A stretch of 64,000 nt of DNA from an uncultured Opitutia bacterium (GCA_903877135.1 CAIRCN010000042.1:62001-126000); one strand, 5' to 3'; shown: positions 1-64,000, counted from the stretch's first letter. Notes: generated from the sequence alone by a model not told the origin. Translations and numbers: made by a program.

Positions 1-207
1 CATGAACGTCTGCGGCTTGACCAAATAGAAGGTGCGGCCCGGACGGGCATCCCAGCGGGCCACCTCAGCTTCGAACTGAGGTTGCGCCTTCCAAGACAGA
101 CTGCGCCGCCGGGCGAACGCCTCGACCACGAGCCAGCCAAGATTATGGCGGGTGTTTTCGTATTCGCGGCCCGGATTGCCGAGCCCGGCAACAAGGGTGA
201 TGGACAT
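1..207 (-). CDS. pth: Peptidyl-tRNA hydrolase (N-terminal 69 residues, cut by window edge)
   Basis: Pth cleaves the ester bond of peptidyl-tRNA released from stalled ribosomes in the cytoplasm. The reading frame starts at the ATG at 207 and runs open off the left edge. The start reads [20 protein letters not shown] followed by HN, which is the family signature GLGNPG-x-Y-x-x-TRHN and includes the catalytic His. A later F-x-LVKPQTFM stretch matches the conserved KPxTxM segment. The gene lies 60 bases downstream of rplY on the same strand, and rplY-pth is a common bacterial pair, so co-transcription is likely. The product is about one third complete here. Confidence 0.93.
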
Positions 208-267
208 GACTCAAAGAACGAACGGGCCGGACCGGCACCGCTAGGCGCCGGACCGAACCGGGAAAAC

Positions 268-1104
268 TTACTTCTTGGCGGGCGCAGCAGGCTTGGCGGC
301 ACCGGCGGCAGGTTTGGCAACAGCAGCGCCAGCGGCCGGCTTAGCAGCGGCACCGGCAGCGGGTTTCGCGCCAGGCGCGGGCTTGGCCCCTGTCGCGGGA
401 GCAGCGCCAGGTTTGGCATCGCCAGCGGGAGCAGCGGCACCAGCAGCGGGAGCGGCAGCACCTTCGACAGGAGCGGCCCCCTCGACCGGAACGGCACCCT
501 CGACCGGAGCGACGGCGACCGTCTCGACGATGATTTCGGCGACCGGTTCGACACAGGAGACGACGGGCTGGCCCTTGGTGTCGAGAAACTCGACGCCGGG
601 CAACGGCTTCAATTCGCCGACCTTGATTGTCTCGCCAACCTTCAGTTCGGTGACATCAACGAAAATCGTCTCGGGAAGATCCTTAGGCAGGCAGCGCACG
701 CGCACCTGGTGCGTGTTCATTTCCAACACGCCACTCTGGTTCTTCACACCGAACGACTCGCCCGTGGTATGCACGGTCACGCGAATCTCGAATTTTTCAT
801 CGGCCTTCACCTCATGCAGGTCCACGTGGAGATATTTGTCGGTCATCGGGTCCCGCTGGATTTCCTGAAGGAAGGACAACGCCTTGTCGGGCTTGTCGGT
901 CCGTTCGAGTTCGACGAGCACGGCGCGGCCGGCGACGGACTTGAGGAGCCGGGTGAACTCCGGGCCATCGATCAGAAGCGATTCCGGGCTCGTGTGCTTG
1001 CCGTAAAGGATCGCGGGAACGCGATTGGCCCTACGCAGGCGACGGGAGGCGCTGCGGCCCGTCTGGGCGCGCGGCGTAACATTGAGTTTGAACTGTTGCT
1101 TCAT
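268..1104 (-). CDS. rplY: 50S ribosomal protein L25 (Ctc type) with long Ala/Pro/Lys tail
   Basis: L25 binds 5S rRNA in the large ribosomal subunit. The 278-residue product starts MKQQFKLNVTPR and carries an N-terminal L25 domain (residues 1-95, with the typical R-x-x-x-x-x-RRLRRANRVPAILYG stretch) followed by the TL5/Ctc C-terminal beta domain (about 95-200). The last 75 or so residues are unusual: a low-complexity run of PVEGA, AAPAAGA and KPAAGA units ending in PAKK. Ctc proteins are normally about 180-220 residues, so the tail is an extension. It is basic and probably disordered; its role is unknown. The composition of this repeat also leaves long spurious frames open on the other strand. 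Confidence 0.93.
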   Translation of the reverse strand: MKQQFKLNVTPRAQTGRSASRRLRRANRVPAILYGKHTSPESLLIDGPEFTRLLKSVAGRAVLVELERTDKPDKALSFLQEIQRDPMTDKYLHVDLHEVKADEKFEIRVTVHTTGESFGVKNQSGVLEMNTHQVRVRCLPKDLPETIFVDVTELKVGETIKVGELKPLPGVEFLDTKGQPVVSCVEPVAEIIVETVAVAPVEGAVPVEGAAPVEGAAAPAAGAAAPAGDAKPGAAPATGAKPAPGAKPAAGAAAKPAAGAAVAKPAAGAAKPAAPAKK

Positions 1105-1474
1105 GGATTTCGTTCCCCCTGTCGCCCCGGAATTGGGGGCAGGCGTAGTGGAAAAGGGGATGAGGTGATAGGATTCGGAACCTCGAAAGCAACCAAAACT
1201 TTTCCCGGAAGTGTTTTCCGCCGATCATGGTCATTCGTTTCCAGGTTGAAAATTACGGCAATAACGCCATTAATTATTGGTCGAAAATATTCATGAACGT
1301 GCCTTCTAGGCCCAGTGATAAAGTTCTTATCGGTTTTTGTAAAGGCGTTTACCAAACCGGCGTCATACTCAAAGAGCCGGGCGCCACCAAATTTGTGGCC
1401 GCCCAATCACTTCCAGAACATTGGCCCGAATGGCATGTCGTAAGCAATAGCAACCGCAGATTCATCCCACTCCC
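1105..1474. other. Intergenic region between rplY and the 1475 gene
   Basis: 370 bases separating two divergent genes, visibly more AT-rich in its middle (about 1245-1345) than the surrounding genes. No convincing protein is seen: the short open frames have no recognisable motifs and overlap each other on both strands. It should hold the rplY promoter (minus) and that of the 1475 gene (plus). The only site I can point to is the sigma-54-like match listed at 1431-1446. Confidence 0.5.
1431..1446 (+). promoter_or_regulatory. Possible sigma-54 (-24/-12) promoter
   Basis: TGGCATGTCGTAAGCA has the GG-N10-GC spacing and the TGGCA-x-G half of the sigma-54 consensus, but it lacks the TT before GC. 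It sits 28 bases before the ATG at 1475, which would place transcription start about 17 bases upstream of the ORF. The window does encode a sigma-54-type activator (48039-49373). A few chance matches of this quality are expected in 128 kb of GC-rich strand, so this is tentative. Confidence 0.25.
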
Positions 1475-1963
1475 ATGAAAACCATAAATCTCACCGCCCT
1501 GGCCCTGGCCACCGGTCTCCTCACCACGGGTGCTTTCGCCCAGAATGCACTCACTCTACCGACGACACCCGCGCCCACCGTCGCCACGGACCCACAACCG
1601 GCGCCGTTTCAAACCGTCTACGCCCCGCAACTGCCGAGTGTTGCAGAGCTGACCAAGGTCGCCGCGGCCCAGGGTCTCGCTATCAAACAGATCATCCAGT
1701 CCGCGCGTGAACTGAGCGTCACCTATCAGTCGACCGATGGGCAGACCAAGACCGTTTCCTATCAACTGCTGGCGAACGCTGGGGTAAATCCCGTCGCAGC
1801 GCCTGCGCCCGCCGAGGTCTATATGACGCCACCTCCCACGGCCTATTACTACGACCCATATTACCCGTATTATTATCCGGGGTATTGGTATCCGCCAGTG
1901 GCCTTTCGCATCGGTTTCGGCTGGGGCGGTGGCCGTGGATATGGACATGGCCATCGTTGGTAA
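1475..1963 (+). CDS. Small exported protein with Pro/Tyr-rich and Gly-rich C-terminus
   Basis: 162 residues. MKTINLTALALATGLLTTGA-FAQ is a clear Sec signal peptide with cleavage after FAQ, so the protein should be periplasmic or surface-exposed. Residues 45-110 form the only region that looks folded (TVYAPQLPSVAELTKVAA and following), with a QSTDGQTKTVSYQLL beta-like stretch. After it comes a Pro-rich linker, a tyrosine/proline run (YYYDPYYPYYYPGYWYPP) and a C-terminus rich in Gly, His and Arg (GWGGGRGYGHGHRW). I do not recognise the family. It stands 49 bases before another envelope protein in the same orientation and is probably co-transcribed with it. Tyr/Pro-rich tails of this type occur in surface or adhesive proteins, but no function can be assigned. 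Confidence 0.75.
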   Translation: MKTINLTALALATGLLTTGAFAQNALTLPTTPAPTVATDPQPAPFQTVYAPQLPSVAELTKVAAAQGLAIKQIIQSARELSVTYQSTDGQTKTVSYQLLANAGVNPVAAPAPAEVYMTPPPTAYYYDPYYPYYYPGYWYPPVAFRIGFGWGGGRGYGHGHRW

Positions 1964-2012
1964 TCCGGCATCACGCACCTCACTTCACCCTTAACTTTCG
2001 CACTTTCACGCC

Positions 2013-2534
2013 ATGAAAAACCTCTCGCTTCTCCTCCCAACGCTGGCGCTGTCCACGCTACTCAGCGGCTGTGTGGGCGTCGGCCCCAACACGCAGCAAG
2101 GCGCCGTCACCGGTGGCGCGCTCGGTGCGCTCGCCGGCGCGGTCCTCGGCAACAACAGTCGCGGCGGCAACGCGCTCGGCGGCGCCCTCCTCGGCGCGGA
2201 ACTGGGCGCGCTCGCCGGCGGGACTTTGGGCAACAGTATCGATCACCAAAACGGCACTTTGTATGACCAACCCCAGGGTTATGCCCCCAGGCGCCATGCG
2301 TATTACGCGCCCCCGCCACCACCGCCCAACCCACCCCAGACCGCGGAAACCGTGCCTCCGGCACCGTCGCCCAACGCGCTTTGGATTTCGGGCTATTGGT
2401 CGTTCGACGGTCGCGCCTACGCTTGGATTGCAGGTCACTGGGAACTGCCGCCTCCGGGCGCCCGAACTTTTGTCGCTGCCCATTGGGAAAGCCAAGGCTC
2501 GCAAAATCGCTTTGTTCCGAGTTACTGGCAGTGA
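2013..2534 (+). CDS. Glycine-zipper lipoprotein with YxWxxGHW repeats (paralogue 1)
   Basis: 173 residues. The N-terminus MKNLSLLLPTLALSTLLSGC is a lipoprotein signal with an LLSGC lipobox, so Cys20 should be lipidated. Residues 28-75 are a glycine zipper with GGALGALAGAVLGNN and GALLGAELGALAGGTLGN, the pattern of the Gly-zipper 2TM (Rick17kDa-like) family that inserts as a helical hairpin. After a Pro-rich linker (PPPPPPNPP) come tandem aromatic repeats: WISGYWSFDGRAYAWIAGHW, then FVAAHWESQ and RFVPSYWQ at the end. This is the YxWxxGHW repeat type known from exported proteins. A paralogue of the same architecture is at 20108-20653. Probable outer-membrane or envelope-stress component; the specific role is unknown. 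Confidence 0.82.
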   Translation: MKNLSLLLPTLALSTLLSGCVGVGPNTQQGAVTGGALGALAGAVLGNNSRGGNALGGALLGAELGALAGGTLGNSIDHQNGTLYDQPQGYAPRRHAYYAPPPPPPNPPQTAETVPPAPSPNALWISGYWSFDGRAYAWIAGHWELPPPGARTFVAAHWESQGSQNRFVPSYWQ

Positions 2535-2601
2535 GCATCGCCAACCACGGCCCGTTTCGAAGCCGTGAGTTCGGCGGTGTCAGGTTCCGACTCTCCCATC
2601 C

Positions 2602-3885
2602 ATGGCTTCAACAACTGACTTTCACGAAAATTCCTCCAACTCTCCTGCCCGCCCAACCGCTGCGACGATCCGCGCCACCCGTCCTTGGATCACCTGGGTG
2701 CTGATCGTCGCCGTCGCATTGGTAATCGGCTATGCGGCCATCGTGCGCCCGCTGTCCCGCCCGGCCGGCCCAACCCGCGCCGGCTTCGGCGCCGGGGCGA
2801 CGCCGGTGACTGCGGAGGCCGCCCGCAAAGCCGACCTCGACGTGCGAATCGTCGCCCTCGGTACCGTCACACCGATTTATACCGTCACCGTGCACAGCCG
2901 CGTGGATGGCGAACTGCAGAAGATTTATTTCACGGAAGGCACGGGCGTCGAGGCCGGCGCTCCGCTCGCTGACCTCGATCCGCGTCCGTTCGAGGTCCAG
3001 AAAATGCAGGCTGAGGCCCAGCTCGCGAAGGACAACGCCCTGCTCGAAAACGCCCGCGTCGATCTTAAGCGTTTCCAAACGCTCCTCGCCCAAGATTCGG
3101 TGGCCGGGCAGCAGGTGGACACCCAGGCCGCCCTCGTGCGCCAGTATGAGGCCGCCATCAAAGTGGATCAGGCGCAAGGCGCCAGCGCCGCCCTCCAGCT
3201 CGCCTACGCGCATATCACGGCGCCAATCACGGGCCGCATCGGCCTGCGCTTCGTGGACCAGGGCAACATCGTCCATGCCTCCGACGCCAACGGCCTCGCC
3301 GTGATTACCCAGCTCCACCCCATCACGGTGCTTTTCTCCATCCCACAGGATGCCATTCCAAAAGTGTTAAAAAATTTCGCTACGGGCGAATCCATGGCCG
3401 TCGAGGCTTTCGACCGCGACGGGCGCACCAAACTGGCTACGGGCAAGCTCGTGACCGTGGACAACCAGATCGATTCCGCCACAGGCACAGTGCGGCTCCG
3501 TGCCGAGTTTGCCAATACCGATGAGACGCTGTTCCCGAACCAATTTGTGAACGTCCAGCTCGTCGTCGAACAGTTGCAGGGGGTGACGGTGGTGCCGACC
3601 GCCGCGGTTCAACGCGGCTCCGTGGGCACCTACGTTTACGTCGTGCACGATCAAAAGACCGTTTCCGTGCGCCCGATCGAGACCGGGCCGTCCGAACGCG
3701 GCGTGATCGCCATCACGAAAGGCCTCGCCCCCGGCGAGGTCGTGGTCGTCGACGGGGTGGACAAGTTGCGCGAGGGTTCAGCCGTCGAGCTCGTGAGCCG
3801 CGAGGCGGGTGCGCCCGCCGCCACCCCGAAGCGGGACCGGTCCGGCAAGCGTCCGTCCGGAGGGGTCGCGCCCGCGTCGCATTAA
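2602..3885 (+). CDS. mdtA: RND efflux periplasmic adaptor (MdtA/AcrA type)
   Basis: Membrane fusion protein linking an inner-membrane RND pump to its outer-membrane channel. The 427-residue product has a cytoplasmic N-terminal stretch, one membrane anchor (about residues 29-48, WITWVLIVAVALVIGYAAIV), the first biotinyl-lipoyl half (TVHSRVDGELQKIYFTEG), a helical hairpin (about 130-205), the second lipoyl half (AHITAPITGRIGLRFVDQG), then beta-barrel and membrane-proximal domains (VVPTAAVQRGSVGTYVYVV). It is anchored by a transmembrane helix and not by a lipid, since no lipobox is seen. It is the first gene of the operon with mdtB, mdtC and the outer-membrane factor. The Arg/Lys-rich C-terminal tail is typical of MdtA-like adaptors. 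Confidence 0.93.
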   Translation: MASTTDFHENSSNSPARPTAATIRATRPWITWVLIVAVALVIGYAAIVRPLSRPAGPTRAGFGAGATPVTAEAARKADLDVRIVALGTVTPIYTVTVHSRVDGELQKIYFTEGTGVEAGAPLADLDPRPFEVQKMQAEAQLAKDNALLENARVDLKRFQTLLAQDSVAGQQVDTQAALVRQYEAAIKVDQAQGASAALQLAYAHITAPITGRIGLRFVDQGNIVHASDANGLAVITQLHPITVLFSIPQDAIPKVLKNFATGESMAVEAFDRDGRTKLATGKLVTVDNQIDSATGTVRLRAEFANTDETLFPNQFVNVQLVVEQLQGVTVVPTAAVQRGSVGTYVYVVHDQKTVSVRPIETGPSERGVIAITKGLAPGEVVVVDGVDKLREGSAVELVSREAGAPAATPKRDRSGKRPSGGVAPASH

Positions 3886-3906
3886 GCCTACCCGCTGCGC
3901 GCTCCC

Positions 3907-6900
3907 GTGAATCCCTCCAAGCCGTTCATTCTGCGACCGGTCGCGACCTCGCTGTTCATGGTCGCGATTTTACTGGCCGGCGCCGTCGCCTACCGCCTGT
4001 TGCCCATCTCGGCGCTGCCGCAGGTCGATTATCCGACGATCCAGGTCGTCACGCTCTATCCCGGAGCCAGCCCCGAGGTCATCACCTCGTCCATCACCGC
4101 CCCGCTGGAGCGTCAGTTTGGCCAGATGCCCGGCCTCGCCCGCATGGCCTCGACTAGCTCGGGCGGCGCCTCGATGATCACGCTGACCTTCAGCCTCGAT
4201 CTGACCCTCGATGTCGCCGAGCAGGAAGTGCAGGCCGCGATCAACGCCGCCTCAAATCTCCTCCCCGTCGATCTGCCCACGCCGCCGATCTACAACAAGG
4301 TCAACCCCGCCGACGCGCCGATTCTCACCCTCGGCATCACCTCATCAACGATCCCGCTGCCGCAAGTCGAGGACTTGGTCGACACCCGGCTCGCGCAGAA
4401 ACTTTCCCAGATCGCCGGCGTGGGCCTGGTGAGCATCAGCGGCGGCCAGCGCCCCGCCGTGCGCGTGCAGGCGGACCCACGCGCCCTCTCCGCGCACGGA
4501 CTGACGCTTGACGATGTGCGGACCGCCATCGGCGCGGCGAACGTCAACCAAGCCAAGGGCAGCTTCGACGGCCCCACACGCGCCTCGACCATCGACGCCA
4601 ACGACCAGCTCAAGTCGGTTTCAGACTACGAGAAAATGATCGTCGCCTACCGCAACGGCGCGCCCATTCGCCTGAGCGATGTGGCCGCGGTTGTGAACAG
4701 CGCGGAAAACGTCCAGCTCGCCGCCTGGGCCAACGACCGCGCCGCCATCATCCTGAACATCCAGCGCCAGCCCGGTGCCAACGTCATCGCCGTGGTCGAC
4801 CGTATCAATCAATTGCTGCCCAGTCTGCAGTCGGGCCTGCCTGCCTCCGTCGAGGTCATCCCGCTGACCGACCGCACCGTGACGATTCGCGCCTCGGTGG
4901 AGGACGTGCAGGTCGAGCTGTGCATCGCCGTCGCCCTCGTGGTGATGGTCGTGTTTCTTTTCCTACGCAACATTCCCGCGACGATCATTCCCGGCGTCGC
5001 CGTCCCGCTCTCGCTCGTGGGCACCTTCGGCGTGATCTACCTCGCCGGCTTCAGCATCAACAACCTCACGCTGATGGCGCTGACCATCGCCACCGGCTTC
5101 GTCGTGGACGACGCCATTGTGATGATCGAAAACATCTCGCGCTACATCGAGGAAGGGATGCCGCCGCTCGAAGCCTCGCTGAAAGGCGCCGAGCAGATCG
5201 GCTTCACCATCATCTCGCTCACGGTGTCGCTCATCGCCGTGTTGATTCCGCTGCTGTTCATGGGCGACGTCGTCGGCCGGCTCTTCCGCGAGTTCGCCAT
5301 CACGCTCGCCGTGTCGATCCTTATCTCGGCGGTGGTGTCGCTGACGCTCACGCCGATGATGTGTGCCAAGCTCCTGCACCACACCCCGGAGGAGAAACAG
5401 GGTCGTTTTTTCCGCGCGAGCGGCCGGTCCCTCGAAGCAGTGATCGCACGCTACGCCACGATGCTCCAATGGGTGCTCAGGCACCAGGTGCTCACCCTCG
5501 GCGTCGCCATCGGTACGCTGCTGCTCACCGTCGTGCTTTACGTCGTCATTCCGAAAGGCTTTTTCCCGGTGCAGGACACGGGTGCCATTCAGGGCGTCTC
5601 GCAGGCCGCGCAGTCGATCTCCTTCACCGCGATGGCGGAGCGCCAGCAGGCGCTGGGCCGCGTGATTCTGGCCGACCAGGATGTCTCTAGCCTGTCCTCC
5701 TACATCGGCGTCGACGGGACAAATTCGACGCTCAACAGCGGGCGCATCATGATCAACCTCAAGCCGCAGCACGACCGCAAGAGCAGCGCGAGCCAGGTCA
5801 TCCGCCGGCTCCAGCCCAAGCTCGCCGCGCTGCCCGGCATCACGCTCTATCTGCAACCCGTGCAGGATCTCTCGATCGAGAGCACGGTCAGCCGCACCCA
5901 ATACCAGTTCAGCGTCGAGTCGGCGAATCCCGACGAGCTCGCCCTCTGGGTCAACCGCCTTGTCGAGACCCTCGGCAAACTGCCGGCCCTCGCCGACGTC
6001 GCCAGCGACCTCCAGAGTGAGGGCCTCCAAGCCTACCTCGACATCGACCGCGACTCGGCCGCGCGCCTCGGCGTCACGGTCGCCGCCATCGACAACGCCC
6101 TCTACAACGCCTTCGGCCAGCGCCTCGTCTCGACGATCTTCACCCAGGCCAACCAGTATCGTGTGGTCCTCGAGGCACCGCCCGCGCTCCAGCGCGGCCT
6201 CGCCGCGCTCGACAACATCTATGTCACCTCCGCCACCGGCGCGCAGGTGCGGTTGACGGCCGTGGCCAAGGTCAGCGAACGTCATGCGCCGCTCGTGATC
6301 AACCACGTCGCCCAGTTTCCCGCCGCCACTGTCTCGTTCAACCTCACCCCGGGTTATTCACTGGGCGACGCGGTGCAGGCCATCGAAGCCAGCGAGCATG
6401 AAATGGGCGTGCCGCCCAGCGTCCGGTTGAGTTTCCAAGGCGCGGCGGAAGAGTTCAGCGCTTCTCTGACCAACACACTTTTTCTGATCATCGCCGCCAT
6501 CATCACGATGTATATCGTCCTGGGCGTGCTCTACGAGAGCTACATCCACCCCATCACGATTCTCTCGACACTCCCCTCGGCGGGCGTCGGCGCCCTGCTG
6601 GCGTTGCAGCTTGCGAAAACCGACCTCGGCATGATCGGCATTATCGGCATCATTCTGCTCATCGGCATCGTGAAGAAAAACGCGATCATGATGATCGACT
6701 TTGCTCTGCAGGCGGAACGCGACCACGGCATGGCCCCGGCGGAGGCGATTTATCAAGCCTGCCTGCTGCGGTTCCGCCCGATCATGATGACCACGCTGGC
6801 GGCGCTGCTCGGTGCCCTGCCGCTCATGCTCGGCACGGGCGTAGGCTCGGAACTGCGCAATCCCCTCGGCATCACGATGGTGGGCGGCCTCATTTTCAGC

Positions 6901-7008
6901 CAGATGCTGACCCTCTTCACCACGCCGGTCATCTACCTGATGTTTGACCGCCTGTCCCGCCGGTTCCGGCAAGAACAACCTGTGGCAGCGGCCGTCGCCG
7001 TGTTATGA
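3907..7008 (+). CDS. mdtB: RND multidrug efflux pump subunit MdtB
   Basis: Inner-membrane proton-driven exporter, normally working as a heteromultimer with MdtC. 1033 residues, the family's usual length. It starts at GTG 3907 ([20 protein letters not shown]). MdtB-specific blocks are present: [53 protein letters not shown]. The proton relay is intact, with the TM4 pair DD in [13 protein letters not shown] and the TM10 Lys in [14 protein letters not shown]. Twelve membrane spans and two large periplasmic loops are apparent. It begins 21 bases after mdtA and overlaps the start of mdtC by 4 bases, so the two pump subunits are translationally coupled. Confidence 0.96.
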
Positions 7009-10000
7009 GCCTGTCCGAGCCCTTCATCCGCCGGCCCGTGGCCACGACGCTGCTCACTGTCGGCGTCGCGCTGGCGGGCATGCTGGCGTTCAGCCTGCTG
7101 CCGGTGTCGCCGCTGCCGCAGGTGGATTTCCCGACCATATCTGTTTCCGCCAACCTGCCCGGGGCGAGTCCGGAAACCATGGCCTCCACTGTCGCCACGC
7201 CGCTGGAGCGCTCACTCGGCCGCATCGCCGGCGTGACCGAGATGACTTCGTCCAGTTCGCTCGGATCAACCAACATCAACCTGCAGTTTGACCTCAGCCG
7301 CGACATCGACGGCGCCGCCCGCGACGTGCAGGGCGCCATCAATGCTGCCCGCAGCCTGCTTCCAACCGGACTGCCCAGCAACCCCACCTACCGCAAGTCC
7401 AACCCGTCGGACACGCCGGTAATGATTCTCACCCTGACGTCCGACACGCTCGACCAGGGCCAGATGTATGACTCGGCTTCCACCATCCTAGCCCAGGCCC
7501 TCGCGCAAGTGCAGGGCGTCGGGCAGGTTGATGTCGGCGGCAGTTCGCTGCCGGCCGTGCGGGTCGAACTCAATCCCACGGCGCTCAATCGCTATGGCAT
7601 CGGGACCGCGACCGTCCGTGCGGCGATTGCGACGACCAACGCCAACCGCCCGAAAGGCTCGCTCGATGGCGAATCCCGGCACTGGCAAATCGCCGCCAAC
7701 GATCAGGCCAAGAAGGCGGCGGACTACCGCCCGATCATCGTGGCTTACCGCAAGGGCGCGGCCGTGCGCCTGAGCGAAGTCGCGACCCTGACCGATTCAG
7801 TGCAGGACTTGCGCAACGCGGGGATGTCGGATGGCAAACCGGCGGTGCTCCTGCTTGTCCGCCGCCAGCCGGGCGCGAACGTCATCGCAACTGTGAACCG
7901 CGTGAAGGCAATTTTGCCCATGCTGCGGGCCTCGGTTCCTGCGACCATCAAGCTTGAAGTCACCGCCGATACCACGACGACCATTCGCGCCTCCCTGCGC
8001 GGGGTCGAAACCACCCTCGTGATCTCGATCGCGCTCGTAATCATGGTGGTGTTTCTCTTTCTGCGCCGCTGGCGGGCCGCCGTCATCCCCGCCGTTGCCG
8101 TGCCCGTCTCGCTGATCGGCACTTTTGGCATCATGTATCTCTGCGATTACAGCCTCGACAACCTCTCGCTCATGGCGCTGACGATCGCCACAGGCTTTGT
8201 CGTCGACGACGCCGTTGTTGTGCTGGAAAACGTCTCGCGCCATCTCGAGGCCGGCATGTCCCCGCTGGCCGCGTCCTTGCAGGGCGCACGGGAGGTCGGC
8301 TTCACGGTGGTCTCGATGAGCATCTCGCTCGTCGCGGTCTTCGTGCCCATTCTGATGATGGGCGGAATCATCGGCCGCCTGTTCCGCGAATTCGCCGTCA
8401 CGCTCTCCGCCGCGATTCTGGTCTCCCTTGTCGTCTCCCTCACTGCGACGCCGATGATGTGCGCCCGCATCCTTCGGCCGGAGAGCGAGGAAAAGCCCGG
8501 GCGCCTGTCCCGCTTCATCGAGCGGAGGTTTGCCCGGCTGCTGCAGTTTTACGAGCGGACGCTGCAGTGGGCCCTGGGGCACCGTCTGATCATGCTCGTC
8601 GCTCTGCTCGGCACCATAGTGCTCAACGTCTGGCTCTACGTGATTGTGCCCAAGGGATTCATGCCCCAGCAGGACACCGGGCGCATCAACGGCAACCTTG
8701 TGGCCGACCAGAGCATTTCTTTCCAAGCGATGCAGCAAAAACTGGCTGCCTTCGTCGCCATCCTGCGCGCTGACCCCGCCGTTGAGCATGTGGTCGCCTT
8801 CACCGGCGGCGGCCAGCGCAACAGCGCGTTCTTCTTCGTGATGCTCAAGCCTGTGGCAGTGCGCAAAATCTCCGCCGACCTCGTCATCGCGCGGCTGCGC
8901 CGGCAACTCGCCCATCAGCCCGGCGCCACCCTCTTCCTGCAAGCCTCTCAGGATGTGCGCGTCGGCAGCCGCCGTGCCAATGCCCAGTATCAATACACCC
9001 TGAGCGCCGACGATCTCGGCGAACTCCGGGCCTGGGAGCCGCGCATTCGGCAGGCCCTGAGCGCAGTGCCCCAGATCGTCGATGTGAGCACCGACGCTCA
9101 GGATCTGGGTCTCCAAACCTCGCTCGTAATCGATCGCGATGCCGCCACGCACCTCGGCGTCAACATCGCCCAACTCGACTCCACGCTCAACGACCTCTTC
9201 GGCCAGCGCCAGGTGTCCACCATCTACAATCCGTTGAACCAATATCATGTTGTGATGGAGGTCGCTCCGACCTACTGGCAAAATCCGACTGAGCTGGACA
9301 ACACCTACGTCATGTCCGCCAGCGGTGCCATGGTGCCGCTCTCCGCCTTCTCCCGCTGGCAGCCCACCAACACCTCGCTCGCGGTCAGCCATCAGGGGCA
9401 GTTTGTCGCCACCACAGTGTCGTTCAACCTCCCGCCGGGCGCCTCGCTCTCCACCGCCTCCCGCGCCGTTGAAAATGCCCTCCAACGCATCGGCGTCCCC
9501 TCCTCAATTCACGGCAGCTTCTCAGGCACGGCGCAGGCCTTCCAGTCCTCGCTCGCCAATCAGCCCCTGCTCATCCTCGCCGCGCTTGTGACGGTTTACC
9601 TCGTGCTCGGCATTCTCTACGAAAGCCTGATCCACCCGCTGACGATCATCTCGACGCTACCCTCCGCCGGCGGCGGCGCCATTCTCGCGCTGCTCGTCAC
9701 CGGCACGGACTTTACGATCATCGCCCTGATCGGTGTTATTCTGCTCATAGGCATCGTGAAGAAAAACGCGATCCTGATGATCGACTTCGCAATTTCCGAA
9801 CGCCGCCGCTCCGGTGCCACGGCCGAGGACGCCATCTACCGCGCCTGCGTACTGCGTTTCCGCCCGATTCTCATGACCACCATGGCGGCCCTGTTCGGCG
9901 CCGTGCCTCTGGCCATCGGCCATGGCGATGGGGCGGAACTGCGGCAACCGCTCGGCATCGCCATCGTCGGCGGGCTGGTCGTGAGCCAGGTGATGACCCT

Positions 10001-10124
10001 TTACACCACACCCGTGGTTTACCTCTACATGGAGCGGCTGGGCGCCTGGAGCCGCCGCCTGTGGCGTCAGCGCCACCCCGCCGCCGCCCTCCCGTCCCTG
10101 CCCGCCAGCCAGCCCATCTCATGA
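7005..10124 (+). CDS. mdtC: RND multidrug efflux pump subunit MdtC
   Basis: Second RND pump subunit, 1039 residues, partner of MdtB. MdtC-type blocks are seen: [35 protein letters not shown]-type sequence (here [15 protein letters not shown]), [16 protein letters not shown], and [15 protein letters not shown]. The relay residues are conserved: DD in [13 protein letters not shown] and the TM10 Lys in [14 protein letters not shown]. The start ATG overlaps the mdtB stop (ATGA), and its own stop overlaps the start of the outer-membrane factor in the same way. Two distinct RND subunits in one operon, kept as a true MdtB/MdtC pair, indicate a heterotrimeric pump. Substrates cannot be read from sequence; MdtABC relatives export bile salts, novobiocin and metal-chelating compounds. 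Confidence 0.96.
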
Positions 10125-11515
10125 ACGCGCATCTTCCTTTCAATTTTCCCGTTAGTCTCGCCGTGCTCGCGCTGGCGGGCTGCGCCGTCGGTCCCGACTA
10201 CCAGCGCCCGGCGGTCGACGCTCCCGCGTTCAGGGAGACGTGCAACTGGAAACCCGCCGAGCCGGCCGCACAGCTCCCCCGCGGCAAATGGTGGGAAGCC
10301 TACGGCGACCCCGTGCTCAACGGCCTCGAGGACCGCCTCGAGATTTCCAGCAACACCCTGCACATCGCCGAGGCCCAATACCGCCAGGCGCAGGCCGCCG
10401 CCACCATCGCCAGCGCCGCGCTCTTCCCCTCGCTCAGCGCCGACGGCTCAGCCAACCGCGGCAAGACCGGCGCAATCACCGCCAACCGTTTCGGCGCCGG
10501 CCTGACCGCCGGCTGGGAATTCGACCTCTGGGGCCAGGTCCGCCGCAGCGCCGAGGCCGGCCGGGCCGCCGCCGCCGCCAGTGCCGCTGACCTCGAATCC
10601 GTCCGCCTCAGCCTGCACGCCACGCTGGCGCAGACTTATTTTTCCCTGCGCGTCGCCGACACCCAGCAGCGCCTTTACGAACGGACCGTGGCCGATTTCG
10701 CGCGCTCCCTGCAGATGACGCAGAACCGCTACGCGCAGGGCGTCGACACCCGCGCCGACGTCGCCGCTGCCGAGACCCAGCTCAAAACCGCCCAAGCCCA
10801 GGCCATCGACCTGAGTCTAACGCGCACCCAACTCGAGCACGCCCTTGCCATTTTGCTCGGCCAGCCACCGGCCAGTTTCTCGCTGCCCCCGGCCGATCTC
10901 ACCCTCCAGCCGCCTGCCGCACCCTCTCTGATTCCCTCGCAACAGCTCGAACGCCGTCCCGACATCGCCGCCGCCGAACGCCGGCTCGCCGCCGCCTGCG
11001 CCGGCATCGGTGTCGCCAAAGGCGGATACTTCCCCGTCCTCTCGCTCTCGGGTTCCGCCGGATATCAGGGGGCCCGTTACCAAAATCTGTTTTCCGCGCC
11101 CAACGAAATCTGGTCGCTCGGCGCCTCCGCGCTCATGCCCCTGTTCGACGCCGGCCGGGTGAGTGCCAGCGTCGCCTCAGCCCGCGCCGTTTACGAGGAA
11201 AGTCTCGGCACTTACCGCCAGACCGTCCTCGCGGCGTTCCAAGAGGTGGAGGACAACCTCGCCGCCGCCGCCCTGCTGACCCACGAAGCAGCTGTGCAGG
11301 ACGAAGCCGTGGCCGCCGCCCGGCAGTCCGCCAGCATCACACTCAACCAATACAAGGCCGGCACCGTCAGCTATCTCGACGTCATCACCGCGCAATCCGC
11401 GCAGTTGAACGCCGAGCGGACCGCCGTGCTCTTGCTCGGCCGCCGCCTCAACGCCAGCGTCACGCTCCTCAAAGCCGCCGGCGGCGACTGGCGCGCCTCT
11501 GACGCATCCAAGTAA
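10121..11515 (+). CDS. Outer-membrane efflux factor, NodT/OprM family lipoprotein
   Basis: TolC-like outer-membrane channel of the MdtABC pump. I take the ATG at 10121, which overlaps the mdtC stop as ATGA. The frame is open further upstream, but the 464-residue product from this start has a proper lipoprotein signal ([20 protein letters not shown]), and [10 protein letters not shown] is the NodT-family hallmark. Two OEP repeats follow, each with long helices ([20 protein letters not shown] and [20 protein letters not shown]), plus the mid-protein [16 protein letters not shown] motif. As the last gene of the operon it completes an envelope-spanning export machine. No terminator was found behind it; a transposon scar begins within 10 bases. 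Confidence 0.93.
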
Positions 11516-11521
11516 GAAGCT

Positions 11522-12058
11522 GTTAGCCCTCGCGGGCCGGCCGGACTTCGTGGTCGCTTTCGTCCTCGCGCAGATGGAAACCGGCCTGATCGGCGATGAC
11601 GACGTGCAGCGCGTTGGGATCGGAGTCAGCGATATGCCGCAGGAAGATCGCATGGATAGCTTGGTCAATGCGGGCGTGAACTGCAGTTCGCAAGCGTGGG
11701 TGCCGTCTACCTCCAGGGACTTCGTGGAGATAGCCCCACTTGTAGCGGGTGGCGGCGGGCCCGCCCTCGGCGCTCAGGTCAATCCGGGCGCAGCGGCGCA
11801 GGGCCTAGCTGTCGTCGAGGGCGTCTGCGAGGGCTTCGTCGGCCAGGCCCTCCCATTGCTGGAGGCAATAGACCCGCAGCCTCCGCCCAGCCCAAGGGGC
11901 GGGCGGCCGCGCGCACCCTTGGGATAATACAGCGCGATGACGGCCAGCAACTTGGCCCACGGGAGGACTGCCGCCATGCGCGCGAGAAACTTCTCGCGCC
12001 GGGTGCGCTTCTTCTTCCCCGCAAACTCGGCCTAGGCAAGACTGGTCTGCTGGTTCAT
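11522..12058 (-). pseudogene. Decayed insertion-sequence scar: IS5-like N-terminus joined to IS630-like DDE fragment
   Basis: Read from 12058 downwards, the frame starts MNQQTSLA, hits a stop, then continues AEFAGKKKRTRREKFLARM, AVLPWAKLLAVIALYYPKG and GRPPLGL. After a frameshift it reads LRVYCLQQWEGLADEALADA, LDDS, stop, ALRRCARIDLSAE. That order matches the N-terminal domain of IS5-family transposases. The next part has a different character: TRYKWGYLHEV, a shifted segment with LEVDGTHACELQFTP, then ADSDPNALHVVIADQAGFHL. The last resembles the DDE region of IS630-type transposases, in which a catalytic Asp lies in V-V-I-x-D-x-A-G-x-H. Both pieces are truncated and carry stops and frameshifts, so neither is active. 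Family assignment is by motif memory only. Confidence 0.7.
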
Positions 12059-12412
12059 GCTAGGCCGTTTGGATAATCCCCGCTCGCCATCTGTAATTAA
12101 TCGAAGACCGAGAGATTTTATCAGCGTTTCCTGAGGGCTACTATACTCATTCTCAGAAAAACAGCACATTTTGGGCATCAGACCGATCAGCAAACATGTT
12201 TTTGGCCGAGATATTAATCAAAATCAGCCAATCCTCCCACGATGACCTGATTATTGTGTCGGGAAACTAATACGCCCCACTTGCAACCGCGTTTTATGCG
12301 GAGATGTAATTGTTGGCCGACCGCTAGCCGGCACGGTTTGGTGCGCGCCAACGGTCTGCCTTCCAGGCAACAGGATTTACAGCATCGATGCAAAAATCAA
12401 TGCCATGACCGG
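12059..12412. other. AT-richer gene-free stretch beside the IS scar
   Basis: 354 bases between the IS scar and the purH stop codon. It is markedly more AT-rich than its surroundings (for example 12095-12255) and has no convincing ORF on either strand. It may be a remnant of the mobile element or of neutral spacer. I see no perfect long inverted repeat and no clear terminator for purH in it. Confidence 0.45.
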
Positions 12413-13972
12413 TTAGTGCCGGAAGTGCCGCATGCCAGTGAAGACCATCGCCAGGCCACGAGCATCCGCGGCGGCGATGACTTCGGCGTCGCGCACTGAG
12501 CCGCCCGGTTGGATCGCGGCGGTCGCGCCCGCCTCCGCCGCGGCAATCAACCCGTCGGCAAACGGAAAAAGCGCCTCACTCGCCACGACCGAGCCTCGCA
12601 AATCGAGCCCGGCTTCGCCCGCTTTCCACACCGCGATGCGCGAGCTGTCCACGCGCGCCATCTGGCCAGCGCCCATCCCCAAGGTCCGTTCCCCGCGGCA
12701 GTAAACGATGGCGTTGGACTTCACGTGCTTTCCAACCTTCCAGCCGAACATCATGCCAGCCCACTCCTCGGCCGTGGGCTCGCGCTTGGTCACGACTCTG
12801 AACTCTTTCGCGTTGCCGAGTGTGCGATCGCTGTCCTGCACCAGCACGCCGCCTACCACCGAGCGGATTTCCTGCAACGCCTCCGCCCCGATGCCGCCCT
12901 GCGCGATCATCAGCCGGAGATTCTTCTTCTTCCCAAAAACCGCCAGAGCTTCATCACTGAAACGCGGTGCAATGATCACCTCCGTGAAAATCTCGGCGAT
13001 CATAGCCGCCAGCTCTCCGCCGAGCGTCTGGTTGACGATGATGATCCCGCCGAACGGCGCCTGCCGGTCCGTCGCGTAGGCCTGCTCCCACGCTTCACCC
13101 AGACTGTCGGCACTCGCGACGCCGCACGGGTTGGTGTGCTTAAGAATCGCCACGGTCGGCCGCTCGAACTCGCCGATCAGGTAGGTCGCCGACGTGATGT
13201 CCAAAATATTGTTATAGCTGAGCTCCTTGCCCTGGAGCTGCTTGAAGTGCTCGTGAAACGTGCCGTAAAGCGCGGCCTGCTGGTGCGGATTTTCGCCGTA
13301 GCGCAGCGTCTGCGCCTTCTTCCACGAGAGCGAAAGAGTCGCCGGAAACCCGCTCAACGCCGCCAGGTCAGGTTCGTCGGCCTGGCTCTCGAGATAGTGC
13401 GCGATGGCGGTGTCGTAACTCCCCGTCCGCTGGAACACCTTGAGCGCGAGCTTCCGGCGCAGGCCCGCGAGCTGGTCCGGCTCAGTCGCATCGGCGTCGA
13501 GCGCTGCGAGCACCGCGCCGTAGTCCGCCGGATCGCAGACAACCGTCACGCTCTCGTGATTCTTCGCCGCGCTGCGCAGCATAGAAGGTCCGCCGATGTC
13601 GATGTTCTCGATCGCCTCCTCCAGCGTCACGTGCGGCTTGGCCACCGTCTCCTCGAAGGGATAGAGGTTCACCACCACGAGATCGATGAGCGCGATGCCG
13701 GCCTGCGCCGCCTGGGCGAGGTGCTCGGGTTTGTCGCGGCGGCAGAGCAAGCCGCCGTGGATCTTGGGATGCAGCGTCTTCACGCGTCCCTCCATCATTT
13801 CGGGAAAACCGGTGTGCTGACTTACCTCGGTGACAGGAAGTCCGCTTTGTGCGAGGAGTTTTGCCGTGCCGCCGGTAGAAAGCAGCGTGTAGCCGTGCCT
13901 AGCGACAAGTGCCGCGGCGAATTCCGCAAGTCCGCGTTTGTCGCTGACCGAAATAAGGGCGAGTTTGGCCAT
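12413..13972 (-). CDS. purH: Bifunctional AICAR transformylase / IMP cyclohydrolase
   Basis: Catalyses the last two steps of de novo IMP synthesis: formylation of AICAR with 10-formyl-THF, then ring closure. 519 residues, the usual length. The N-terminal IMP cyclohydrolase domain (about 1-195) begins [20 protein letters not shown] and contains [31 protein letters not shown] and [20 protein letters not shown]. The C-terminal transformylase domain (about 200-519) carries [14 protein letters not shown] and the catalytic Lys-His of [15 protein letters not shown], and ends with [11 protein letters not shown]. It is divergently oriented from apaG and not in an obvious operon. Confidence 0.97.
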
Positions 13973-14056
13973 GCCCGGAGTTTTTGCTGGCCACGCCTAT
14001 GTCCAGCAAGTCCGAAACCCGCTTGCGGCGCGCCGAATCCCGCGTCTGTTGCGGTT

Positions 14057-14443
14057 GTGTCCTGCTGCTCCCGCGAAATTCCCGGCCTTACCGCCCACCT
14101 CGACAATCTGGTTTATCACCATGGTGGTGCGAGTCTGCCTGCGGACAAGCCCCACGCCTTCGTTTACTTCATAACCATCCGCAACACCTCGGACCGCACC
14201 GTTACCCTCCTCGGCCGCAAATGGGTCGTCGTGCACGACGATGGCACCCAGCTCGTCATCGAGGGCGACAAAATCGTCGGCGAGACACCGCGCCTCGCCC
14301 CCAGCGAGCAGTTTTCCTACAACAGCTACCACGTGACCGGGTGCGACGCCACCGTGCGCGGCAGCTTCCACGGCGTCGACGAACACGGGCAGAAAGTCCA
14401 CGTCTTGCTGCCACCTTTTGCGCTGGTGGTTCCGCCGCCTTGA
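14057..14443 (+). CDS. apaG: ApaG (DUF525) domain protein
   Basis: 128 residues from a GTG at 14057. The frame is open far upstream only because it lies opposite purH. The start was chosen because the fibronectin-III-like ApaG domain begins at SREIPGLTAHLDNLVY, and no ATG occurs in frame between the purH start and this point. Domain signature: FVYFITIRNTSDRTVTLLGR, KWVVVHDDGTQ, VGETPRLAPSEQFSYNSYH and the C-terminal LLPPFALVVPPP. ApaG-fold proteins are small cytoplasmic beta-sandwich proteins of uncertain function, genetically linked to ApaH and magnesium/cobalt phenotypes in enterics. The gene ends 49 bases before the beta-CASP nuclease gene. The start is inferred. Confidence 0.85.
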   Translation: MSCCSREIPGLTAHLDNLVYHHGGASLPADKPHAFVYFITIRNTSDRTVTLLGRKWVVVHDDGTQLVIEGDKIVGETPRLAPSEQFSYNSYHVTGCDATVRGSFHGVDEHGQKVHVLLPPFALVVPPP

Positions 14444-14492
14444 AAAACAGCCTCGTTCTCCGTCGCATTCTTGTTTTGTGTCTGTGCGATAA

Positions 14493-15851
14493 ATGAAGCT
14501 CATTGACTTGAACCGCGGCGGCGGCATCGGTGCCAATTCCCACTTTGTCCAGTTAGGCGACCTGCGCGTCCTTGTGGATTGCGGCCTGAACCCCAAGAAA
14601 GTCGGCCGGGCTGCTACACCCGATCTCTCACCCCTCCGCGGCGCCCCGCTCGATCTCATCATCATCACGCACTGCCACCTCGACCACATCGGCAGCCTGC
14701 CCGTCGTGATGCGCGAGCACCCAAACACCCCCGTCATCATGACGCAGGCGAGCCGCATGCTCATCGAGCGCATGCTGCATAACTCCGCCAATGTGATGAT
14801 GCGCCAGCGCGAAGAGGACAATATCCCCGACTACCCGCTCTTCACCCACGAGGAAATCGACCGGTGCGGCGCCCGCCTGACCGGCCTGCTCCCTAACCAT
14901 GCGAAGAAATTCCGCAGCGCGAAGGACGAGATCGAGATCACCTTTCATCTAGCCGGCCACGTCGCCGGCGCCGCCGGCGTCGAAATCCGCCACAAACATC
15001 GCTCGATCTTCTTCACCGGCGATGTGCTGTTCGGCAATCAGCGCACCTTGCCCGGCGCCAAGTTCCCCGCCGGCCACTTCGACACGCTCGTCATGGAGAC
15101 CACCCGCGGCGACACCGAGCGCCCGCTCGGCAAGGAGCGCGTCCACGAGGTCGCCCGCCTCATCGCCTCGATCAACGACACCATCCAGCGCGGCGGCTCG
15201 TTCCTGCTCCCGGTTTTCGCCCTCGGCCGCATGCAGGAAATCCTCTCGATCGTCCACGACGCGCGGAAGTTCAACCGGCTCGTCGAGTGCCCGATTTACG
15301 CCTCCGGTCTCGGCATGGACCTGGCGGACTATTTCGACGAAATCACCCGCAAGACCAAGACCCTCCAGTTCAACCGCGGCATCATCAAGGAGCTGAAAAT
15401 CAAGCCCACGTCGCGCAAACTCACCCCCGGCGAGGATCCGCAGCAGAACGCGCTCTACATCGTCAGCTCCGGCATGCTCGTAGAGCGCACGCCCAGCTAC
15501 ACCCTCGCCTCCGGCCTCGTGGGCCACGCCCGCAACACCATCGGCTTCGTCGGCTTCTGCGATCCCGACACCCCCGGCGGCCAGCTCCTCGCCGCCAAAC
15601 CGGGCGACCAGTTCCTGTTCAAGACCGCCAACGTCCGGGCCAAGATCAAGGCGCACATCGAGCGCTTCGAGCTCAGCGGCCACGCCGACCGCGAGGAACT
15701 CCTCGAATTTGCCGTGCAGACCGAGGCCCGCAGCATCGTCCTCACCCACGGCGACCCGCCGGCCCGCGCCTGGTTCGCCGCGCAGCTCGCGGAAAAGGCG
15801 CCGAAGTCCCGGGTGTTCGATCCCGTGCCGCTGCAGACCTATCAGGTGTGA
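14493..15851 (+). CDS. Metallo-beta-lactamase-fold RNase of the beta-CASP family
   Basis: 452 residues. The metal-binding motif HCHLDHIG (His60, His62, Asp64, His65) and a later GDVLFG Asp place it in the MBL fold. The middle beta-CASP insertion includes SFLLPVFALGRMQEILSIVH and LVECPIYASGLGMDLADYFD. The C-terminal RMMBL part holds FELSGHADREELLEFAVQ and IVLTHGDPPARAWFA, which supply the terminal His ligands. Bacterial relatives, like CPSF-73 homologues, are zinc-dependent ribonucleases, so an RNA-processing role is expected. The product lacks an archaeal-type KH extension. It is convergent with the phosphatase gene next to it. Confidence 0.88.
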   Translation: MKLIDLNRGGGIGANSHFVQLGDLRVLVDCGLNPKKVGRAATPDLSPLRGAPLDLIIITHCHLDHIGSLPVVMREHPNTPVIMTQASRMLIERMLHNSANVMMRQREEDNIPDYPLFTHEEIDRCGARLTGLLPNHAKKFRSAKDEIEITFHLAGHVAGAAGVEIRHKHRSIFFTGDVLFGNQRTLPGAKFPAGHFDTLVMETTRGDTERPLGKERVHEVARLIASINDTIQRGGSFLLPVFALGRMQEILSIVHDARKFNRLVECPIYASGLGMDLADYFDEITRKTKTLQFNRGIIKELKIKPTSRKLTPGEDPQQNALYIVSSGMLVERTPSYTLASGLVGHARNTIGFVGFCDPDTPGGQLLAAKPGDQFLFKTANVRAKIKAHIERFELSGHADREELLEFAVQTEARSIVLTHGDPPARAWFAAQLAEKAPKSRVFDPVPLQTYQV

Positions 15852-15879
15852 GGCTCGTGGCGGCCGGCGCCAGCTACGA

Positions 15880-16665
15880 TCACACTCCGAGCACCGCGCG
15901 CACTTTCGCACACACGGCGGCATTGCCCGCGATGTAGAAAATCCGGTTCATCCGCAGATCGAACTGCCGGAGCGGAAATGGATCGCCGTTCAAAAACTGC
16001 ACCTCGCCGCCGCCGGCAAGGCACAGCGGCACCGCCGCGGCGATGTCCCAGATTTTCACGTTGTGATCCACCGTGCCGCCGAAAATGCCCACGGCGACAT
16101 AGGCGAGATGCAGCGTGCTGGTGCCCAGCGCGCGGATCTTGAAATTCTCGACCAGCGCCGTAGCCTGCGGCGCGTAGCATTTGTTGTAAGGACTGTGGAA
16201 TCCGATCATCGTCTGCGCGTCGGGCGGCGCGCTCAGCACCCGGCCGGCGCGGTCGCCGTCCCAGAGCCCGCGCCCCGGTCCGCCGTGGATCAGCGTGCGC
16301 CGGGCGAGGTCATACACCACGCCGTAAACCGGCATGCCGTGCTCCAGCAGCGCGAGCGAGATCGCGCACTGCGCGAGGCCCATCGCGTAGTTGTTGGTGC
16401 CGTCGATCGGGTCGAGCACCCAGGCAAAACGCTTTGTCAGCGGAATCGGTGCTACCGCCTGCGTGAGCTCCTCGCTGAAAAAATCGTCCTCCGGAAACTG
16501 CGCCGCCAGCTCGGCCGCAATGCCCTCCGAGATCGCGATGTCCACCGGTGTCACGCGGGTGCCGTCAAATTTCCAATCGCTGCGCGCCCGCCCAAATTCG
16601 CGGTGCAGGAGCGCCGTCTGCGCCAGCACGGCGCGCCGCGCAGCGGCGATGCGGGCGTCAATCAT
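15880..16665 (-). CDS. Inositol-monophosphatase-family phosphatase
   Basis: 261 residues from ATG 16665; an ATG six bases earlier (16671) is equally possible. Both overlap the end of the FmdB-like gene (8 or 14 bases), pointing to translational coupling. The metal-site motif DPIDGTNNY at Asp85 and the upstream DDFFSEEL Glu define the lithium-sensitive phosphatase superfamily; IWDIAAAVPLCLAGG near the C-terminus is the second signature. Substrates in this superfamily include inositol 1-phosphate, histidinol phosphate, PAP and fructose bisphosphate. The CISLALLEHGMPVYGVVYD block fits the inositol-monophosphatase-like branch, but the true substrate cannot be decided here. Cytoplasmic, Mg-dependent. 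Confidence 0.86.
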   Translation of the reverse strand: MIDARIAAARRAVLAQTALLHREFGRARSDWKFDGTRVTPVDIAISEGIAAELAAQFPEDDFFSEELTQAVAPIPLTKRFAWVLDPIDGTNNYAMGLAQCAISLALLEHGMPVYGVVYDLARRTLIHGGPGRGLWDGDRAGRVLSAPPDAQTMIGFHSPYNKCYAPQATALVENFKIRALGTSTLHLAYVAVGIFGGTVDHNVKIWDIAAAVPLCLAGGGEVQFLNGDPFPLRQFDLRMNRIFYIAGNAAVCAKVRAVLGV

Positions 16666-17215
16666 AGTCATAGAGCTTCGGGTCGCGTCGCGCGGGCAGA
16701 CGCGCCCGAAACTTGTGCCGCGGTTCTTTGGGGTCCTTCGCCTCGGACGGTGGACCGCCCATGCCCATCTCGTCGCCGTAGGGATCGGGTTCGCCCGGCG
16801 TGTCACCACCCATTTGATCTTCCAGCGAATCAGGGTCAGCTCCCTCCTCCAGTTTGCGCACCACCTCCTCCATCTCGCCGTCGATCTTTTCGCCGGTGAG
16901 CTCCGACATCCGCCGCATCATCTTGGCCATGGCGCGCGGGTCGTTTTCATCGACGCTGGAAAATTCCTGCTCCATCGCGCCCATCGCCGCCTCCATCCGG
17001 GCGTCCTCCGCCGGATCGGCGCCGGCGTCGGGCGCCGTGGCGGGCGGCTCGTCGGACTTCCCGCCGCTCGTGACCGCAAAGGCGGAAACAATCTTCTTCA
17101 GCCGGTAACGCGGATTATCCGGGCACTTGGGAACCGTCTGCCCCTGCGCCAGTGTCTTAGCGTAGAACTGGTAAATCGTGTGGTTGTCCGCGCAGTAGTA
17201 TTCGTAAATTGGCAT
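16658..17215 (-). CDS. FmdB-like zinc-ribbon protein with reduced cysteine set
   Basis: 185 residues. The start MPIYEYYCADNHTIYQFYAK is the FmdB/CxxC regulatory fold, followed by PKCPDNPRYRLKKIVSAFAV. The usual family ribbon has two CxxC pairs, whereas here only two cysteines (in YYCADN and PKCPDN) are present, each followed by Asp-Asn in place of a second Cys. Zinc binding by this domain alone is therefore doubtful. The rest (60-150) is acidic and helical (DARMEAAMGAMEQEFSSVDE, DPRAMAKMMRRMSELTGEKI), ending in a Pro/Arg-rich tail. FmdB proteins are poorly understood putative regulators. It is co-oriented and overlapping with the phosphatase gene, and 14 bases downstream of dinB. Confidence 0.8.
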   Translation of the reverse strand: MPIYEYYCADNHTIYQFYAKTLAQGQTVPKCPDNPRYRLKKIVSAFAVTSGGKSDEPPATAPDAGADPAEDARMEAAMGAMEQEFSSVDENDPRAMAKMMRRMSELTGEKIDGEMEEVVRKLEEGADPDSLEDQMGGDTPGEPDPYGDEMGMGGPPSEAKDPKEPRHKFRARLPARRDPKLYDYD

Positions 17216-17229
17216 AAGCGAAAGCCGAC

Positions 17230-18504
17230 TTAAACGACCGGCGGTTTTTTGGCAAGCTGGTGCCCGTGTAGCACGACGGCCGCGGTTTTCCTGCCGGCGT
17301 TGAGCCGATCGAGCACTCCGGCCAGCCGGCGGCGCTTCTCATCGGTCTGAGCAAACATCTCCAGTTGCGCCGGCCCGTCCTCCACGCCGGAGAAACGCAC
17401 GCTGACCAGCCGCAGCGGTCGGCGTTGCTTCCACGCCGCGCGCAGCAACGGCGCCACCAGCGGGTAAAACGGCGCCTCCAGGTCCGTCGCCGCCTCGAGA
17501 CTCCGCCCGTGCGCCTCCTGCGAAAAATCGCCGTAACGCACCTTCACCGTCATCGTCCGCACGCGCTTCCCGTCGCCGCGGATTTTCGGCAGCAGCGCGT
17601 CGATCATCCCCTTGGCCACGCGCTCGATTTCGCCCGGATCGCCGATGTCATCGGCAAAGGTCTCCTGCTGCGAATAGCTCTTCGCGTCGTCGCGCTCGGT
17701 CTCAACCGGCCGCTCGTCCTCGCCGCGCGCAATCGCCCGGATCTCGCGCCAGCCCCCGCCAAAAACCGACTCCAGTTCGCTGTCGTTCCTAGCCGTGATG
17801 TCCCCCACGAGCTTCAGCCCGCGGGCGTTGAGCGCCGCCTCGGTCTTCGCACCGATGCCCGGCAGCCTACCGATCGGCAGCGGTGCCAGAAACGCCTCCT
17901 CGCCACCCGGTGGCACGACGACGAAGCCCCGCGGCTTCCGCAGTTTTGACGCGATCTGCGCCACCAGTTTGTTGGCCGCGATCCCGAAGGACACCGGAAT
18001 CTGCAGTTCCAGGGAAATTCGCTCCTGCAGACCCCGCACTCGCTCCTCAATGGCGGCGGAGCTGGCAAACCCGCAGGGGCCGAGATCGAGATAACCCTCG
18101 TCGATGGAGTTGCGTTGCACCACCGGCGTGAGCGCCTCGCAGAGGTCGAACATCCGCCGCGAGACCTTGCCGTAGAGGCCGCTCGTGTGCGGCAGCATGA
18201 TCAGGTCGGGGCAGACTTTCAGGGCGCGCGCCGTCGGCATCGGCGTATAAACGCCGCAGGCCCGCGCCTCGTAGCTCGCCGAGGAGATGATGCCCCGCTC
18301 GCGACCGCCAACCGCGCACTTGGTGCCGCGCAGCTCGGGCTTGAGCGCGAGTTCGCAAGACACGAAGAACGCGTCGGCATCGAGATGGACAATGGTGGGC
18401 AGGCGCACGGCAAACGGGATTCCCCGCCACGCATACCCCCGCGCCGCCAAATGTCCAACCCTGCGCGGAGGGGGAACGGGGTCCGGCGGCACCGACACGG
18501 TCAC
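17230..18504 (-). CDS. dinB: DNA polymerase IV (Y family)
   Basis: Error-prone translesion polymerase. Motifs in order: VHLDADAFFVSCE (first metal-binding Asp), SSASYEARACGVYTPMPTAR, QRNSIDEGYLDLG (catalytic Asp-Glu), VSFGIAANKLVAQIASKLRK, and the helix-hairpin-helix PIGRLPGIGAKTEAALNARG. The little-finger domain follows (RTMTVKVRYGDFSQEAHGRS). With GTG 18504 as start the product is 424 residues, and the start overlaps the upstream stop as GTGA. A GTG at 18408 would give the more usual N-terminus (VRLPTIVHLDADAFF) and 392 residues. The C-terminus lacks a clear QxxLF-type clamp motif. It stands at the end of a run with the DUF4252-like gene, an unexpected partner. Confidence 0.92.
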   Translation of the reverse strand: MTVSVPPDPVPPPRRVGHLAARGYAWRGIPFAVRLPTIVHLDADAFFVSCELALKPELRGTKCAVGGRERGIISSASYEARACGVYTPMPTARALKVCPDLIMLPHTSGLYGKVSRRMFDLCEALTPVVQRNSIDEGYLDLGPCGFASSAAIEERVRGLQERISLELQIPVSFGIAANKLVAQIASKLRKPRGFVVVPPGGEEAFLAPLPIGRLPGIGAKTEAALNARGLKLVGDITARNDSELESVFGGGWREIRAIARGEDERPVETERDDAKSYSQQETFADDIGDPGEIERVAKGMIDALLPKIRGDGKRVRTMTVKVRYGDFSQEAHGRSLEAATDLEAPFYPLVAPLLRAAWKQRRPLRLVSVRFSGVEDGPAQLEMFAQTDEKRRRLAGVLDRLNAGRKTAAVVLHGHQLAKKPPVV

Positions 18505-19058
18505 GCGCCTTTGTGCGTTGCGGCTCCGAACGAGAGATGATCAATGCGCAGGCCGCGCCCAAGGCTAGCGAGCTGCTCGGGCTTGATGTTGCCGACAATG
18601 TTGACGAAGACCGCCTCGTGTTTCGCCGGGTCAAAGACTGTCACGACTATGCCATCGATCGCTTCCTCGCCGCGAGACTTCACGTAGATCGCCACATCCT
18701 CGGCAGAGCAGTTTTGGCGCACGGTGACCATCTGCGTCCAGCCCTGCGCGGCGAGTTCGGCGCGGATTGCCTGCACGCGGTCGGCCGTCTCGGTGCGGTT
18801 GGATTCGTCGTAGCCGATGACGTTTACCCGGACGTGCTTGAGGTTGCGGATCAGTGCGGCGGCCTCGGGGTCGTCGTGCCCGACGAAGAGCGCGGCCAGT
18901 TTGAGCATGGGCATGTGGAGGTTGACCTCGACGAACTCGCAGCCGGCAGCGATTTTGAAGGCGCCGGGATCGAGGTAGCCGGGGTCGGCGGCGCGCGCAG
19001 ACAGCGCAGCCAGGGCGAGGGCGGAAACAGCGGTGAGGAAGCGGAGGGAGCGGTTCAT
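18501..19058 (-). CDS. Exported DUF4252-like protein
   Basis: 185 residues from ATG 19058, chosen because it begins a signal peptide (MNRSLRFLTAVSALALAALS-ARA); the frame is open further upstream without recognisable sequence. The mature part contains EFVEVNLHMPMLKLAALF, AALIRNLKHVRVNVIGYDES, a WTQMVTVRQNCSAEDVAIYV strand-turn unit, and IDGIVVTVFDPAKHEAVFV. This fits the small DUF4252 family, which often assesses or regulates envelope and ECF-sigma functions in Bacteroidota-like bacteria; the assignment is by pattern. Its stop codon overlaps the dinB GTG by four bases, suggesting translational coupling. The upstream gene on the other strand is divergent. Confidence 0.7.
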   Translation of the reverse strand: MNRSLRFLTAVSALALAALSARAADPGYLDPGAFKIAAGCEFVEVNLHMPMLKLAALFVGHDDPEAAALIRNLKHVRVNVIGYDESNRTETADRVQAIRAELAAQGWTQMVTVRQNCSAEDVAIYVKSRGEEAIDGIVVTVFDPAKHEAVFVNIVGNIKPEQLASLGRGLRIDHLSFGAATHKGA

Positions 19059-19217
19059 GGGTGGAGCGGTTTGGGTTCGAGGGAGTCGGGCGCGGCAGGG
19101 CTGTTCCCAACACACCGCAGGCGCCCGGAAAGTTGCAACGATCGGCAAAGAAAACGGCGCCGTGAATCGGCTCGCACCGCTCCTGGCGTCCTCCCATAGA
19201 CACTCGCCCGATCCACC

Positions 19218-20057
19218 ATGAGCACCACCACATTCCCGTTCGACCTCGCCTCCACCACGCTTCCCAGGGAGGCCATCGCGCTGTTTGGCGAGCGCGGTTA
19301 TCATATCCAGCCCAGCGTTTACTCCGCCGCGGAAATCGACGCCATCAATGCCGCCGCCGACCGCGTGATCGGCGGCCTCTACGACAAAGGCCAGCCGCCC
19401 GACTGCCGAATGGACCGGCAGGAGCCGGTTGACCTGATCAAGATCGACAACACTTGGAAGGCCGACACGACGATGGCGAATGCCGTCCTCAGTCCGCGGC
19501 TCGGTTACATCGCGGCGCAGCTCATTCAGGCTCCCGGCATCCTGATGTGGCACGACCAGTTGCTCGACAAACCGCCGCATGGCGGCCGCGTGGTGACCTA
19601 CCATCAGGACTGGGCTTACTGGCAAATGATCGCGGAGTGCCGAACGGTCACCTGCTGGATCGCACTGGACGATGTCCTGCCGGATTCAGGGCCAATGGTT
19701 TTTCTCGAAGGCACGCAACGGCTCGGCATCTGGACCCTGCCGATGGGGATCACAGGAGATGACGCGCAGAAACCAGCCTTGCCCGCCGGGTTCAAGATTC
19801 GCGAGGCGCCGGTGATCATTCCGAAGGGCTCGGTGTCGTTTCACCACGGTTTGCTGCTTCACGGCAGCGACCGAAATTTTTCCTCCAGCCGTCGCCGGGC
19901 GCTCGTCTCCCACGTGATGTCCGCCGAGTGCACCTACCGTCCGGGACAGGAGCACATGAACGACTGGAAAATGAAGGAGACGCCTGATCACCCGGCGCCC
20001 GGCGAGAAATTTTGCGGCCCTCAGTTTCCAAGAATATGGCCTGTCTCAGCAGCATAA
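19218..20057 (+). CDS. Phytanoyl-CoA dioxygenase (PhyH) family oxygenase
   Basis: 279 residues. Fe(II)/2-oxoglutarate-dependent oxygenase fold with the first two iron ligands in the His-x-Asp motif of VTYHQDWAYW (His129, Asp131). The distal His lies in VSFHHGLLLHGSDRN (His209, His210 or His215) and is followed by RRRALVSHVMSA, whose Arg should hold 2-oxoglutarate. DDVLPDSGPMVFLEGTQRLG is the typical central PhyH block. Members hydroxylate small molecules, including fatty acyl chains, ectoine and secondary metabolites; the substrate is not predictable here. No operon partner: the glycine-zipper gene follows by 50 bases on the same strand and may share transcription. Confidence 0.88.
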   Translation: MSTTTFPFDLASTTLPREAIALFGERGYHIQPSVYSAAEIDAINAAADRVIGGLYDKGQPPDCRMDRQEPVDLIKIDNTWKADTTMANAVLSPRLGYIAAQLIQAPGILMWHDQLLDKPPHGGRVVTYHQDWAYWQMIAECRTVTCWIALDDVLPDSGPMVFLEGTQRLGIWTLPMGITGDDAQKPALPAGFKIREAPVIIPKGSVSFHHGLLLHGSDRNFSSSRRRALVSHVMSAECTYRPGQEHMNDWKMKETPDHPAPGEKFCGPQFPRIWPVSAA

Positions 20058-20107
20058 CACTCCCACCGACGGGTTCACGATCGGAGGGAACCACCGACTA
20101 TCTTAAA

Positions 20108-20653
20108 ATGACTAAACCAACCATGCACTTACTCTCGTCTCGATCCATCACCCTTGGCCTCGCTGTGGCCGCTTGCGCCCTCGGCAGCGGCTGCGTGGGC
20201 ACCGGGCCCAACACCCAGCAGGGCGCCGTTACAGGCGGAGCCCTCGGCGCCATTGCTGGCGCCATCATCGGCAACAACAGCGGCCACCGCACACTGGAGG
20301 GCGCCGCCATCGGCGCCGCGGCCGGCGCCGTCGCCGGCGGCACGCTGGGCAACGCGGCCGACCACCAACAGGGCACTCTCTACACCACGCAAACTGCCGC
20401 CACGACGAACTACGTCGTGACCCAACCACCGCCTCCCCCGCCGCCGATCCAACGCAGCGAAATGAGCGGTCCAGCCCATCCGCCACCGGGGGCCATCTGG
20501 ATCGATGGCTACTGGCTTTTCGACGGCCGCAGTTATCTCTGGGTTATAGGCCATTGGGAAGTGCCGCCGCCCCGCTGCCATGTTTTCATCGCGCCTGGCT
20601 GGGTCCGGCACCACAATGGTCGCTACGTTTATATCCGCGGCTATTGGCAATGA
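20108..20653 (+). CDS. Glycine-zipper lipoprotein with YxWxxGHW repeats (paralogue 2)
   Basis: 181 residues from ATG 20108; ATG 20123 is an alternative with the same signal. The signal sequence ends in an LGSGC lipobox directly followed by VGTGPNTQQGAVTGGALGAI, nearly identical to the equivalent part of the 2013-2534 protein. A glycine zipper (AIAGAIIGNNSG, AAIGAAAGAVAGGTLGN), a proline linker (PPPPPPPI) and tandem aromatic repeats (GAIWIDGYWLFDGRSYLWVI, GHWEVPPPRCHVFIAPGW, ending YVYIRGYWQ) follow in the same order as in the paralogue. Likely outer-membrane-anchored. The function is unknown; the two copies probably arose by duplication and have since been separated by 18 kb. Confidence 0.83.
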   Translation: MTKPTMHLLSSRSITLGLAVAACALGSGCVGTGPNTQQGAVTGGALGAIAGAIIGNNSGHRTLEGAAIGAAAGAVAGGTLGNAADHQQGTLYTTQTAATTNYVVTQPPPPPPPIQRSEMSGPAHPPPGAIWIDGYWLFDGRSYLWVIGHWEVPPPRCHVFIAPGWVRHHNGRYVYIRGYWQ

Positions 20654-20843
20654 ACGCCTTCCAGACAAAAAGGTAACCGTAAAACGCGAAGCTCACCGCG
20701 GTGACGCCAGCCGACGCCACGAGCGACCAGAGCAGATGTAGATTTTGCAGGCGGCAGTTGGAATTTGTGGCTAGGATGGCTCTTCGCCCGCGTGACTGCA
20801 ATTGGCGCAGGTTGCCCGCCACCCGCAAGCCCAACCGCGGCCC

Positions 20844-22016
20844 CTACGCCCTGCGCCGCGCCCGCAGCGCGAGCACCAACGGCAGCATGACCGCGGGTGC
20901 GAGCGCCGCCACGGCGAGGCCCCAGTGCAAATTGCGCCAATCGGCCACCCAGCCCACAATCCACGGCATGCCAATCCCACCCACGTTGCCGAGCGCCCCT
21001 AGCGCGCCATACATGCTCGCCCCGCCGTCCGGATAGCGATCGGCCGTCACTGCGAGCATCGTCGGCCACAGGCAGCTGCCGGTCACACCCGCCGCGATGC
21101 ACGCCGCCAACGCCAGCCCCGGCACCGGCAAAAACGATCCGGCCAGAAACAAAATCACCGTCAGGCCACTGCCCCACGCCATGACACAAAACGGTTCGAG
21201 CTGTGTGCCCGCCACGCCTACGGCCATGCGCCCGACCGCCATCGCCACGGAAAATAGCAGCAACGCCCCGCCGCCCACCCATGTCGGAAAACCAAGCGCC
21301 GTTTCCGCATACGCCGGCAGCCATTGGGCGAGCCCCGCCTCGGTCGCGCCGCCGAGACCGATGGCCGCCATCGCGCCCCAAAACCAGCCGTGCCGCAGCA
21401 GACTGCGCAGCCCGAGTCGACCACCCGCCGCGCTCAGTGCCGGAAACCGTCGCGGCGCGAACGCCGCCAGCAACCCCAACGGCAACGGCGCCAGCAGCAG
21501 GCAGGCCGTGCGCCACCCGCAGCCCGCGCGCAACACCAGCGTGCCCGTGAGAATCGTGACCACGGCGCCCACGCAGTAAAACGAGTGCAGCCAGTTCATT
21601 GCCGCCGCCCGACGCGCAGGATTGAGTGCGGCGACAATCGGGCTCAACACCATGTCGAGCACGCCTGCGCCGACTCCCAGGAAAAACAGGCCAGTCCCCA
21701 GCGCGGCATAACCAGAGGCAAACGCCGCCGCGATCAGGCTCAGGCTCACGAGCGCGTTGCCGAACAGCGCAAAGGGTTTTGCGCCCAGCCGGTCGGCGAG
21801 CGGCCCACCGACGACGATGCCCACGACCAGCCCGCTGAACATGATCGCGCCGAGCCGGCCCAATTGCTCCTGCGTGAGTCCGCCGGCGCCGCCGTAAGTC
21901 GCGCTGATGGTTGTCAAAAACACCGGCAGTAGATTGAGCCCGATGGAAAGGCTCATCATCGCAAGGTAACACAGGCCGGTCAGCAGGCGTGGTGCGAGCG
22001 GAGTTTCAACGGACAT
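20844..22016 (-). CDS. Major facilitator superfamily transporter
   Basis: 390 residues, about 12 hydrophobic spans in two halves. After the first helix pair comes the MFS loop-2-3 motif in GGPLADRLGAKPFALFGNA. Later helices include LGTGLFFLGVGAGVLDMVLS and the second half begins near FWGAMAAIGLGGATEAGLAQ. The overall look (MNWLHSFYCVGAVVTIL, ATEAGLAQWLPAYAETALGF) resembles the FucP/sugar-permease-like MFS branch, but no substrate residues can be named. The gene faces the DppA-type peptidase gene divergently, with about 100 bases between the two starts. Its end is 190 bases from the preceding lipoprotein gene; that gap holds nothing I can identify. Confidence 0.87.
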   Translation of the reverse strand: MSVETPLAPRLLTGLCYLAMMSLSIGLNLLPVFLTTISATYGGAGGLTQEQLGRLGAIMFSGLVVGIVVGGPLADRLGAKPFALFGNALVSLSLIAAAFASGYAALGTGLFFLGVGAGVLDMVLSPIVAALNPARRAAAMNWLHSFYCVGAVVTILTGTLVLRAGCGWRTACLLLAPLPLGLLAAFAPRRFPALSAAGGRLGLRSLLRHGWFWGAMAAIGLGGATEAGLAQWLPAYAETALGFPTWVGGGALLLFSVAMAVGRMAVGVAGTQLEPFCVMAWGSGLTVILFLAGSFLPVPGLALAACIAAGVTGSCLWPTMLAVTADRYPDGGASMYGALGALGNVGGIGMPWIVGWVADWRNLHWGLAVAALAPAVMLPLVLALRARRRA

Positions 22017-22119
22017 TCGCAGAGCGAAAGCGCACCGGGTATAAGTGCAACGTGCATTCTGCGCCGCTCATGGTTGGGCGTTGCCTCGCGCCGGCCTGGG
22101 CCTCAGCTTTCGCTGCGTC

Positions 22120-22947
22120 GTGAAAATCTGCATCGTCACCGACATGGAGGGGCTCGCCGGCGTCGATCACTGGGACCAATGCTACGCCAAAGCCGACGAC
22201 GCCCCCGAATATCTGCACGGACTCGCCCAGCTCGCCGCCGACACCAACGCCGCCGTCGCGGGGTGCTTCGACGCCGGGGCCACCGAGGTTGTCGTCTGGG
22301 ATGGTCACGGTCGAAACAGGCAAAAAGCCTTCATGCGCGTCGACCTCGATCCACGCGCTTCGTTCCGGCGGCTCGAACCCGGCGCCCCGCTCAAATTCGC
22401 CGGTCTCGATGCGTCGGTGTCGGGCGTCGTGATGGTCGGCCAGCACGCGATGGCCGGCACGCTCCACGGTTTCCTCGACCACACGCAGTCCCCGCACACG
22501 ATCTGCCGCTTCCTGATCAACGGCGCCGAGCACGGCGAGATGAGCCAGTGCGCGCTGCACGCCGGCGCCTTCGGTGTGCCGCTGCTGCACGTCTCCGGCG
22601 ACGAAGCGCTCTGCACCGAAGCGCGCAGGCTGTTTCCGTGGTGCGTGACGACCGCCACCAAGCGAGGCACCGGCTGGGAAACCTGCGAACTTTATTCGGC
22701 TGCCGATGTGCGCGCACAAATCCGCCGCGATGTCGCGCAGGCGATCGCCCGCGCTAATTCGGCCAAGGTCTGGCGACTCCCTCCGCCCATCGAGGTCACC
22801 GTGGAATATGCCTGGAGCGCGTGGGCCGACCAGCTCGCCGCGACTCCCGGTGTGCGACGACCACACGCACGCACCGTCTCGTGGCGGATCGACGATCCGC
22901 GTTTCATCTACAACTGGCCCTGCGCCGACTGGCATCCACCGCGCTGA
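22120..22947 (+). CDS. M55 D-aminopeptidase (DppA type)
   Basis: 275 residues from the GTG at 22120 (VKICIVTDMEG). The frame is open to 22045, but the M55 domain begins exactly at this GTG. Zinc ligands fit the DppA pattern: Asp8 and Glu10 in TDMEG, a His in DGHGRN (His63), His109 in GQHAMAG, and Glu137/Glu140 in INGAEHGE. B. subtilis DppA is a self-compartmentalising decamer that cleaves D-amino acid peptides, and relatives act in peptidoglycan peptide recycling. The protein has no signal peptide and should be cytoplasmic. No dipeptide permease genes adjoin it, so its peptide source is unclear. Confidence 0.88.
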   Translation: MKICIVTDMEGLAGVDHWDQCYAKADDAPEYLHGLAQLAADTNAAVAGCFDAGATEVVVWDGHGRNRQKAFMRVDLDPRASFRRLEPGAPLKFAGLDASVSGVVMVGQHAMAGTLHGFLDHTQSPHTICRFLINGAEHGEMSQCALHAGAFGVPLLHVSGDEALCTEARRLFPWCVTTATKRGTGWETCELYSAADVRAQIRRDVAQAIARANSAKVWRLPPPIEVTVEYAWSAWADQLAATPGVRRPHARTVSWRIDDPRFIYNWPCADWHPPR

Positions 22948-23004
22948 GCACACCCATACTGAAACTGAAGCGCGCCACGCGCAACGCACTCACCGGCACA
23001 GCGT

Positions 23005-24249
23005 TCAGCCCATCTTGAAGCTGGCGCTGACTTTGAAGACGGCACTCACGATCGCAAACGCGATAAAGCCCACGAGCACGAAAACCACGAGCAGCACACC
23101 GCTCGCCAACACCTTCGTGAAGATGTTGAGCTGGTTCGAGACGAGTTTCTGGTAGTTTTTCGCGATGTCACGGAGGCTGGGGACGATGTTGCCGGTGTTT
23201 TCGCCGACGGCCAGCCGGTCGAGCACGAGGTCTGGAAAACAGCCGGTGCGCGCCAGCGCCGAGGAGAGCGCCTCGCCCTCGAGCACGCGTCCCGTCGCCT
23301 CCTTGAACGCGTGCCGGTGCACCAGGTTCGCAATCTGGCGCTCCGTCATGCGCAGCGCCTCGGCAGCGGTGATGCCGTTGGCCAGCAACACCCCGAGCGT
23401 CTGGCTGAACGCGAGCACAGTTTGCGCGACGACGAAAGGGCCGACCAGAGGCAGGCGCAGCAACCAAGCGTCGGTCTCGGTCTGGCCGGCCTCCGTCTGC
23501 CGCCAACGCCAGAACGAGATGCCGCCGATCACTGCGGCGACGGCAACAAACAGCCCGTAGTGCAGCACAAAATAGGAAAAACCGACGAGCAGACGGGTCG
23601 AGAGCGGTAACTCGCCGCCGAGCGACTGGAGCAGCGTTTGGAGGCGCGGCAGCAGGAAGAAGAGGAAAAAAAGGATCACACCGCTGGCGACGAAGACCAT
23701 GAACACCGGGTAGGCGAGCGCGGTCAGGAGTTCGCGGCGCAGTTCGCGCTGTTCGTTGAGGTGGGTGATCAGTCGCGCCAGTGTATCGTTCAGCGAGCCG
23801 GTGGCCTCGCCGGCCTGGATCAGATTGACGGTGGCCTGATCGAACACCAAGGGGAAGTCGGCCATTGCCCGCGAGAGCGGCGCGCCCTCGCTCAGACGTT
23901 CCCAGAGGCCGCCGCTGATGGCGCGCAGGCCCGGTTCCTTGATACGCAGCGAGAGTAACCTCACGGCTTCGCCAGCGGACAGGCCGCTAGACGTGAGATC
24001 GTGCAACGCTTCAAGGAAGGGCAGGCGCTGTTTCCGGCTCAGGGTAACAGCACGGGCCAAAAGGCGGGCGTCCGGTGTGGCAGAGACCTGTGAGACGGGA
24101 CGGCCCGGCACCACCGCCTCGTTGACCGAGACGACCTGGAGCCCGCGCGCGGTCAGGAGACGGAGCGCGTCCTTGCGGCTGGGAGCGTCGAGCTCGGCCG
24201 TGACGGCCGAGCCGGAGCGATCTCGCGCGATGTAGGCAAAACGCGGCAT
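23005..24249 (-). CDS. gspF: Type II secretion / type IV pilus inner-membrane protein F (GspF/PilC)
   Basis: 414 residues. Starts MPRFAYIARDRSGSAVTAEL, the standard GspF N-terminus, with two repeated helical GspF domains (LTLSRKQRLPFLEALHDLTS-like in the first half, and VLAFSQTLGVLLANGITAAE in the second). It has three predicted membrane spans (about 173-195, 220-245, 385-408), with the last in VLLVVFVLVGFIAFAIVSAV. GEATGSLND and GENTGNI are the conserved G-E-x-T-G turns. The protein forms the membrane platform against which the GspE ATPase works. It is separated from gspE by one base and is the last gene of the gspD-E-F operon. No pseudopilin gene is seen nearby, so partners must lie elsewhere. 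Confidence 0.93.
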   Translation of the reverse strand: MPRFAYIARDRSGSAVTAELDAPSRKDALRLLTARGLQVVSVNEAVVPGRPVSQVSATPDARLLARAVTLSRKQRLPFLEALHDLTSSGLSAGEAVRLLSLRIKEPGLRAISGGLWERLSEGAPLSRAMADFPLVFDQATVNLIQAGEATGSLNDTLARLITHLNEQRELRRELLTALAYPVFMVFVASGVILFFLFFLLPRLQTLLQSLGGELPLSTRLLVGFSYFVLHYGLFVAVAAVIGGISFWRWRQTEAGQTETDAWLLRLPLVGPFVVAQTVLAFSQTLGVLLANGITAAEALRMTERQIANLVHRHAFKEATGRVLEGEALSSALARTGCFPDLVLDRLAVGENTGNIVPSLRDIAKNYQKLVSNQLNIFTKVLASGVLLVVFVLVGFIAFAIVSAVFKVSASFKMG

Positions 24250-24250
24250 A

Positions 24251-25978
24251 CTACTTTTCCGTCACCGTGATGACGCGAAGCACTTCCTCAAGGGTGGTGT
24301 GGCCGGCCTTGACCTTTTCCCAGCCGCTCTGGCCAAGGGTGCGCATGCCGTGCTTGCGTGCCGATTCGGCGAGCGTGCGCGTGCTTTCACGCTTGAGCAC
24401 AAGCTCGTGCATCTCGTCGTTGAGGCGGAAAATCTCGAAAAGCCCGATGCGGCCGCGGTAGCCGGTGCCGCGGCAGCGGTCGCAGCCGACCGGTGCCTTG
24501 AGTTCGTGAATGAGCTCGGCCTCGGCGGCGTCGCAGCCGAGGATGGCGAGGCTCTCGATGAGCTTCACCTTCACGACGGGCGCGGGGCGCGAGCACTCGG
24601 CGCAGAGCCGGCGCACGAGGCGCTGGGCGATGACCAGCTCGATGGCAGACGCCACGAGGAAGGGCTCGATGCCCATGTCCACAAGGCGGGTGATAGCGCC
24701 GGGTGCGTCGTTGGTGTGGAGCGTTGAGAAGACCAGATGGCCGGTGAGCGAGGCGCGGATCGCGATCTCGGCAGTATCCTTGTCGCGGATTTCGCCGACC
24801 ATAATGACGTCGGGGTCCTGGCGGAGGACGTGCCGGAGCGCGTCGGCGAAAGTGAGGCCGATCTCGGGGCGCACCTGCATCTGGTTCACGCCGGGCACCT
24901 CGTATTCGATCGGGTCCTCGATGGTGATGATGCGCAGGTCGGTGGAGTTGATTTTTCTGAGAAAGGCGTTGAGCGAGGTGCTCTTGCCAGAGCCGGTGGG
25001 GCCGGTGACGAGGATGATGCCGTGAGGGTAGTCGAGAATATTGATGATCTGGGCCTGCTCGTCGGCGCTCATGCCGAGGCGGTCCATGCTGTAAGCCTCC
25101 TTCTTCTGGTTCAGGAGACGGAGCGAGATAGACTCAGCGTAGATGGTGGGGATGGTCGAAACGCGGATGTCGAGCACCGTGTTTTCGGCGCGAAAATTGA
25201 TGCGGCCGTCCTGCGGTAGGCGGCGCTCGGAGATATTGAGGCGCGCCATGATTTTCAGGCGCGAGATAATGGCGTCCTGGAAGCGGAGGAGGTTTTCCGG
25301 CACGGGCACGGGCACGAGCAGGCCATCGACGCGGTAGCGGATGCGCAACTGGCCCTCCTGCGGCTCGAAATGGATGTCGGTCGCCTGGTCCTCGACGGCC
25401 TGCGAGATGACGTCGGTGACGAAGCGCACGACAGCGGCGTCCTCATCGACCACTTCTTCGGCGTGCTGCTGGGTCTCGGGGGCGATGTAGGTGTCGTCGC
25501 CGTCCTCGAGGGAGCCGGAGCCGACACCGAAATTCTCGATGATGAGCTGATGCACGCGCTCAGCCACGGCGAGATGCCAGACGGGCGGGCGGGGCGTGAA
25601 GGTGCGGAGCCAGTCGTTCATCACCTCGTCGGGCAGCCAGGCGGCGGCGAGATGAAGCGGCGTAGTGGCCGAGGTTTCCTCGGCGTCCGCTGGGGGCGCT
25701 TCGGCACTGGCAACTTTGATCGGGATAATCTGGTAGTCATGAACCAGCCGGGCTGGCAGCAAGCCACGGGCAGCGGGATCGGTCTCGAGATTCGCGGCGA
25801 TGTCGAGACCGGCGGCCTCGGCCAACAGGACGAGCGCATCGGCCTCGGGCAGTTGCAGCGCGGCGGCGAGGGCGGCGAGCCGCTTCTCACGCGATGCCTC
25901 GACGACCGACTGGCGCTGCTCGTCGGTGAGACGGGCGGCGAGTGATGCAGGCAGAAAATCCGTGACGAGCGCAGACAT
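24251..25978 (-). CDS. gspE: Type II secretion / type IV pilus assembly ATPase (GspE/PilB)
   Basis: 575 residues. The N-terminal part (1-150) is an MshEN/T2SSE_N-type domain. The ATPase core has ISRLKIMARLNISERRLPQD, Walker A GPTGSGKST (about residues 324-332), an Asp-box region (RIITIEDPIEYEVPGVNQMQ), Walker B VIMVGEIRD (about 390-398) and the His-box GHLVFSTLHTNDA. Two cysteine pairs, CAEC (about 457) and CDRC (about 498), form the zinc-binding CM domain found in GspE/PilB, which indicates an extension-type motor and not a PilT retraction ATPase. It drives pseudopilus or pilus assembly at the inner membrane. Lies between gspD (21 bases) and gspF (1 base). Confidence 0.95.
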   Translation of the reverse strand: MSALVTDFLPASLAARLTDEQRQSVVEASREKRLAALAAALQLPEADALVLLAEAAGLDIAANLETDPAARGLLPARLVHDYQIIPIKVASAEAPPADAEETSATTPLHLAAAWLPDEVMNDWLRTFTPRPPVWHLAVAERVHQLIIENFGVGSGSLEDGDDTYIAPETQQHAEEVVDEDAAVVRFVTDVISQAVEDQATDIHFEPQEGQLRIRYRVDGLLVPVPVPENLLRFQDAIISRLKIMARLNISERRLPQDGRINFRAENTVLDIRVSTIPTIYAESISLRLLNQKKEAYSMDRLGMSADEQAQIINILDYPHGIILVTGPTGSGKSTSLNAFLRKINSTDLRIITIEDPIEYEVPGVNQMQVRPEIGLTFADALRHVLRQDPDVIMVGEIRDKDTAEIAIRASLTGHLVFSTLHTNDAPGAITRLVDMGIEPFLVASAIELVIAQRLVRRLCAECSRPAPVVKVKLIESLAILGCDAAEAELIHELKAPVGCDRCRGTGYRGRIGLFEIFRLNDEMHELVLKRESTRTLAESARKHGMRTLGQSGWEKVKAGHTTLEEVLRVITVTEK

Positions 25979-25999
25979 GAAAGCAGGGCGCGGCGCGCG

Positions 26000-28018
26000 T
26001 TACTTGTAGTATTTGTCGAGGAGCTTCTGGTTGGTCTCCTTGGAAGGATCCTTCAGGTATTGGTCCACCTGCTCCTTGTTCGACAGATTGTTGATTTTCG
26101 CCTTGGCATCGGCGGTGCCCTCGCTGGGTGGAATCACATGCGGACGGACGAAGAGCAGGAGCTCGGTGCGCACGGTGGAGTTATTGCGGCCACCAAGCAG
26201 GTTGCTCACGATCGGAATCTCATAGAGGAAACCGAGCTTGGTGCGGTTGGTGGAGAGCTTGGACTGCTGCAGGCCGCCGAGCACGACCATCTCGCCGTCG
26301 GTCACATTGACAAAGGTGGTGGCCTGGCGGTGACCGATGATCGGCTGGACGTTGTTGTCGACGGTGACGTTGCCTACGACATCGTCCACCTTCTGGTCGA
26401 TTTTCAATTGGATGACGCCATCGTCTCCGATCAACGGAGTGACTTTCACGTCGATGCCGATGTCCTTGTAGGTGACTTGGGAACTCGTCGAGAAGCCGGT
26501 GCTGGTGGCCGTGGTGGTGCCGATGGGAGTCGACTGCGAGCCGGTGATGATCGGTTGCTGCTGGCTGACGACGAAATCGGCCTCCTTGTTGTGGGTGGTG
26601 GTGATGGTGTTCGCAGAGAGCACCTTGACATTGCTCTTCGCACCGACGTTGCCCATGGCGGCCTGGAAGGCCAGCGGGTTGATCGTGCCACCGGTGATAG
26701 CCCAACCGGCGATGGAGCCGGCGCTCGTCCCGGTGCCAGTGTCGAAGTTCGTGACCTGGGTTTTGCCGTTCAACGCGTTCCGCCCAATCGTGAGGTTAAG
26801 CGCGGAAATGCCGTTGATGTCGCTGTCGTTGAGGGTGACTTCGGCGATGACGACCTGGATGCTGACCTGCGCGAGCAGAACGTCGAGTTTGACCACCAGT
26901 TCGCGCAGGAGCCGGATATCGTCGACCGTGCCGGAGACGACGATCGAATTGCTGCGCTCATCGGGCAGAATGGTTAGCAGATTGCTGAATTCGTTGGTTG
27001 AGTCGGTCAGGACGGATGTGGCGCTGGTCGCGTTGGGTGCGCCAGCGGGCTGGGCGGGCTGGATGACACCCGGCCGGACCGAGCCGGTGCCGCCGCTGTT
27101 TTTCTGCGAGGCGCTGGTCTGGCCGGAAACGAGCTGGCTGAGCAACGGGGCGACATCCTTCGCCGAGGCGTGTTTGAGGAAGATGACCTCGTTGCGGGTG
27201 TTGGGATCGGCCTTCACATCGAGCTTCGCGATCAGTTCGTCAAAGAGCGAAATCTGCCGCGGATCGGCGAGGAGAATGACCTGATTCGAGCGGTCGTCCG
27301 CGCTGTAGGAAACGGCGGTGCCGAGCTGGGTCTGAAGCGGGCCTTGAAACATGGCACGGAGCTTGGTGACGACGTCGCTGGCCTTGGCGCCGTTGCGCAG
27401 CGGGTAGAATTTGGGCTTGAGCCCGACCATCGAGGGCCGGTCGAGCTGCTGGAGCAGGGCCTCGACCCGCTGGAGGTTGCTCACGGTGTCGGTGATGAGC
27501 GCGGCGTTGGCCTTGTCGAGGGAGACGATACCGTTGGCGATGCCGGGTGTCATCAGGGGGCTGATTTGCGGCACGAACTCGTTGACGCGGAGAAATTCGA
27601 ACTGGAAGAGCTTGGTGGCGATGTGCCCGCTCGGCGGCAGCATGAGAGTCGAGCCCGCGATCATCTCGGGCGCCTCGTTCTTGGTCTGAGCGAGGGCGAC
27701 GACCTTGAGGAACTTGTCGCCCATCGGCGCCACGCCGACTTGGTTGAGGGAAAGGACGGTTTCGAGCGCGAGGATGGCTTCGGACTTCGGGATTTTTTTC
27801 TCAATGACCAGATGATAGGTGGCGGTGGGCAACTGCTGCGGGCGGAGGACGCTGCGGCCCGTGTAGATTTCGAGCAGGCCGAGCACGGTGTCGATGTCGG
27901 CATCGGGCAGCTTGATTGGGCCGACCAATTCGTCGGGGCCGCTGGCAGGAGTCTGGGCGCGCACAACCGCGAACGTCAGGCAGACGGCGAGAAAGAGACG
28001 GAGAAAACGCATGCTCAT
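26000..28018 (-). CDS. gspD: Type II secretion secretin GspD
   Basis: 672 residues from ATG 28018 (ATG 28012 is nearly equivalent), both starting a signal peptide (MRFLRLFLAVCLTFAVVRAQ). Periplasmic N-domains (about 40-330) include SLDKANAALITDTVSNLQRV, with the ring-building KH-like repeats and the PNTRNEVIFLKHASAKDVAP block; a Ser/Gly/Pro linker follows (SGGTGSVRPGVIQPAQPAGA). The secretin barrel (about 440-640) contains VLSANTITTTHNKEADFVVS, MVVLGGLQQSKLSTNRTKLG and the final FVRPHVIPP. The usual VPxLxxIPxLGxLF motif is present in modified form as LGFLYEIPIVSNLLGG. It forms the outer-membrane pore and is the first gene of the operon. It has no lipoprotein signal, so a pilotin may or may not be used. 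Confidence 0.93.
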   Translation of the reverse strand: MSMRFLRLFLAVCLTFAVVRAQTPASGPDELVGPIKLPDADIDTVLGLLEIYTGRSVLRPQQLPTATYHLVIEKKIPKSEAILALETVLSLNQVGVAPMGDKFLKVVALAQTKNEAPEMIAGSTLMLPPSGHIATKLFQFEFLRVNEFVPQISPLMTPGIANGIVSLDKANAALITDTVSNLQRVEALLQQLDRPSMVGLKPKFYPLRNGAKASDVVTKLRAMFQGPLQTQLGTAVSYSADDRSNQVILLADPRQISLFDELIAKLDVKADPNTRNEVIFLKHASAKDVAPLLSQLVSGQTSASQKNSGGTGSVRPGVIQPAQPAGAPNATSATSVLTDSTNEFSNLLTILPDERSNSIVVSGTVDDIRLLRELVVKLDVLLAQVSIQVVIAEVTLNDSDINGISALNLTIGRNALNGKTQVTNFDTGTGTSAGSIAGWAITGGTINPLAFQAAMGNVGAKSNVKVLSANTITTTHNKEADFVVSQQQPIITGSQSTPIGTTTATSTGFSTSSQVTYKDIGIDVKVTPLIGDDGVIQLKIDQKVDDVVGNVTVDNNVQPIIGHRQATTFVNVTDGEMVVLGGLQQSKLSTNRTKLGFLYEIPIVSNLLGGRNNSTVRTELLLFVRPHVIPPSEGTADAKAKINNLSNKEQVDQYLKDPSKETNQKLLDKYYK

Positions 28019-28195
28019 GCAGGATTGGGCGGTGAAAAGTGTTGGGCGGAAAGGCCGGGGCAAAGATAAGAGGCGAAAGCCCGCGGCTTGTAAACGGTGT
28101 TGTGCTAAGACGGCAGTTTTAGCGGAAAGTTGCCCGAAACGGCCGGATTTGCCGCTTGCCCGGCCGCACCCCCCGGCCAACGCTCCCGCCCCGCG

Positions 28196-29293
28196 ATGCC
28201 AAACAGCTTTGGAAAAATCTTCACGATCAGCACGTGGGGCGAGAGCCATGGCCCCGCCGTGGGCGTCGTGATCGACGGGTGCCCGCCGAACCTGCCGCTT
28301 GCGGCGGAGGAGATTCAGGCAGAACTAGACCGCCGACGGCCGGGCCAGAGTGAGATTGTTACTCCGCGTCACGAGGAGGACCGCGTGGAGATTCTGTCGG
28401 GGGTGTTCGAAGGTCACACGACTGGGACGCCGATTTCGCTGCTGGTGCGCAACGCCGACCAGCGGCCCGAGGCTTATGCCGAGATGCGCGAGAAATTCCG
28501 CCCGTCGCACGCGGACTACACTTATCAGGCGAAATTCGGTCTCCGCGACCACCGCGGGGGCGGGCGGAGTTCAGCGCGTGAGACCATCGGCCGCGTGGCG
28601 GCGGGCGCGATTGCAAAAAAAATCCTTGCACTGGGCGGTGGCGTGGAGGTGCGGGCCTTTCTCACCCAAATGCACGACATCGCGGTTCCGACTGAAGCGC
28701 TCGCCGGCTTCCCCACCCTCGCGGACGTCGAAGCCACGCCAGTGCGCTGCCCTCACGCCGCGACGGCGGCGGCGATGATCGAGCGCATCAAGGCGGTGCG
28801 CAGCGCAGGCGACTCGGTCGGCGGCGTGATCGAGTGCCGCGTGCGCGGAGTGCCCGCGGGCCTGGGCGAACCGGTGTTCGACCGGCTCGAGGCCGACCTG
28901 GCCAAGGCCATGCTTTCGCTGCCGGCGACAAAGGGTTTCGAGATCGGCAGCGGTTTCGCTGGCACACGCCTGAAAGGCTCGGAGCACAACGACGCCTTCG
29001 AGGCGCGGGACGGCGCGGTCCGCACGGCGACCAACCGCTCCGGCGGCGTGCAGGGCGGAATCAGCAACGGCGAGGAACTCGTCTTCCGTGTCGCGTTCAA
29101 GCCCACCGCCACGATACTCCAGCCGCAGAAAACGGTCGATGTTCACGGGGCCGAGACCGAGCTGGCCGCGCGCGGCCGGCACGATCCCTGCGTCCTGCCG
29201 CGAGCGGTGCCGATCGTCGAGGCGATGACCGCGCTGGTGCTGCTCGACCACTGGCTGCGGCACGCGGCGCAAAATCGTGTGTTCAAGTTCTAA
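28196..29293 (+). CDS. aroC: Chorismate synthase
   Basis: Last enzyme of the shikimate pathway; converts EPSP to chorismate using reduced FMN. 365 residues from ATG 28196. The frame is open from 28130, but the first 22 codons are Pro/Ala-rich and the AroC domain starts at [19 protein letters not shown], which carries the first conserved His region. Also present: [40 protein letters not shown] with RSSARET, and [20 protein letters not shown] with [12 protein letters not shown]. The C-terminal [20 protein letters not shown] is typical. Upstream is the divergent gspD gene. An inverted repeat and an unknown gene follow. Confidence 0.97.
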
Positions 29294-29296
29294 GTT

Positions 29297-29363
29297 GCCA
29301 CAAAAAACACAGCATGCGCAAAAAACACTTTCGCACTTCTGTGTTTTTTGTGTTTTCTGTGGC
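29297..29363. repeat. Imperfect inverted repeat with A6/T6 arms, between aroC and the next gene
   Basis: A 13-base perfect inverted pair, ACAAAAAACACAG at 29300-29312 and CTGTGTTTTTTGT at 29339-29351, is enclosed by GCCAC (29297-29301) and GTGGC (29359-29363). A third AAAAAACAC lies in the loop. It could act as a bidirectional terminator for aroC, but the length and the repeated CACAAAAAACACAG wording resemble a dispersed intergenic element that I recall from Opitutaceae genomes. The element ends within 3 bases of the next start codon (29366), so it is likely transcribed as that gene's leader. Confidence 0.6.
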
Positions 29364-29365
29364 CC

Positions 29366-30127
29366 ATGGCGTCTTCGGGGAAACCTCTTGTCTATCTGAT
29401 TTTGGGCGCCGCCGGCTCGGGCCGGCGTGAGGTGATCGCCGATTTGATTGAAGGCGGGGTGGATGAGGGTGACCGTGCGGCGGTGTTGCTCTCTGACGCC
29501 GAGTCGGCAAGCGAAACCGAGGCGAAACTGCCCGAGCTCACTCGCTGGAACTGGAGTGATGGGGTAATTTCAGCGACCTGGCCGACAGGCGCGACACAGG
29601 TGTTTTTCGTCACGGATGGCCGCACGAGTCCGGTAGACCAACTTGAGGCCGCAAAGGCGTGGATCGAGGCGCAGGGTGCGGAACTGGCACGCGTGCTCTG
29701 CGTGGTGAACTGCCAGCTCGCGGAGAAAAACCCCGCGCTGCGGGCCTGGTTCGACGCCTGCGTGCATTTTTCCGACGTCGTGCTGCTGAACCGCCGCGAG
29801 GGCGTCGCGAACAAGTGGCTGAGCGACTTTCAGGCGCATTTCAAAGCGCAGTTTCTCCCGTGCCTGTTTGATTTTGTGAAAAACGGCCGCGTGAAAAATC
29901 CCGCGGTCGTGCTCGTGCCCGAGGCGCGCCGGATGTCGCACTACTTCGATGCCGAGCAGGATTGGGTGTTCACCGACGCCGAGGGTGATGAGATCGAGGA
30001 GGACGAGGAAAGCGACAGCGATGAGGATGTCACCGTCACCGCGGAGGAGGATCCTTACCTTGCCCGTCACAGCGGCGGTCGCCGCGTAAAGGAACTGCCG
30101 GACATCCGACGCTATCTGCCAGAGTAA
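29366..30127 (+). CDS. Unknown cytoplasmic protein with degenerate P-loop, CobW/SIMIBI-like
   Basis: 253 residues from ATG 29366 (MASSGKPLVYLILG). The N-terminus has a P-loop-like GAAGSGRREVIADLI: the glycines are kept but the essential Lys-Ser/Thr is replaced by Arg-Arg-Glu. Later parts follow the order of a CobW/COG0523-type GTPase: VTDGRTSPVDQLEAAKAWIE, LARVLCVVNCQLAEKNPALR, and SDVVLLNRREGVANKWLSDF, in which LNRRE takes the place of NKxD. The C-terminus is strongly acidic (DEIEEDEESDSDEDVTV) before DPYLARHSGGRRVKELPDIR. This suggests a nucleotide-binding fold that has lost GTPase residues, but the family is not recognised. It lies 17 bases before the dehydrogenase gene and may be the first gene of that long operon. 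Confidence 0.75.
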   Translation: MASSGKPLVYLILGAAGSGRREVIADLIEGGVDEGDRAAVLLSDAESASETEAKLPELTRWNWSDGVISATWPTGATQVFFVTDGRTSPVDQLEAAKAWIEAQGAELARVLCVVNCQLAEKNPALRAWFDACVHFSDVVLLNRREGVANKWLSDFQAHFKAQFLPCLFDFVKNGRVKNPAVVLVPEARRMSHYFDAEQDWVFTDAEGDEIEEDEESDSDEDVTVTAEEDPYLARHSGGRRVKELPDIRRYLPE

Positions 30128-30144
30128 CCGCGAAACTCCATCCT

Positions 30145-30927
30145 ATGCTAACTGAAAAATCCGCCCTCGTCACCGGCTCGACCAGCGGCATCGGTCTGGG
30201 CATCGCCCGGGCGCTCGCCCGTTCGGGGGCCAACGTCATGCTGAACGGTTTCGGCGACCCGGTGGCCATCGAAACGCTCCGCCATGAGCTCGCTGCGGAG
30301 AAGGGTGTGAAGGTTTTTTACCACGGGGCCGATGTCAGCCGGCCGGCGGCTGTGGCCGCGCTTGTCGCCGCCGCCGAGGCGGCGTTTGGCGCGGTCGATA
30401 TTTTGGTCAACAACGCCGGTATCCAGCACGTCGCACCGGTTGACAGTTTCCCGGAGGAGCGGTGGACAGCGATTCAGGACGTCGTGCTGAACTCGGCGTT
30501 TCATGGCATCAAGGCCGCGCTGCCGGGGATGAAGCGCCGTAATTGGGGCCGGATCGTCAATCTCGTCTCCGTGCACGGGCTCGTCGCCTCGTCGTTCAAG
30601 AGCGCCTACGTGGCCGCCAAGCACGGGCAGATCGGCCTGACCAAGACCGTCGCCCTCGAGGTGGCGGAAACGGGGATCACCTGCAACGCGATCTGCCCCG
30701 GCTACGTGCGCACCCCGCTGGTCGAGGGCCAGATCGACAGCCAGGCGCAGATGCACAAGTTGCCGCGCGAGCGCGTCGTCCGCGAAGTCATGCTGGCCGC
30801 GCAGCCGACGCGGCGCTTCATCGAGGTCGAGGAGGTGGCGGCGCTGGCGGTTTTCCTGTGCGGCGAATCCGCCCGGTCGATCACTGGCGCGGCGATCCCG
30901 ATCGATGGCGGCTGGTCGGCGCGCTGA
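30145..30927 (+). CDS. Short-chain dehydrogenase, probably 3-hydroxybutyrate dehydrogenase
   Basis: 260 residues, classical SDR fold. NAD-binding TGSTSGIGLGIARALA at the N-terminus, NNAGIQHVAPVDSFPEERW, then catalytic Ser in NLVSVHGLVASSFKSAY and YxxxK in SAYVAAKHGQIGLTK. CNAICPGYVRTPLVEGQIDS is the substrate-loop wording of D-beta-hydroxybutyrate dehydrogenases, and the C-terminus AIPIDGGWSAR fits. The reaction would be (R)-3-hydroxybutyrate + NAD to acetoacetate + NADH, for use of storage polymer or ketone bodies. No PHB genes are near, and its stop overlaps the next start by one base (TGATG), so it is transcribed with five TPR glycosyltransferase-like genes. Cytoplasmic. Confidence 0.85.
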   Translation: MLTEKSALVTGSTSGIGLGIARALARSGANVMLNGFGDPVAIETLRHELAAEKGVKVFYHGADVSRPAAVAALVAAAEAAFGAVDILVNNAGIQHVAPVDSFPEERWTAIQDVVLNSAFHGIKAALPGMKRRNWGRIVNLVSVHGLVASSFKSAYVAAKHGQIGLTKTVALEVAETGITCNAICPGYVRTPLVEGQIDSQAQMHKLPRERVVREVMLAAQPTRRFIEVEEVAALAVFLCGESARSITGAAIPIDGGWSAR

Positions 30928-32855
30928 TGAGTCCGCCGTCCGCCGACAACAATAGCGCCCGCCTGCCCCAGTTCGCGTGGGGCGTGTTGCTGGTCCTCGC
31001 GGTGTTCGCAGTTTACGCCAACAGCCTCGGCGTTCCGTTTCTCTTCGATGACGCGCCGTCGATTGCGCACAACCCGAGCATCCGGTCGCTGGCGACGGCG
31101 CTGAGTCCGCCCGCGACGGGAGCCGGTGTGACGGGCCGGCCGCTTGAGAATTTCTCGCTCGCCGTGAATTACGCCTTGGGCGGACTCGACCCGCGCGGTT
31201 ACCACGCGATGAACGTGGCGCTCCACGCGCTGGCCGCGCTCGCGCTGTGGGGTCTCCTGCGGCGGACGCTGCGGCGTGTGCCCGCCCTCGCCGCCGATGC
31301 GGAACTGCTGGCCGGCGGCATCGCGCTCCTGTGGGCCGTGCATCCGTTGCTGACGGAATCGGTGGTGTGCGTCGTCCAGCGCAACGAGATTTTGGGCGGA
31401 CTGTTTTACCTGCTGACGTTGTATGGATTCATCCGCTCGACGGAAGCCGGGGCGCAGCGGATGAGCTGGCAGGTCGTTGCCGTGGCGGCCTGCCTGCTCG
31501 GCATCGCGAGCAAGGAGATCGTCGCGACCGCGCCGCTGATGGCGCTGCTTTACGACCGGACGTTTGTGGCGGGAAACTTCGCCAGCGCCTGGCGGGAGCG
31601 GAAGCGCTTCTACCTCGCGCTCGCGGCCACCTGGCTGCCGCTCGCGTGGCTGATGCTGGGCAACCAGCAGCGCGGCAGCACCGTGGGTTTCGGGCTGGGC
31701 ATGAGTTCGTGGGATTATCTGCTGACGCAGTGCCGGGCGCTGACGGTCTATCTGAAACTGGCGGTGTGGCCGCATCCGCTGATCGTGGACTACGGCACCG
31801 CGGTGAGCCGTCTCGGCGAAGTTTGGGGACGCGGCCTCGTAATCGTGACGCTGCTGGGCGCCACGGTTTGGGCGCTGTGGCGCCGGCCGGTCTGGGGATT
31901 CGTCGGCGCGTGGTTTTTTGTCATCCTCGCGCCGAGTTCGAGTTTCGTGCCGCTGACGACACAGACGATCGCCGAGCACCGAATGTATCTGCCGCTGATC
32001 GCGGTCATCGCGGTGGCGGTGGCCGCGCTCCACCGGCTCGGCGGACGGAGCAGCCTCATCGTAGGCGGACTGCTCGCGGCGGGGCTCGGCTTCGCAACGG
32101 TCCAGCGCAACGCCGACTATCGGAGCGCGTTCGCCCTCTGGAGCGGCACGGTGGCCAATGCCCCGGCGAATCCGCGCGCCCATCTCAACCTTGGCGAGGC
32201 GCGCTTCCAGCAGAGCGATTATGCGGCGGCCGCCGCGGAGTTCGAGGAGGCGCTGCGGCTCAGGTCCGCCTACGCAGAGGCGCACTACAACCTCGGCCTG
32301 GCGCAGGCACAGCTCGGGCGGCGCGAGTCGGCCATCACGCAGTTCGAGGAGGCGCTGCGGCTGGTGCCGGACTATGCGATCGCCCACAACGACCTTGGCA
32401 TCGCGCTGGCACAATTGGGCCAGACCACGGCGGCACAGTCGCATTTTGAGGCCGCGCTGCAACTCCGGCCTGATTTCGCCGGGGCGCAGTTTAATCTAGG
32501 CAACCTAATGCTTCGGATGGGCAGGCCAGCCGCGGCCATTCCCCACTACGAATCGGCTGTGGGGTTCAACGCCGGCTCCGCGGAATATCACGGCAACCTG
32601 GCCGTCGCCCTGATGCAGACCGGCCGCCGCGCGGAAGCCGTCACCCACTACGAGGCCGCCGTGCGGCTGACGCCCGCTGCGCCGGACCTGCAATTTAGCC
32701 TTGCCCTCGCGCTCGCCACCACCGGCCGGCTGCGCGCGGCGATCCCGCACATCGAGAAAGCCGTGCGGTTGCGGCCCGACTTTGACGCCGCCCGGAAACT
32801 CCTGTCCGAGATGCAAGCCGATCTGAAACGGATGGAGGAACAGCCGCGTCGATGA
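30927..32855 (+). CDS. TMTC-like membrane protein with C-terminal TPRs, copy 1 of 5
   Basis: 642 residues from ATG 30927, which overlaps the dehydrogenase stop. The N-terminal half (about 1-385) has some 11-12 hydrophobic spans. The first extracytoplasmic loop has VPFLFDDAPSIAHNPSIRSL, with Asp41-Asp42 placed like the catalytic acidic pair of GT-C enzymes. Then VHPLLTESVVCVVQRNEIL, ASKEIVATAPLMALLYDRTF, WPHPLIVDYGTAVSRLGE, and LAPSSSFVPLTTQTIAEHRM with a YLPL end. About six or seven TPR units fill residues 405-642 (for example YAEAHYNLGLAQAQLGRR). The whole resembles TMTC proteins, GT-C O-mannosyltransferases with lumenal TPRs, so I infer transfer of a lipid-linked sugar to an exported protein. 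The function in bacteria is untested. Confidence 0.75.
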   Translation: MSPPSADNNSARLPQFAWGVLLVLAVFAVYANSLGVPFLFDDAPSIAHNPSIRSLATALSPPATGAGVTGRPLENFSLAVNYALGGLDPRGYHAMNVALHALAALALWGLLRRTLRRVPALAADAELLAGGIALLWAVHPLLTESVVCVVQRNEILGGLFYLLTLYGFIRSTEAGAQRMSWQVVAVAACLLGIASKEIVATAPLMALLYDRTFVAGNFASAWRERKRFYLALAATWLPLAWLMLGNQQRGSTVGFGLGMSSWDYLLTQCRALTVYLKLAVWPHPLIVDYGTAVSRLGEVWGRGLVIVTLLGATVWALWRRPVWGFVGAWFFVILAPSSSFVPLTTQTIAEHRMYLPLIAVIAVAVAALHRLGGRSSLIVGGLLAAGLGFATVQRNADYRSAFALWSGTVANAPANPRAHLNLGEARFQQSDYAAAAAEFEEALRLRSAYAEAHYNLGLAQAQLGRRESAITQFEEALRLVPDYAIAHNDLGIALAQLGQTTAAQSHFEAALQLRPDFAGAQFNLGNLMLRMGRPAAAIPHYESAVGFNAGSAEYHGNLAVALMQTGRRAEAVTHYEAAVRLTPAAPDLQFSLALALATTGRLRAAIPHIEKAVRLRPDFDAARKLLSEMQADLKRMEEQPRR

Positions 32856-34678
32856 CGTCCGGGAAATCCAGTTTGAGCCGCTACGCGCCGGCGCTGGCGG
32901 TGGTTGCCCTGGTGCTCGCGGGCCTCGCCGCCTATGCGAACAGTTTTGGCGCGCCGTTCGTGTTCGACGACGACGAGGCCATCGTTAACAATCCATCCAT
33001 CCGCAACCTGTGGTCGCTGCGGGAAGTGCTGCTGGGCGGACAGGCTGCGGGGATGACGGGCAACGGCCGGCCGGTGCTGAATCTGACGCTGGCGGTGAAC
33101 CATGCCCTTGGCGGCTACCATGTCTGGGATTTTCACGCCGTGAACCTGTTGATCCATGTGTTGGCGGCGCTCACGTTGTTCGGCTTGGTGCGGCACACCC
33201 TGCGGCAGCCGCCGCTGGCAGAGCAGTGGGGCACTGCGAGCACGCCTGTGGCGTTCTTCGCCGCGCTGCTGTGGCTCGTTCACCCACTGCAAACCGAGTC
33301 GGTGACCTACCTCGTGCAACGCGCGGAGTCGCTGACCGGCCTTTTCTATTTGCTGACGCTGTGGTTTTTTGCGCTCGGCACGAACGGCCCGCGGCGAACC
33401 ACCTGGCTCGCGGCCTCGGCGGCAGCCTGCCTGCTCGGGATGGCGACCAAGGAGGTGATGGTGTCGGCGCCGCTGCTCGTGCTGCTCTACGACCGGACGT
33501 TTGTCGCGGGCTCATTCGAGGCGGCATGGAAGGCGCGCCGCCGTTATTATCTCGCGCTGGCGGCGACCTGGCTGCCGCTGGCCTGGCTGGTCGCCCGCAC
33601 CGGCGGACGGGGGGATTCGGCGGGGTTTGGCACCGGCGTGTCCGAATGGTCCTACCTGCTGACGCAATGCGCCGCGGTGGTGCATTACCTGCGGCTGACG
33701 GTGTGGCCACATCCGCTCGTGCTGGACTACGGCACCGCCTTGGTGAGTGGCCTGGCGGCCGTTTGGGGGCAGGCAGTGTTTCTCAGCGGACTCGTGCTGG
33801 CGACGGTGTGGGCGCTGTGGCGCCGGCCGGTCTGGGGTTTCGCGGGGGCGTGGTTCTTTGCCTTGCTCGCCCCGAGTTCGAGCTTCGTGCCGGTCGCCAC
33901 GCAGACGACGGCGGAGCACCGGATGTATCTCGCGCTGGCGGCCCCCGTGGTGCTGGCGGGGCTCGGTCTGCACGCGGCGCTTGGACGACGCGCGTGGTGG
34001 GTCGGCGCAGTCGCGGCCCTGGCGTTGCTCACGCTGACCATCAGGCGCAACGACGACTATGCCAGCCGATTGGCGATCTGGACGGACACCGTCGCCAAAC
34101 AACCGGACAACGCCCGCGCCCACAATAATCTGGGCATCGAACTCTCCGTCGCCGGTCGTGCTGACGAGGCGGTGGCTCAATTTCAGGAAGCGCTGCGCCT
34201 GCAGCCCGACCGTCCCGACGCGTGCAACAATCTCGCCAACGAACTTCTCCGGCAGGGCCGCCTGCCCGAGGCCATCGCCCAGTATGAGCGGACGCTACGC
34301 GCCAAGCCCGATGATGTGCTGGCGCTCGGTAACCTCGGTGTCGCGCTGTTGCAGGCCGGCCGGCTGCGCGAGGCACAGATCCGCTACGAACAACTGCTGG
34401 CGCTCGACCCCGAAGATCCCTCCGCGCAGGGCAACCTCGGCTACATTCTCCTGCAGTCGGGCCGCCCCGCAGAGGCCCTGCCCCACTACGAACGCGCAGC
34501 GCAACTTCAACCCGGCGACGCCACGGCCCGCCTCAACCTCGCCGTGGCGCTGACCCGCGCTAACCGGCCGCAGGAGGCGGCCGCGCGCTGTGACGAGGCG
34601 CTGCAAATAGACCCCGGTCTCACCGCCGCCCATCAGTTGCGCGCGCAACTGATGGACAGCCCAGTCGTCAACCGCTGA
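32852..34678 (+). CDS. TMTC-like membrane protein with C-terminal TPRs, copy 2 of 5
   Basis: 608 residues; its ATG overlaps the stop of copy 1 by 4 bases. Same plan: first loop APFVFDDDEAIVNNPSIRNL (three acidic residues in a row), VHPLQTESVTYLVQRAESLT, ATKEVMVSAPLLVLLYDRTF, WPHPLVLDYGTALVSGLA, LAPSSSFVPVATQTTAEHRM. This is the shortest copy, with about five TPRs plus a partial one (NARAHNNLGIELSVAGRADE to the end), so copies differ mainly in TPR number. The sequence wording in HPLQTESVTY groups it with copy 3 and not with copies 1 and 5. TPRs should face the periplasm if the topology follows TMTC. Confidence 0.75.
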   Translation: MTSGKSSLSRYAPALAVVALVLAGLAAYANSFGAPFVFDDDEAIVNNPSIRNLWSLREVLLGGQAAGMTGNGRPVLNLTLAVNHALGGYHVWDFHAVNLLIHVLAALTLFGLVRHTLRQPPLAEQWGTASTPVAFFAALLWLVHPLQTESVTYLVQRAESLTGLFYLLTLWFFALGTNGPRRTTWLAASAAACLLGMATKEVMVSAPLLVLLYDRTFVAGSFEAAWKARRRYYLALAATWLPLAWLVARTGGRGDSAGFGTGVSEWSYLLTQCAAVVHYLRLTVWPHPLVLDYGTALVSGLAAVWGQAVFLSGLVLATVWALWRRPVWGFAGAWFFALLAPSSSFVPVATQTTAEHRMYLALAAPVVLAGLGLHAALGRRAWWVGAVAALALLTLTIRRNDDYASRLAIWTDTVAKQPDNARAHNNLGIELSVAGRADEAVAQFQEALRLQPDRPDACNNLANELLRQGRLPEAIAQYERTLRAKPDDVLALGNLGVALLQAGRLREAQIRYEQLLALDPEDPSAQGNLGYILLQSGRPAEALPHYERAAQLQPGDATARLNLAVALTRANRPQEAAARCDEALQIDPGLTAAHQLRAQLMDSPVVNR

Positions 34679-34681
34679 ACG

Positions 34682-36673
34682 ATGCCAACCGAAGGGAAAT
34701 GGAATACTCCGCTCGCAGCTGCGGTGATCATCGCCGCGGGAATCGCCTGCTATGCGAACAGCCTCGGCGGGCCTTTCATCTTCGACGACCAGCCCAGCAT
34801 CATCGAGAACGGCACGCTCGACTCACTGACGGCCGCATGGTTTCCGCCGCCGAATATCACGACGACCGGCCGGCCCATCCTGAACGTCTCGCTGGCCCTG
34901 AACCGCGCGCTCAGCGGCGACTCCGTGTGGAGTTACCACACGGGCAACCTGCTCATCCACGTGCTGGCGGCGCTCGTGCTGTTTGGCATCATGCGCCGGA
35001 CCCTCCGGCAACCGTTGCTGGCCGGGCGATTCGGCGCGGTGGCCGATTCGCTCGCCCTGCTGACGGCGCTACTCTGGCTGGTGCATCCGCTGCAGACGGA
35101 ATCCGTGACCTATATCGTGCAGCGCGCCGAGGCGCTGGCCGGGCTGTTTTACATGCTCACAATGTATGCGTTGATCCGTGGCGCCGGTTCGGAGCGGCCC
35201 GGCCGCTGGCACGCCGCCACCGTCGGCGCGTGCCTGCTGGGCATGGCAAGCAAGGAAGTCCTGGTGTCCGCACCGCTGCTGGTGCTGCTGTATGACCGGA
35301 CTTTTCTCGCAGGCAGTTTTCAGGATGCGTGGCGCGCACGCCAGCGCCTTTACCTGCTGCTAGCGGCGACGTGGCTGCCACTGGTCTGGCTGGTCGCGAA
35401 CACCGAAGGGCGCGGTGGGTCGGCTGGGTTCGCGACGGAGGTCTCCGTCTGGCATTACCTGCTAACACAGTGCCGCGCCGTGGTGCATTATCTGTGGCTC
35501 TGCGTCTGGCCACATCCGCTGGTGCTGGACTACGGCACCGCGATCGTGCGGCAACTGGGCGATGTGTGGTGGCAGGCGCTGCTGCTGACTGGGCTCGCCG
35601 CGGGCACGTTCGTCGCTCTCGTGCGCCGTCCGGCGGGTGGATTCGCCGGCGCGTGGTTTTTCGCGACACTCGCGCCGAGCTCGAGTTTTGTGCCTGTGGC
35701 CACGCAGACGATGGCGGAGCACCGGATGTATCTGCCACTGGCGATACTCGCAGCACTGGGGGTGCTCGCGCTGCACGCAGTGCTGGGCCGACGCGGCTGG
35801 TGGCTCGGCGGCACCGCCGTCCTCGCCGCCTCCGGCCTGACTGTGGCGCGCAATGCCGACTACCGGAGCGCGCTGTCGATCTGGACCGTCACGGCGGAAA
35901 AATATCCCGGTAACGCCCGGGCGCATTACAACCTGTCGATCGAACTGACCGCCGCGGGCCGTGGGGCGGAGGCGGTGACGCAACTCGAAGAGGCGCTGCG
36001 CTTGCAGCCGGATTACCCGGAGGCGCATCTCAATCTCGGCAACGCACTGGTCGCTGCCGGCCGTCGCGCTGAGGCGCGCGAGCACTACGAGGCGGCCCTC
36101 CGCGCGGATCCCGGCTACATCGAGGCTCACGTCAGTCTGGGCTACTGGCTTGCCGGCGAGGGAAAGTTCGACGACGCGATCGCCTGCTACGAGCGCGCCC
36201 TCAGGCTTCGGCCGGACTACGCGGAGGCGCACAACGATTTTGGCGAGACGCTGGCGCGCATGGGCAATCTGCCCGCGGCCGCGCTCCATTTCGAAGCCGC
36301 GCTCCGGCTGAAACCCGCCTATGCCGAGGCACACAACAATCTCGCCGGCGTCCTGCTCCAGCAGGGCCGGCCGCACGAGGCGATCCCCCACTTCGAACAA
36401 GCCCTGCGGGAAAAACCGGCGCTCGCAGAGCCGCTGAGCAATCTGGCCTATGCGCTTCTGCAAACCGGCCGGCTCGACGAGGCTGTTGCGCACTACCGGC
36501 AGTTACTACAGCTCGAGCCCAACAATCCCACCGCGCACAGCAACCTCGGCTACATCTACTGGCAGCAGCATCGCCTCACCGAGGCCATCGCGGAATACGG
36601 GGCGACCCTGCGTGCCGAGCCGGACAATGCCGGCGCACGCGAGGCGCTGGCCCGGCTCACCGGGGGAAACTGA
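34682..36673 (+). CDS. TMTC-like membrane protein with C-terminal TPRs, copy 3 of 5
   Basis: 663 residues, 3 bases after copy 2. First loop GPFIFDDQPSIIENGTLDSL; later VHPLQTESVTYIVQRAEALA, ASKEVLVSAPLLVLLYDRTF, WPHPLVLDYGTAIVRQLGD, APSSSFVPVATQTMAEHRMY. It has seven TPRs plus a partial unit (from NARAHYNLSIELTAAGRGAE), including near-consensus units such as YAEAHNNLAGVLLQQGRP. The adjacent-unit similarity inside the TPR array indicates repeat expansion. The N-terminus begins MPTEGKWNTPLAAAVIIAAG, so the membrane anchor starts at once, with no signal peptide. It probably assembles with, or acts next to, its neighbours. Confidence 0.75.
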   Translation: MPTEGKWNTPLAAAVIIAAGIACYANSLGGPFIFDDQPSIIENGTLDSLTAAWFPPPNITTTGRPILNVSLALNRALSGDSVWSYHTGNLLIHVLAALVLFGIMRRTLRQPLLAGRFGAVADSLALLTALLWLVHPLQTESVTYIVQRAEALAGLFYMLTMYALIRGAGSERPGRWHAATVGACLLGMASKEVLVSAPLLVLLYDRTFLAGSFQDAWRARQRLYLLLAATWLPLVWLVANTEGRGGSAGFATEVSVWHYLLTQCRAVVHYLWLCVWPHPLVLDYGTAIVRQLGDVWWQALLLTGLAAGTFVALVRRPAGGFAGAWFFATLAPSSSFVPVATQTMAEHRMYLPLAILAALGVLALHAVLGRRGWWLGGTAVLAASGLTVARNADYRSALSIWTVTAEKYPGNARAHYNLSIELTAAGRGAEAVTQLEEALRLQPDYPEAHLNLGNALVAAGRRAEAREHYEAALRADPGYIEAHVSLGYWLAGEGKFDDAIACYERALRLRPDYAEAHNDFGETLARMGNLPAAALHFEAALRLKPAYAEAHNNLAGVLLQQGRPHEAIPHFEQALREKPALAEPLSNLAYALLQTGRLDEAVAHYRQLLQLEPNNPTAHSNLGYIYWQQHRLTEAIAEYGATLRAEPDNAGAREALARLTGGN

Positions 36674-36677
36674 CTCC

Positions 36678-38732
36678 ATGGCAAACGATGTTGTGAGACG
36701 CGGCTCGCCGCCGACCTCGGTCGGTTTCGCGTGGTTCCGGCCTTGGGTCGGTGCCGTCATAATCGTCGTCGCGGCGCTGGTGGCGTATCACGCCGTGCCC
36801 AGCCTGCCGTTCGTGTTCGATGACGCAGGGGCGGTGTCCCAAAACGAAACGATCTGCCGTCTCTGGCCGTTGAGCGAGGTTCTGACTCCGCCGGCCGACG
36901 GCACCGCGTCGAGCGGGCGTCCGCTGGTCAACCTCACTCTGGCCATCAACTATGCGATCAGCGGCGAGGCGCCGTGGAGCTATCATCTGCTCAACCTGCT
37001 GATTCACTTCGCCGCCGCACTGACGCTGTTCGGTTTGCTGCGGCGAACGCTCGGCCACGCCACGCCGGAGGCGGGCGTCGGCACCGCTGGACCGCTGGCG
37101 TTTTGCATCGCCCTGCTGTGGACCGTACATCCGCTGCAAACGGAAACGGTGACATGCGTGGCCCAACGCACTGAGTCGCTGATGGGCCTGTGTTACCTGC
37201 TGACGCTTTACGCCTTCAGCCGCAGTGCGGATTCGGGCTGGCCGCGCAGCTGGCTCACGGTTTCCGTCGCGGCTTGCCTGCTGGGCATGGCGGCCAAGGA
37301 AGCGATGGTGACCGCGCCGGTCGCAGTGTTGCTCTACGATCGGACGTTTGTGGCAGGGTCGTTTGGCGAAGCGTGGCGCCGTCGGCAGCTTTACTACCTC
37401 GTGCTGGCCGTCACGTGGCTGCTGCTCGCGTGGCTGGTGTTGCGCAGCGGCGGCTCACGCGGCGCCGCCGCGGGGCTGGGTCTCGGCGTGAGCAGTTGGA
37501 GCTACGCCCTCACCCAATGCCGGGCGATTGCCCTCTACCTCAAGCTCGCGGTCTGGCCGCACCCCTTGGTGGCCGATTACGGCACCGGGCTCGCCGGCAG
37601 CCTGACGGAGGTATGGCCGCAGGCGGCGCTCGTGCTGGCGCTGCTCGGTGCGACCGCGTGGGCCCTCGTGCGCCGGCCGGCGGTGGGATTTCTCGGCGGC
37701 TGTTTTTTTCTGATGCTCGCGCCCAGCTCGAGCGTGGTGCCGCTGGTGGCGCAGACGATCGCTGAGCACCGGATGTATCTGCCGCTCGCCTCCGTGCTGG
37801 TCTTCGGAGTTTGCGCGCTCAGTCGCATCCTCACAGGAGCCGGACTGACGGTCGCCGCGCTGCTGCTGGCGGTCGCCGGCACGGCGCTGACCATCCGGCG
37901 CAACGAAGTTTATCGCAGCGAACTCGCCCTCTGGGCCGACACCGTTGCGAAATTTCCCGCCAATCCCCGCGCCCACTACAACCTCGGTTTCGCTCTCGCC
38001 CGCGCGGGGCGGATGGCCGAGGCGAAGCCGGAATATGAAGCCGCCATCCGGCTAAAACCGGACTATGCCGAGGCCCACAACAATCTCGCCAACGCCCTGG
38101 CGCAGTCCGGTCGCGACGCGGAGGCCCGGGCACACTACGAGGCGGCACTGCGGGCCGATTCGCATTATGCCGATGCCCACTATAATCTGGCGGATGCCCT
38201 GCTGGCCGCTGGGGAACCGGGGCCCGCCGCGCGGCACTACGCCGACGCGCTACGGCTGCGGCCCAAGGACGCCCGGGCCGAAGCCGGGCTGGCCCAGGCC
38301 CTGGGCGCAAGCGGACGGGCGGATGCAGCGTTGCCGCACTACGTCGCGGCCCTGCGCCTAGGTTTGGTGTCGCCTGAACTGCGCTACAACTACGGCTGCG
38401 CCCTCTTCGTAGCCGGGCAGCTGCCGGAAGCGATCGCGCAGCTCGCCGCCTCGATTCAGGCGCAGCCGGCCTTCGCCGCCGCCCAGCACAATCTCGCGCT
38501 GGCCTTGGCGAACAGCGGGCGGCCGGCGGAATCCGTGCCGCACTACGAGGAGGCACTCCGGCTCCTGCCGCAATCGGCCGAGGCGCATGGTAACCTGGCT
38601 CGCGCGCTGGAACAGTTGGGCCGCATCGACGAAGCGATCCGGCATGACGAAACGGCGCTGCAGCTACAGCCGAATTTCGCCGAGGCGCGCGCCCATCTTG
38701 CCCGACTGCGGGCGCTGGCGTCGCGGCGATAA
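36678..38732 (+). CDS. TMTC-like membrane protein with C-terminal TPRs, copy 4 of 5
   Basis: 684 residues from ATG 36678, the longest copy and 4 bases after copy 3. The frame is open 228 bases further upstream inside copy 3, which is not used. First loop LPFVFDDAGAVSQNETICRL; VHPLQTETVTCVAQRTESLM; AAKEAMVTAPVAVLLYDRTF; WPHPLVADYGTGLAGSLTEV; APSSSVVPLVAQTIAEHRMY, in which the otherwise constant SSSF has become SSSV. There are about seven TPRs plus a partial one; several units are degenerate (DARAEAGLAQALGASGRADA, SPELRYNYGCALFVAGQLPE). It is the most divergent copy and separate from both the 1/5 and 2/3 pairs. Confidence 0.75.
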   Translation: MANDVVRRGSPPTSVGFAWFRPWVGAVIIVVAALVAYHAVPSLPFVFDDAGAVSQNETICRLWPLSEVLTPPADGTASSGRPLVNLTLAINYAISGEAPWSYHLLNLLIHFAAALTLFGLLRRTLGHATPEAGVGTAGPLAFCIALLWTVHPLQTETVTCVAQRTESLMGLCYLLTLYAFSRSADSGWPRSWLTVSVAACLLGMAAKEAMVTAPVAVLLYDRTFVAGSFGEAWRRRQLYYLVLAVTWLLLAWLVLRSGGSRGAAAGLGLGVSSWSYALTQCRAIALYLKLAVWPHPLVADYGTGLAGSLTEVWPQAALVLALLGATAWALVRRPAVGFLGGCFFLMLAPSSSVVPLVAQTIAEHRMYLPLASVLVFGVCALSRILTGAGLTVAALLLAVAGTALTIRRNEVYRSELALWADTVAKFPANPRAHYNLGFALARAGRMAEAKPEYEAAIRLKPDYAEAHNNLANALAQSGRDAEARAHYEAALRADSHYADAHYNLADALLAAGEPGPAARHYADALRLRPKDARAEAGLAQALGASGRADAALPHYVAALRLGLVSPELRYNYGCALFVAGQLPEAIAQLAASIQAQPAFAAAQHNLALALANSGRPAESVPHYEEALRLLPQSAEAHGNLARALEQLGRIDEAIRHDETALQLQPNFAEARAHLARLRALASRR

Positions 38733-38776
38733 TCCGGTTTCCCATTTGACCGGAAACGCGCTTTGTATCGCACGCG

Positions 38777-40786
38777 ATGAACCCGCCCCCACCCGCAACG
38801 CCCTCCCGGTGCTGGCCCACTTTGGCCTGCGCCTCGGTGCTCGTGGCGACGGTGTGCGCGATCTACGCCAATATCCTCAGCGTTCCCTTTCTCTTCGACG
38901 ACGGGCCTGCTATCCTGCGCAACCCGACGATTCGCTCGCTGTGGCCGTTGTGCGAGACGCTGAGCCCGCCATTGAGCGGAGCCGGCGTGACGGGACGTCC
39001 GCTCGTGAATCTTTCGCTTGCCGTCAACTACGCCTTGGGTGGGCTCGACGTGCGCGGCTACCACGCCATGAACGTGGCGCTGCACGCCCTCGCCGTGCTC
39101 GCGCTGTGGGGTGTGCTACGGCGGACCCTGCGGCGGCTGCCCGGCCTTGTCGCCGACGCGGAACCGCTGGCGGGAGGCATCGCACTCCTGTGGGCCGTGC
39201 ACCCACTGCTGACCGAGTCGGTCGTGTGCGTCGTCCAGCGCAACGAGATCCTCGGCGGGCTGTTCTACCTGCTGACGCTGTATGGTTTCATCCGCTCGGT
39301 GGAGAGCGGCGTCGCTACGCTCCGCTGGCAGAGCGCGGTCGTGGCGGCGTGTTTGCTGGGCATGGCAAGCAAAGAAACCGTCGCGACGGCGCCGCTCCTC
39401 GTGCTGCTTTACGACCGGACGTTTGCCGCTGGCACGTTCGCCGCGGCGTGGCGACAGCGGAAGGGCTTCTACCTCGCGCTCGCGGCCACTTGGCTGCTGC
39501 TCGTGTGGCTGATGTCGGGCAGCCACCAGCGGGACGGCATCGTCGGCTTCGGTTTGGGCATGAGTTCATGGGACTACCTCCTGACGCAGTGCCAGGCGCT
39601 CATGACTTATTTGAAGCTCTCGTTTTGGCCCCATCCGCTGATCGTGGACTACGGCACCGCGGTGAGCCGGCTCAGCGACGTTTGGTGGCGCGGGCCGATC
39701 GTGCTGGCGCTGCTGGGTGGCACGGGCTGGGCGTTGTGGCGCCGGCCGGTCTGGGGTTTTGTCGGGGCGTGGTTTTTCGCGATTCTCGCGCCAAGTTCCA
39801 GCTTCGTGCCGCTGACGACACAGACGATCGCTGAGCATCGGATGTATCTGCCGCTGATCGCGGTGCTGGTTCTGACCGCGGTGGCGTTGCACCGGCTGGC
39901 GGGACGGCGCAGTTTGATCGTCTGCGCAGTGCTGGCGGCTGGCCTCGGTTTTGCGACGGTCCAGCGCAACCTCGATTACGGGAGCGAGCTGACACTCTGG
40001 AGTAATCTAGTCGGTCAACAGCCGGAAAATGCCCGGGCACAGGCCAGCCTCGGCTACTATTTCGCCCGCCATGAGCAATGGGCCGAAGCGGCGGCGCATT
40101 ACGCCAAAGCCGTGCGCCTCGTGCCCGGTTACGCCGATGCGCACAACGATCTCGGCCACGTCCTCACCCGGTTGGGCCGACCCGCCGAAGCCCTGGCTCA
40201 CTACGAAACGGCACAACAGTTGAAACCCAACGACCCGGTGATCAGTGCCAGTTGCGGCCAGGCACTGCTCGGCGCGGGCCGGCCCGCTGAAGCCATCGCG
40301 CGTTTCGAGGTGGCACTGCGCGTCCAGCCCGGCCTGACCGAGGCTCGCGTCGGTTTGGGGCGGGTGCTCGCCGTGCTCAACCGGCGGTCCGATGCTGTCG
40401 TCCAATTTCGCGAAGGGTTGCGGCAGGATCCAGCGAGCGTGGCGTTGCACGCCAATCTGGCCGATGCGTTGTTCGATTTGGGGCAATTGGCAGGGGCCGC
40501 CGTAGAGTATGGCCGGGTGCTGGCACTTCAGCCGGATTTGGCAGACGCGCGCCACAACCTGGCGCTGACCTTGGTCCGGCTGGGCCGGCCGGCGGAGGCG
40601 ATTCCGCTCTATAAACAGGTGCTGCGGCAACTACCCCGCTCGGCGCAGGCGCATCTGAACTACGCCCTAGCCTTGGAGCAAACGGGCAAGGTAGCCGAGG
40701 CCATCGCCCAGGACGAGGAAGCCCTACAACTCAATCCGGAGCTGAACGCTGCGCGGGAACAGTTGGAACGGCTCCGGGAAAAATAA
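38777..40786 (+). CDS. TMTC-like membrane protein with C-terminal TPRs, copy 5 of 5
   Basis: 669 residues, 44 bases after copy 4, so it may have its own ribosome entry or promoter. First loop VPFLFDDGPAILRNPTIRSL; VHPLLTESVVCVVQRNEILG; ASKETVATAPLLVLLYDRTF; WPHPLIVDYGTAVSRLSD; APSSSFVPLTTQTIAEHRMY. It is by far closest to copy 1, with GYHAMNVALHAL and MSSWDYLLTQC shared. A 38-base stretch is identical at DNA level (31773-31810 and 39632-39669). About seven TPRs plus a partial one follow, with Asn/Asp-rich turns. The gene ends 36 bases before the 3' end of the group II intron on the other strand. Confidence 0.75.
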   Translation: MNPPPPATPSRCWPTLACASVLVATVCAIYANILSVPFLFDDGPAILRNPTIRSLWPLCETLSPPLSGAGVTGRPLVNLSLAVNYALGGLDVRGYHAMNVALHALAVLALWGVLRRTLRRLPGLVADAEPLAGGIALLWAVHPLLTESVVCVVQRNEILGGLFYLLTLYGFIRSVESGVATLRWQSAVVAACLLGMASKETVATAPLLVLLYDRTFAAGTFAAAWRQRKGFYLALAATWLLLVWLMSGSHQRDGIVGFGLGMSSWDYLLTQCQALMTYLKLSFWPHPLIVDYGTAVSRLSDVWWRGPIVLALLGGTGWALWRRPVWGFVGAWFFAILAPSSSFVPLTTQTIAEHRMYLPLIAVLVLTAVALHRLAGRRSLIVCAVLAAGLGFATVQRNLDYGSELTLWSNLVGQQPENARAQASLGYYFARHEQWAEAAAHYAKAVRLVPGYADAHNDLGHVLTRLGRPAEALAHYETAQQLKPNDPVISASCGQALLGAGRPAEAIARFEVALRVQPGLTEARVGLGRVLAVLNRRSDAVVQFREGLRQDPASVALHANLADALFDLGQLAGAAVEYGRVLALQPDLADARHNLALTLVRLGRPAEAIPLYKQVLRQLPRSAQAHLNYALALEQTGKVAEAIAQDEEALQLNPELNAAREQLERLREK

Positions 40787-40859
40787 AAATTCCTGCGTCT
40801 GCCGAGAGTGGACCACCAGTGATCGAGTAGCTGGGGAGGTTGCCCTCCCCGGCTCTCAC

Positions 40860-40893
40860 ACCACCGGACGTACGGTTCACGTATCGCGGCGGT
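40860..40893 (-). ncRNA. Group II intron domain V
   Basis: On the minus strand the 34 bases fold as a hairpin: ACCGCCG pairs with CGGUGGU, then a bulge, then UACG paired with CGUA around a UGAA tetraloop-like cap. The CGC within the lower 5' strand would be the catalytic triad, the form known for class C introns (AGC in other classes). The ORF stop codon at 40877-40879 lies inside this element, so the reverse transcriptase reading frame overlaps domain V by about 17 bases. Confidence 0.75.
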
Positions 40894-42319
40894 TCCGAAG
40901 AGGTTGATTGGTTGGGGAGAGAAGCAGATCGGACAGACTGAGCAAGCCGAGGGCCTCAAGGGTGGCCTTGGGATAGGCGTGGTTCAGGTGAGAGGCGCCG
41001 CTGTTGAACCAGCCACCGCGACCATTGCTCGCGCTCTTGCGAGCGCGATTCCTGTCGAGGCCCAGAGCGCAGAGGCGCTTGAACCGCGTCGCCGGCCGCT
41101 TCCACTGGCGCCAGATGATACCGCGCAAGCGGCGTCTCACCCAACCATCCAGTGCTTCCGCAAAGCCCTTGGTCTGGCTCAGTCGGAAGTAGTTCATCCA
41201 TCCGCGCAGGAGAGGATTCAGCGTTTCGCGGATGAACCGCGCCACGTTTCGGCCCCGTCCTTCGCGGAAGCGCTCCTTCAGCTTCTCGCGCATCTTCCGG
41301 CAGGTCTTTTCCGGCACCCGGATCTTCGGCTCCTTGTGCATGGTGAAGCTGTAGCCAAGGAAGATCCGGGCCCACGGTCGATCGACCGCACTCTTGTCCC
41401 GGTTCACCTTCAGTTTCAGCTTTCCCTCGAGGAAACCGGTGATCGAGGCCATGACCCGTTCCCCGCCCTGCTGACTGCCGACGTAGATGTTGCAGTCGTC
41501 GGCATAGCGGCAGAACGAGTGCCCTCGTTTCTCCAGCTCCTTGTCGAGGTCATCCAGCATGATGTTGGAGAGCAGCGGCGACAGGGGCCCGCCTTGCGGC
41601 GTGCCCTTTGCTGTCGGGTGCGCCAACCCTCCGATCATCACCCCGGCGTTCAGGAACGAGCGGATGAGTTTGATCATCCGCAGGTCCTTAACTTTCCGTC
41701 GCACCCTGGCCATCAGCAGGTCGTGGTTCACCTCGTCGAAGAAACTCGCGAGGTCGAAGTCCACCACCCACCGCTTCCCGGCCTCCTGATAACCCTGCGC
41801 CGCGAGCACCGCCTGATGCGCGCTGCGTCCGGGCCTGAACCCGTAACTGTGGCTGGAGAAGTCCGGCTCAAACAGCGGGGACAGCACTTGCAGCGCCGCC
41901 TGCTGGATCAGCCGATCCTGCACCGTCGGCACCCCTAATTTGCGGGTGCCTCCGTTTGCCTTTGGTATCTCGACGCGCCGCGCCGGCTGCGGTCGGTAGG
42001 TCCCGGCCAGCAATTGCGCCTTGATCTTTTCCCATTCCCGGCGGATGCGCTCGGCGGACTGTTCGATGGCCAACCCGTCGACGCCTGCCGCCCCCTTGTT
42101 TCCCTTAACCTGCCTCCAAGCGGCATTCATGTTGCCGTTTTCGATCATTCTTTCGATCAGTCCCTCTCCTTGCCCGGTGCAGTGACTTTCGCCCGATGCT
42201 GCGCTTGATGCACCCCTCGCACCTTCCCCGACATTCCGGTCGGTTCCAGCGGGATGGGCGGGGCGATTGTGGTCGCCCCCTTCGGCTTCCTCACGCGGGT
42301 TCATTGGCTCGGTTTCCAC
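40877..42319 (-). CDS. ltrA: Group II intron reverse transcriptase / maturase
   Basis: 480 residues. Reverse transcriptase blocks: NKGAAGVDGLAIEQSAERIR, RRVEIPKANGGTRKLGVPTV and DRLIQQA, SSHSYGFRPGRSAHQAV, VVDFDLASFFDEVNHDLLMA, KGTPQGGPLSPLLSNIMLDD, and the catalytic RYADDCNIYVGS. The maturase (X) domain of GIIM type follows (FREGRGRNVARFIRETLNPL and LRGWMNYFRLSQTKGF). No HNH endonuclease domain is found. The first 50 residues are rich in Gly, Glu and Ser and may not be translated if a later start is used (a Met occurs before IENGNMNAA). The protein should promote splicing and retrotransposition. All catalytic motifs are intact, so the intron may be active. Confidence 0.93.
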   Translation of the reverse strand: METEPMNPREEAEGGDHNRPAHPAGTDRNVGEGARGASSAASGESHCTGQGEGLIERMIENGNMNAAWRQVKGNKGAAGVDGLAIEQSAERIRREWEKIKAQLLAGTYRPQPARRVEIPKANGGTRKLGVPTVQDRLIQQAALQVLSPLFEPDFSSHSYGFRPGRSAHQAVLAAQGYQEAGKRWVVDFDLASFFDEVNHDLLMARVRRKVKDLRMIKLIRSFLNAGVMIGGLAHPTAKGTPQGGPLSPLLSNIMLDDLDKELEKRGHSFCRYADDCNIYVGSQQGGERVMASITGFLEGKLKLKVNRDKSAVDRPWARIFLGYSFTMHKEPKIRVPEKTCRKMREKLKERFREGRGRNVARFIRETLNPLLRGWMNYFRLSQTKGFAEALDGWVRRRLRGIIWRQWKRPATRFKRLCALGLDRNRARKSASNGRGGWFNSGASHLNHAYPKATLEALGLLSLSDLLLSPTNQPLRNRRDT

Positions 42320-42739
42320 CGTCCTTCTTCGGTTCGGCCCTTCACCCCGAATCGAGCGGAGCTACTATGGCCTCGGCTGACTCCTGCCGCCGCTTCCGCC
42401 CGCCTTCCGGCGGTCGTAGCCCTCGCGGACGCGACGACAGGCCTCCCCGGGTAATGCGCACCTGCTTTCGCGCCTATGCCTGTCGCATCTACGTCCGCAC
42501 CTTCCGAACAGAGTTTGGACTTTGGAGATAGTGGGCTCCTCATCCGGTGCGTCCGCCTCGTATGCGCTTCCTGTTTGTCAGGCCAGCGTTTTGCCTTGGG
42601 CTTCCTTCCCACGAGAGCCTCGCGGCTCCGCAGTTGCCCTTCGGCTAACCCTTCCCTCTGTCGGGCGGGTAACAGACTTTCACTTCGTATTATCTCGGTG
42701 ATCACAGTCAAGCAGGAGCGCCCTGCCGGGCGCACCACG

Positions 42740-42770
42740 AAAAAGGCGGCTGCGTTACCGCAGCCGCCTT
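42740..42770 (-). terminator. Rho-independent terminator of the TonB receptor gene; intron target
   Basis: A perfect 12-base-pair stem (AAGGCGGCTGCG at 42743-42754 with CGCAGCCGCCTT at 42759-42770), a 4-base loop and, on the minus strand, a T5 run. It stands 24 bases after the stop of the TonB-dependent receptor gene and directly ahead of the intron start at 42735. It is the best terminator in the window. Confidence 0.9.
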
Positions 42771-42793
42771 GGTGAATCGGAGGAATCCGGCGA

Positions 42794-45700
42794 TCAGAAC
42801 CGCACGCGGACACCGATCTGGGCCTGCCAGCGGGAGACCGGCTGGTCGTTGACCGTAACTGGCACGGTGTTCAGCGTGGTGCTGTTGAACGTGTAGTTCC
42901 ATTGGCCCAGGCCACCGTTGCCGGCGGCGTTGTAAGAAGCCCCGGCCACCGCGCGGTGGTAGGAGAACGGCACTTCGTCCTGAATGCCCCAGTTGTGATC
43001 GATGAGGTTCCAGAAGTTAAGCATGCTGAAATAGACCTCGCCCTTCAGGTTGCCCCAGATGGGGATCTGCTGGACGACCTTGAGATCGATCGTCTGCAAC
43101 CACGGCGACGTCTCGCTGTTGCGCGGCGCGTGCGAGCCGGCGTATTTGGCGAGAGTCGTGGAGTTGACGAACGCAAAGAAATTGTCGCGTTCGGTCGTGC
43201 TGGCCCAAGCGACCTTGGCATCGTTGGGGCCGGTAGGCACGTAGAACAGATCGGTGAACGTGTTGCCGTCGCCGTTGGCATCCCCATAGAACACCCAGGA
43301 ATAGACGTGGCCGGTGCGGCCACGATAGTCGGCGGCCAGGATGGTCTTGAAGTTCTTGAAGAATTCAAACTCGCGGGCCGCCGTGATCACGACGTTGTCC
43401 TTGAATTGCGTGTTGGAGGTGGCGGAGACATCCTCATTGGGATTGAAGGACGCGCGGGCGGTGTAATTGGAACTGGCCACCGAGGAGGTGACGGGGGCGA
43501 CCTCGTTGGCGGTGCTCCGGGTGTAGGCAGCCGACCAGCTCCAGTGATCCTTCATGGGGCGGACCAACTGCAGGGTCAGGCCATTGCCGTCGCCTTTCCG
43601 CGAGTTCGTCAGATAGTAAACGTCGGCAAATGCGGACACCCGGCGCTTGCCCTGGGTCGCGCCACTGCTGCCACTCGTGGGGGCACCGGCGTAACGGATA
43701 CGGCCGTCTGGCATGGTGGTGGGCCCGCTGCTCGCTAGGGCGTAGTTCAAGAACTCGTAATTGATGCTCTGATAAGCCTGGAGAGCATAATAATCGGCCG
43801 TGAAGGTGATGTCGCCAAAGGGCAGCTTGTGATCCACTGCCAGGTTCGCCTTCCACATGCTGGGCTGCCGGAAGGTCGGGTCGGTGATGTTGATGGCGGG
43901 CGCGGGCGGACTTCCGGCGGGAGGAACCTGGGTGTTCACGTTGCCATTGAATGTGTAGCCCGGGATGCCGGTCGAGGTAAACACACCGACCGCGCCGGTC
44001 GCGCCGGCGTTGGAGTAGGCGTTGGAAATCCAGACCGCCGGATTCTTGCCCTGGAAGAGACCGAGACCACCTCGAAGTTGGGTCTTGCGCTCGGTTTGAA
44101 ACTCATAGGTAAAACCAAGGCGAGGGGCAATTTGGGAGTTGCCCGTGTTGGTGGTGTTATTGGCCGTGACCGCGTGGCCCTCATCGGTGAAGAAGCCCGC
44201 GGTAGAGAACCCTGCGGCCACCGGGGGCGCTTGCGGAACCTTGGGATAGTCCATCCGCAGACCGGCGAGGAGCGTCAGTTGCTGATTGGGTTTCCAGGAG
44301 TCCTGAACATAGTAGGCGATGGCATCGTATTCCCAACGGGCCACGGCATCGTTGATGGTGAAGCCCGTGTTGGCTTTTTGCATGGTGAAACCAGTGACCG
44401 GAGTGCCGGCCTGCCATGCCGCAACAGTGGGCATGATGTAATAGCCATCCGTGTATTGCACGAAGGCGTTGTTGTATTTCGTGATGATGTCTTCAGCACC
44501 AACCGTGATGGTATGGTCACCAACGGAATATTCCCCGGACAACTTGGCCTGCGTTTCCCGAGTGTTGATGGCGTTGAGCTGACGAGAGGACTCGGTGCCC
44601 AGATAAATGACGCCGTTGGTGATCGCAGCGCCCGTGTCGAGCCGGGTGCCGTTGATACCCTGAATCTGGACCTGCGGGAACGGTGTTCCGTTGTTAGTTG
44701 GAGAACCATTATAGGTTGTATAGGCATATGTGGCCTCCGTGCGGAAGTCAGGAGTCCACTGGCTGTTGAACTGGCCGGCATAGCTCTTGGTGATGTAGGG
44801 CTGGGCATACCAGTAGTTGCTCAGCGACGTGGTGGTAGCGCCGGTGTAATTGGCGAAGGCCACGGTCTGGCCCTCGTTATTGCGGTAAGTGAAAGAGGCG
44901 CGGTGCTTGTCCGAAATGTTCCAGTCAACCTTGGCGATCTTGGTCTTCTGCTTGGAGATATTTAGACCCGCAGTGAGACCGCCTGGGTCGTAACCGAGGG
45001 CCTTGGATTGCGCGATAACGGCGGCAAGATCGGCGGCGTTCGGGATGAAGTTGGCCTGGGGCGCAACCGTCGAGCGCTCGAAGTTGTCGTAATCAAGGAA
45101 GAAGAAGAGCCGGTCCTTGAGGAGAGGGCCGCCAAAGGTGAAGCCGTAAGTCCGCTCGGCGAAGGGTTCATGGGCCCCAGTGACGGGGTTTTTCCCTCGG
45201 AGCGAGGTGCTCGTCTTCTCGAAGTAAGCACTGCCATGGAAGTCGTTCGTGCCGGACTTGACGACGGCGTTCAGATAGGCACCGGTGGCGCCGCCGAAGC
45301 GGACAGAATAGGGCTGGAGTTCGACGTTCAGCGTCTGGATGGCCTCGAGCGGGATGGGGCTGCGCAGCGAAGAGAAGCCGTTGCTGTTCAAACCGAACTG
45401 GTCGACCGCCTGCACGCCATCAACCGTGAAGGAGTTAAAGCGGAAGTTCTGGCCCTGGGCGCTGAGCTGGCCGCCCTGGTCGAGCGAAGTCATCTGGAGT
45501 CGGGAGTCGAGCAAGGCGATGTCCTGGATGTTGCGGCGGACCGTGGCGACAGTCTCGATTTGCCGATCAGTGATACTGCTGCCGGTCCCCATTTTGCCCA
45601 CGCCGAAGATGGCGTCGCGGCTGGCGCTGACACTCATCGCCTCCAGCTTGACGACCTCGGTGGAGAGCGTGGCATTGACCACGGCAGCGGCACCCAGATC

Positions 45701-46009
45701 CAAATAAACGTCGCTGGTGGTCTCGGGGGCGAAGTCCTTGCCCGTGATGGTCACGGTGTAGGGACCGCCGACGCGGAGACCGGAGAGATTATACTGGCCG
45801 TTGTCGCGGGTGGTGGTGGTGGCGCGGGTGCCGGTGGACTCGAGCACCGCCGTGACGGTGGCGTCGGCTACAGGCTGGCCCTGTTTGTTGGTAACAAAAC
45901 CGCCCAAGGCGGCGGACGTGATGCCCTGGCCAAAGACGGTTGACGTCAAAGCCAGGCACAGGGTCAGCAACCCGGTGAGCAGCAGTTTAACAGTTAATGA
46001 TTTTTGCAT
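42794..46009 (-). CDS. TonB-dependent receptor with N-terminal carboxypeptidase-regulatory domain
   Basis: 1071 residues from ATG 46009, the start of a good signal peptide (LLLTGLLTLCLALTSTVFGQ). A start 24 bases upstream is possible. The frame's longer upstream extension (to 46474) has no domain and overlaps the kinase gene. Order: signal (1-28), a CarboxypepD_reg-like beta domain (about 30-115, GGFVTNKQGQPVADATVTAV), a plug (QNFRFNSFTVDGVQAVDQFG, FGGATGAYLNAVVKSGTNDF), then a large outer-membrane barrel ending in VSRWQAQIGVRVRF with terminal Phe. The type resembles the Oar/OmpA-related receptors used for large substrates or polymers. A weak promoter-like TTGACT (minus strand, 46097-46102) lies about 90 bases upstream of the start. 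It is a single gene ending at the terminator that hosts the intron. Confidence 0.88.
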   Translation of the reverse strand: MQKSLTVKLLLTGLLTLCLALTSTVFGQGITSAALGGFVTNKQGQPVADATVTAVLESTGTRATTTTRDNGQYNLSGLRVGGPYTVTITGKDFAPETTSDVYLDLGAAAVVNATLSTEVVKLEAMSVSASRDAIFGVGKMGTGSSITDRQIETVATVRRNIQDIALLDSRLQMTSLDQGGQLSAQGQNFRFNSFTVDGVQAVDQFGLNSNGFSSLRSPIPLEAIQTLNVELQPYSVRFGGATGAYLNAVVKSGTNDFHGSAYFEKTSTSLRGKNPVTGAHEPFAERTYGFTFGGPLLKDRLFFFLDYDNFERSTVAPQANFIPNAADLAAVIAQSKALGYDPGGLTAGLNISKQKTKIAKVDWNISDKHRASFTYRNNEGQTVAFANYTGATTTSLSNYWYAQPYITKSYAGQFNSQWTPDFRTEATYAYTTYNGSPTNNGTPFPQVQIQGINGTRLDTGAAITNGVIYLGTESSRQLNAINTRETQAKLSGEYSVGDHTITVGAEDIITKYNNAFVQYTDGYYIMPTVAAWQAGTPVTGFTMQKANTGFTINDAVARWEYDAIAYYVQDSWKPNQQLTLLAGLRMDYPKVPQAPPVAAGFSTAGFFTDEGHAVTANNTTNTGNSQIAPRLGFTYEFQTERKTQLRGGLGLFQGKNPAVWISNAYSNAGATGAVGVFTSTGIPGYTFNGNVNTQVPPAGSPPAPAINITDPTFRQPSMWKANLAVDHKLPFGDITFTADYYALQAYQSINYEFLNYALASSGPTTMPDGRIRYAGAPTSGSSGATQGKRRVSAFADVYYLTNSRKGDGNGLTLQLVRPMKDHWSWSAAYTRSTANEVAPVTSSVASSNYTARASFNPNEDVSATSNTQFKDNVVITAAREFEFFKNFKTILAADYRGRTGHVYSWVFYGDANGDGNTFTDLFYVPTGPNDAKVAWASTTERDNFFAFVNSTTLAKYAGSHAPRNSETSPWLQTIDLKVVQQIPIWGNLKGEVYFSMLNFWNLIDHNWGIQDEVPFSYHRAVAGASYNAAGNGGLGQWNYTFNSTTLNTVPVTVNDQPVSRWQAQIGVRVRF

Positions 46010-46196
46010 GGTGTGGTTCAGACTCGGTTGCATTGTTAACGCGCTGGTGTGGGCGCGGTGGGTAATTGCGGCCAAGCAAGACGGACCTTTTTTCCCAGTC
46101 AAGCCCTGAGCCGGCCCAAATCGCACAGTTGCAAAAACGTCACCGCAGCTACTCCCGTGGGCAATATATGCGCAGCCGCCCAACAAACGTAAAAAA

Positions 46197-48008
46197 TCAC
46201 CGCGCGGCGGCCAGACGCGCCGGCAGCAGGAAATAAAACTCCGCGCCTCGCCCCGGTTCGCTCGTGCAAGCGATGCTGCCGCCGTGCGCCACGACAATCT
46301 CTCGCGCAATCGCCAGTCCCAGACCCGCGCCGGATTTTTCCTGATCCGGTGCCCGGTAAAAACGGTCAAACACGCGAGCGATGCTCGCCGCCGGGATGCC
46401 CGGCCCTTCGTCCCGCACCGAAAAACGCACAAACGCCGGCGGCCCGGGCGCCGCGGCCAGCGTGATCGTGCCACCTGGCGGGGAGTATTTCACAGCGTTC
46501 GTCAGCAGGTTGATGAACACGTGCCGGAGCCGCTCGGCATCCACCTCCAACAGCATGCTGTCGAGCCCTTTGGCGAGGCTCATGACAAGCTTTTGTCCCG
46601 CCGGTTCGATGAACGCGCGGGCTTCGCGGGTGATGTCCGCAAGCAACACGTCAACTCGCACCGTGCGTCGTTCCAGCGCGGAGGCGCCGCTCTCCAGCCG
46701 TGCCAGATCGAGCAAACCGTCGAGGATGCGCAGCAAGCGGTCGGCGTCGTCGCGCGCCGACTCGAGCAGCTCGCGCTGGGTGGCGGTCAGACCCTCGAGG
46801 CGTTGTTCGAGCAGGAGGTAAACCGCCATGCGCAGGCTCGTGAGCGGCGTCTTCAATTCGTGGCTCACCGTGCCCACGAGGTTCGTCTTCGCGTCGTCAA
46901 GCAGCCGGAATTTCGTCACGTCCTGCAAAATGACCGCCGCGCCCTTCGACCCGGTGAGCGCGTCGCCGATGGCGAGGATGCGCGGCAGGTAGTGCCGCTC
47001 CTCGTGCGCCAGGCGCACAGAGACGACACGGCCGTAGTCCGTCGGCAGGTAATGCTCGCCGCTCGCGAGCACCGCCGCGAGCGGTCCGGCGAGCGCGGGT
47101 GGAAAGCCGCCGGCAAACTCGGGCAGGTGCGCCAGCGCCGCGGCCGCGGGGTTGCGCACGTCGTGCGCGCCGTCGTGCGCAACCACAAACAGCGGGTCGG
47201 GCGTGGAGGTCAGCGTGGCCTCCATGGTGCGCTGCGTGCGCAGCACTTTCTCCCGCGTCGCCTCGCGGTAGGCGCGCAATTTAGCCGCCATGGTGTTGAA
47301 CGCACGGGCGAGCTGGCCAAGTTCGTCGCGAGAAAGCTCCGGCACGTGCCGGTCCAGGTCGCCGTCGCCCAGCGCCGTGGCGGAAGCAGTGAGCGCGCGG
47401 ATGGGTCGCAGCAGCGCGGCCGCCAGCCACCACGCGACCAGAAGCGACAGCAATACCGCGCTGGCAATGGCGGCGAGGAGCACGCGTTCGGTGGTGGCAG
47501 CCAGTTGCTCGGCGCGCGCCGCGGTCTGCTGCGCGGCGGCAGCGTCGCGGCGTGTGAGATTTTCGATGGCGTCGAACACGCGATAGAGTGCGGTGGCGTC
47601 CTGCTTCGTGTCTTCCAGCGAGCCGGCACCACCACCCCGCAGGAAACGCCCGGCGCTTTCGGAATATTGTTGGAACGCCTGATCGAGCGCTGTGACCGGC
47701 GCGGCCCGCGACGAGCCCGCGGACGAGGCCGATTGTCCCATGAGCGCGGTGGTGAAGGCCGCCCGCTCGGTGTCGAACTCACGGCGGGCGGCCAGCGGGT
47801 CTCCGCGCTGCGTCTCCGCCAGCGCAGTGTTCATGCGCGTGGCCGAGGCCCGCATCTGCTGGAGGGCGAAGATCGCGCGATAATTGCCGACGAGGTCGCG
47901 AGAGAGCGAGCCGGCGAGTTCGCGGCTCACCCGAATGGCATAGATGCCAGTGCCGATCAGAATGAGCAGCAACGGCAGCAGGCCGAGGTAGAGGCGGGTG
48001 CGGAGCAT
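46197..48008 (-). CDS. Membrane sensor histidine kinase
   Basis: 603 residues. Two membrane spans (about 7-27 and 177-200) enclose a 150-residue, mostly helical periplasmic sensing domain. HAMP linker at 198-250 (RPIRALTASATALGDGDLDR), a PAS-like segment (255-365, DPLFVVAHDG to VILQDVTKFRLL), then HisKA with phosphoacceptor His383 in VSHELKTPLTSLR and HATPase_c with FINLLTNAVKYSPPGGT (N box), DEGPGIPAASIARVFDRFYR and GAGLGLAIAREIVVAHGG. The arrangement is that of NtrY/KinB-like kinases. It lies 30 bases downstream of its response-regulator partner on the same strand. The signal is unknown. Confidence 0.92.
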   Translation of the reverse strand: MLRTRLYLGLLPLLLILIGTGIYAIRVSRELAGSLSRDLVGNYRAIFALQQMRASATRMNTALAETQRGDPLAARREFDTERAAFTTALMGQSASSAGSSRAAPVTALDQAFQQYSESAGRFLRGGGAGSLEDTKQDATALYRVFDAIENLTRRDAAAAQQTAARAEQLAATTERVLLAAIASAVLLSLLVAWWLAAALLRPIRALTASATALGDGDLDRHVPELSRDELGQLARAFNTMAAKLRAYREATREKVLRTQRTMEATLTSTPDPLFVVAHDGAHDVRNPAAAALAHLPEFAGGFPPALAGPLAAVLASGEHYLPTDYGRVVSVRLAHEERHYLPRILAIGDALTGSKGAAVILQDVTKFRLLDDAKTNLVGTVSHELKTPLTSLRMAVYLLLEQRLEGLTATQRELLESARDDADRLLRILDGLLDLARLESGASALERRTVRVDVLLADITREARAFIEPAGQKLVMSLAKGLDSMLLEVDAERLRHVFINLLTNAVKYSPPGGTITLAAAPGPPAFVRFSVRDEGPGIPAASIARVFDRFYRAPDQEKSGAGLGLAIAREIVVAHGGSIACTSEPGRGAEFYFLLPARLAAAR

Positions 48009-48038
48009 GGGTGGGAGGCGGGGTTCGGCGACCCCGCC

Positions 48039-49373
48039 CTACAGGAGGCCCAGCTTCTGACGCTTGCGATACAGCGTGGCGGGATCGATGCCGAGCGTGC
48101 GTGCGGCGTCGTCGAGGCTGCGCGAAATCGCGAGGATGCGCCGGAGGTGCTCGGCCTCGAGCGCATCGAGTGTCACGCGCGCGCCGACTGCGACCGTGGG
48201 ATCGGCGGGCGCGGCGAACTGTTCGGGCAGATCGGCGAGCTCGATCGTCTCGCCCGTGGCGAGAATGGCGGCGCGCTCGACGACGTTGCGCAGCTCACGC
48301 AGATTGCCCGGCCAGCGGTAACCGGCAAACGCGCCGAGCACTGCGGGCGTGAAGGCGGCAATTTTCTTACCGAGACGCGCGGCGAAAAACCGCCGGTAAT
48401 TTTCGGCAATGCGCGCCAGATCGGCGGGCCGCTCATGGAGGCCCGGCAGGGTGACGCTGATGACGTTGAGTCGGTAGAAAAGATCCTCGCGGAACCGGCC
48501 GGCCTTCACTTCGTCGGCGAGCGGGCGGTTGGTCGCGGCGATGACGCGCACGTTGGCGCGGCGGGGCTTCGGGTCGCCGATGCGCTCGTATTCGCGCTCC
48601 TGCAGGAGGCGTAGGAGCTTCGGCTGGATTTCGAGGGGCAGTTCGCCGATCTCGTCGAGGAAGAGAGTGCCGCCGTCGGCGGCGGCAACTTTCCCAAACG
48701 TGTCGGCCACCGCGCCGGTGAACGAGCCCTTCACATGACCGAAGAGTTCGCTCTCAAGCAGCTCCTTCGACAGGCTCGGGCAGTTGACGGTGACGAACGC
48801 CGCGTCGCGCTGCGCGCTGCGCTGGTGGACCTCGCGCGCCAGCACGCTTTTCCCGGTCCCGCTGGGGCCGAGGAGGAGCATGGTGGCGGGCGTCGCGGCG
48901 GCTTTGAACGCGATTTGCAGGGCGCGCTGCACCGCAGGCTCCGCCGACTCGAGATCGATGGCGGGAGCTTCGTTGGCCAACTGGGTTTCGAGCGTGTGGA
49001 CGCGCGATTCGAGGGCGCGGTTCTTCTCAAGCTTGGCCAGGACCGTGCGGATTTGGTCGGGCGTAAACGGCTTCGGCATGAAGTCCGTTGCGCCGCGGCG
49101 CATCGCCTCGACCGCGGTGGCGATGTTGGCGTAAGCGGTGAACAGCACAACGGCGAGCGAAGGCTGGACCTTGAGCAGGCGGCCCAGCACCTCGAGGCCG
49201 TCCTCGCTGCCGAGCTTCACGTCGAGGAAGCAGACCTCGAAGATTTCCTCGTCGAGCAGCTTGAGGGCACGCGGGCCGTTGGGGGCCTCGACCGCCGTGT
49301 GACCGGTGGTCTCGACCGCGAGTCGGGTGGTCTTGCGGATACCGGGGTCGTCGTCAACGATGAGAACGCGCAT
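48039..49373 (-). CDS. Sigma-54-dependent response regulator (NtrC family)
   Basis: 444 residues from ATG 49373 (MRVLIVDDDPGIRKT); the frame is open 30 codons further upstream. Receiver domain 1-115 with acidic cluster DDD at 7-9 and phosphoacceptor Asp51 (FLDVKLG). AAA+ domain: Walker A GPSGTGKS (169-176), sigma-54-contact loop GSFTGA (216-221), Walker B TLFLDE (236-241), and R-finger region FREDLFYRLNVISVTLPGLH. A Fis-type helix-turn-helix ends the protein (LDDAARTLGIDPATLYRKRQ). The contact loop is GSFTGA in place of the usual GAFTGA, a change known in some sigma-54-independent family members, so its activation of sigma-54 should be checked. It forms a two-gene operon with the kinase. Confidence 0.93.
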   Translation of the reverse strand: MRVLIVDDDPGIRKTTRLAVETTGHTAVEAPNGPRALKLLDEEIFEVCFLDVKLGSEDGLEVLGRLLKVQPSLAVVLFTAYANIATAVEAMRRGATDFMPKPFTPDQIRTVLAKLEKNRALESRVHTLETQLANEAPAIDLESAEPAVQRALQIAFKAAATPATMLLLGPSGTGKSVLAREVHQRSAQRDAAFVTVNCPSLSKELLESELFGHVKGSFTGAVADTFGKVAAADGGTLFLDEIGELPLEIQPKLLRLLQEREYERIGDPKPRRANVRVIAATNRPLADEVKAGRFREDLFYRLNVISVTLPGLHERPADLARIAENYRRFFAARLGKKIAAFTPAVLGAFAGYRWPGNLRELRNVVERAAILATGETIELADLPEQFAAPADPTVAVGARVTLDALEAEHLRRILAISRSLDDAARTLGIDPATLYRKRQKLGLL

Positions 49374-49420
49374 GGGAGGGAGTGTGTTTCGCACGAGGCG
49401 CAGGCCAATGCCAAAAACAA

Positions 49421-49449
49421 GGCGGGGCTGCCTTGCAGACAACCCCGCC
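49421..49449. promoter_or_regulatory. Hairpin in the leader of the response-regulator gene
   Basis: GGCGGGG at 49421-49427 and CCCCGCC at 49443-49449 form a seven-base-pair stem around a 15-base loop. It lies about 50 bases upstream of the response-regulator ATG (49373), so it would be in the transcript leader. There is no T-run behind it, making a simple terminator less likely than a structural or regulatory element. Confidence 0.4.
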
Positions 49450-49470
49450 AGGTCCAGCTTCAACTAACTA

Positions 49471-49493
49471 TCCTGCGGACATAATCCGCAGGA
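49471..49493. promoter_or_regulatory. Perfect 9-base inverted repeat upstream of the two-component operon
   Basis: TCCTGCGGA at 49471-49479 and TCCGCAGGA at 49485-49493 are exact reverse complements with a five-base spacer CATAA. The site is about 100 bases upstream of the response-regulator start (49373). Dyads of this size and distance are typical operators or enhancer-type sites for NtrC-family regulators, so autoregulation is a reasonable guess. It could also be an RNA hairpin. Confidence 0.45.
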
Positions 49494-49549
49494 AGCGTAT
49501 GATTAGACCAAGGAGAAAAAATGGTGTTCCACCCCAGTCGCGGAAGATT

Positions 49550-49669
49550 TCAGAGATCGCCGTCACGAATCCGGACGGACTCGGCGGCGTCACTGGCTTG
49601 ATGGTCAGCCTTCACGAGCAGACTGAGCAGGGCGGAGAGGAGAAGGAAGCAGAGGATTGAAGTGGTCAT
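49550..49669 (-). CDS. Possible 39-residue membrane microprotein
   Basis: MTTSILCFLLLSALLSLLVK is followed by a hydrophilic 19-residue tail (ADHQASDAAESVRIRDGDL). It has one predicted membrane span and a short soluble end, and stands directly upstream of the two-component operon on the same strand (176 bases). There is no clear ribosome-binding site. It may be a genuine small protein or chance. Confidence 0.3.
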   Translation of the reverse strand: MTTSILCFLLLSALLSLLVKADHQASDAAESVRIRDGDL

Positions 49670-49681
49670 GCCATGGTGATC

Positions 49682-49696
49682 GCCCGAACCATGCCA
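49682..49696 (-). promoter_or_regulatory. Second possible sigma-54-like -24/-12 element
   Basis: On the minus strand TGGCATGGTTCGGGC fits GG-N10-GC and the TGGCA-x-G half; the -12 half is weak (GGGC in place of TTGC). It would start transcription just before the putative 39-residue ORF and about 300 bases upstream of the sigma-54-type regulator gene. See the 1431-1446 match. The quality is near what chance gives in GC-rich DNA. Confidence 0.2.
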
Positions 49697-49904
49697 AACC
49701 TCGCCGACCGCTGGGAACCCGCTGGCGCGCATCGCCTTAATTTTCCCTACTCCGGCCTGACCGCCACCCGCTTTCCTGCGACCGTGCAATATGCCCGGTC
49801 CACGCCACTCCCCCGCTGGCAATTTGCCCGATTTTCCCAGCCACAGATTCTTTTGTCGAAACCGCTCGGAAAACCCTCTAGCCCTCGTGTCACTCGCACC
49901 CCTC

Positions 49905-51134
49905 ATGCCTTCTACCCTACCCCTCGCACCCTCGCCCGTCGGCTCTTCCACCTCCCATCCGGCCCGAATGAGCGACCTCGAAATCAAGGATGCGCAGCTG
50001 ATTTTCGAAACCGTCTGGCGGGATATCGAAGCCCGTTTTGGCCGGGAAAGCCTGCGCTTCCCCAAGGAAATCATTCTCCTCGGCGGCGCGCCCGGCGCCG
50101 GCAAGGGCACCAACACCGACTTCATCACCAAGACCCGCGGTCTCACCTGCCCGCCCATCGTCATCAGCGCCCTGCTCGACTCGCCCGACGCAAAACGCCT
50201 CAAGGACGCCGGCAACATGGTTGGCGACCGTGAGGTCGTCGGACTCCTGCTGCGCGAGCTGATGGAGCCCGCCTACCGCGACGGCGTCATCCTCGACGGT
50301 TTCCCGCGCACCAACGTGCAGGTCGAGTGCCTGAAGCTCCTCGTGGACAAGATGCAGGAACTGCGCCGCGAGTTCTATAACACGCCGCTCGGCATCCATT
50401 TTCGCCAGCCGACCATCCACATCATGGTGCTGTTTGTGGACGAGCGGGAGTCGATCGCGCGCCAGTTGAAACGCGGACGCGAGACTCTGGCTCACAACGA
50501 GGAGGTCCAGCGCACGGGCATCGGTCAGATGCTGGAGGATCGCGCGACCGACCACGACGAGGCGCTCGCCCAGCGCCGCTACCGGGTCTTCAAGGAGCAG
50601 ACGTGGGAAGCCCTGCAGTCGCTGAAGGAAATTTTCCACTACCATTTCATCAATGCTCAGGGCACTCTCGCGGAGGTCGAGCAAAACATCCTGCACGAGC
50701 TCGACTACCAGAGCACCCTCGAACTCGACCCGCGCACCGTGGACCGGATGCGGCATCTGCCAGTCGCGAGCGAGATCATCGTGCACGCCCGGCAGGAACT
50801 GGTGAAACGGCTCGACGGCTACGAATTCGGCCAGCCGGAGTTGTTTGCCCAAGTCGTCGCGTTCATCTCACGCAAGATGATGCCAATCGTGCGGCGCCAC
50901 GCGATTTCCGGCGCAGCGCACATCAACACCGAGGACCCGCTCCTCGACAACCCGGCAGCGCTAGCGATGTTGATTGACGTGTTTTCCGAGCGCGGCTTCC
51001 ACGCGGTGGTGGACCTCCACCGGATCGACGTGCCGGAGCGCGTCGACCTCGCGACGGGGTTGATTGTCTGCCGGATGAAGAAAGTTTACCGCATCCAAAT
51101 CAGATTCCAGGGCTCAGAAATCCGGCGGGGCTGA
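49905..51134 (+). CDS. Adenylate-kinase-like nucleoside monophosphate kinase with C-terminal extension
   Basis: 409 residues from ATG 49905; ATG 49968 (MSDLEIKDAQLIFETVWRD) is the alternative and begins the folded part. The P-loop GGAPGAGKGTNTDFI and the NMP-binding wording GVILDGFPRTNVQVECL mark the adenylate-kinase superfamily, but the lid segment is unusual (FVDERESIARQLKRGRETLA, with no zinc cysteines). About 150 extra residues follow the kinase core (from LDPRTVDRMRHLP), of which SRKMMPIVRRHAISGAAHIN is the most conserved-looking, giving twice the usual adenylate-kinase length. The extra domain's role is unknown. No neighbour suggests a pathway; it stands alone between a two-component system and a small membrane protein. 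Confidence 0.82.
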   Translation: MPSTLPLAPSPVGSSTSHPARMSDLEIKDAQLIFETVWRDIEARFGRESLRFPKEIILLGGAPGAGKGTNTDFITKTRGLTCPPIVISALLDSPDAKRLKDAGNMVGDREVVGLLLRELMEPAYRDGVILDGFPRTNVQVECLKLLVDKMQELRREFYNTPLGIHFRQPTIHIMVLFVDERESIARQLKRGRETLAHNEEVQRTGIGQMLEDRATDHDEALAQRRYRVFKEQTWEALQSLKEIFHYHFINAQGTLAEVEQNILHELDYQSTLELDPRTVDRMRHLPVASEIIVHARQELVKRLDGYEFGQPELFAQVVAFISRKMMPIVRRHAISGAAHINTEDPLLDNPAALAMLIDVFSERGFHAVVDLHRIDVPERVDLATGLIVCRMKKVYRIQIRFQGSEIRRG

Positions 51135-51242
51135 GTCCGCTCCGGCCGGAAAATGCGGCTTGCCGCCACGCGCGGCGGAGTCTAGGCAAAATTGTATTCC
51201 GGTTCCGCCGGAATTTCGGTCCAACTCAAACCCCAAATCCCC

Positions 51243-51578
51243 ATGCAATACCTGATCACATTCGCCATTGTTGCTCTCATCATCGTCAGTTTGTGGAAAA
51301 TCTACACCAAGGCCGGCCAGCCCGGATGGGCCGCGATCATCCCGATATACAACGTCTTGATTCTCCTGAAGATCATCGGTCGCCCATGGTGGTGGCTGCT
51401 GCTGCTCTTCATTCCGATAGCCAACATCGTGGTTGCCTGCATGCTCGCGGTTGGCTTGGCCAAGACCTTCGGCAAGGGCGTGGGTTTCGCTGTCGGGATG
51501 GTGCTGCTGGGGATTATTTTCTATCCCATCCTCGCATTCGGCAGCGCAACCTACACCGCGCCGGCCGCCCAGGCCTGA
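51243..51578 (+). CDS. Small integral membrane protein (DUF5684-like)
   Basis: 111 residues from ATG 51243; the frame opens at 51192 but the membrane sequence starts at MQYLITFAIVALIIVSLWKI. Three to four hydrophobic segments are separated by the DUF5684-type motif KAGQPGWAAIIPIYNVLILL and a KIIGRPWWWLLLLFIP segment. The GFAVGMVLLGIIFYPILAF part is the last span. The family is often found beside or fused to signal peptidase, but nothing of that sort is seen here. A good terminator follows 24 bases after the stop. The function is unknown. Confidence 0.8.
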   Translation: MQYLITFAIVALIIVSLWKIYTKAGQPGWAAIIPIYNVLILLKIIGRPWWWLLLLFIPIANIVVACMLAVGLAKTFGKGVGFAVGMVLLGIIFYPILAFGSATYTAPAAQA

Positions 51579-51601
51579 GCCAGCCTGAAGAGAGTTTTCC
51601 C

Positions 51602-51638
51602 AAGCCGCGTCGCACGCAATGTGCCGCGCGGCTTTTTT
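51602..51638 (+). terminator. Rho-independent terminator
   Basis: AAGCCGCG at 51602-51609 pairs with CGCGGCTT at 51627-51634, with inner GCAC/GTGC pairing, followed by further T residues to 51638. It ends the 51243-51578 gene and abuts the stop codon of the convergent permease gene (51637-51639), whose transcription may also be affected. Confidence 0.8.
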
Positions 51639-52875
51639 ATTCGTAGCGCAGCGCCTCGATCGGGTCGAGCGCAGCGGCTTTCCAGGCGGGATAGAAGCCA
51701 AAACCCACGCCGATCCCTGAACACACGATGATACCGATGGCGGCCCAGTCCCACGGGAAAACGATCGACGCCTTCAGCATCATCGCCAAGCCGTTGCCTG
51801 CGATCACGCCGAGCAAGATCCCCGCGATTCCGCCGAGGAGCGAGATCGTCACCGACTCGATGAGGAACTGGATCAGAATGCTGGCCTTGCGCGCGCCAAT
51901 AGATTTGCGGATGCCAATCTCCTTCGTGCGCTCCGTCACGCTCACGAGCATGATGTTCATGATGCCCACACCGGCCGCCAGGAGCGCGATGCCGCTGATG
52001 ACAAACGAGCCCGCCGCCACCACGTCGGCCACCTTGGCGAAGGCGGCGATCATCGAGTCGTTGGAGTAGAGCTCGAAGTCGTTATCGTTCTCGGCCTTCA
52101 GTCCACGCACAATGCGCATGGCGGTGATGGCCTTGTCGATGGTCTCGTTGTAAAGGGTCTGGCTGGGCGCCTGCGTGGCGATGTTGACGGTGAATTTATT
52201 GGCGCCGAAATCGCTCAGAAATCGGGTGATCGGCACGAGGGCGAAGTCATCCTGACTCTGGCCGAACATCGAGCCCTTTTCGGCCAAAATGCCGATCACC
52301 GTGTAGGCGCGGTCGTTCACCTTGATCATCTTGCCGAGGGGTGACTCGGAGGGAAACAGCTTCTTCAAAATATCCTGACCGATGAGCACGACTGGCCGCC
52401 CAAGCTCGACATCCTCGGCAGTGAGGTTGCGCCCGTGGTCGATCGCGAACTGGTTGGCGGTGAGAAAATGTTCGTTGCTACCGACGAAGTTCAGCCCGGG
52501 CGTGGTCTTGCGGTTTTGATAGACGGCCTGCACGGGACCATCCTGATTGAAAACCTTCAGGCATATGACGTCGCTGTGATCCTCCATCAGTCGCTGGTAA
52601 CGCATGGCCTGCGCGAGGGTGATGTTCCGCCGCGAGTCGTATTTGTGGCGGTTGGGCCCGTCACTCTGCATGACGGGAAACTTGCCGAACTGAAACATGT
52701 TCGTCCCCAGAAAGCTCAGGCCGGTCTCGATCGAGCCGCGCAGCGCCGAGACGGTGGTCATCACGCCGATGACGGAGAAGACGCCGATGGTGATGCCGGC
52801 CATGGTGAGGATGGAGCGGAGCTTGTTCACCCCGAGCGAACCGAAGGCCATCCGGAGAATTTCTTTGAGGAGCAT
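51637..52875 (-). CDS. MacB-type ABC transporter permease (second of two)
   Basis: 412 residues from ATG 52875; the frame opens further upstream to 52959, which lies inside the preceding gene. Topology fits MacB/FtsX: one membrane span (VNKLRSILTMAGITIGVFSV, about 20-45), a large periplasmic core (about 50-285, with PVVLIGQDILKKLFPSESPL), then three spans near the C-terminus including IMNIMLVSVTERTKEIGIRK and the conserved YPAWKAAALDPIEALRYE end. There is no fused ATPase domain. It is the last gene of adaptor-ATPase-permease-permease; two distinct permeases imply a heterodimeric membrane unit. Substrate not predictable (lipoprotein, peptide or toxin export are the known roles). Confidence 0.88.
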   Translation of the reverse strand: MLLKEILRMAFGSLGVNKLRSILTMAGITIGVFSVIGVMTTVSALRGSIETGLSFLGTNMFQFGKFPVMQSDGPNRHKYDSRRNITLAQAMRYQRLMEDHSDVICLKVFNQDGPVQAVYQNRKTTPGLNFVGSNEHFLTANQFAIDHGRNLTAEDVELGRPVVLIGQDILKKLFPSESPLGKMIKVNDRAYTVIGILAEKGSMFGQSQDDFALVPITRFLSDFGANKFTVNIATQAPSQTLYNETIDKAITAMRIVRGLKAENDNDFELYSNDSMIAAFAKVADVVAAGSFVISGIALLAAGVGIMNIMLVSVTERTKEIGIRKSIGARKASILIQFLIESVTISLLGGIAGILLGVIAGNGLAMMLKASIVFPWDWAAIGIIVCSGIGVGFGFYPAWKAAALDPIEALRYE

Positions 52876-52888
52876 GGCAGCGGTTGGG

Positions 52889-54139
52889 TTATTCGTAGCG
52901 GAGCGCGACGACGGGATCGAGGCGCGAGGCGCCCCACGCCGGCGCGAAGCCGGACACAATGCCCGTGAGCACCGAGACGGCCATGCTGACGAACACGAGG
53001 CCCACGGAGAACTCGACGGGCAGCGCCGGCATCGCGTGCTGCAGGGCCAGACAGGTGGCGTAGGTTAGCGTCAGCCCGACGGCGCCGCCGATCAGGCAGA
53101 TCGAGACGGCCTCGATCAGGAATTGCAGGAGAATCGTGCGGCGGCGGGCGCCGAGGGCCTTGCGGGTGCCGATCTCCTTCGTGCGCTCCTTCACGCTCAC
53201 GAAGGTGATATTCATGATGCCGATCGCGCCGACGAAGAGCGACAGGCCGGTGATAAAAAGTCCCGCGAGGGCGATGCCCGACTTCACAGGATCGAGCTGC
53301 GCCTTGAACGCCTGCTGCTGGTTGATCGTGAAATTGTCGCGCTCGCCGGGCAGTTGCGCCCGCACCCGCCGCATCGCGCCGATCAGTTCATCGTTGGCCG
53401 CGGCGAGCTGCAGTTTGTCCTTCACCTTCACCTGCAGTTCGGTGTTGCGCCGGACGCCAAAGTATTTCCGAAAGGCGTTGAGCGGCATGATCGCCTGAGT
53501 ATCGAAGCTGAACAGGCCGAGGAACGAGCCCTGTTTCGCCAGCACGCCGATCACCTGGAAAGGCTGCCCCTGGATCGTAACCGTCTGGTCGATCGGCGAA
53601 CTCGTGGGAAAGAGCGCATCAGCCACATCTTTACCCAGCACGCAGACCTGCCGGCCGGCGATGGACTCGGTCTCGTTGAATAGCCGGCCGTCCTCGAAAT
53701 CCGCGGTCATCAGGCGAGCGTAATCACTCGTGGTGCCTTGGACAAAAACACCGCCCACCTGATTTTCACCAAACTTGACGGAAGCGCCGCGGGCGCACAC
53801 CGGCACGGCGGTCTCGAGCAGAGAATTAGGGGTGTTCTCTATCACGCGGTTAAGCCGCTCGGCGTCTGCGGGGAGGACTTGCGGGCGATTGACGTAGTTC
53901 CACCAGTCTTCGGCGCCGAACCACGGCCATTTTTGCACGTGGAGCACATCGTCGCCCAGCATGGCGAGGCTGCGCTCAAAGCCGATGTCAATGCCGTTGA
54001 TGGCCGTGCCCATGAGCGTGACGGCGACGATGCCGATGATCACGCCGAGCGCCGTCAACACCGAGCGCATCTTGTTCGCCCGGATCTGGGCGAAGGCGAT
54101 GCGGAAAGATTCCGTGAGCTCGTAGAGGAGGAGGGCCAT
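52889..54139 (-). CDS. MacB-type ABC transporter permease (first of two)
   Basis: 416 residues starting MALLLYELTESFRIAFAQIR. First span NKMRSVLTALGVIIGIVAVT, MacB periplasmic core (about 50-290), then IMNITFVSVKERTKEIGTRK and GFAPAWGASRLDPVVALRYE at the C-terminus. It is 37 bases downstream of the ATPase and 13 bases upstream of the second permease, so a single transcript is expected. It shares the order of motifs with its partner but differs through much of the core, so the pair is old and not a fresh duplication. Confidence 0.88.
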   Translation of the reverse strand: MALLLYELTESFRIAFAQIRANKMRSVLTALGVIIGIVAVTLMGTAINGIDIGFERSLAMLGDDVLHVQKWPWFGAEDWWNYVNRPQVLPADAERLNRVIENTPNSLLETAVPVCARGASVKFGENQVGGVFVQGTTSDYARLMTADFEDGRLFNETESIAGRQVCVLGKDVADALFPTSSPIDQTVTIQGQPFQVIGVLAKQGSFLGLFSFDTQAIMPLNAFRKYFGVRRNTELQVKVKDKLQLAAANDELIGAMRRVRAQLPGERDNFTINQQQAFKAQLDPVKSGIALAGLFITGLSLFVGAIGIMNITFVSVKERTKEIGTRKALGARRRTILLQFLIEAVSICLIGGAVGLTLTYATCLALQHAMPALPVEFSVGLVFVSMAVSVLTGIVSGFAPAWGASRLDPVVALRYE

Positions 54140-54176
54140 CGGATTATGGATTTGCGATGCTAGATTTTTAGGAAAA

Positions 54177-54917
54177 TCAGAACACCGCGCCGTCGCTTTC
54201 GATCAGGCCGTCGCGCAAGCGGACCACGCGGCGGGCGTGGCGGGCGATGTCTTCCTCGTGGGTGACGACGATGATAGTCTGACCCTGCTCGTAGAGTTGC
54301 TCGAAGAGTTCCATGATCTCGGTGCCGGTCTTGGAGTCGAGATTGCCGGTGGGCTCGTCGGCGAGGATGATGGAGGGATTGTTGACGAGCGCGCGGGCGA
54401 TGGCGACGCGCTGGCGCTGGCCGCCGGAGAGCTCGTTGGGCCGGTGGTGCACACGGTCCGCGAGGCCGACGTTGGCGAGGGCCTGCATTGCCCGCTCGTG
54501 CCGGGCGTGCGGCGCCATGCCGGCGTAGATCAGCGGCAGTTCGACGTTGCGCAGGGCGTCGGAACGCGGGAGCAGGTTGAAGGTTTGAAACACAAACCCG
54601 ATTTCGCGGTTGCGGATGCCCGCCAGCTCGTCGTCGGACATGTGGGCGACGTTCTTGCCATTGAAATCGTAGCGGCCAGAGGTCGGCGTATCGAGGCAGC
54701 CGAGCATGTTCATCAGCGTCGACTTGCCGGAGCCCGACGGGCCCATGATCGCGAGGTATTCGTTGCGACGGATCTCCAGCGAAACGCCACGGAGGGCGTG
54801 GATGATCTCCGAGCCCATTTTGTAGAGCTTGGAGACGTCTTCGATTTCGATGACAAGCGAGCCGGCCGGGCGGATGGGGCGGGCCGCGGTGGCGGCAGGT
54901 GCTGGGGGAGGTGTCAT
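54177..54917 (-). CDS. ABC transporter ATPase, MacB/LolD type
   Basis: 246 residues. A Pro/Ala-rich start, then the ABC core: [20 protein letters not shown], Walker [11 protein letters not shown]-loop [20 protein letters not shown], signature [15 protein letters not shown], Walker [14 protein letters not shown] and the H-loop IVVTHEED. It powers the two permeases downstream; MacB-like pumps work through a mechanotransmission cycle in which the substrate is moved from the periplasm outward. Located 22 bases after the adaptor gene. The related LolD system moves lipoproteins; the adaptor partner here favours export. Confidence 0.93.
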
Positions 54918-54939
54918 GACCGGTGGAGCGGCGGCGGCG

Positions 54940-56313
54940 TTATTTCTTGTCCGCGGGTTTCGGTTTTTCGATCTGCACCTGCATCCCGTCCTTCAGTTTG
55001 CGGCTGATGGCGGCATAGCTGCCGGAGACGATCTCGTCGCCAGCGTTGACGCCCTTCTTCACCTCGATGTGCGTGTTGTCGGCGATGCCGGTCTCGACGG
55101 TCTGCATCTTTACCTTGTCGCCGGTCTTGATGAAGACGACACGGAGGAGCTTGTCACGGTCGCGCCGGGCCTCCTCGCGCTCGTTTTTCACTTCGAGGTC
55201 ATTGCCAGATTTTTCCTGGGCCGCCTTGGCCTTCTTTTGCTGCAACTCATCGGAGGTGATGCCGCCTTCGGCGCGCACGGTAACGCTCTGGATGGGCACG
55301 GCGATGACGTTGGCAACGGTCTGCGTCTCGATATCGGCGGTGGCGCTCATGCCGGGGCGCAACTGGACGTCGCGGTCGGCGATGCGGATTTTTACGAGGA
55401 AGTTGGTGACGGAGTCGCTGACGGTCGAGCTGGCTTGAGCGCTGGCGCCGGAGCCCGCGGTGCCATCGGCCGAACTGCCGATCTCGTGGACGGTGCCTGA
55501 GAATTTCCGGGCCGGATAGGCGTCGATGCTGATGACAGCCTTGTCTCCAATCTTCACGTTGACGATGTCGTTTTCATTCACCTTCACGCGCAGTTCCATG
55601 TTGCTGAGGTCGGCGACCCGCATGATTTCCGTGCCGGCGAAGGAGCCGGTGCCGACGACGCGCTCGCCGATTTCGCTGGTGAGCGAGCTGATGGTGCCAT
55701 CCATCGGGGAGAAAATAATGGTTTTGGAGAGCTGGTCGCGGAACTGGTTCAGCGATCCTTCGGTCCGGCGAATCTGGGCAAGCGCGTTGTCGTAGTTGGC
55801 CTGCGCGACTTCGAGCGCCGTGCTGGCTGTCTGGTAGTCAGAGTCGGAAATGAGTTTCTTGGCGAAAAGATCCTGCGAGCGTTTGCAGTCGTCCTGCGCC
55901 TTGATGAGCTGGGCCTTGGCCTGGACCGCCGAGGCTTTGGCGGCGACGAGATTGGCCTCCTGCTGTTCGACTTGGGCCTGATAAGTGTCGGGCTTGATTT
56001 TCACGAGCAGATCGCCTTTTTTCACGTGGTTGCCCTCCTTCACGGGCATCTCGGTGATTTCGCCGGCGACCTCGGGGGAGATTTTCACCTCGGTCTCGGG
56101 CTGGACCTTGCCGGTCGCCGTCACGACCTGGGTGATGGTCTTGACAATGGCTTTTTCGGTGGTGACGGGCGTGCCGGTGTCTTGGTGACCTTTGGCGTAG
56201 GCGGCCCAGCCACCCAAGCCGAGGAGCAGGACAGTCCCGCCGATAATGAACCATTTCAGATTCGATTTTTTCTTGGGCTGAGGAGCCGTGGAGGAGGCGG
56301 GGGCCGGTTTCAT
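54940..56313 (-). CDS. Periplasmic adaptor (MacA/HlyD type)
   Basis: 457 residues from ATG 56313 ([20 protein letters not shown]), a short basic cytoplasmic tail followed by one membrane anchor ([20 protein letters not shown], about 21-41). First lipoyl half [20 protein letters not shown], an alpha-hairpin of about 90 residues ([20 protein letters not shown] to [20 protein letters not shown]) and beta-barrel parts follow. A charged insert (about 370-405, [20 protein letters not shown] and [12 protein letters not shown]) in the C-terminal region is unusual. First gene of the MacAB-like operon. The outer-membrane partner is not encoded nearby; the MdtABC-linked channel at 10121 could in principle serve. 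Confidence 0.9.
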
Positions 56314-56666
56314 GGGAAGGTAGGTGCGGTTGGAAGAAAAAACATCAAACAAGTCTGCGGTGTTGGCAAGCGGCCACCCCATTCCCAGCCAAACAGGTGG
56401 AGAGGCCCACAACGGCCCCTCCACCCGACAAAACAACTGAATGGCTAACTATGAACGGAACAGAGCAAACTGGCCGCACCGGAAAGGAAAACGCGTTTGC
56501 GATGAACCGCGCACACTCCGCGACGAAGCGGCGTGAGACGAAGACTGGCAAACGGCTGACCTGGGCTGGCGCTGGCATGTCCCGACAACACCTGCCGGAT
56601 ACCGAAAGTTACACGATTTTTTGATGAACGGGTCGCGCGGGGGATAGGCGGGCGGGCGCCGCCGGG
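56314..56666. other. Intergenic region upstream of the ABC export operon
   Basis: 353 bases between the divided transcription units. It contains a strong hairpin (listed at 56396-56425) and otherwise no convincing ORF. The end of the ROK kinase gene is at 56667, so the region must carry the promoter of the adaptor gene and possibly the kinase terminator. I see nothing else. Confidence 0.5.
56396..56425 (-). promoter_or_regulatory. Strong hairpin in the leader of the ABC adaptor gene
   Basis: GGTGGAG at 56396-56402 and CTCCACC at 56419-56425 pair exactly, with an inner GGCC/GGCC helix and a six-base loop; one A/C mismatch interrupts. It is 83 bases upstream of the adaptor ATG (56313) and would be transcribed if the promoter lies beyond it. 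No T-run of note follows, so an attenuator or protein site is as likely as a terminator. Confidence 0.4.
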
Positions 56667-57404
56667 CTATGCCAATGGCTCCGCCGCCCACGCGGCGGCG
56701 CCGACGATGCCGGCTTCGTTCCGTAATTTCGCCGGCACCATCCGCGCCCGCGGCTTCACAAAGCGAAAAAACCTGCGGCTCTTCGCGCTCACACCGCCGC
56801 CGATAATGATGAGCTCGGGCCAGAGGATATGCTCCAGCATGCGAACGTAGCCGCCAAGTTCCACGCCCCACTCTTCCCACGACAGGCCGCGCCGCTTGCG
56901 GGCCAAAGCCGAGACGAACCGCTCCGCGTCCCTTCCGCGCATGGGCAGGTGACCCAATTCGCACGGCACCACCGACCCGCGGAAAACCAGCGCCGAGCCG
57001 ATGCCCGTGCCCAGCGTGAGCAGGAGCGCCTTGCCCTGAAAGCCCCGACCCGCGCCATACCGCATTTCGGCCAGCGCCGCTGCCGCCGCGTCGTTCGTCA
57101 GCGCCACGCGGCAGCCGGTCGCCGCCGCAAAGAGCTTCACGCCGTCGCAGCCGACGAATTTCGGGTGCAGGTTCGCCGACGTCAGGATCCGCGAACCGTG
57201 AATGACCCCCGGAAAACCGATGCCGACCGGCCCGTGCCACTTGAAATGCTGCGCGATCTGAGCGACGATTTTCGCCGTAGCGGCGGGGGTGGCGATTTTA
57301 GGGATCTCGATGCGTAACCGCTCCGCGAGGAGCCAGCCGGTCTTGAGGTCAACGGGCGCGCCCTTGATGGCCGAGCCGCCGATGTCGATGCCGAGGGTTT
57401 TCAT
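56667..57404 (-). CDS. ppgK: Polyphosphate glucokinase (ROK family)
   Basis: 245 residues. Starts [20 protein letters not shown], the ROK phosphate-1 motif; then [31 protein letters not shown] with the catalytic Asp in [20 protein letters not shown] (phosphate-2) and [13 protein letters not shown], in which the EHLxxRG-type wording is typical of PPGK and not of ordinary ROK glucokinases. It should phosphorylate glucose with polyphosphate, and possibly ATP, in the cytoplasm. Length agrees with bacterial PPGKs. It is a single gene, 142 bases from the LuxR-type gene, with the same orientation. Confidence 0.9.
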
Positions 57405-57546
57405 GCGCGCATCTGGTTACAGAACGAACCGCGCCCCGGAGCGAGCAAACTTTGCACCCGAACCCGCCGGGCCAAACCAAGGCCCCGGCGCAGACTAAAC
57501 TATACGGGACCGTTCACGGACTCACTGATGCGCATTTACCCCAACG

Positions 57547-57825
57547 CTACCTTAACAGAGCAATCAGCCGCATGCGGGTCGGCACGCCGCATTTGCTCAG
57601 GCAGGCGCTGACTTGGTTCTTAATCGTCGCCTCGGATTTGCCGAGTGCCACCGCAATCTCGCGATTGCTCAAGCCCTCTGCGAGGTGCGCAGCCACCACG
57701 CGCTCCGCCGGCGAGAGCCATTCCATCGGCGGGCTTGATTCGCCAAGGCGTGCAGAAACTTCATGCCACGTCGCCGTTGGAGAAATCGCTTCCAGAATCA
57801 TCGGGAGACAAATGGCGTCGGCCAA
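57547..57825 (-). CDS. Stand-alone LuxR/GerE-type helix-turn-helix protein
   Basis: 92 residues. The C-terminal 60 residues are a GerE domain: MEWLSPAERVVAAHLAEGLS, NREIAVALGKSEATIKNQVS, ACLSKCGVPTRMRLIALLR. The leading 30 residues do not resemble a receiver, so the protein is a small DNA-binding unit lacking a sensing domain, unlike the roughly 210-residue NarL/FixJ response regulators. It starts 6 bases after the end of the seven-domain thioredoxin gene on the same strand and is probably its operon partner. It could be a truncated regulator or a functional small one. Confidence 0.82.
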   Translation of the reverse strand: MADAICLPMILEAISPTATWHEVSARLGESSPPMEWLSPAERVVAAHLAEGLSNREIAVALGKSEATIKNQVSACLSKCGVPTRMRLIALLR

Positions 57826-57831
57826 CCCGGA

Positions 57832-60800
57832 TCACTCGCGCTTCTTTAGGTCCTCGGCGCCTTTTGCGATGAGAGCCGGATCGACCTTCACTCCAGCCTT
57901 CGCCAGCGCGGCGTCGAGGATGGTCTCGCCCTTCAGGTAACCGGTGACCAAGGCGACGACCTTGCCCTCGCGGTCGATGATGAACTGCTGGGGAATGCCG
58001 CCGACACCGTAGAACTTGTGCGAGGCGCGGTCCGGCGAACGCTCGGCCGGGTCGTGCGAGAAGTGGATGTCGGGATACTGTTCCTGATTGCGCTTCACCC
58101 ACGACTCGAACTTCGCGCGGGCGTCGCTGGTGCAGTTGGCCAGAACGACCACGCCCTGATCCTTGTAGTGCGCGGCGACTTCCTGCGTATGCGCCATCGA
58201 GGCAAGGCACGGTCCGCACCACGTCGCCCAGAAATCGAGGATGACGACCTTGCCGCGATAATCGGAGACCTTCAGCGGTTTCCCTTCGACGTCGGTCGCG
58301 GGAAAATCGGGCGCGGTGGCGCCGACTTTGAGCAGGTCGACCTTCGGCTCCGGCGGTTTTTCCTTCGTCTCCTCGGCGGTGAAAACTTTCTTTGGCATGT
58401 CCTCGGGCGCGAGTTTCACACCAGCGCGAAGGAGCAGGTTGCCGAGTGAGTCGGCGATCTGCGGACCCGCACCGACGTAGAAACCGAGGAAGTTGCCCTT
58501 TGCGTCGATGACGAGGTTGTTAGGAATCGGCGCCATGGTGCCGCCAGTGATCGCCATGGGAATGACCTTGCCGTAATGCTCGCGGGTGGCCGCCTTGAAG
58601 GCCGCTTTCTCCTCGTCGGTCATCTCGTTCATGGAATCTTTGGCCGGCCGCGGAGGCGCACCGGCCGGATCAAACACGACGGGGAAGGAAATTTTCGGCG
58701 CGTTGGCGGCGTGCCATTTGGCAAAATCCTCGCGCGAACCGTAGGCGCCGACGCCGAGGAAGAGCACGCCCTGTGCGGCGTATTTCTTCGCCCAGGCATC
58801 TTGAAACGCGAGCATCTCCGCGGGAAGGCCGTGACCGGCGCCCCAGAAACTGAGCACCATGGTTTTGTCTTTCGCGAGATCGGAAAACTTGACGGCGGCA
58901 CCGGCGGCGTCCTCCGCGGTGAAGTCCGGCACGGGCTGGCCGGCCTTCAGTTTGCCGTAGCTCACGAGAAAGTGCGGCTTGGGATTTTTCTCCTCGTCCT
59001 TCGCGGCGGCGGCACGCTCGGCCTCTTCCTCGGCCGCGGCCTTGAGCTGTTTCTCACCTGCGGCGACGCGCGCGGTGTCCACTTTTACGCCAGCGCGGGC
59101 GAGCGCAGCCTCGGTGCGGGCGTCTTCCTTGCCGCCGTTGCCGACAATGGTGGCGGTGATCTTCCCGTCGCGGCCGATGACGAATTGCGTGGGGATACCC
59201 ACGACATGGTAGAGCCGCTGCGACGCGCGCTGGTCGAAGGTGGCGGAGTCGCGCTCGTTTGGATCAAAGGCAAACAGCATGTCCGGATACTTCGGCTGGT
59301 TCTTGGGAATCCATTCCTTGAACTTGGCAATCAAGTCGCTCGTGCCGGACGCGAGGACGACGACGCCCTGGTCCTTGTATTTGGCGGCGTTCTCCTGCGT
59401 GTGGGGCATCGAGGCGATACACGGACCGCACCATGTCGCCCAGAAATCGAGGATGACGACCTTGCCCTTGAAATCGGAGAGTTTCACTTCTTTGCCATCG
59501 ACGGTCTGCATGGCGAAATCCGGTGCGACGGCCCCGGCCTGCAGTGTGCCGGGCTTGGTCTCAGAATTTCCCGGAAGTTTCACGGCTGGTTTCGCAGCGG
59601 AGCCAGCGGGAAAAAATACCTTGGGCTTGTCGGCGGGTGCCAACTCGACTCCGGCGATCATCAACAGATTGGCCAGAGCGTCGTGGGTGGCCTCACCGTA
59701 GCCGCTGTAATTCCCGACGAACTTGCCGGTGGCGTTAAAGACGAGTGTCGTCGGCAGCGGGGTCAGCGCCCCGTGGGAGAGCTGCATCATGATGGTTTTC
59801 GCGTAGGCATCCTTGTCCTTCGCGGCCGGCTTGCCCACGGGATCAAACACCGTCGGAAAGGTGTATTTTCCCTTGTTGGTTTCCAGCCAATTCGCGTAGG
59901 CCTCGCGAGTGTCGAAGCAACAGATGCCGAGAATCACCACGCCCTTGTCGCGGTATTTGCTGTAAATCTCCTGATAGTGCGGCATGGCCTGCTGGCAGGG
60001 GCCGCACCACGTCGCCCAGAAATCGAGGATGACGGTCTTACCCTTGGCGTAGTCGGAGAACTTCGCCTCCTTGCCCTCGGGCGTGAGCACAGTGAAGTCG
60101 GGCACGGTTTCGCCGGCTTTCAGCTTGCCATAGTTTTCGCGGAAGGGCGGACGCGGCTTCTTGTCCGCTTCGGGCTTGGCCGGGGGATTTTCTTTTTCCT
60201 CCTTGGCAATCTGCTCGCGGCCTTTCGCGACAATCGCGGCGTCTACCCTCACGCCGGCGGCGGCCAGAGCAACCTCGGCCCGGGCATCGCCTTCGTCATA
60301 GCCCACGACCACGCCGGTGATCTTGCCATCGCGACCGATAACGAACTGCGTCGGAATGCCCACGACGTGGTAGAGCTTGCTCGAGGCGCGCTCATCAAAC
60401 GTCGCCGATCCGCGCTCGTTCACATCGTAGCCGAAACGGATGTCGGGATACTTCGGTTGGTTCTTGGGAATCCACTCCTTGATGCTGGCAGTCTTGTCGC
60501 TCGTCCCGGCGCCAAGCACGACGACGTCTTGATCCTTGTATTTGGCGGCGAGTTCCTGCGTGTGCGGCATCGAGGCCATGCACGGCCCGCACCATGTCGC
60601 CCAGAAATCGAGGATGACCACCTTGCCCTTGAAGTTCGAGAGGTGGACGTCGTTGCCCGTCACGTCCTTCATCAGGAAATCCGGGGCCGCGGCGCCGACG
60701 GTGAGCGTCGGTAGGCGAGGTGGCGCTGGCTTGTCGGAACCGGGCGCGGGTTTGATCAGCGCGGCGGGCATCGCATCACCCATGGGGCCGGTTCCCGCGG

Positions 60801-62028
60801 CGCGCATCGCGCCACCTGCAGCCACAAGCGCGGCGAGATGTTCCTTGGTGAGCCTCACGCCGTTGCGGGCGAGCATCGAATAAACCATCGCCACCACCTT
60901 GTCGCCCATGCCGATGGTGCCACTCCAGAGCTTGCCCTCGGAGTTGAGCACGACGGTGGCGGGATACATGCCGACGCCGAAGATGGTGTTAGTCGCGTTC
61001 TCCGCCCACGCCTTGCCGGCCGGATCCCAGGCGACAGCGAAGCCGGGATTGGGATTGGCGGCGACCCACTTGTCGAAATCAGCGCGCTCGGTCGCCGAAA
61101 ACACGGCGAGAACCGCGAGCGATTGATCCTTGTAGGTGGCGGCGAGTTTCGCGACCCACGGCTGCGGGCCGTTGGAGGTGTTGAACTGCACGAGCAGCGT
61201 CTTGCCGCGGAACGAGGAAAGCTTGACCGGCTGACCGTCGGCGCCTGTCAACGTGAAATCGGTGACCACGGTGCCGCGCTGGACGCCGCCGAATTTGTCG
61301 GGGGTGAAACCGCCACCCTTGGGCGCGCCGCCATCCATGCCGACCATCGGCGTGGATGCCCGCATCGCAGGGGTTTTCATCATCGCCGGAATCGACTTCG
61401 GCTCGTTGGGATCCCTCTTGGGCTCTGGTGGAATCGCGGCGAGATCGACCTTGGCGCCGGCGCGGCCGAGGGCGTATTCCAGCCGGTAGTCATCGCCGGG
61501 ACCGCCGCCGGAAATCGTTTCGGTGATTTTGCCGTCGCGGCCGATGACGAACATCGTCGGGAAACCGCTGACGTGATATTTGGTGTTGAACGCCGAGTCC
61601 TTCCAGCCTTCGCGGCCGGCCGGATCGAAGAGCATTTTGAACTGATATTTCTCGCTGTTGCGCTCCACCCAGCTGTCGTAGTTGCCGCGCGAGTCATCGG
61701 CGGTGATGCCGAGCAGCACCACACCTTGATCCGCATATTTGCGGTAAACGCGGTCGTTGTTGGGCATTGCCGCCTGACACGGGCCGCACCAGGTGGCGGA
61801 GACGTCGACGATCACAATTTTCCCAGCGAAGTCGGAAAGCTTGACCGTGTCCCCCTTCGCTCCGAGCGCACTGAATTGCGGTGCGACGTCGCCCTTGGCG
61901 AGCCAGGTCGAGCCCGGAGTCGCGGCGGTTGAGGTGGGCACCGTGGCAGGCGCATCGGTCGCATGAAGCGACAACGCAGCCGCACCTAGCGCAGCGGAGA
62001 GAACAAAGTGACGGAGGAGGTTTTTCAT
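57832..62028 (-). CDS. Exported protein of seven tandem thioredoxin-like (TlpA-type) domains
   Basis: 1398 residues, with signal peptide MKNLLRHFVLSAALGAAALS before LHA. Seven TlpA/AhpC-TSA-like domains follow. Active sites: CGPC at 81-84 (domain 1), SNGP at 285-288 (2, no Cys), CGPC at 480-483 (3), CGPC at 675-678 (4), CGPC at 867-870 (5), HGLP at 1066-1069 (6, no Cys) and CGPC at 1271-1274 (7). Each keeps the cis-Pro loop (GFPT, MYPAT, GIPT, PLPT, GIPT, PIPN, GIPQ). Domains 3, 5 and 7 share one sequence type and 4 and 6 another, indicating duplication of a two-domain unit. TlpA proteins reduce periplasmic disulfides, for example in cytochrome c maturation, or act with receptors. This multiplicity is unusual, and a role as a disulfide relay is inference. 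Coupled to the LuxR-type gene. Confidence 0.9.
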   Translation of the reverse strand: MKNLLRHFVLSAALGAAALSLHATDAPATVPTSTAATPGSTWLAKGDVAPQFSALGAKGDTVKLSDFAGKIVIVDVSATWCGPCQAAMPNNDRVYRKYADQGVVLLGITADDSRGNYDSWVERNSEKYQFKMLFDPAGREGWKDSAFNTKYHVSGFPTMFVIGRDGKITETISGGGPGDDYRLEYALGRAGAKVDLAAIPPEPKRDPNEPKSIPAMMKTPAMRASTPMVGMDGGAPKGGGFTPDKFGGVQRGTVVTDFTLTGADGQPVKLSSFRGKTLLVQFNTSNGPQPWVAKLAATYKDQSLAVLAVFSATERADFDKWVAANPNPGFAVAWDPAGKAWAENATNTIFGVGMYPATVVLNSEGKLWSGTIGMGDKVVAMVYSMLARNGVRLTKEHLAALVAAGGAMRAAGTGPMGDAMPAALIKPAPGSDKPAPPRLPTLTVGAAAPDFLMKDVTGNDVHLSNFKGKVVILDFWATWCGPCMASMPHTQELAAKYKDQDVVVLGAGTSDKTASIKEWIPKNQPKYPDIRFGYDVNERGSATFDERASSKLYHVVGIPTQFVIGRDGKITGVVVGYDEGDARAEVALAAAGVRVDAAIVAKGREQIAKEEKENPPAKPEADKKPRPPFRENYGKLKAGETVPDFTVLTPEGKEAKFSDYAKGKTVILDFWATWCGPCQQAMPHYQEIYSKYRDKGVVILGICCFDTREAYANWLETNKGKYTFPTVFDPVGKPAAKDKDAYAKTIMMQLSHGALTPLPTTLVFNATGKFVGNYSGYGEATHDALANLLMIAGVELAPADKPKVFFPAGSAAKPAVKLPGNSETKPGTLQAGAVAPDFAMQTVDGKEVKLSDFKGKVVILDFWATWCGPCIASMPHTQENAAKYKDQGVVVLASGTSDLIAKFKEWIPKNQPKYPDMLFAFDPNERDSATFDQRASQRLYHVVGIPTQFVIGRDGKITATIVGNGGKEDARTEAALARAGVKVDTARVAAGEKQLKAAAEEEAERAAAAKDEEKNPKPHFLVSYGKLKAGQPVPDFTAEDAAGAAVKFSDLAKDKTMVLSFWGAGHGLPAEMLAFQDAWAKKYAAQGVLFLGVGAYGSREDFAKWHAANAPKISFPVVFDPAGAPPRPAKDSMNEMTDEEKAAFKAATREHYGKVIPMAITGGTMAPIPNNLVIDAKGNFLGFYVGAGPQIADSLGNLLLRAGVKLAPEDMPKKVFTAEETKEKPPEPKVDLLKVGATAPDFPATDVEGKPLKVSDYRGKVVILDFWATWCGPCLASMAHTQEVAAHYKDQGVVVLANCTSDARAKFESWVKRNQEQYPDIHFSHDPAERSPDRASHKFYGVGGIPQQFIIDREGKVVALVTGYLKGETILDAALAKAGVKVDPALIAKGAEDLKKRE

Positions 62029-62043
62029 GGGGGATTGGACAGT

Positions 62044-62072
62044 GAGAACCCGCCGGGTTGCGGCGGGTTCTC
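62044..62072 (-). terminator. Strong hairpin between the TonB receptor and seven-domain thioredoxin genes
   Basis: GAGAACCCGCC at 62044-62054 pairs perfectly with GGCGGGTTCTC at 62062-62072 around a seven-base loop. It lies 32 bases past the receptor stop and 15 bases before the thioredoxin ATG (62028), in a region without a T-run. It may terminate or attenuate transcription of the downstream pair, or stabilise an mRNA end after processing. Confidence 0.6.
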
Positions 62073-62104
62073 GGATTAACTGCAGATTTATACGCCGGTT
62101 TCCG

Positions 62105-64000
62105 TTAATTCAACGGAATGACGCAGGAGATCTGGTAGGCGCGACCGAGGATCAGCTGGCTGTGAAGGGCGGAGTCGAAGCCCCACACGGTGTCGGAGAA
62201 GGGCGGTTTTTTGTCCGCGACGTTGTCCACGCCGACCGACACGCGGAGGCCCTTGCCGTAACTGCGCCAGACGCCCGTCTTGAACTCATAGCCGAGGCGC
62301 AGGTCGAGTTTGCTCACGGCCGGCGTCGGGTAGAAGACTATCGTGGCGCTGTTTGCGACCAGGGCGTTGCCAGCGTTGTTGGAGGTGAAACTGTCGAGAT
62401 ACCAGAGGAAGGCCGAGGCATTCCACGAGCCCTGACGCCAGAACAACGCGGTGGTGAACGACCACTTCGGAGGCGCACCTGTGTCGCCATCCAGCACAAC
62501 GGCAGGCTGGCCGGGGGCCAGTTGTCGGGAGGCGGCCATGGTGCGGCTGGCATCCACACTGAAGCGCCAGCGACCGTAGCGTTCCCATGGCAGCGTGTAT
62601 TCCAAAACATAGTCCATGCTCTTGTTGGTAACTATGCCGAAGTTTACGAACTCGCGGTTCACCGCGGTGATCTGGCCGGGTTGGTTGGCCGCCTGATCGG
62701 CTGCCGTGGCCGCGGCGCGGGTCACGCGGCCGGGGAAGAGCGCCTCGTTGTTGATGATGGTCTGCGCACTGAGCAGTTGCAGCACGTTTTTCTGCTCGGT
62801 GTCGTAGTAATTCACCTGAAAGTTAATGCCTTTCATGAAGGTGGGTTCAAAGACGAGACCGGCGAAGGTGTTGTCGGAGAGTTCGGGATTCGGATTTGGA
62901 TTGGAGCCGGTGGTGACAATCACGCCTGCAGTCGAGGCGCTTCCGCGCGCCGGGTCGATCAGCGTCGACGTGGTCACGCCGTTGGCGACCAAGTATTCTG
63001 TCACGCCGGGGGCGCGGAAACCCTGACTCCAACTGCCGCGGAGGAGCAGCGACTGCGTGGGGCTCCACGACACACCGTATTTCGGCACCGACTTGGAGAA
63101 CGGACCATCCTTCTCGGTGCGGCCGGCGACATTGATGTCGAACCGATTCAACAGGGGTGCGGCATTGGGTTTGCCGAACACCGGGATCTGGATTTCGCCG
63201 AACACCGCTGTCGATTTCTGGCCGCCGGAGACGACGGGATTGGTCACGACCGGAGTGATAGCCGTCGAGAAATTGAGCGCGCTGCTCACGACATCATCGC
63301 GGGTCCAAGAGCCGCCAAAAGCCATCTTGGCTTCACCGCCCCAAAAGCTGAAGAGGTCGCCATCGGCCGAGAAGTCCACACCGCGAGACTTCGACGCCGA
63401 AGTGACCGAAGGATAGAGCGAGAGAGTTTCAAGGAGTGCGGCTTGCGAGGGTGCGCCGGGCGCACTGGCGTCAATGAAGGGGTTGAAGCGCTGCGTTGGA
63501 TCTACATTATTCAGCAGGCCAGCGAACCGGGAGGTGTTGAAATTCCGCGTGATCTGCCGCACGTCCTGCCGCTCCCACGTGGTGGCGAGATCCCATTGCC
63601 AGGTCTTGGCGGCCTTGCCGCGCAGGCCGAGCGTGCCCGAGCCGTCCACCGTGCGCACCCGCTGAGTCTGGGAACCCCAGTCCGACAGGATCATGCCGAT
63701 TTGGACGGTCTGGTTGAAGGGGTTATAGGCCGCTGACACCGTCGCCGGCGAGCCAAAGCCGCCGGTGATCGAAGTGGTCGGCTGGGTGGCGAACAGGCTC
63801 CACGAATCGCTGGTGCGATAGTTGAGGTAGGCCTCGATTCGGTCGTTGAAGGCATATTGGAGGTTGCCGCTGGCGCCGGTGCGTCGGGCGAGCGGAATCA
63901 AGTCCAAGAATGAAGCGGTATTGCCCCGGCGCTGGTATTTGAGGTTTATAACTGTGTCAGGCGACGCGATAGTCGTCACTGGGATAAACTGTGAGAGGGT
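62105..64000 (-). CDS. TonB-dependent receptor, C-terminal part (cut by window edge)
   Basis: The frame is open to the last base, so the gene continues beyond the window; about 632 C-terminal residues are visible. Barrel features include repeated amphipathic strands with W/Y/F turns, SLLLRGSWSQGFRAPGVTEY (typical TonB-receptor wording), NPELSDNTFAGLVFEPTFMK, ISVGVDNV-type strand near the end (VSVGVDNVADKKPPFSDTVW) and a terminal strand AYQISCVIPLN. It lacks the usual terminal aromatic residue. The plug and signal peptide are missing here because they are beyond 64000. It stands 76 bases upstream of the thioredoxin gene on the same strand, a receptor-redoxin order seen in several outer-membrane uptake systems. 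Confidence 0.85.
   Translation of the reverse strand, partial: TLSQFIPVTTIASPDTVINLKYQRRGNTASFLDLIPLARRTGASGNLQYAFNDRIEAYLNYRTSDSWSLFATQPTTSITGGFGSPATVSAAYNPFNQTVQIGMILSDWGSQTQRVRTVDGSGTLGLRGKAAKTWQWDLATTWERQDVRQITRNFNTSRFAGLLNNVDPTQRFNPFIDASAPGAPSQAALLETLSLYPSVTSASKSRGVDFSADGDLFSFWGGEAKMAFGGSWTRDDVVSSALNFSTAITPVVTNPVVSGGQKSTAVFGEIQIPVFGKPNAAPLLNRFDINVAGRTEKDGPFSKSVPKYGVSWSPTQSLLLRGSWSQGFRAPGVTEYLVANGVTTSTLIDPARGSASTAGVIVTTGSNPNPNPELSDNTFAGLVFEPTFMKGINFQVNYYDTEQKNVLQLLSAQTIINNEALFPGRVTRAAATAADQAANQPGQITAVNREFVNFGIVTNKSMDYVLEYTLPWERYGRWRFSVDASRTMAASRQLAPGQPAVVLDGDTGAPPKWSFTTALFWRQGSWNASAFLWYLDSFTSNNAGNALVANSATIVFYPTPAVSKLDLRLGYEFKTGVWRSYGKGLRVSVGVDNVADKKPPFSDTVWGFDSALHSQLILGRAYQISCVIPLN

Follow-up and report, generated by a model that had tools for sequence, protein, structure and literature searches.

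A member of the family Opitutaceae encodes, on the stretch of 64,000 nucleotides analysed here (in the following, the window), a single exported protein with seven thioredoxin-like domains, of which five carry a CGPC active site and two are cysteine-less at this place. Our best explanation, to which we assign a probability of about 0.5, is that this array is a multivalent periplasmic disulfide reductase with pseudo-redoxin modules, which is fed by DsbD and works for an uptake system that is TonB-dependent and has FecI/FecR-type control. Taken by itself, the DsbD-fed reductase step is likely, and it is the best reading of the sequence data because the active sites are of the reducing type, the protein is exported and linkage to DsbD occurs repeatedly. 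The same three lines of evidence support the multivalent thiol-disulfide reductase that a preliminary description of this DNA had put forward as one of two options.

The array protein

The array is encoded by a single open frame that begins with ATG, and its N-terminus is a Sec-type signal sequence, from which we infer a periplasmic location (Table 1). In a Pfam search, both AhpC-TSA (E 5.7e-133) and Redoxin (E 1.8e-118) matched seven stretches, all of which passed the per-domain cut-off. The seven thioredoxin-like domains on one exported chain, for which the preliminary description had proposed exactly such a scan, are thereby borne out. PF08534 and PF00578 are the Pfam entries for the TlpA/ResA/CcmG (DsbE) family, the best curated family is ResA-like (NF002854), and the array domains are TlpA/ResA-like. 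A peroxiredoxin (AhpC) identity was rejected, as the PxxxTxxC site is replaced by WCGPC or is cysteine-less in all seven domains. Besides Cys703, Cys704 and Cys1299, the array possesses the cysteine pairs 81/84, 480/483, 675/678, 867/870 and 1271/1274. Since the pairs fall at exactly these residues, the five CGPC positions first read from the translation (81, 480, 675, 867 and 1271) are exact, and so are the gene coordinates.

An alignment of the seven domains distinguishes D1, D2, the A-type domains D3, D5 and D7 and the B-type domains D4 and D6. The A-type domains share 56-73% mutual identity, with D3 and D5 being 73% identical, and the two B-type domains, both with an insert before the cis-Pro, are 43% identical. 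D1, D3, D4, D5 and D7 combine CGPC with the cis-Pro, whereas D2 and D6 have the cis-Pro without CxxC, so that the cis-Pro is kept in 7/7 domains (as YPA in D2 and as IPN in D6). Promoter and terminator scans of the array locus gave no more than shuffles did.

Table 1. Features of the array protein, its gene and the neighbouring genes. Positions are those of the window, except for the FecR-like and ECF sigma genes, which lie outside it.
Feature	Position	Strand	Basis
Array gene (seven-domain exported thioredoxin-like array, 1398 aa)	57832..62028	-	frame and Pfam
Sec-type signal peptide region (MKNLLRHFVLSAALGAAALSLHA)	61960..62028	-	read from translation
D1, active (CGPC 81-84), cis-Pro GFPT	61444..61905	-	alignment, model, Pfam
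D2, cysteine-less (SNGP), cis-Pro MYPA, thioredoxin-like fold kept (predicted)	60823..61302	-	motif, dN/dS, model, Pfam
D3, active A-type (CGPC 480-483), part of the putative inserted pair	60253..60717	-	alignment, domain tree
D4, active B-type (CGPC 675-678)	59659..60129	-	Pfam, domain tree
D5, active A-type (CGPC 867-870), third domain of the five-domain core	59074..59559	-	model
D6, cysteine-less B-type (HGLP), cis-Pro PIPN, helical insert before cis-Pro	58414..58971	-	motif, dN/dS, model, Pfam
D7, active A-type (CGPC 1271-1274), third conserved Cys 1299	57874..58341	-	structure comparison, cysteine positions
Small LuxR/GerE-type helix-turn-helix protein (84 aa), directly downstream of the array	57547..57801	-	domain matches
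TonB-dependent receptor, C-terminal part (rest, with STN domain, past the window edge)	62105..64000	-	gene order, domain matches
FecR-like and ECF sigma genes	L073:9482-10567 and 10571-11167	-	domain matches

Fold and conservation of the cysteine-less domains

When D1, D2, D4 and D6 were searched against Pfam as single domains, all four passed the AhpC-TSA cut-off; D2 alone scored 31.0 bits and D6 alone 51.1 bits at a gathering score of 26. Two pieces of the chain, D1-D3 and D5-D7, were modelled with alignments of relatives. The D5-D7 model reached a mean pLDDT of 89.5 and a pTM of 0.67, with the confidence of D6 equalling that of its neighbours. In the D1-D3 model (mean pLDDT 72.8, pTM 0.42) the domains are folded and the linkers after D1 and D2 are disordered. 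The order of strands and helices in the modelled D2 and D6 is that of the active domains. The nearest solved folds are reducing periplasmic redoxins (DsbE-type 3gl3, ResA and TlpA; Z 20.1, 1.6 A over 140 residues), the matches in this structure comparison falling mostly on D7, and the Foldseek lists agree. Judging from Pfam, conservation and secondary-structure order, D2 and D6 are predicted to be complete thioredoxin-like folds. The models of both pieces thus agree with the earlier claim that the segments lacking CxxC keep the fold and the cis-Pro loop.

The other option of the preliminary description was a chained disulfide relay, with electrons handed on from each domain of the array to the next. 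Such a relay would fit the presence of multiple active sites per chain, the alternation of A and B domains and the third conserved cysteine in D7 (C1299, present in 25 of 28 relatives). However, the cysteine-less domains between the active ones break a neighbour-to-neighbour chain, disorder is predicted for the linkers that follow D1 and D2, and the D1-D3 model is no less compatible with independent heads on a string. Moreover, relatives with two or three domains exist and array length is therefore not essential. We regard the relay as quite improbable.

Among the relatives, no cysteine pair occurs at the CxxC place of the orthologues of D2 or of D6 and the other cysteine-less B domains, and the cis-Pro of these domains is almost always kept. 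Between the window and its seven-domain counterpart in L008, dN/dS is 0.17 for D1, 0.21 for D2, 0.19 for D3, 0.22 for D4, 0.11 for D5, 0.07 for D6 and 0.12 for D7. Every domain of the array, D2 and D6 included, is under purifying selection. The conserved loss of the cysteines, the kept cis-Pro and this selection bear out that the cysteine-less domains are functional and not decayed. When distant relatives are compared, D6 varies more than its neighbours (mean column identity 0.63 vs 0.80 for D5 and 0.81 for D7), as would be expected if it were a binding or spacing domain and free of catalytic constraint. By analogy with PDI, D2 and D6 most likely act as pseudo-redoxin binding or spacing modules.

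Distribution and domain forms of the array family

Relatives were sought by a pattern-based scan of 84,980 species genomes, which covers phyla outside Verrucomicrobiota, and in 100 genomes of the same family (Opitutaceae). The commonest form has five domains and about 1015-1090 residues, with an active D1, a cysteine-less D2, an active A, a cysteine-less B and an active A domain. Seven domains in one periplasmic chain had been called highly unusual. This holds insofar as the seven-domain form is rare, being found in three genomes (the window genome, L008 and L019). It is, however, not a singular oddity, since five-domain relatives with the same alternation of active and inactive domains span many genera of the Opitutaceae. 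The same domain order, which the preliminary description had suggested looking for in homologues, is present in L008, and also in L019, where a frameshift splits the chain into four and three domains. Altogether the forms range from two to seven domains; the shorter ones include cysteine-less B plus A, A plus active B, and A, cysteine-less B, A, and in L021 the order D1, D2, active B, A is followed by the contig end.

The distribution is patchy. Arrays occur in about 23 of the 100 Opitutaceae genomes, and a second genome of the window's own genus is without a close match. Among 388 sampled genomes of the phylum, no family but Opitutaceae gave matches at E 1e-60, and plasmid records gave no array relative at E 1e-30. 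Multi-redoxin arrays of independent origin may exist in other phyla. The literature search found no account of multi-thioredoxin TlpA proteins, of Opitutaceae thioredoxin arrays or of TonB/DsbD/TlpA operons, a weak negative as few subscription papers were covered.

Repeats may be misassembled in metagenome-derived genomes, and with the frameshift in L019 in mind one could suspect an assembly artefact or a decaying repeat array. Yet the independent genome L008 shows the seven-domain order on one contig with 81% identity, purifying selection acts on each domain, and in the window 25% of bases differ between D3 and D5, which is too large a difference for an assembly duplication. An artefact or decay is thus highly improbable.

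The simplest reading of the domain trees is that the seven-domain chain arose from a five-domain core (D1, cysteine-less D2, A, cysteine-less B, A) by insertion of an active A-B pair between D2 and the core A. D3 of the window, L008 and L019 form one clade (support 99, starred) within the middle-A group. The closest company of D4 is the B domain of the stand-alone two-domain proteins with active B of L056/L057, together with L019 and L021 (support 84, not starred), and this group stands apart from all cysteine-less B domains (97, starred). Two sister genomes carry the active A-B pair as a separate gene, and in G087 (L057) this gene lies directly downstream of the core gene. In the tree of D5-D7, the window, L008, L015 and L019 come together (99, starred), and in that of D1-D2 the window and L008 are found on the opposite side of the deepest branch from L015 and L019. 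Grouping of the three seven-domain rows was rejected for D1-D2 (p-AU 1.8e-50) but allowed for D5-D7 (p-AU 0.10). On this phylogenetic basis the D1-D2 part has been exchanged between lineages; the trees are unrooted and do not give the direction of events.

The TonB receptor operon

The gene of a TonB-dependent receptor lies 76 bases upstream of the array gene. Most relatives and the window genome share a conserved order of a FecI-like sigma factor, FecR, the STN-bearing TonB receptor and, in fourth place, the array; the genes at L073 match Sigma70_r2/r4_2, FecR and STN plus Plug plus barrel. The STN match in the window genome scores 25.8 bits vs a cut-off of 28.4, and that in L015 29.5 bits. 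A LuxR/GerE-type relative is also found downstream of the array in L014/L064, L019 and L063. Across most array loci the array-linked receptor is 45-65% identical, vs 25-34% for the best other receptors in the window genome, and by these identities it is a dedicated orthologue that travels with the array. The ECF/FecR/TonB module points to control by an uptake event, but does not imply that the cargo has disulfides. The receptors across the array loci have no conserved cysteine (0-3 per protein, none in common), and the receptor is therefore an unlikely client for folding or reduction by the array.

Linkage to DsbD and other genes

Of the 23 genomes with arrays of at least two domains, 13, belonging to 9 of 14 genera, encode DsbD no more than 20 kb away from the array and in several orientations, at an expectation of about 1% per genome; the counts were made by hand and the binomial ignores relatedness. 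The array-linked DsbD usually has as its neighbour a PALP enzyme that comes closest to cysteine synthase without reaching the curated cut-offs. Near the array, a minority of loci (L014/L064, L015, L019, L021, L063 and L067) encode an M16 peptidase that has HxxEH and a signal-like sequence at its N-terminus. In L008, a beta-eliminating lyase is encoded directly downstream of the array, and no DsbD, M16 or PALP gene is nearby. The window genome has its single DsbD (C6) and its M16 orthologue (C44) away from the array, and a search of it for a close PALP found none. The gene placements in L008 and in the window genome, and the small share of loci with an M16 gene, speak against our best explanation.

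These neighbourhoods also bear on two further explanations. The array could be a protein disulfide isomerase or folding factor whose clients are surface or outer-membrane proteins of its regulon, and its cysteine-less domains could be chaperone domains like those of eukaryotic PDI. Active and inactive thioredoxin domains on one chain are indeed the layout of PDI, and a TonB receptor gene adjoins the array. CGPC is the active site of reducing thioredoxins, CGHC that of PDI and CPHC that of DsbA. All active sites of the array are CGPC, however, its repeated linkage is to the reductant DsbD, with no DsbA or DsbB among the named neighbour clusters, and the adjoining receptor lacks conserved cysteines. 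We therefore consider a folding factor unlikely.

A less remote alternative, though still clearly a minority view, is a general periplasmic reductase or quality-control protein, or a ResA/CcmG-like reductase of cytochrome c apo-protein, which merely shares an operon with the TonB receptor. It would be equally expected to show DsbD linkage, it agrees with the ResA-like curated family and with the nearest folds (ResA, DsbE and TlpA), and the window genome does have cytochrome c assembly proteins. But their genes are on other contigs (C56 and C22), no cytochrome maturation gene was among the neighbour clusters scanned, and the array travels with one orthologous receptor. Moreover, nearly all sampled genomes of the family have DsbD while about three quarters are without the array, which is therefore accessory and not housekeeping.

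Proposed function

If the array is the DsbD-fed reductase of an uptake system, it would be made together with the TonB receptor and would serve uptake via this receptor. The substrate imported by the latter would contain disulfides and would most likely be a small protein or a peptide. Electrons would pass from cytoplasmic thioredoxin to DsbD and on to the array, presumably in this direction, and the disulfides of the substrate would be opened. In several relatives, the exported M16 peptidase and the cysteine-synthase-like enzyme would then act on the products. An imported client, which we hold at roughly even odds, is suggested by the constant receptor partner, the missing conserved cysteines of the receptor and the neighbouring peptidase and cysteine-metabolism genes.

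Relation to known systems

By domain, the array belongs to the TlpA/ResA redoxins, and the chain as a whole is a variant of their architecture. Its active domains have the fold, the WCGPC site and the cis-Pro of TlpA, ResA and CcmG (DsbE), it is exported like these and a DsbD-type partner is linked in many genomes. In contrast to the known members with one redoxin domain, the array has five to seven, two of which are cysteine-less at fixed positions.

ERdj5 (DNAJC10) is an ER reductase that prepares proteins for degradation (PMC5751730). With ERdj5 and the PDI family the array shares several thioredoxin domains per chain and the mixture of active and inactive ones, but it is bacterial, of the TlpA type, has CGPC instead of CGHC and gives no DnaJ match in Pfam. 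It may work like the PDI family without being a member, with ERdj5 as the nearest functional parallel; a common origin of the layout is not implied.

FecI/FecR/FecA signalling is resembled by the ECF sigma factor, the FecR-like protein and the STN-bearing TonB receptor in the array operon, where, however, the thioredoxin array comes next instead of genes for a binding protein and ABC transporter. In the Fus system for ferredoxin uptake (receptor FusA and M16 protease FusC), protein import via TonB is followed by periplasmic degradation (PMC7593965). The combination of a TonB receptor with an exported M16 peptidase is similar, whereas here the partner that is always there is the disulfide reductase array, and the M16 gene occurs at fewer than half of the loci. 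As a tentative idea, which we consider somewhat less probable than its contrary, the array might be an independently evolved bacterial counterpart of ERdj5, a dedicated device with alternating active and pseudo-redoxin domains that unlocks TonB-imported disulfide-bonded peptides or proteins in the periplasm before M16 proteolysis and use of the cysteine. Its domain cassettes would have been shuffled, and the length of the array altered in this way.

Most periplasmic reductases known from bacteria have a single domain, while the array family fixes five to seven domains per chain. It thus offers a testable bacterial case for the purpose of non-catalytic thioredoxin domains. The dedicated TonB receptor and the link to DsbD suggest disulfide opening as a step in outer-membrane nutrient uptake and, if this is the case, the range of cargo to be expected for TonB receptors would widen.

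Cysteines and domain exchange in the array

The third cysteine of D7, the last of the seven thioredoxin-like domains, is conserved in 25 of 28 relatives. D1 carries a cysteine at what is apparently the equivalent position in 12/23 relatives, and D4 of the array itself possesses Cys 703/704.

Comparison of the array genes of L008 and L019 (two other seven-domain loci) and L015 (an array relative) revealed that the D1-D2 cassette has been exchanged between lineages relative to D5-D7. At L019, a frameshift with overlapping frames divides the seven-domain gene into a four-domain and a three-domain part; this split might be real or a sequencing error.

Neighbouring genes and single-domain redoxins

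The inverted repeat between the receptor and array genes could form an attenuator or an mRNA-stabilising hairpin. The MacB-like, ABC and membrane-fusion genes, judged from their translations only, would constitute an efflux-type operon. One of the two tandem M16 peptidase genes is 65% identical to the M16 gene found next to the arrays of relatives.

The single-domain paralogue of the array shares 72% identity with D7, and its open frame contains no clear signal sequence. In locus L072 (G018:C34), several single-domain redoxin proteins lie side by side, flanked by TonB receptors, and this run may be the array's counterpart in scattered form.

Positions of the features discussed (G000 stands for the genome of the window; L019 belongs to a different genome)
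Feature	Location	Strand	Remarks
Inverted repeat GAACCCGCC/GGCGGGTTC	window 62043-62070		76-base receptor-array intergenic gap; found by eye
Two MacB-like permeases, ABC ATPase, membrane-fusion protein	window 51637-56436	minus	translations only
ROK-kinase-like gene	window 56667-57404		upstream of MacB-like/ABC genes; translations only
Cys 1299 of D7	window 58132-58134		motif NCTSD/SCTSD, past a core strand
Divided seven-domain gene	L019:3254-7646
Two tandem M16 peptidase genes	G000:C44:90063-95665		window's genome
Single-domain array paralogue	L074:5272-5904	minus	G000:C69, contig other than the array's
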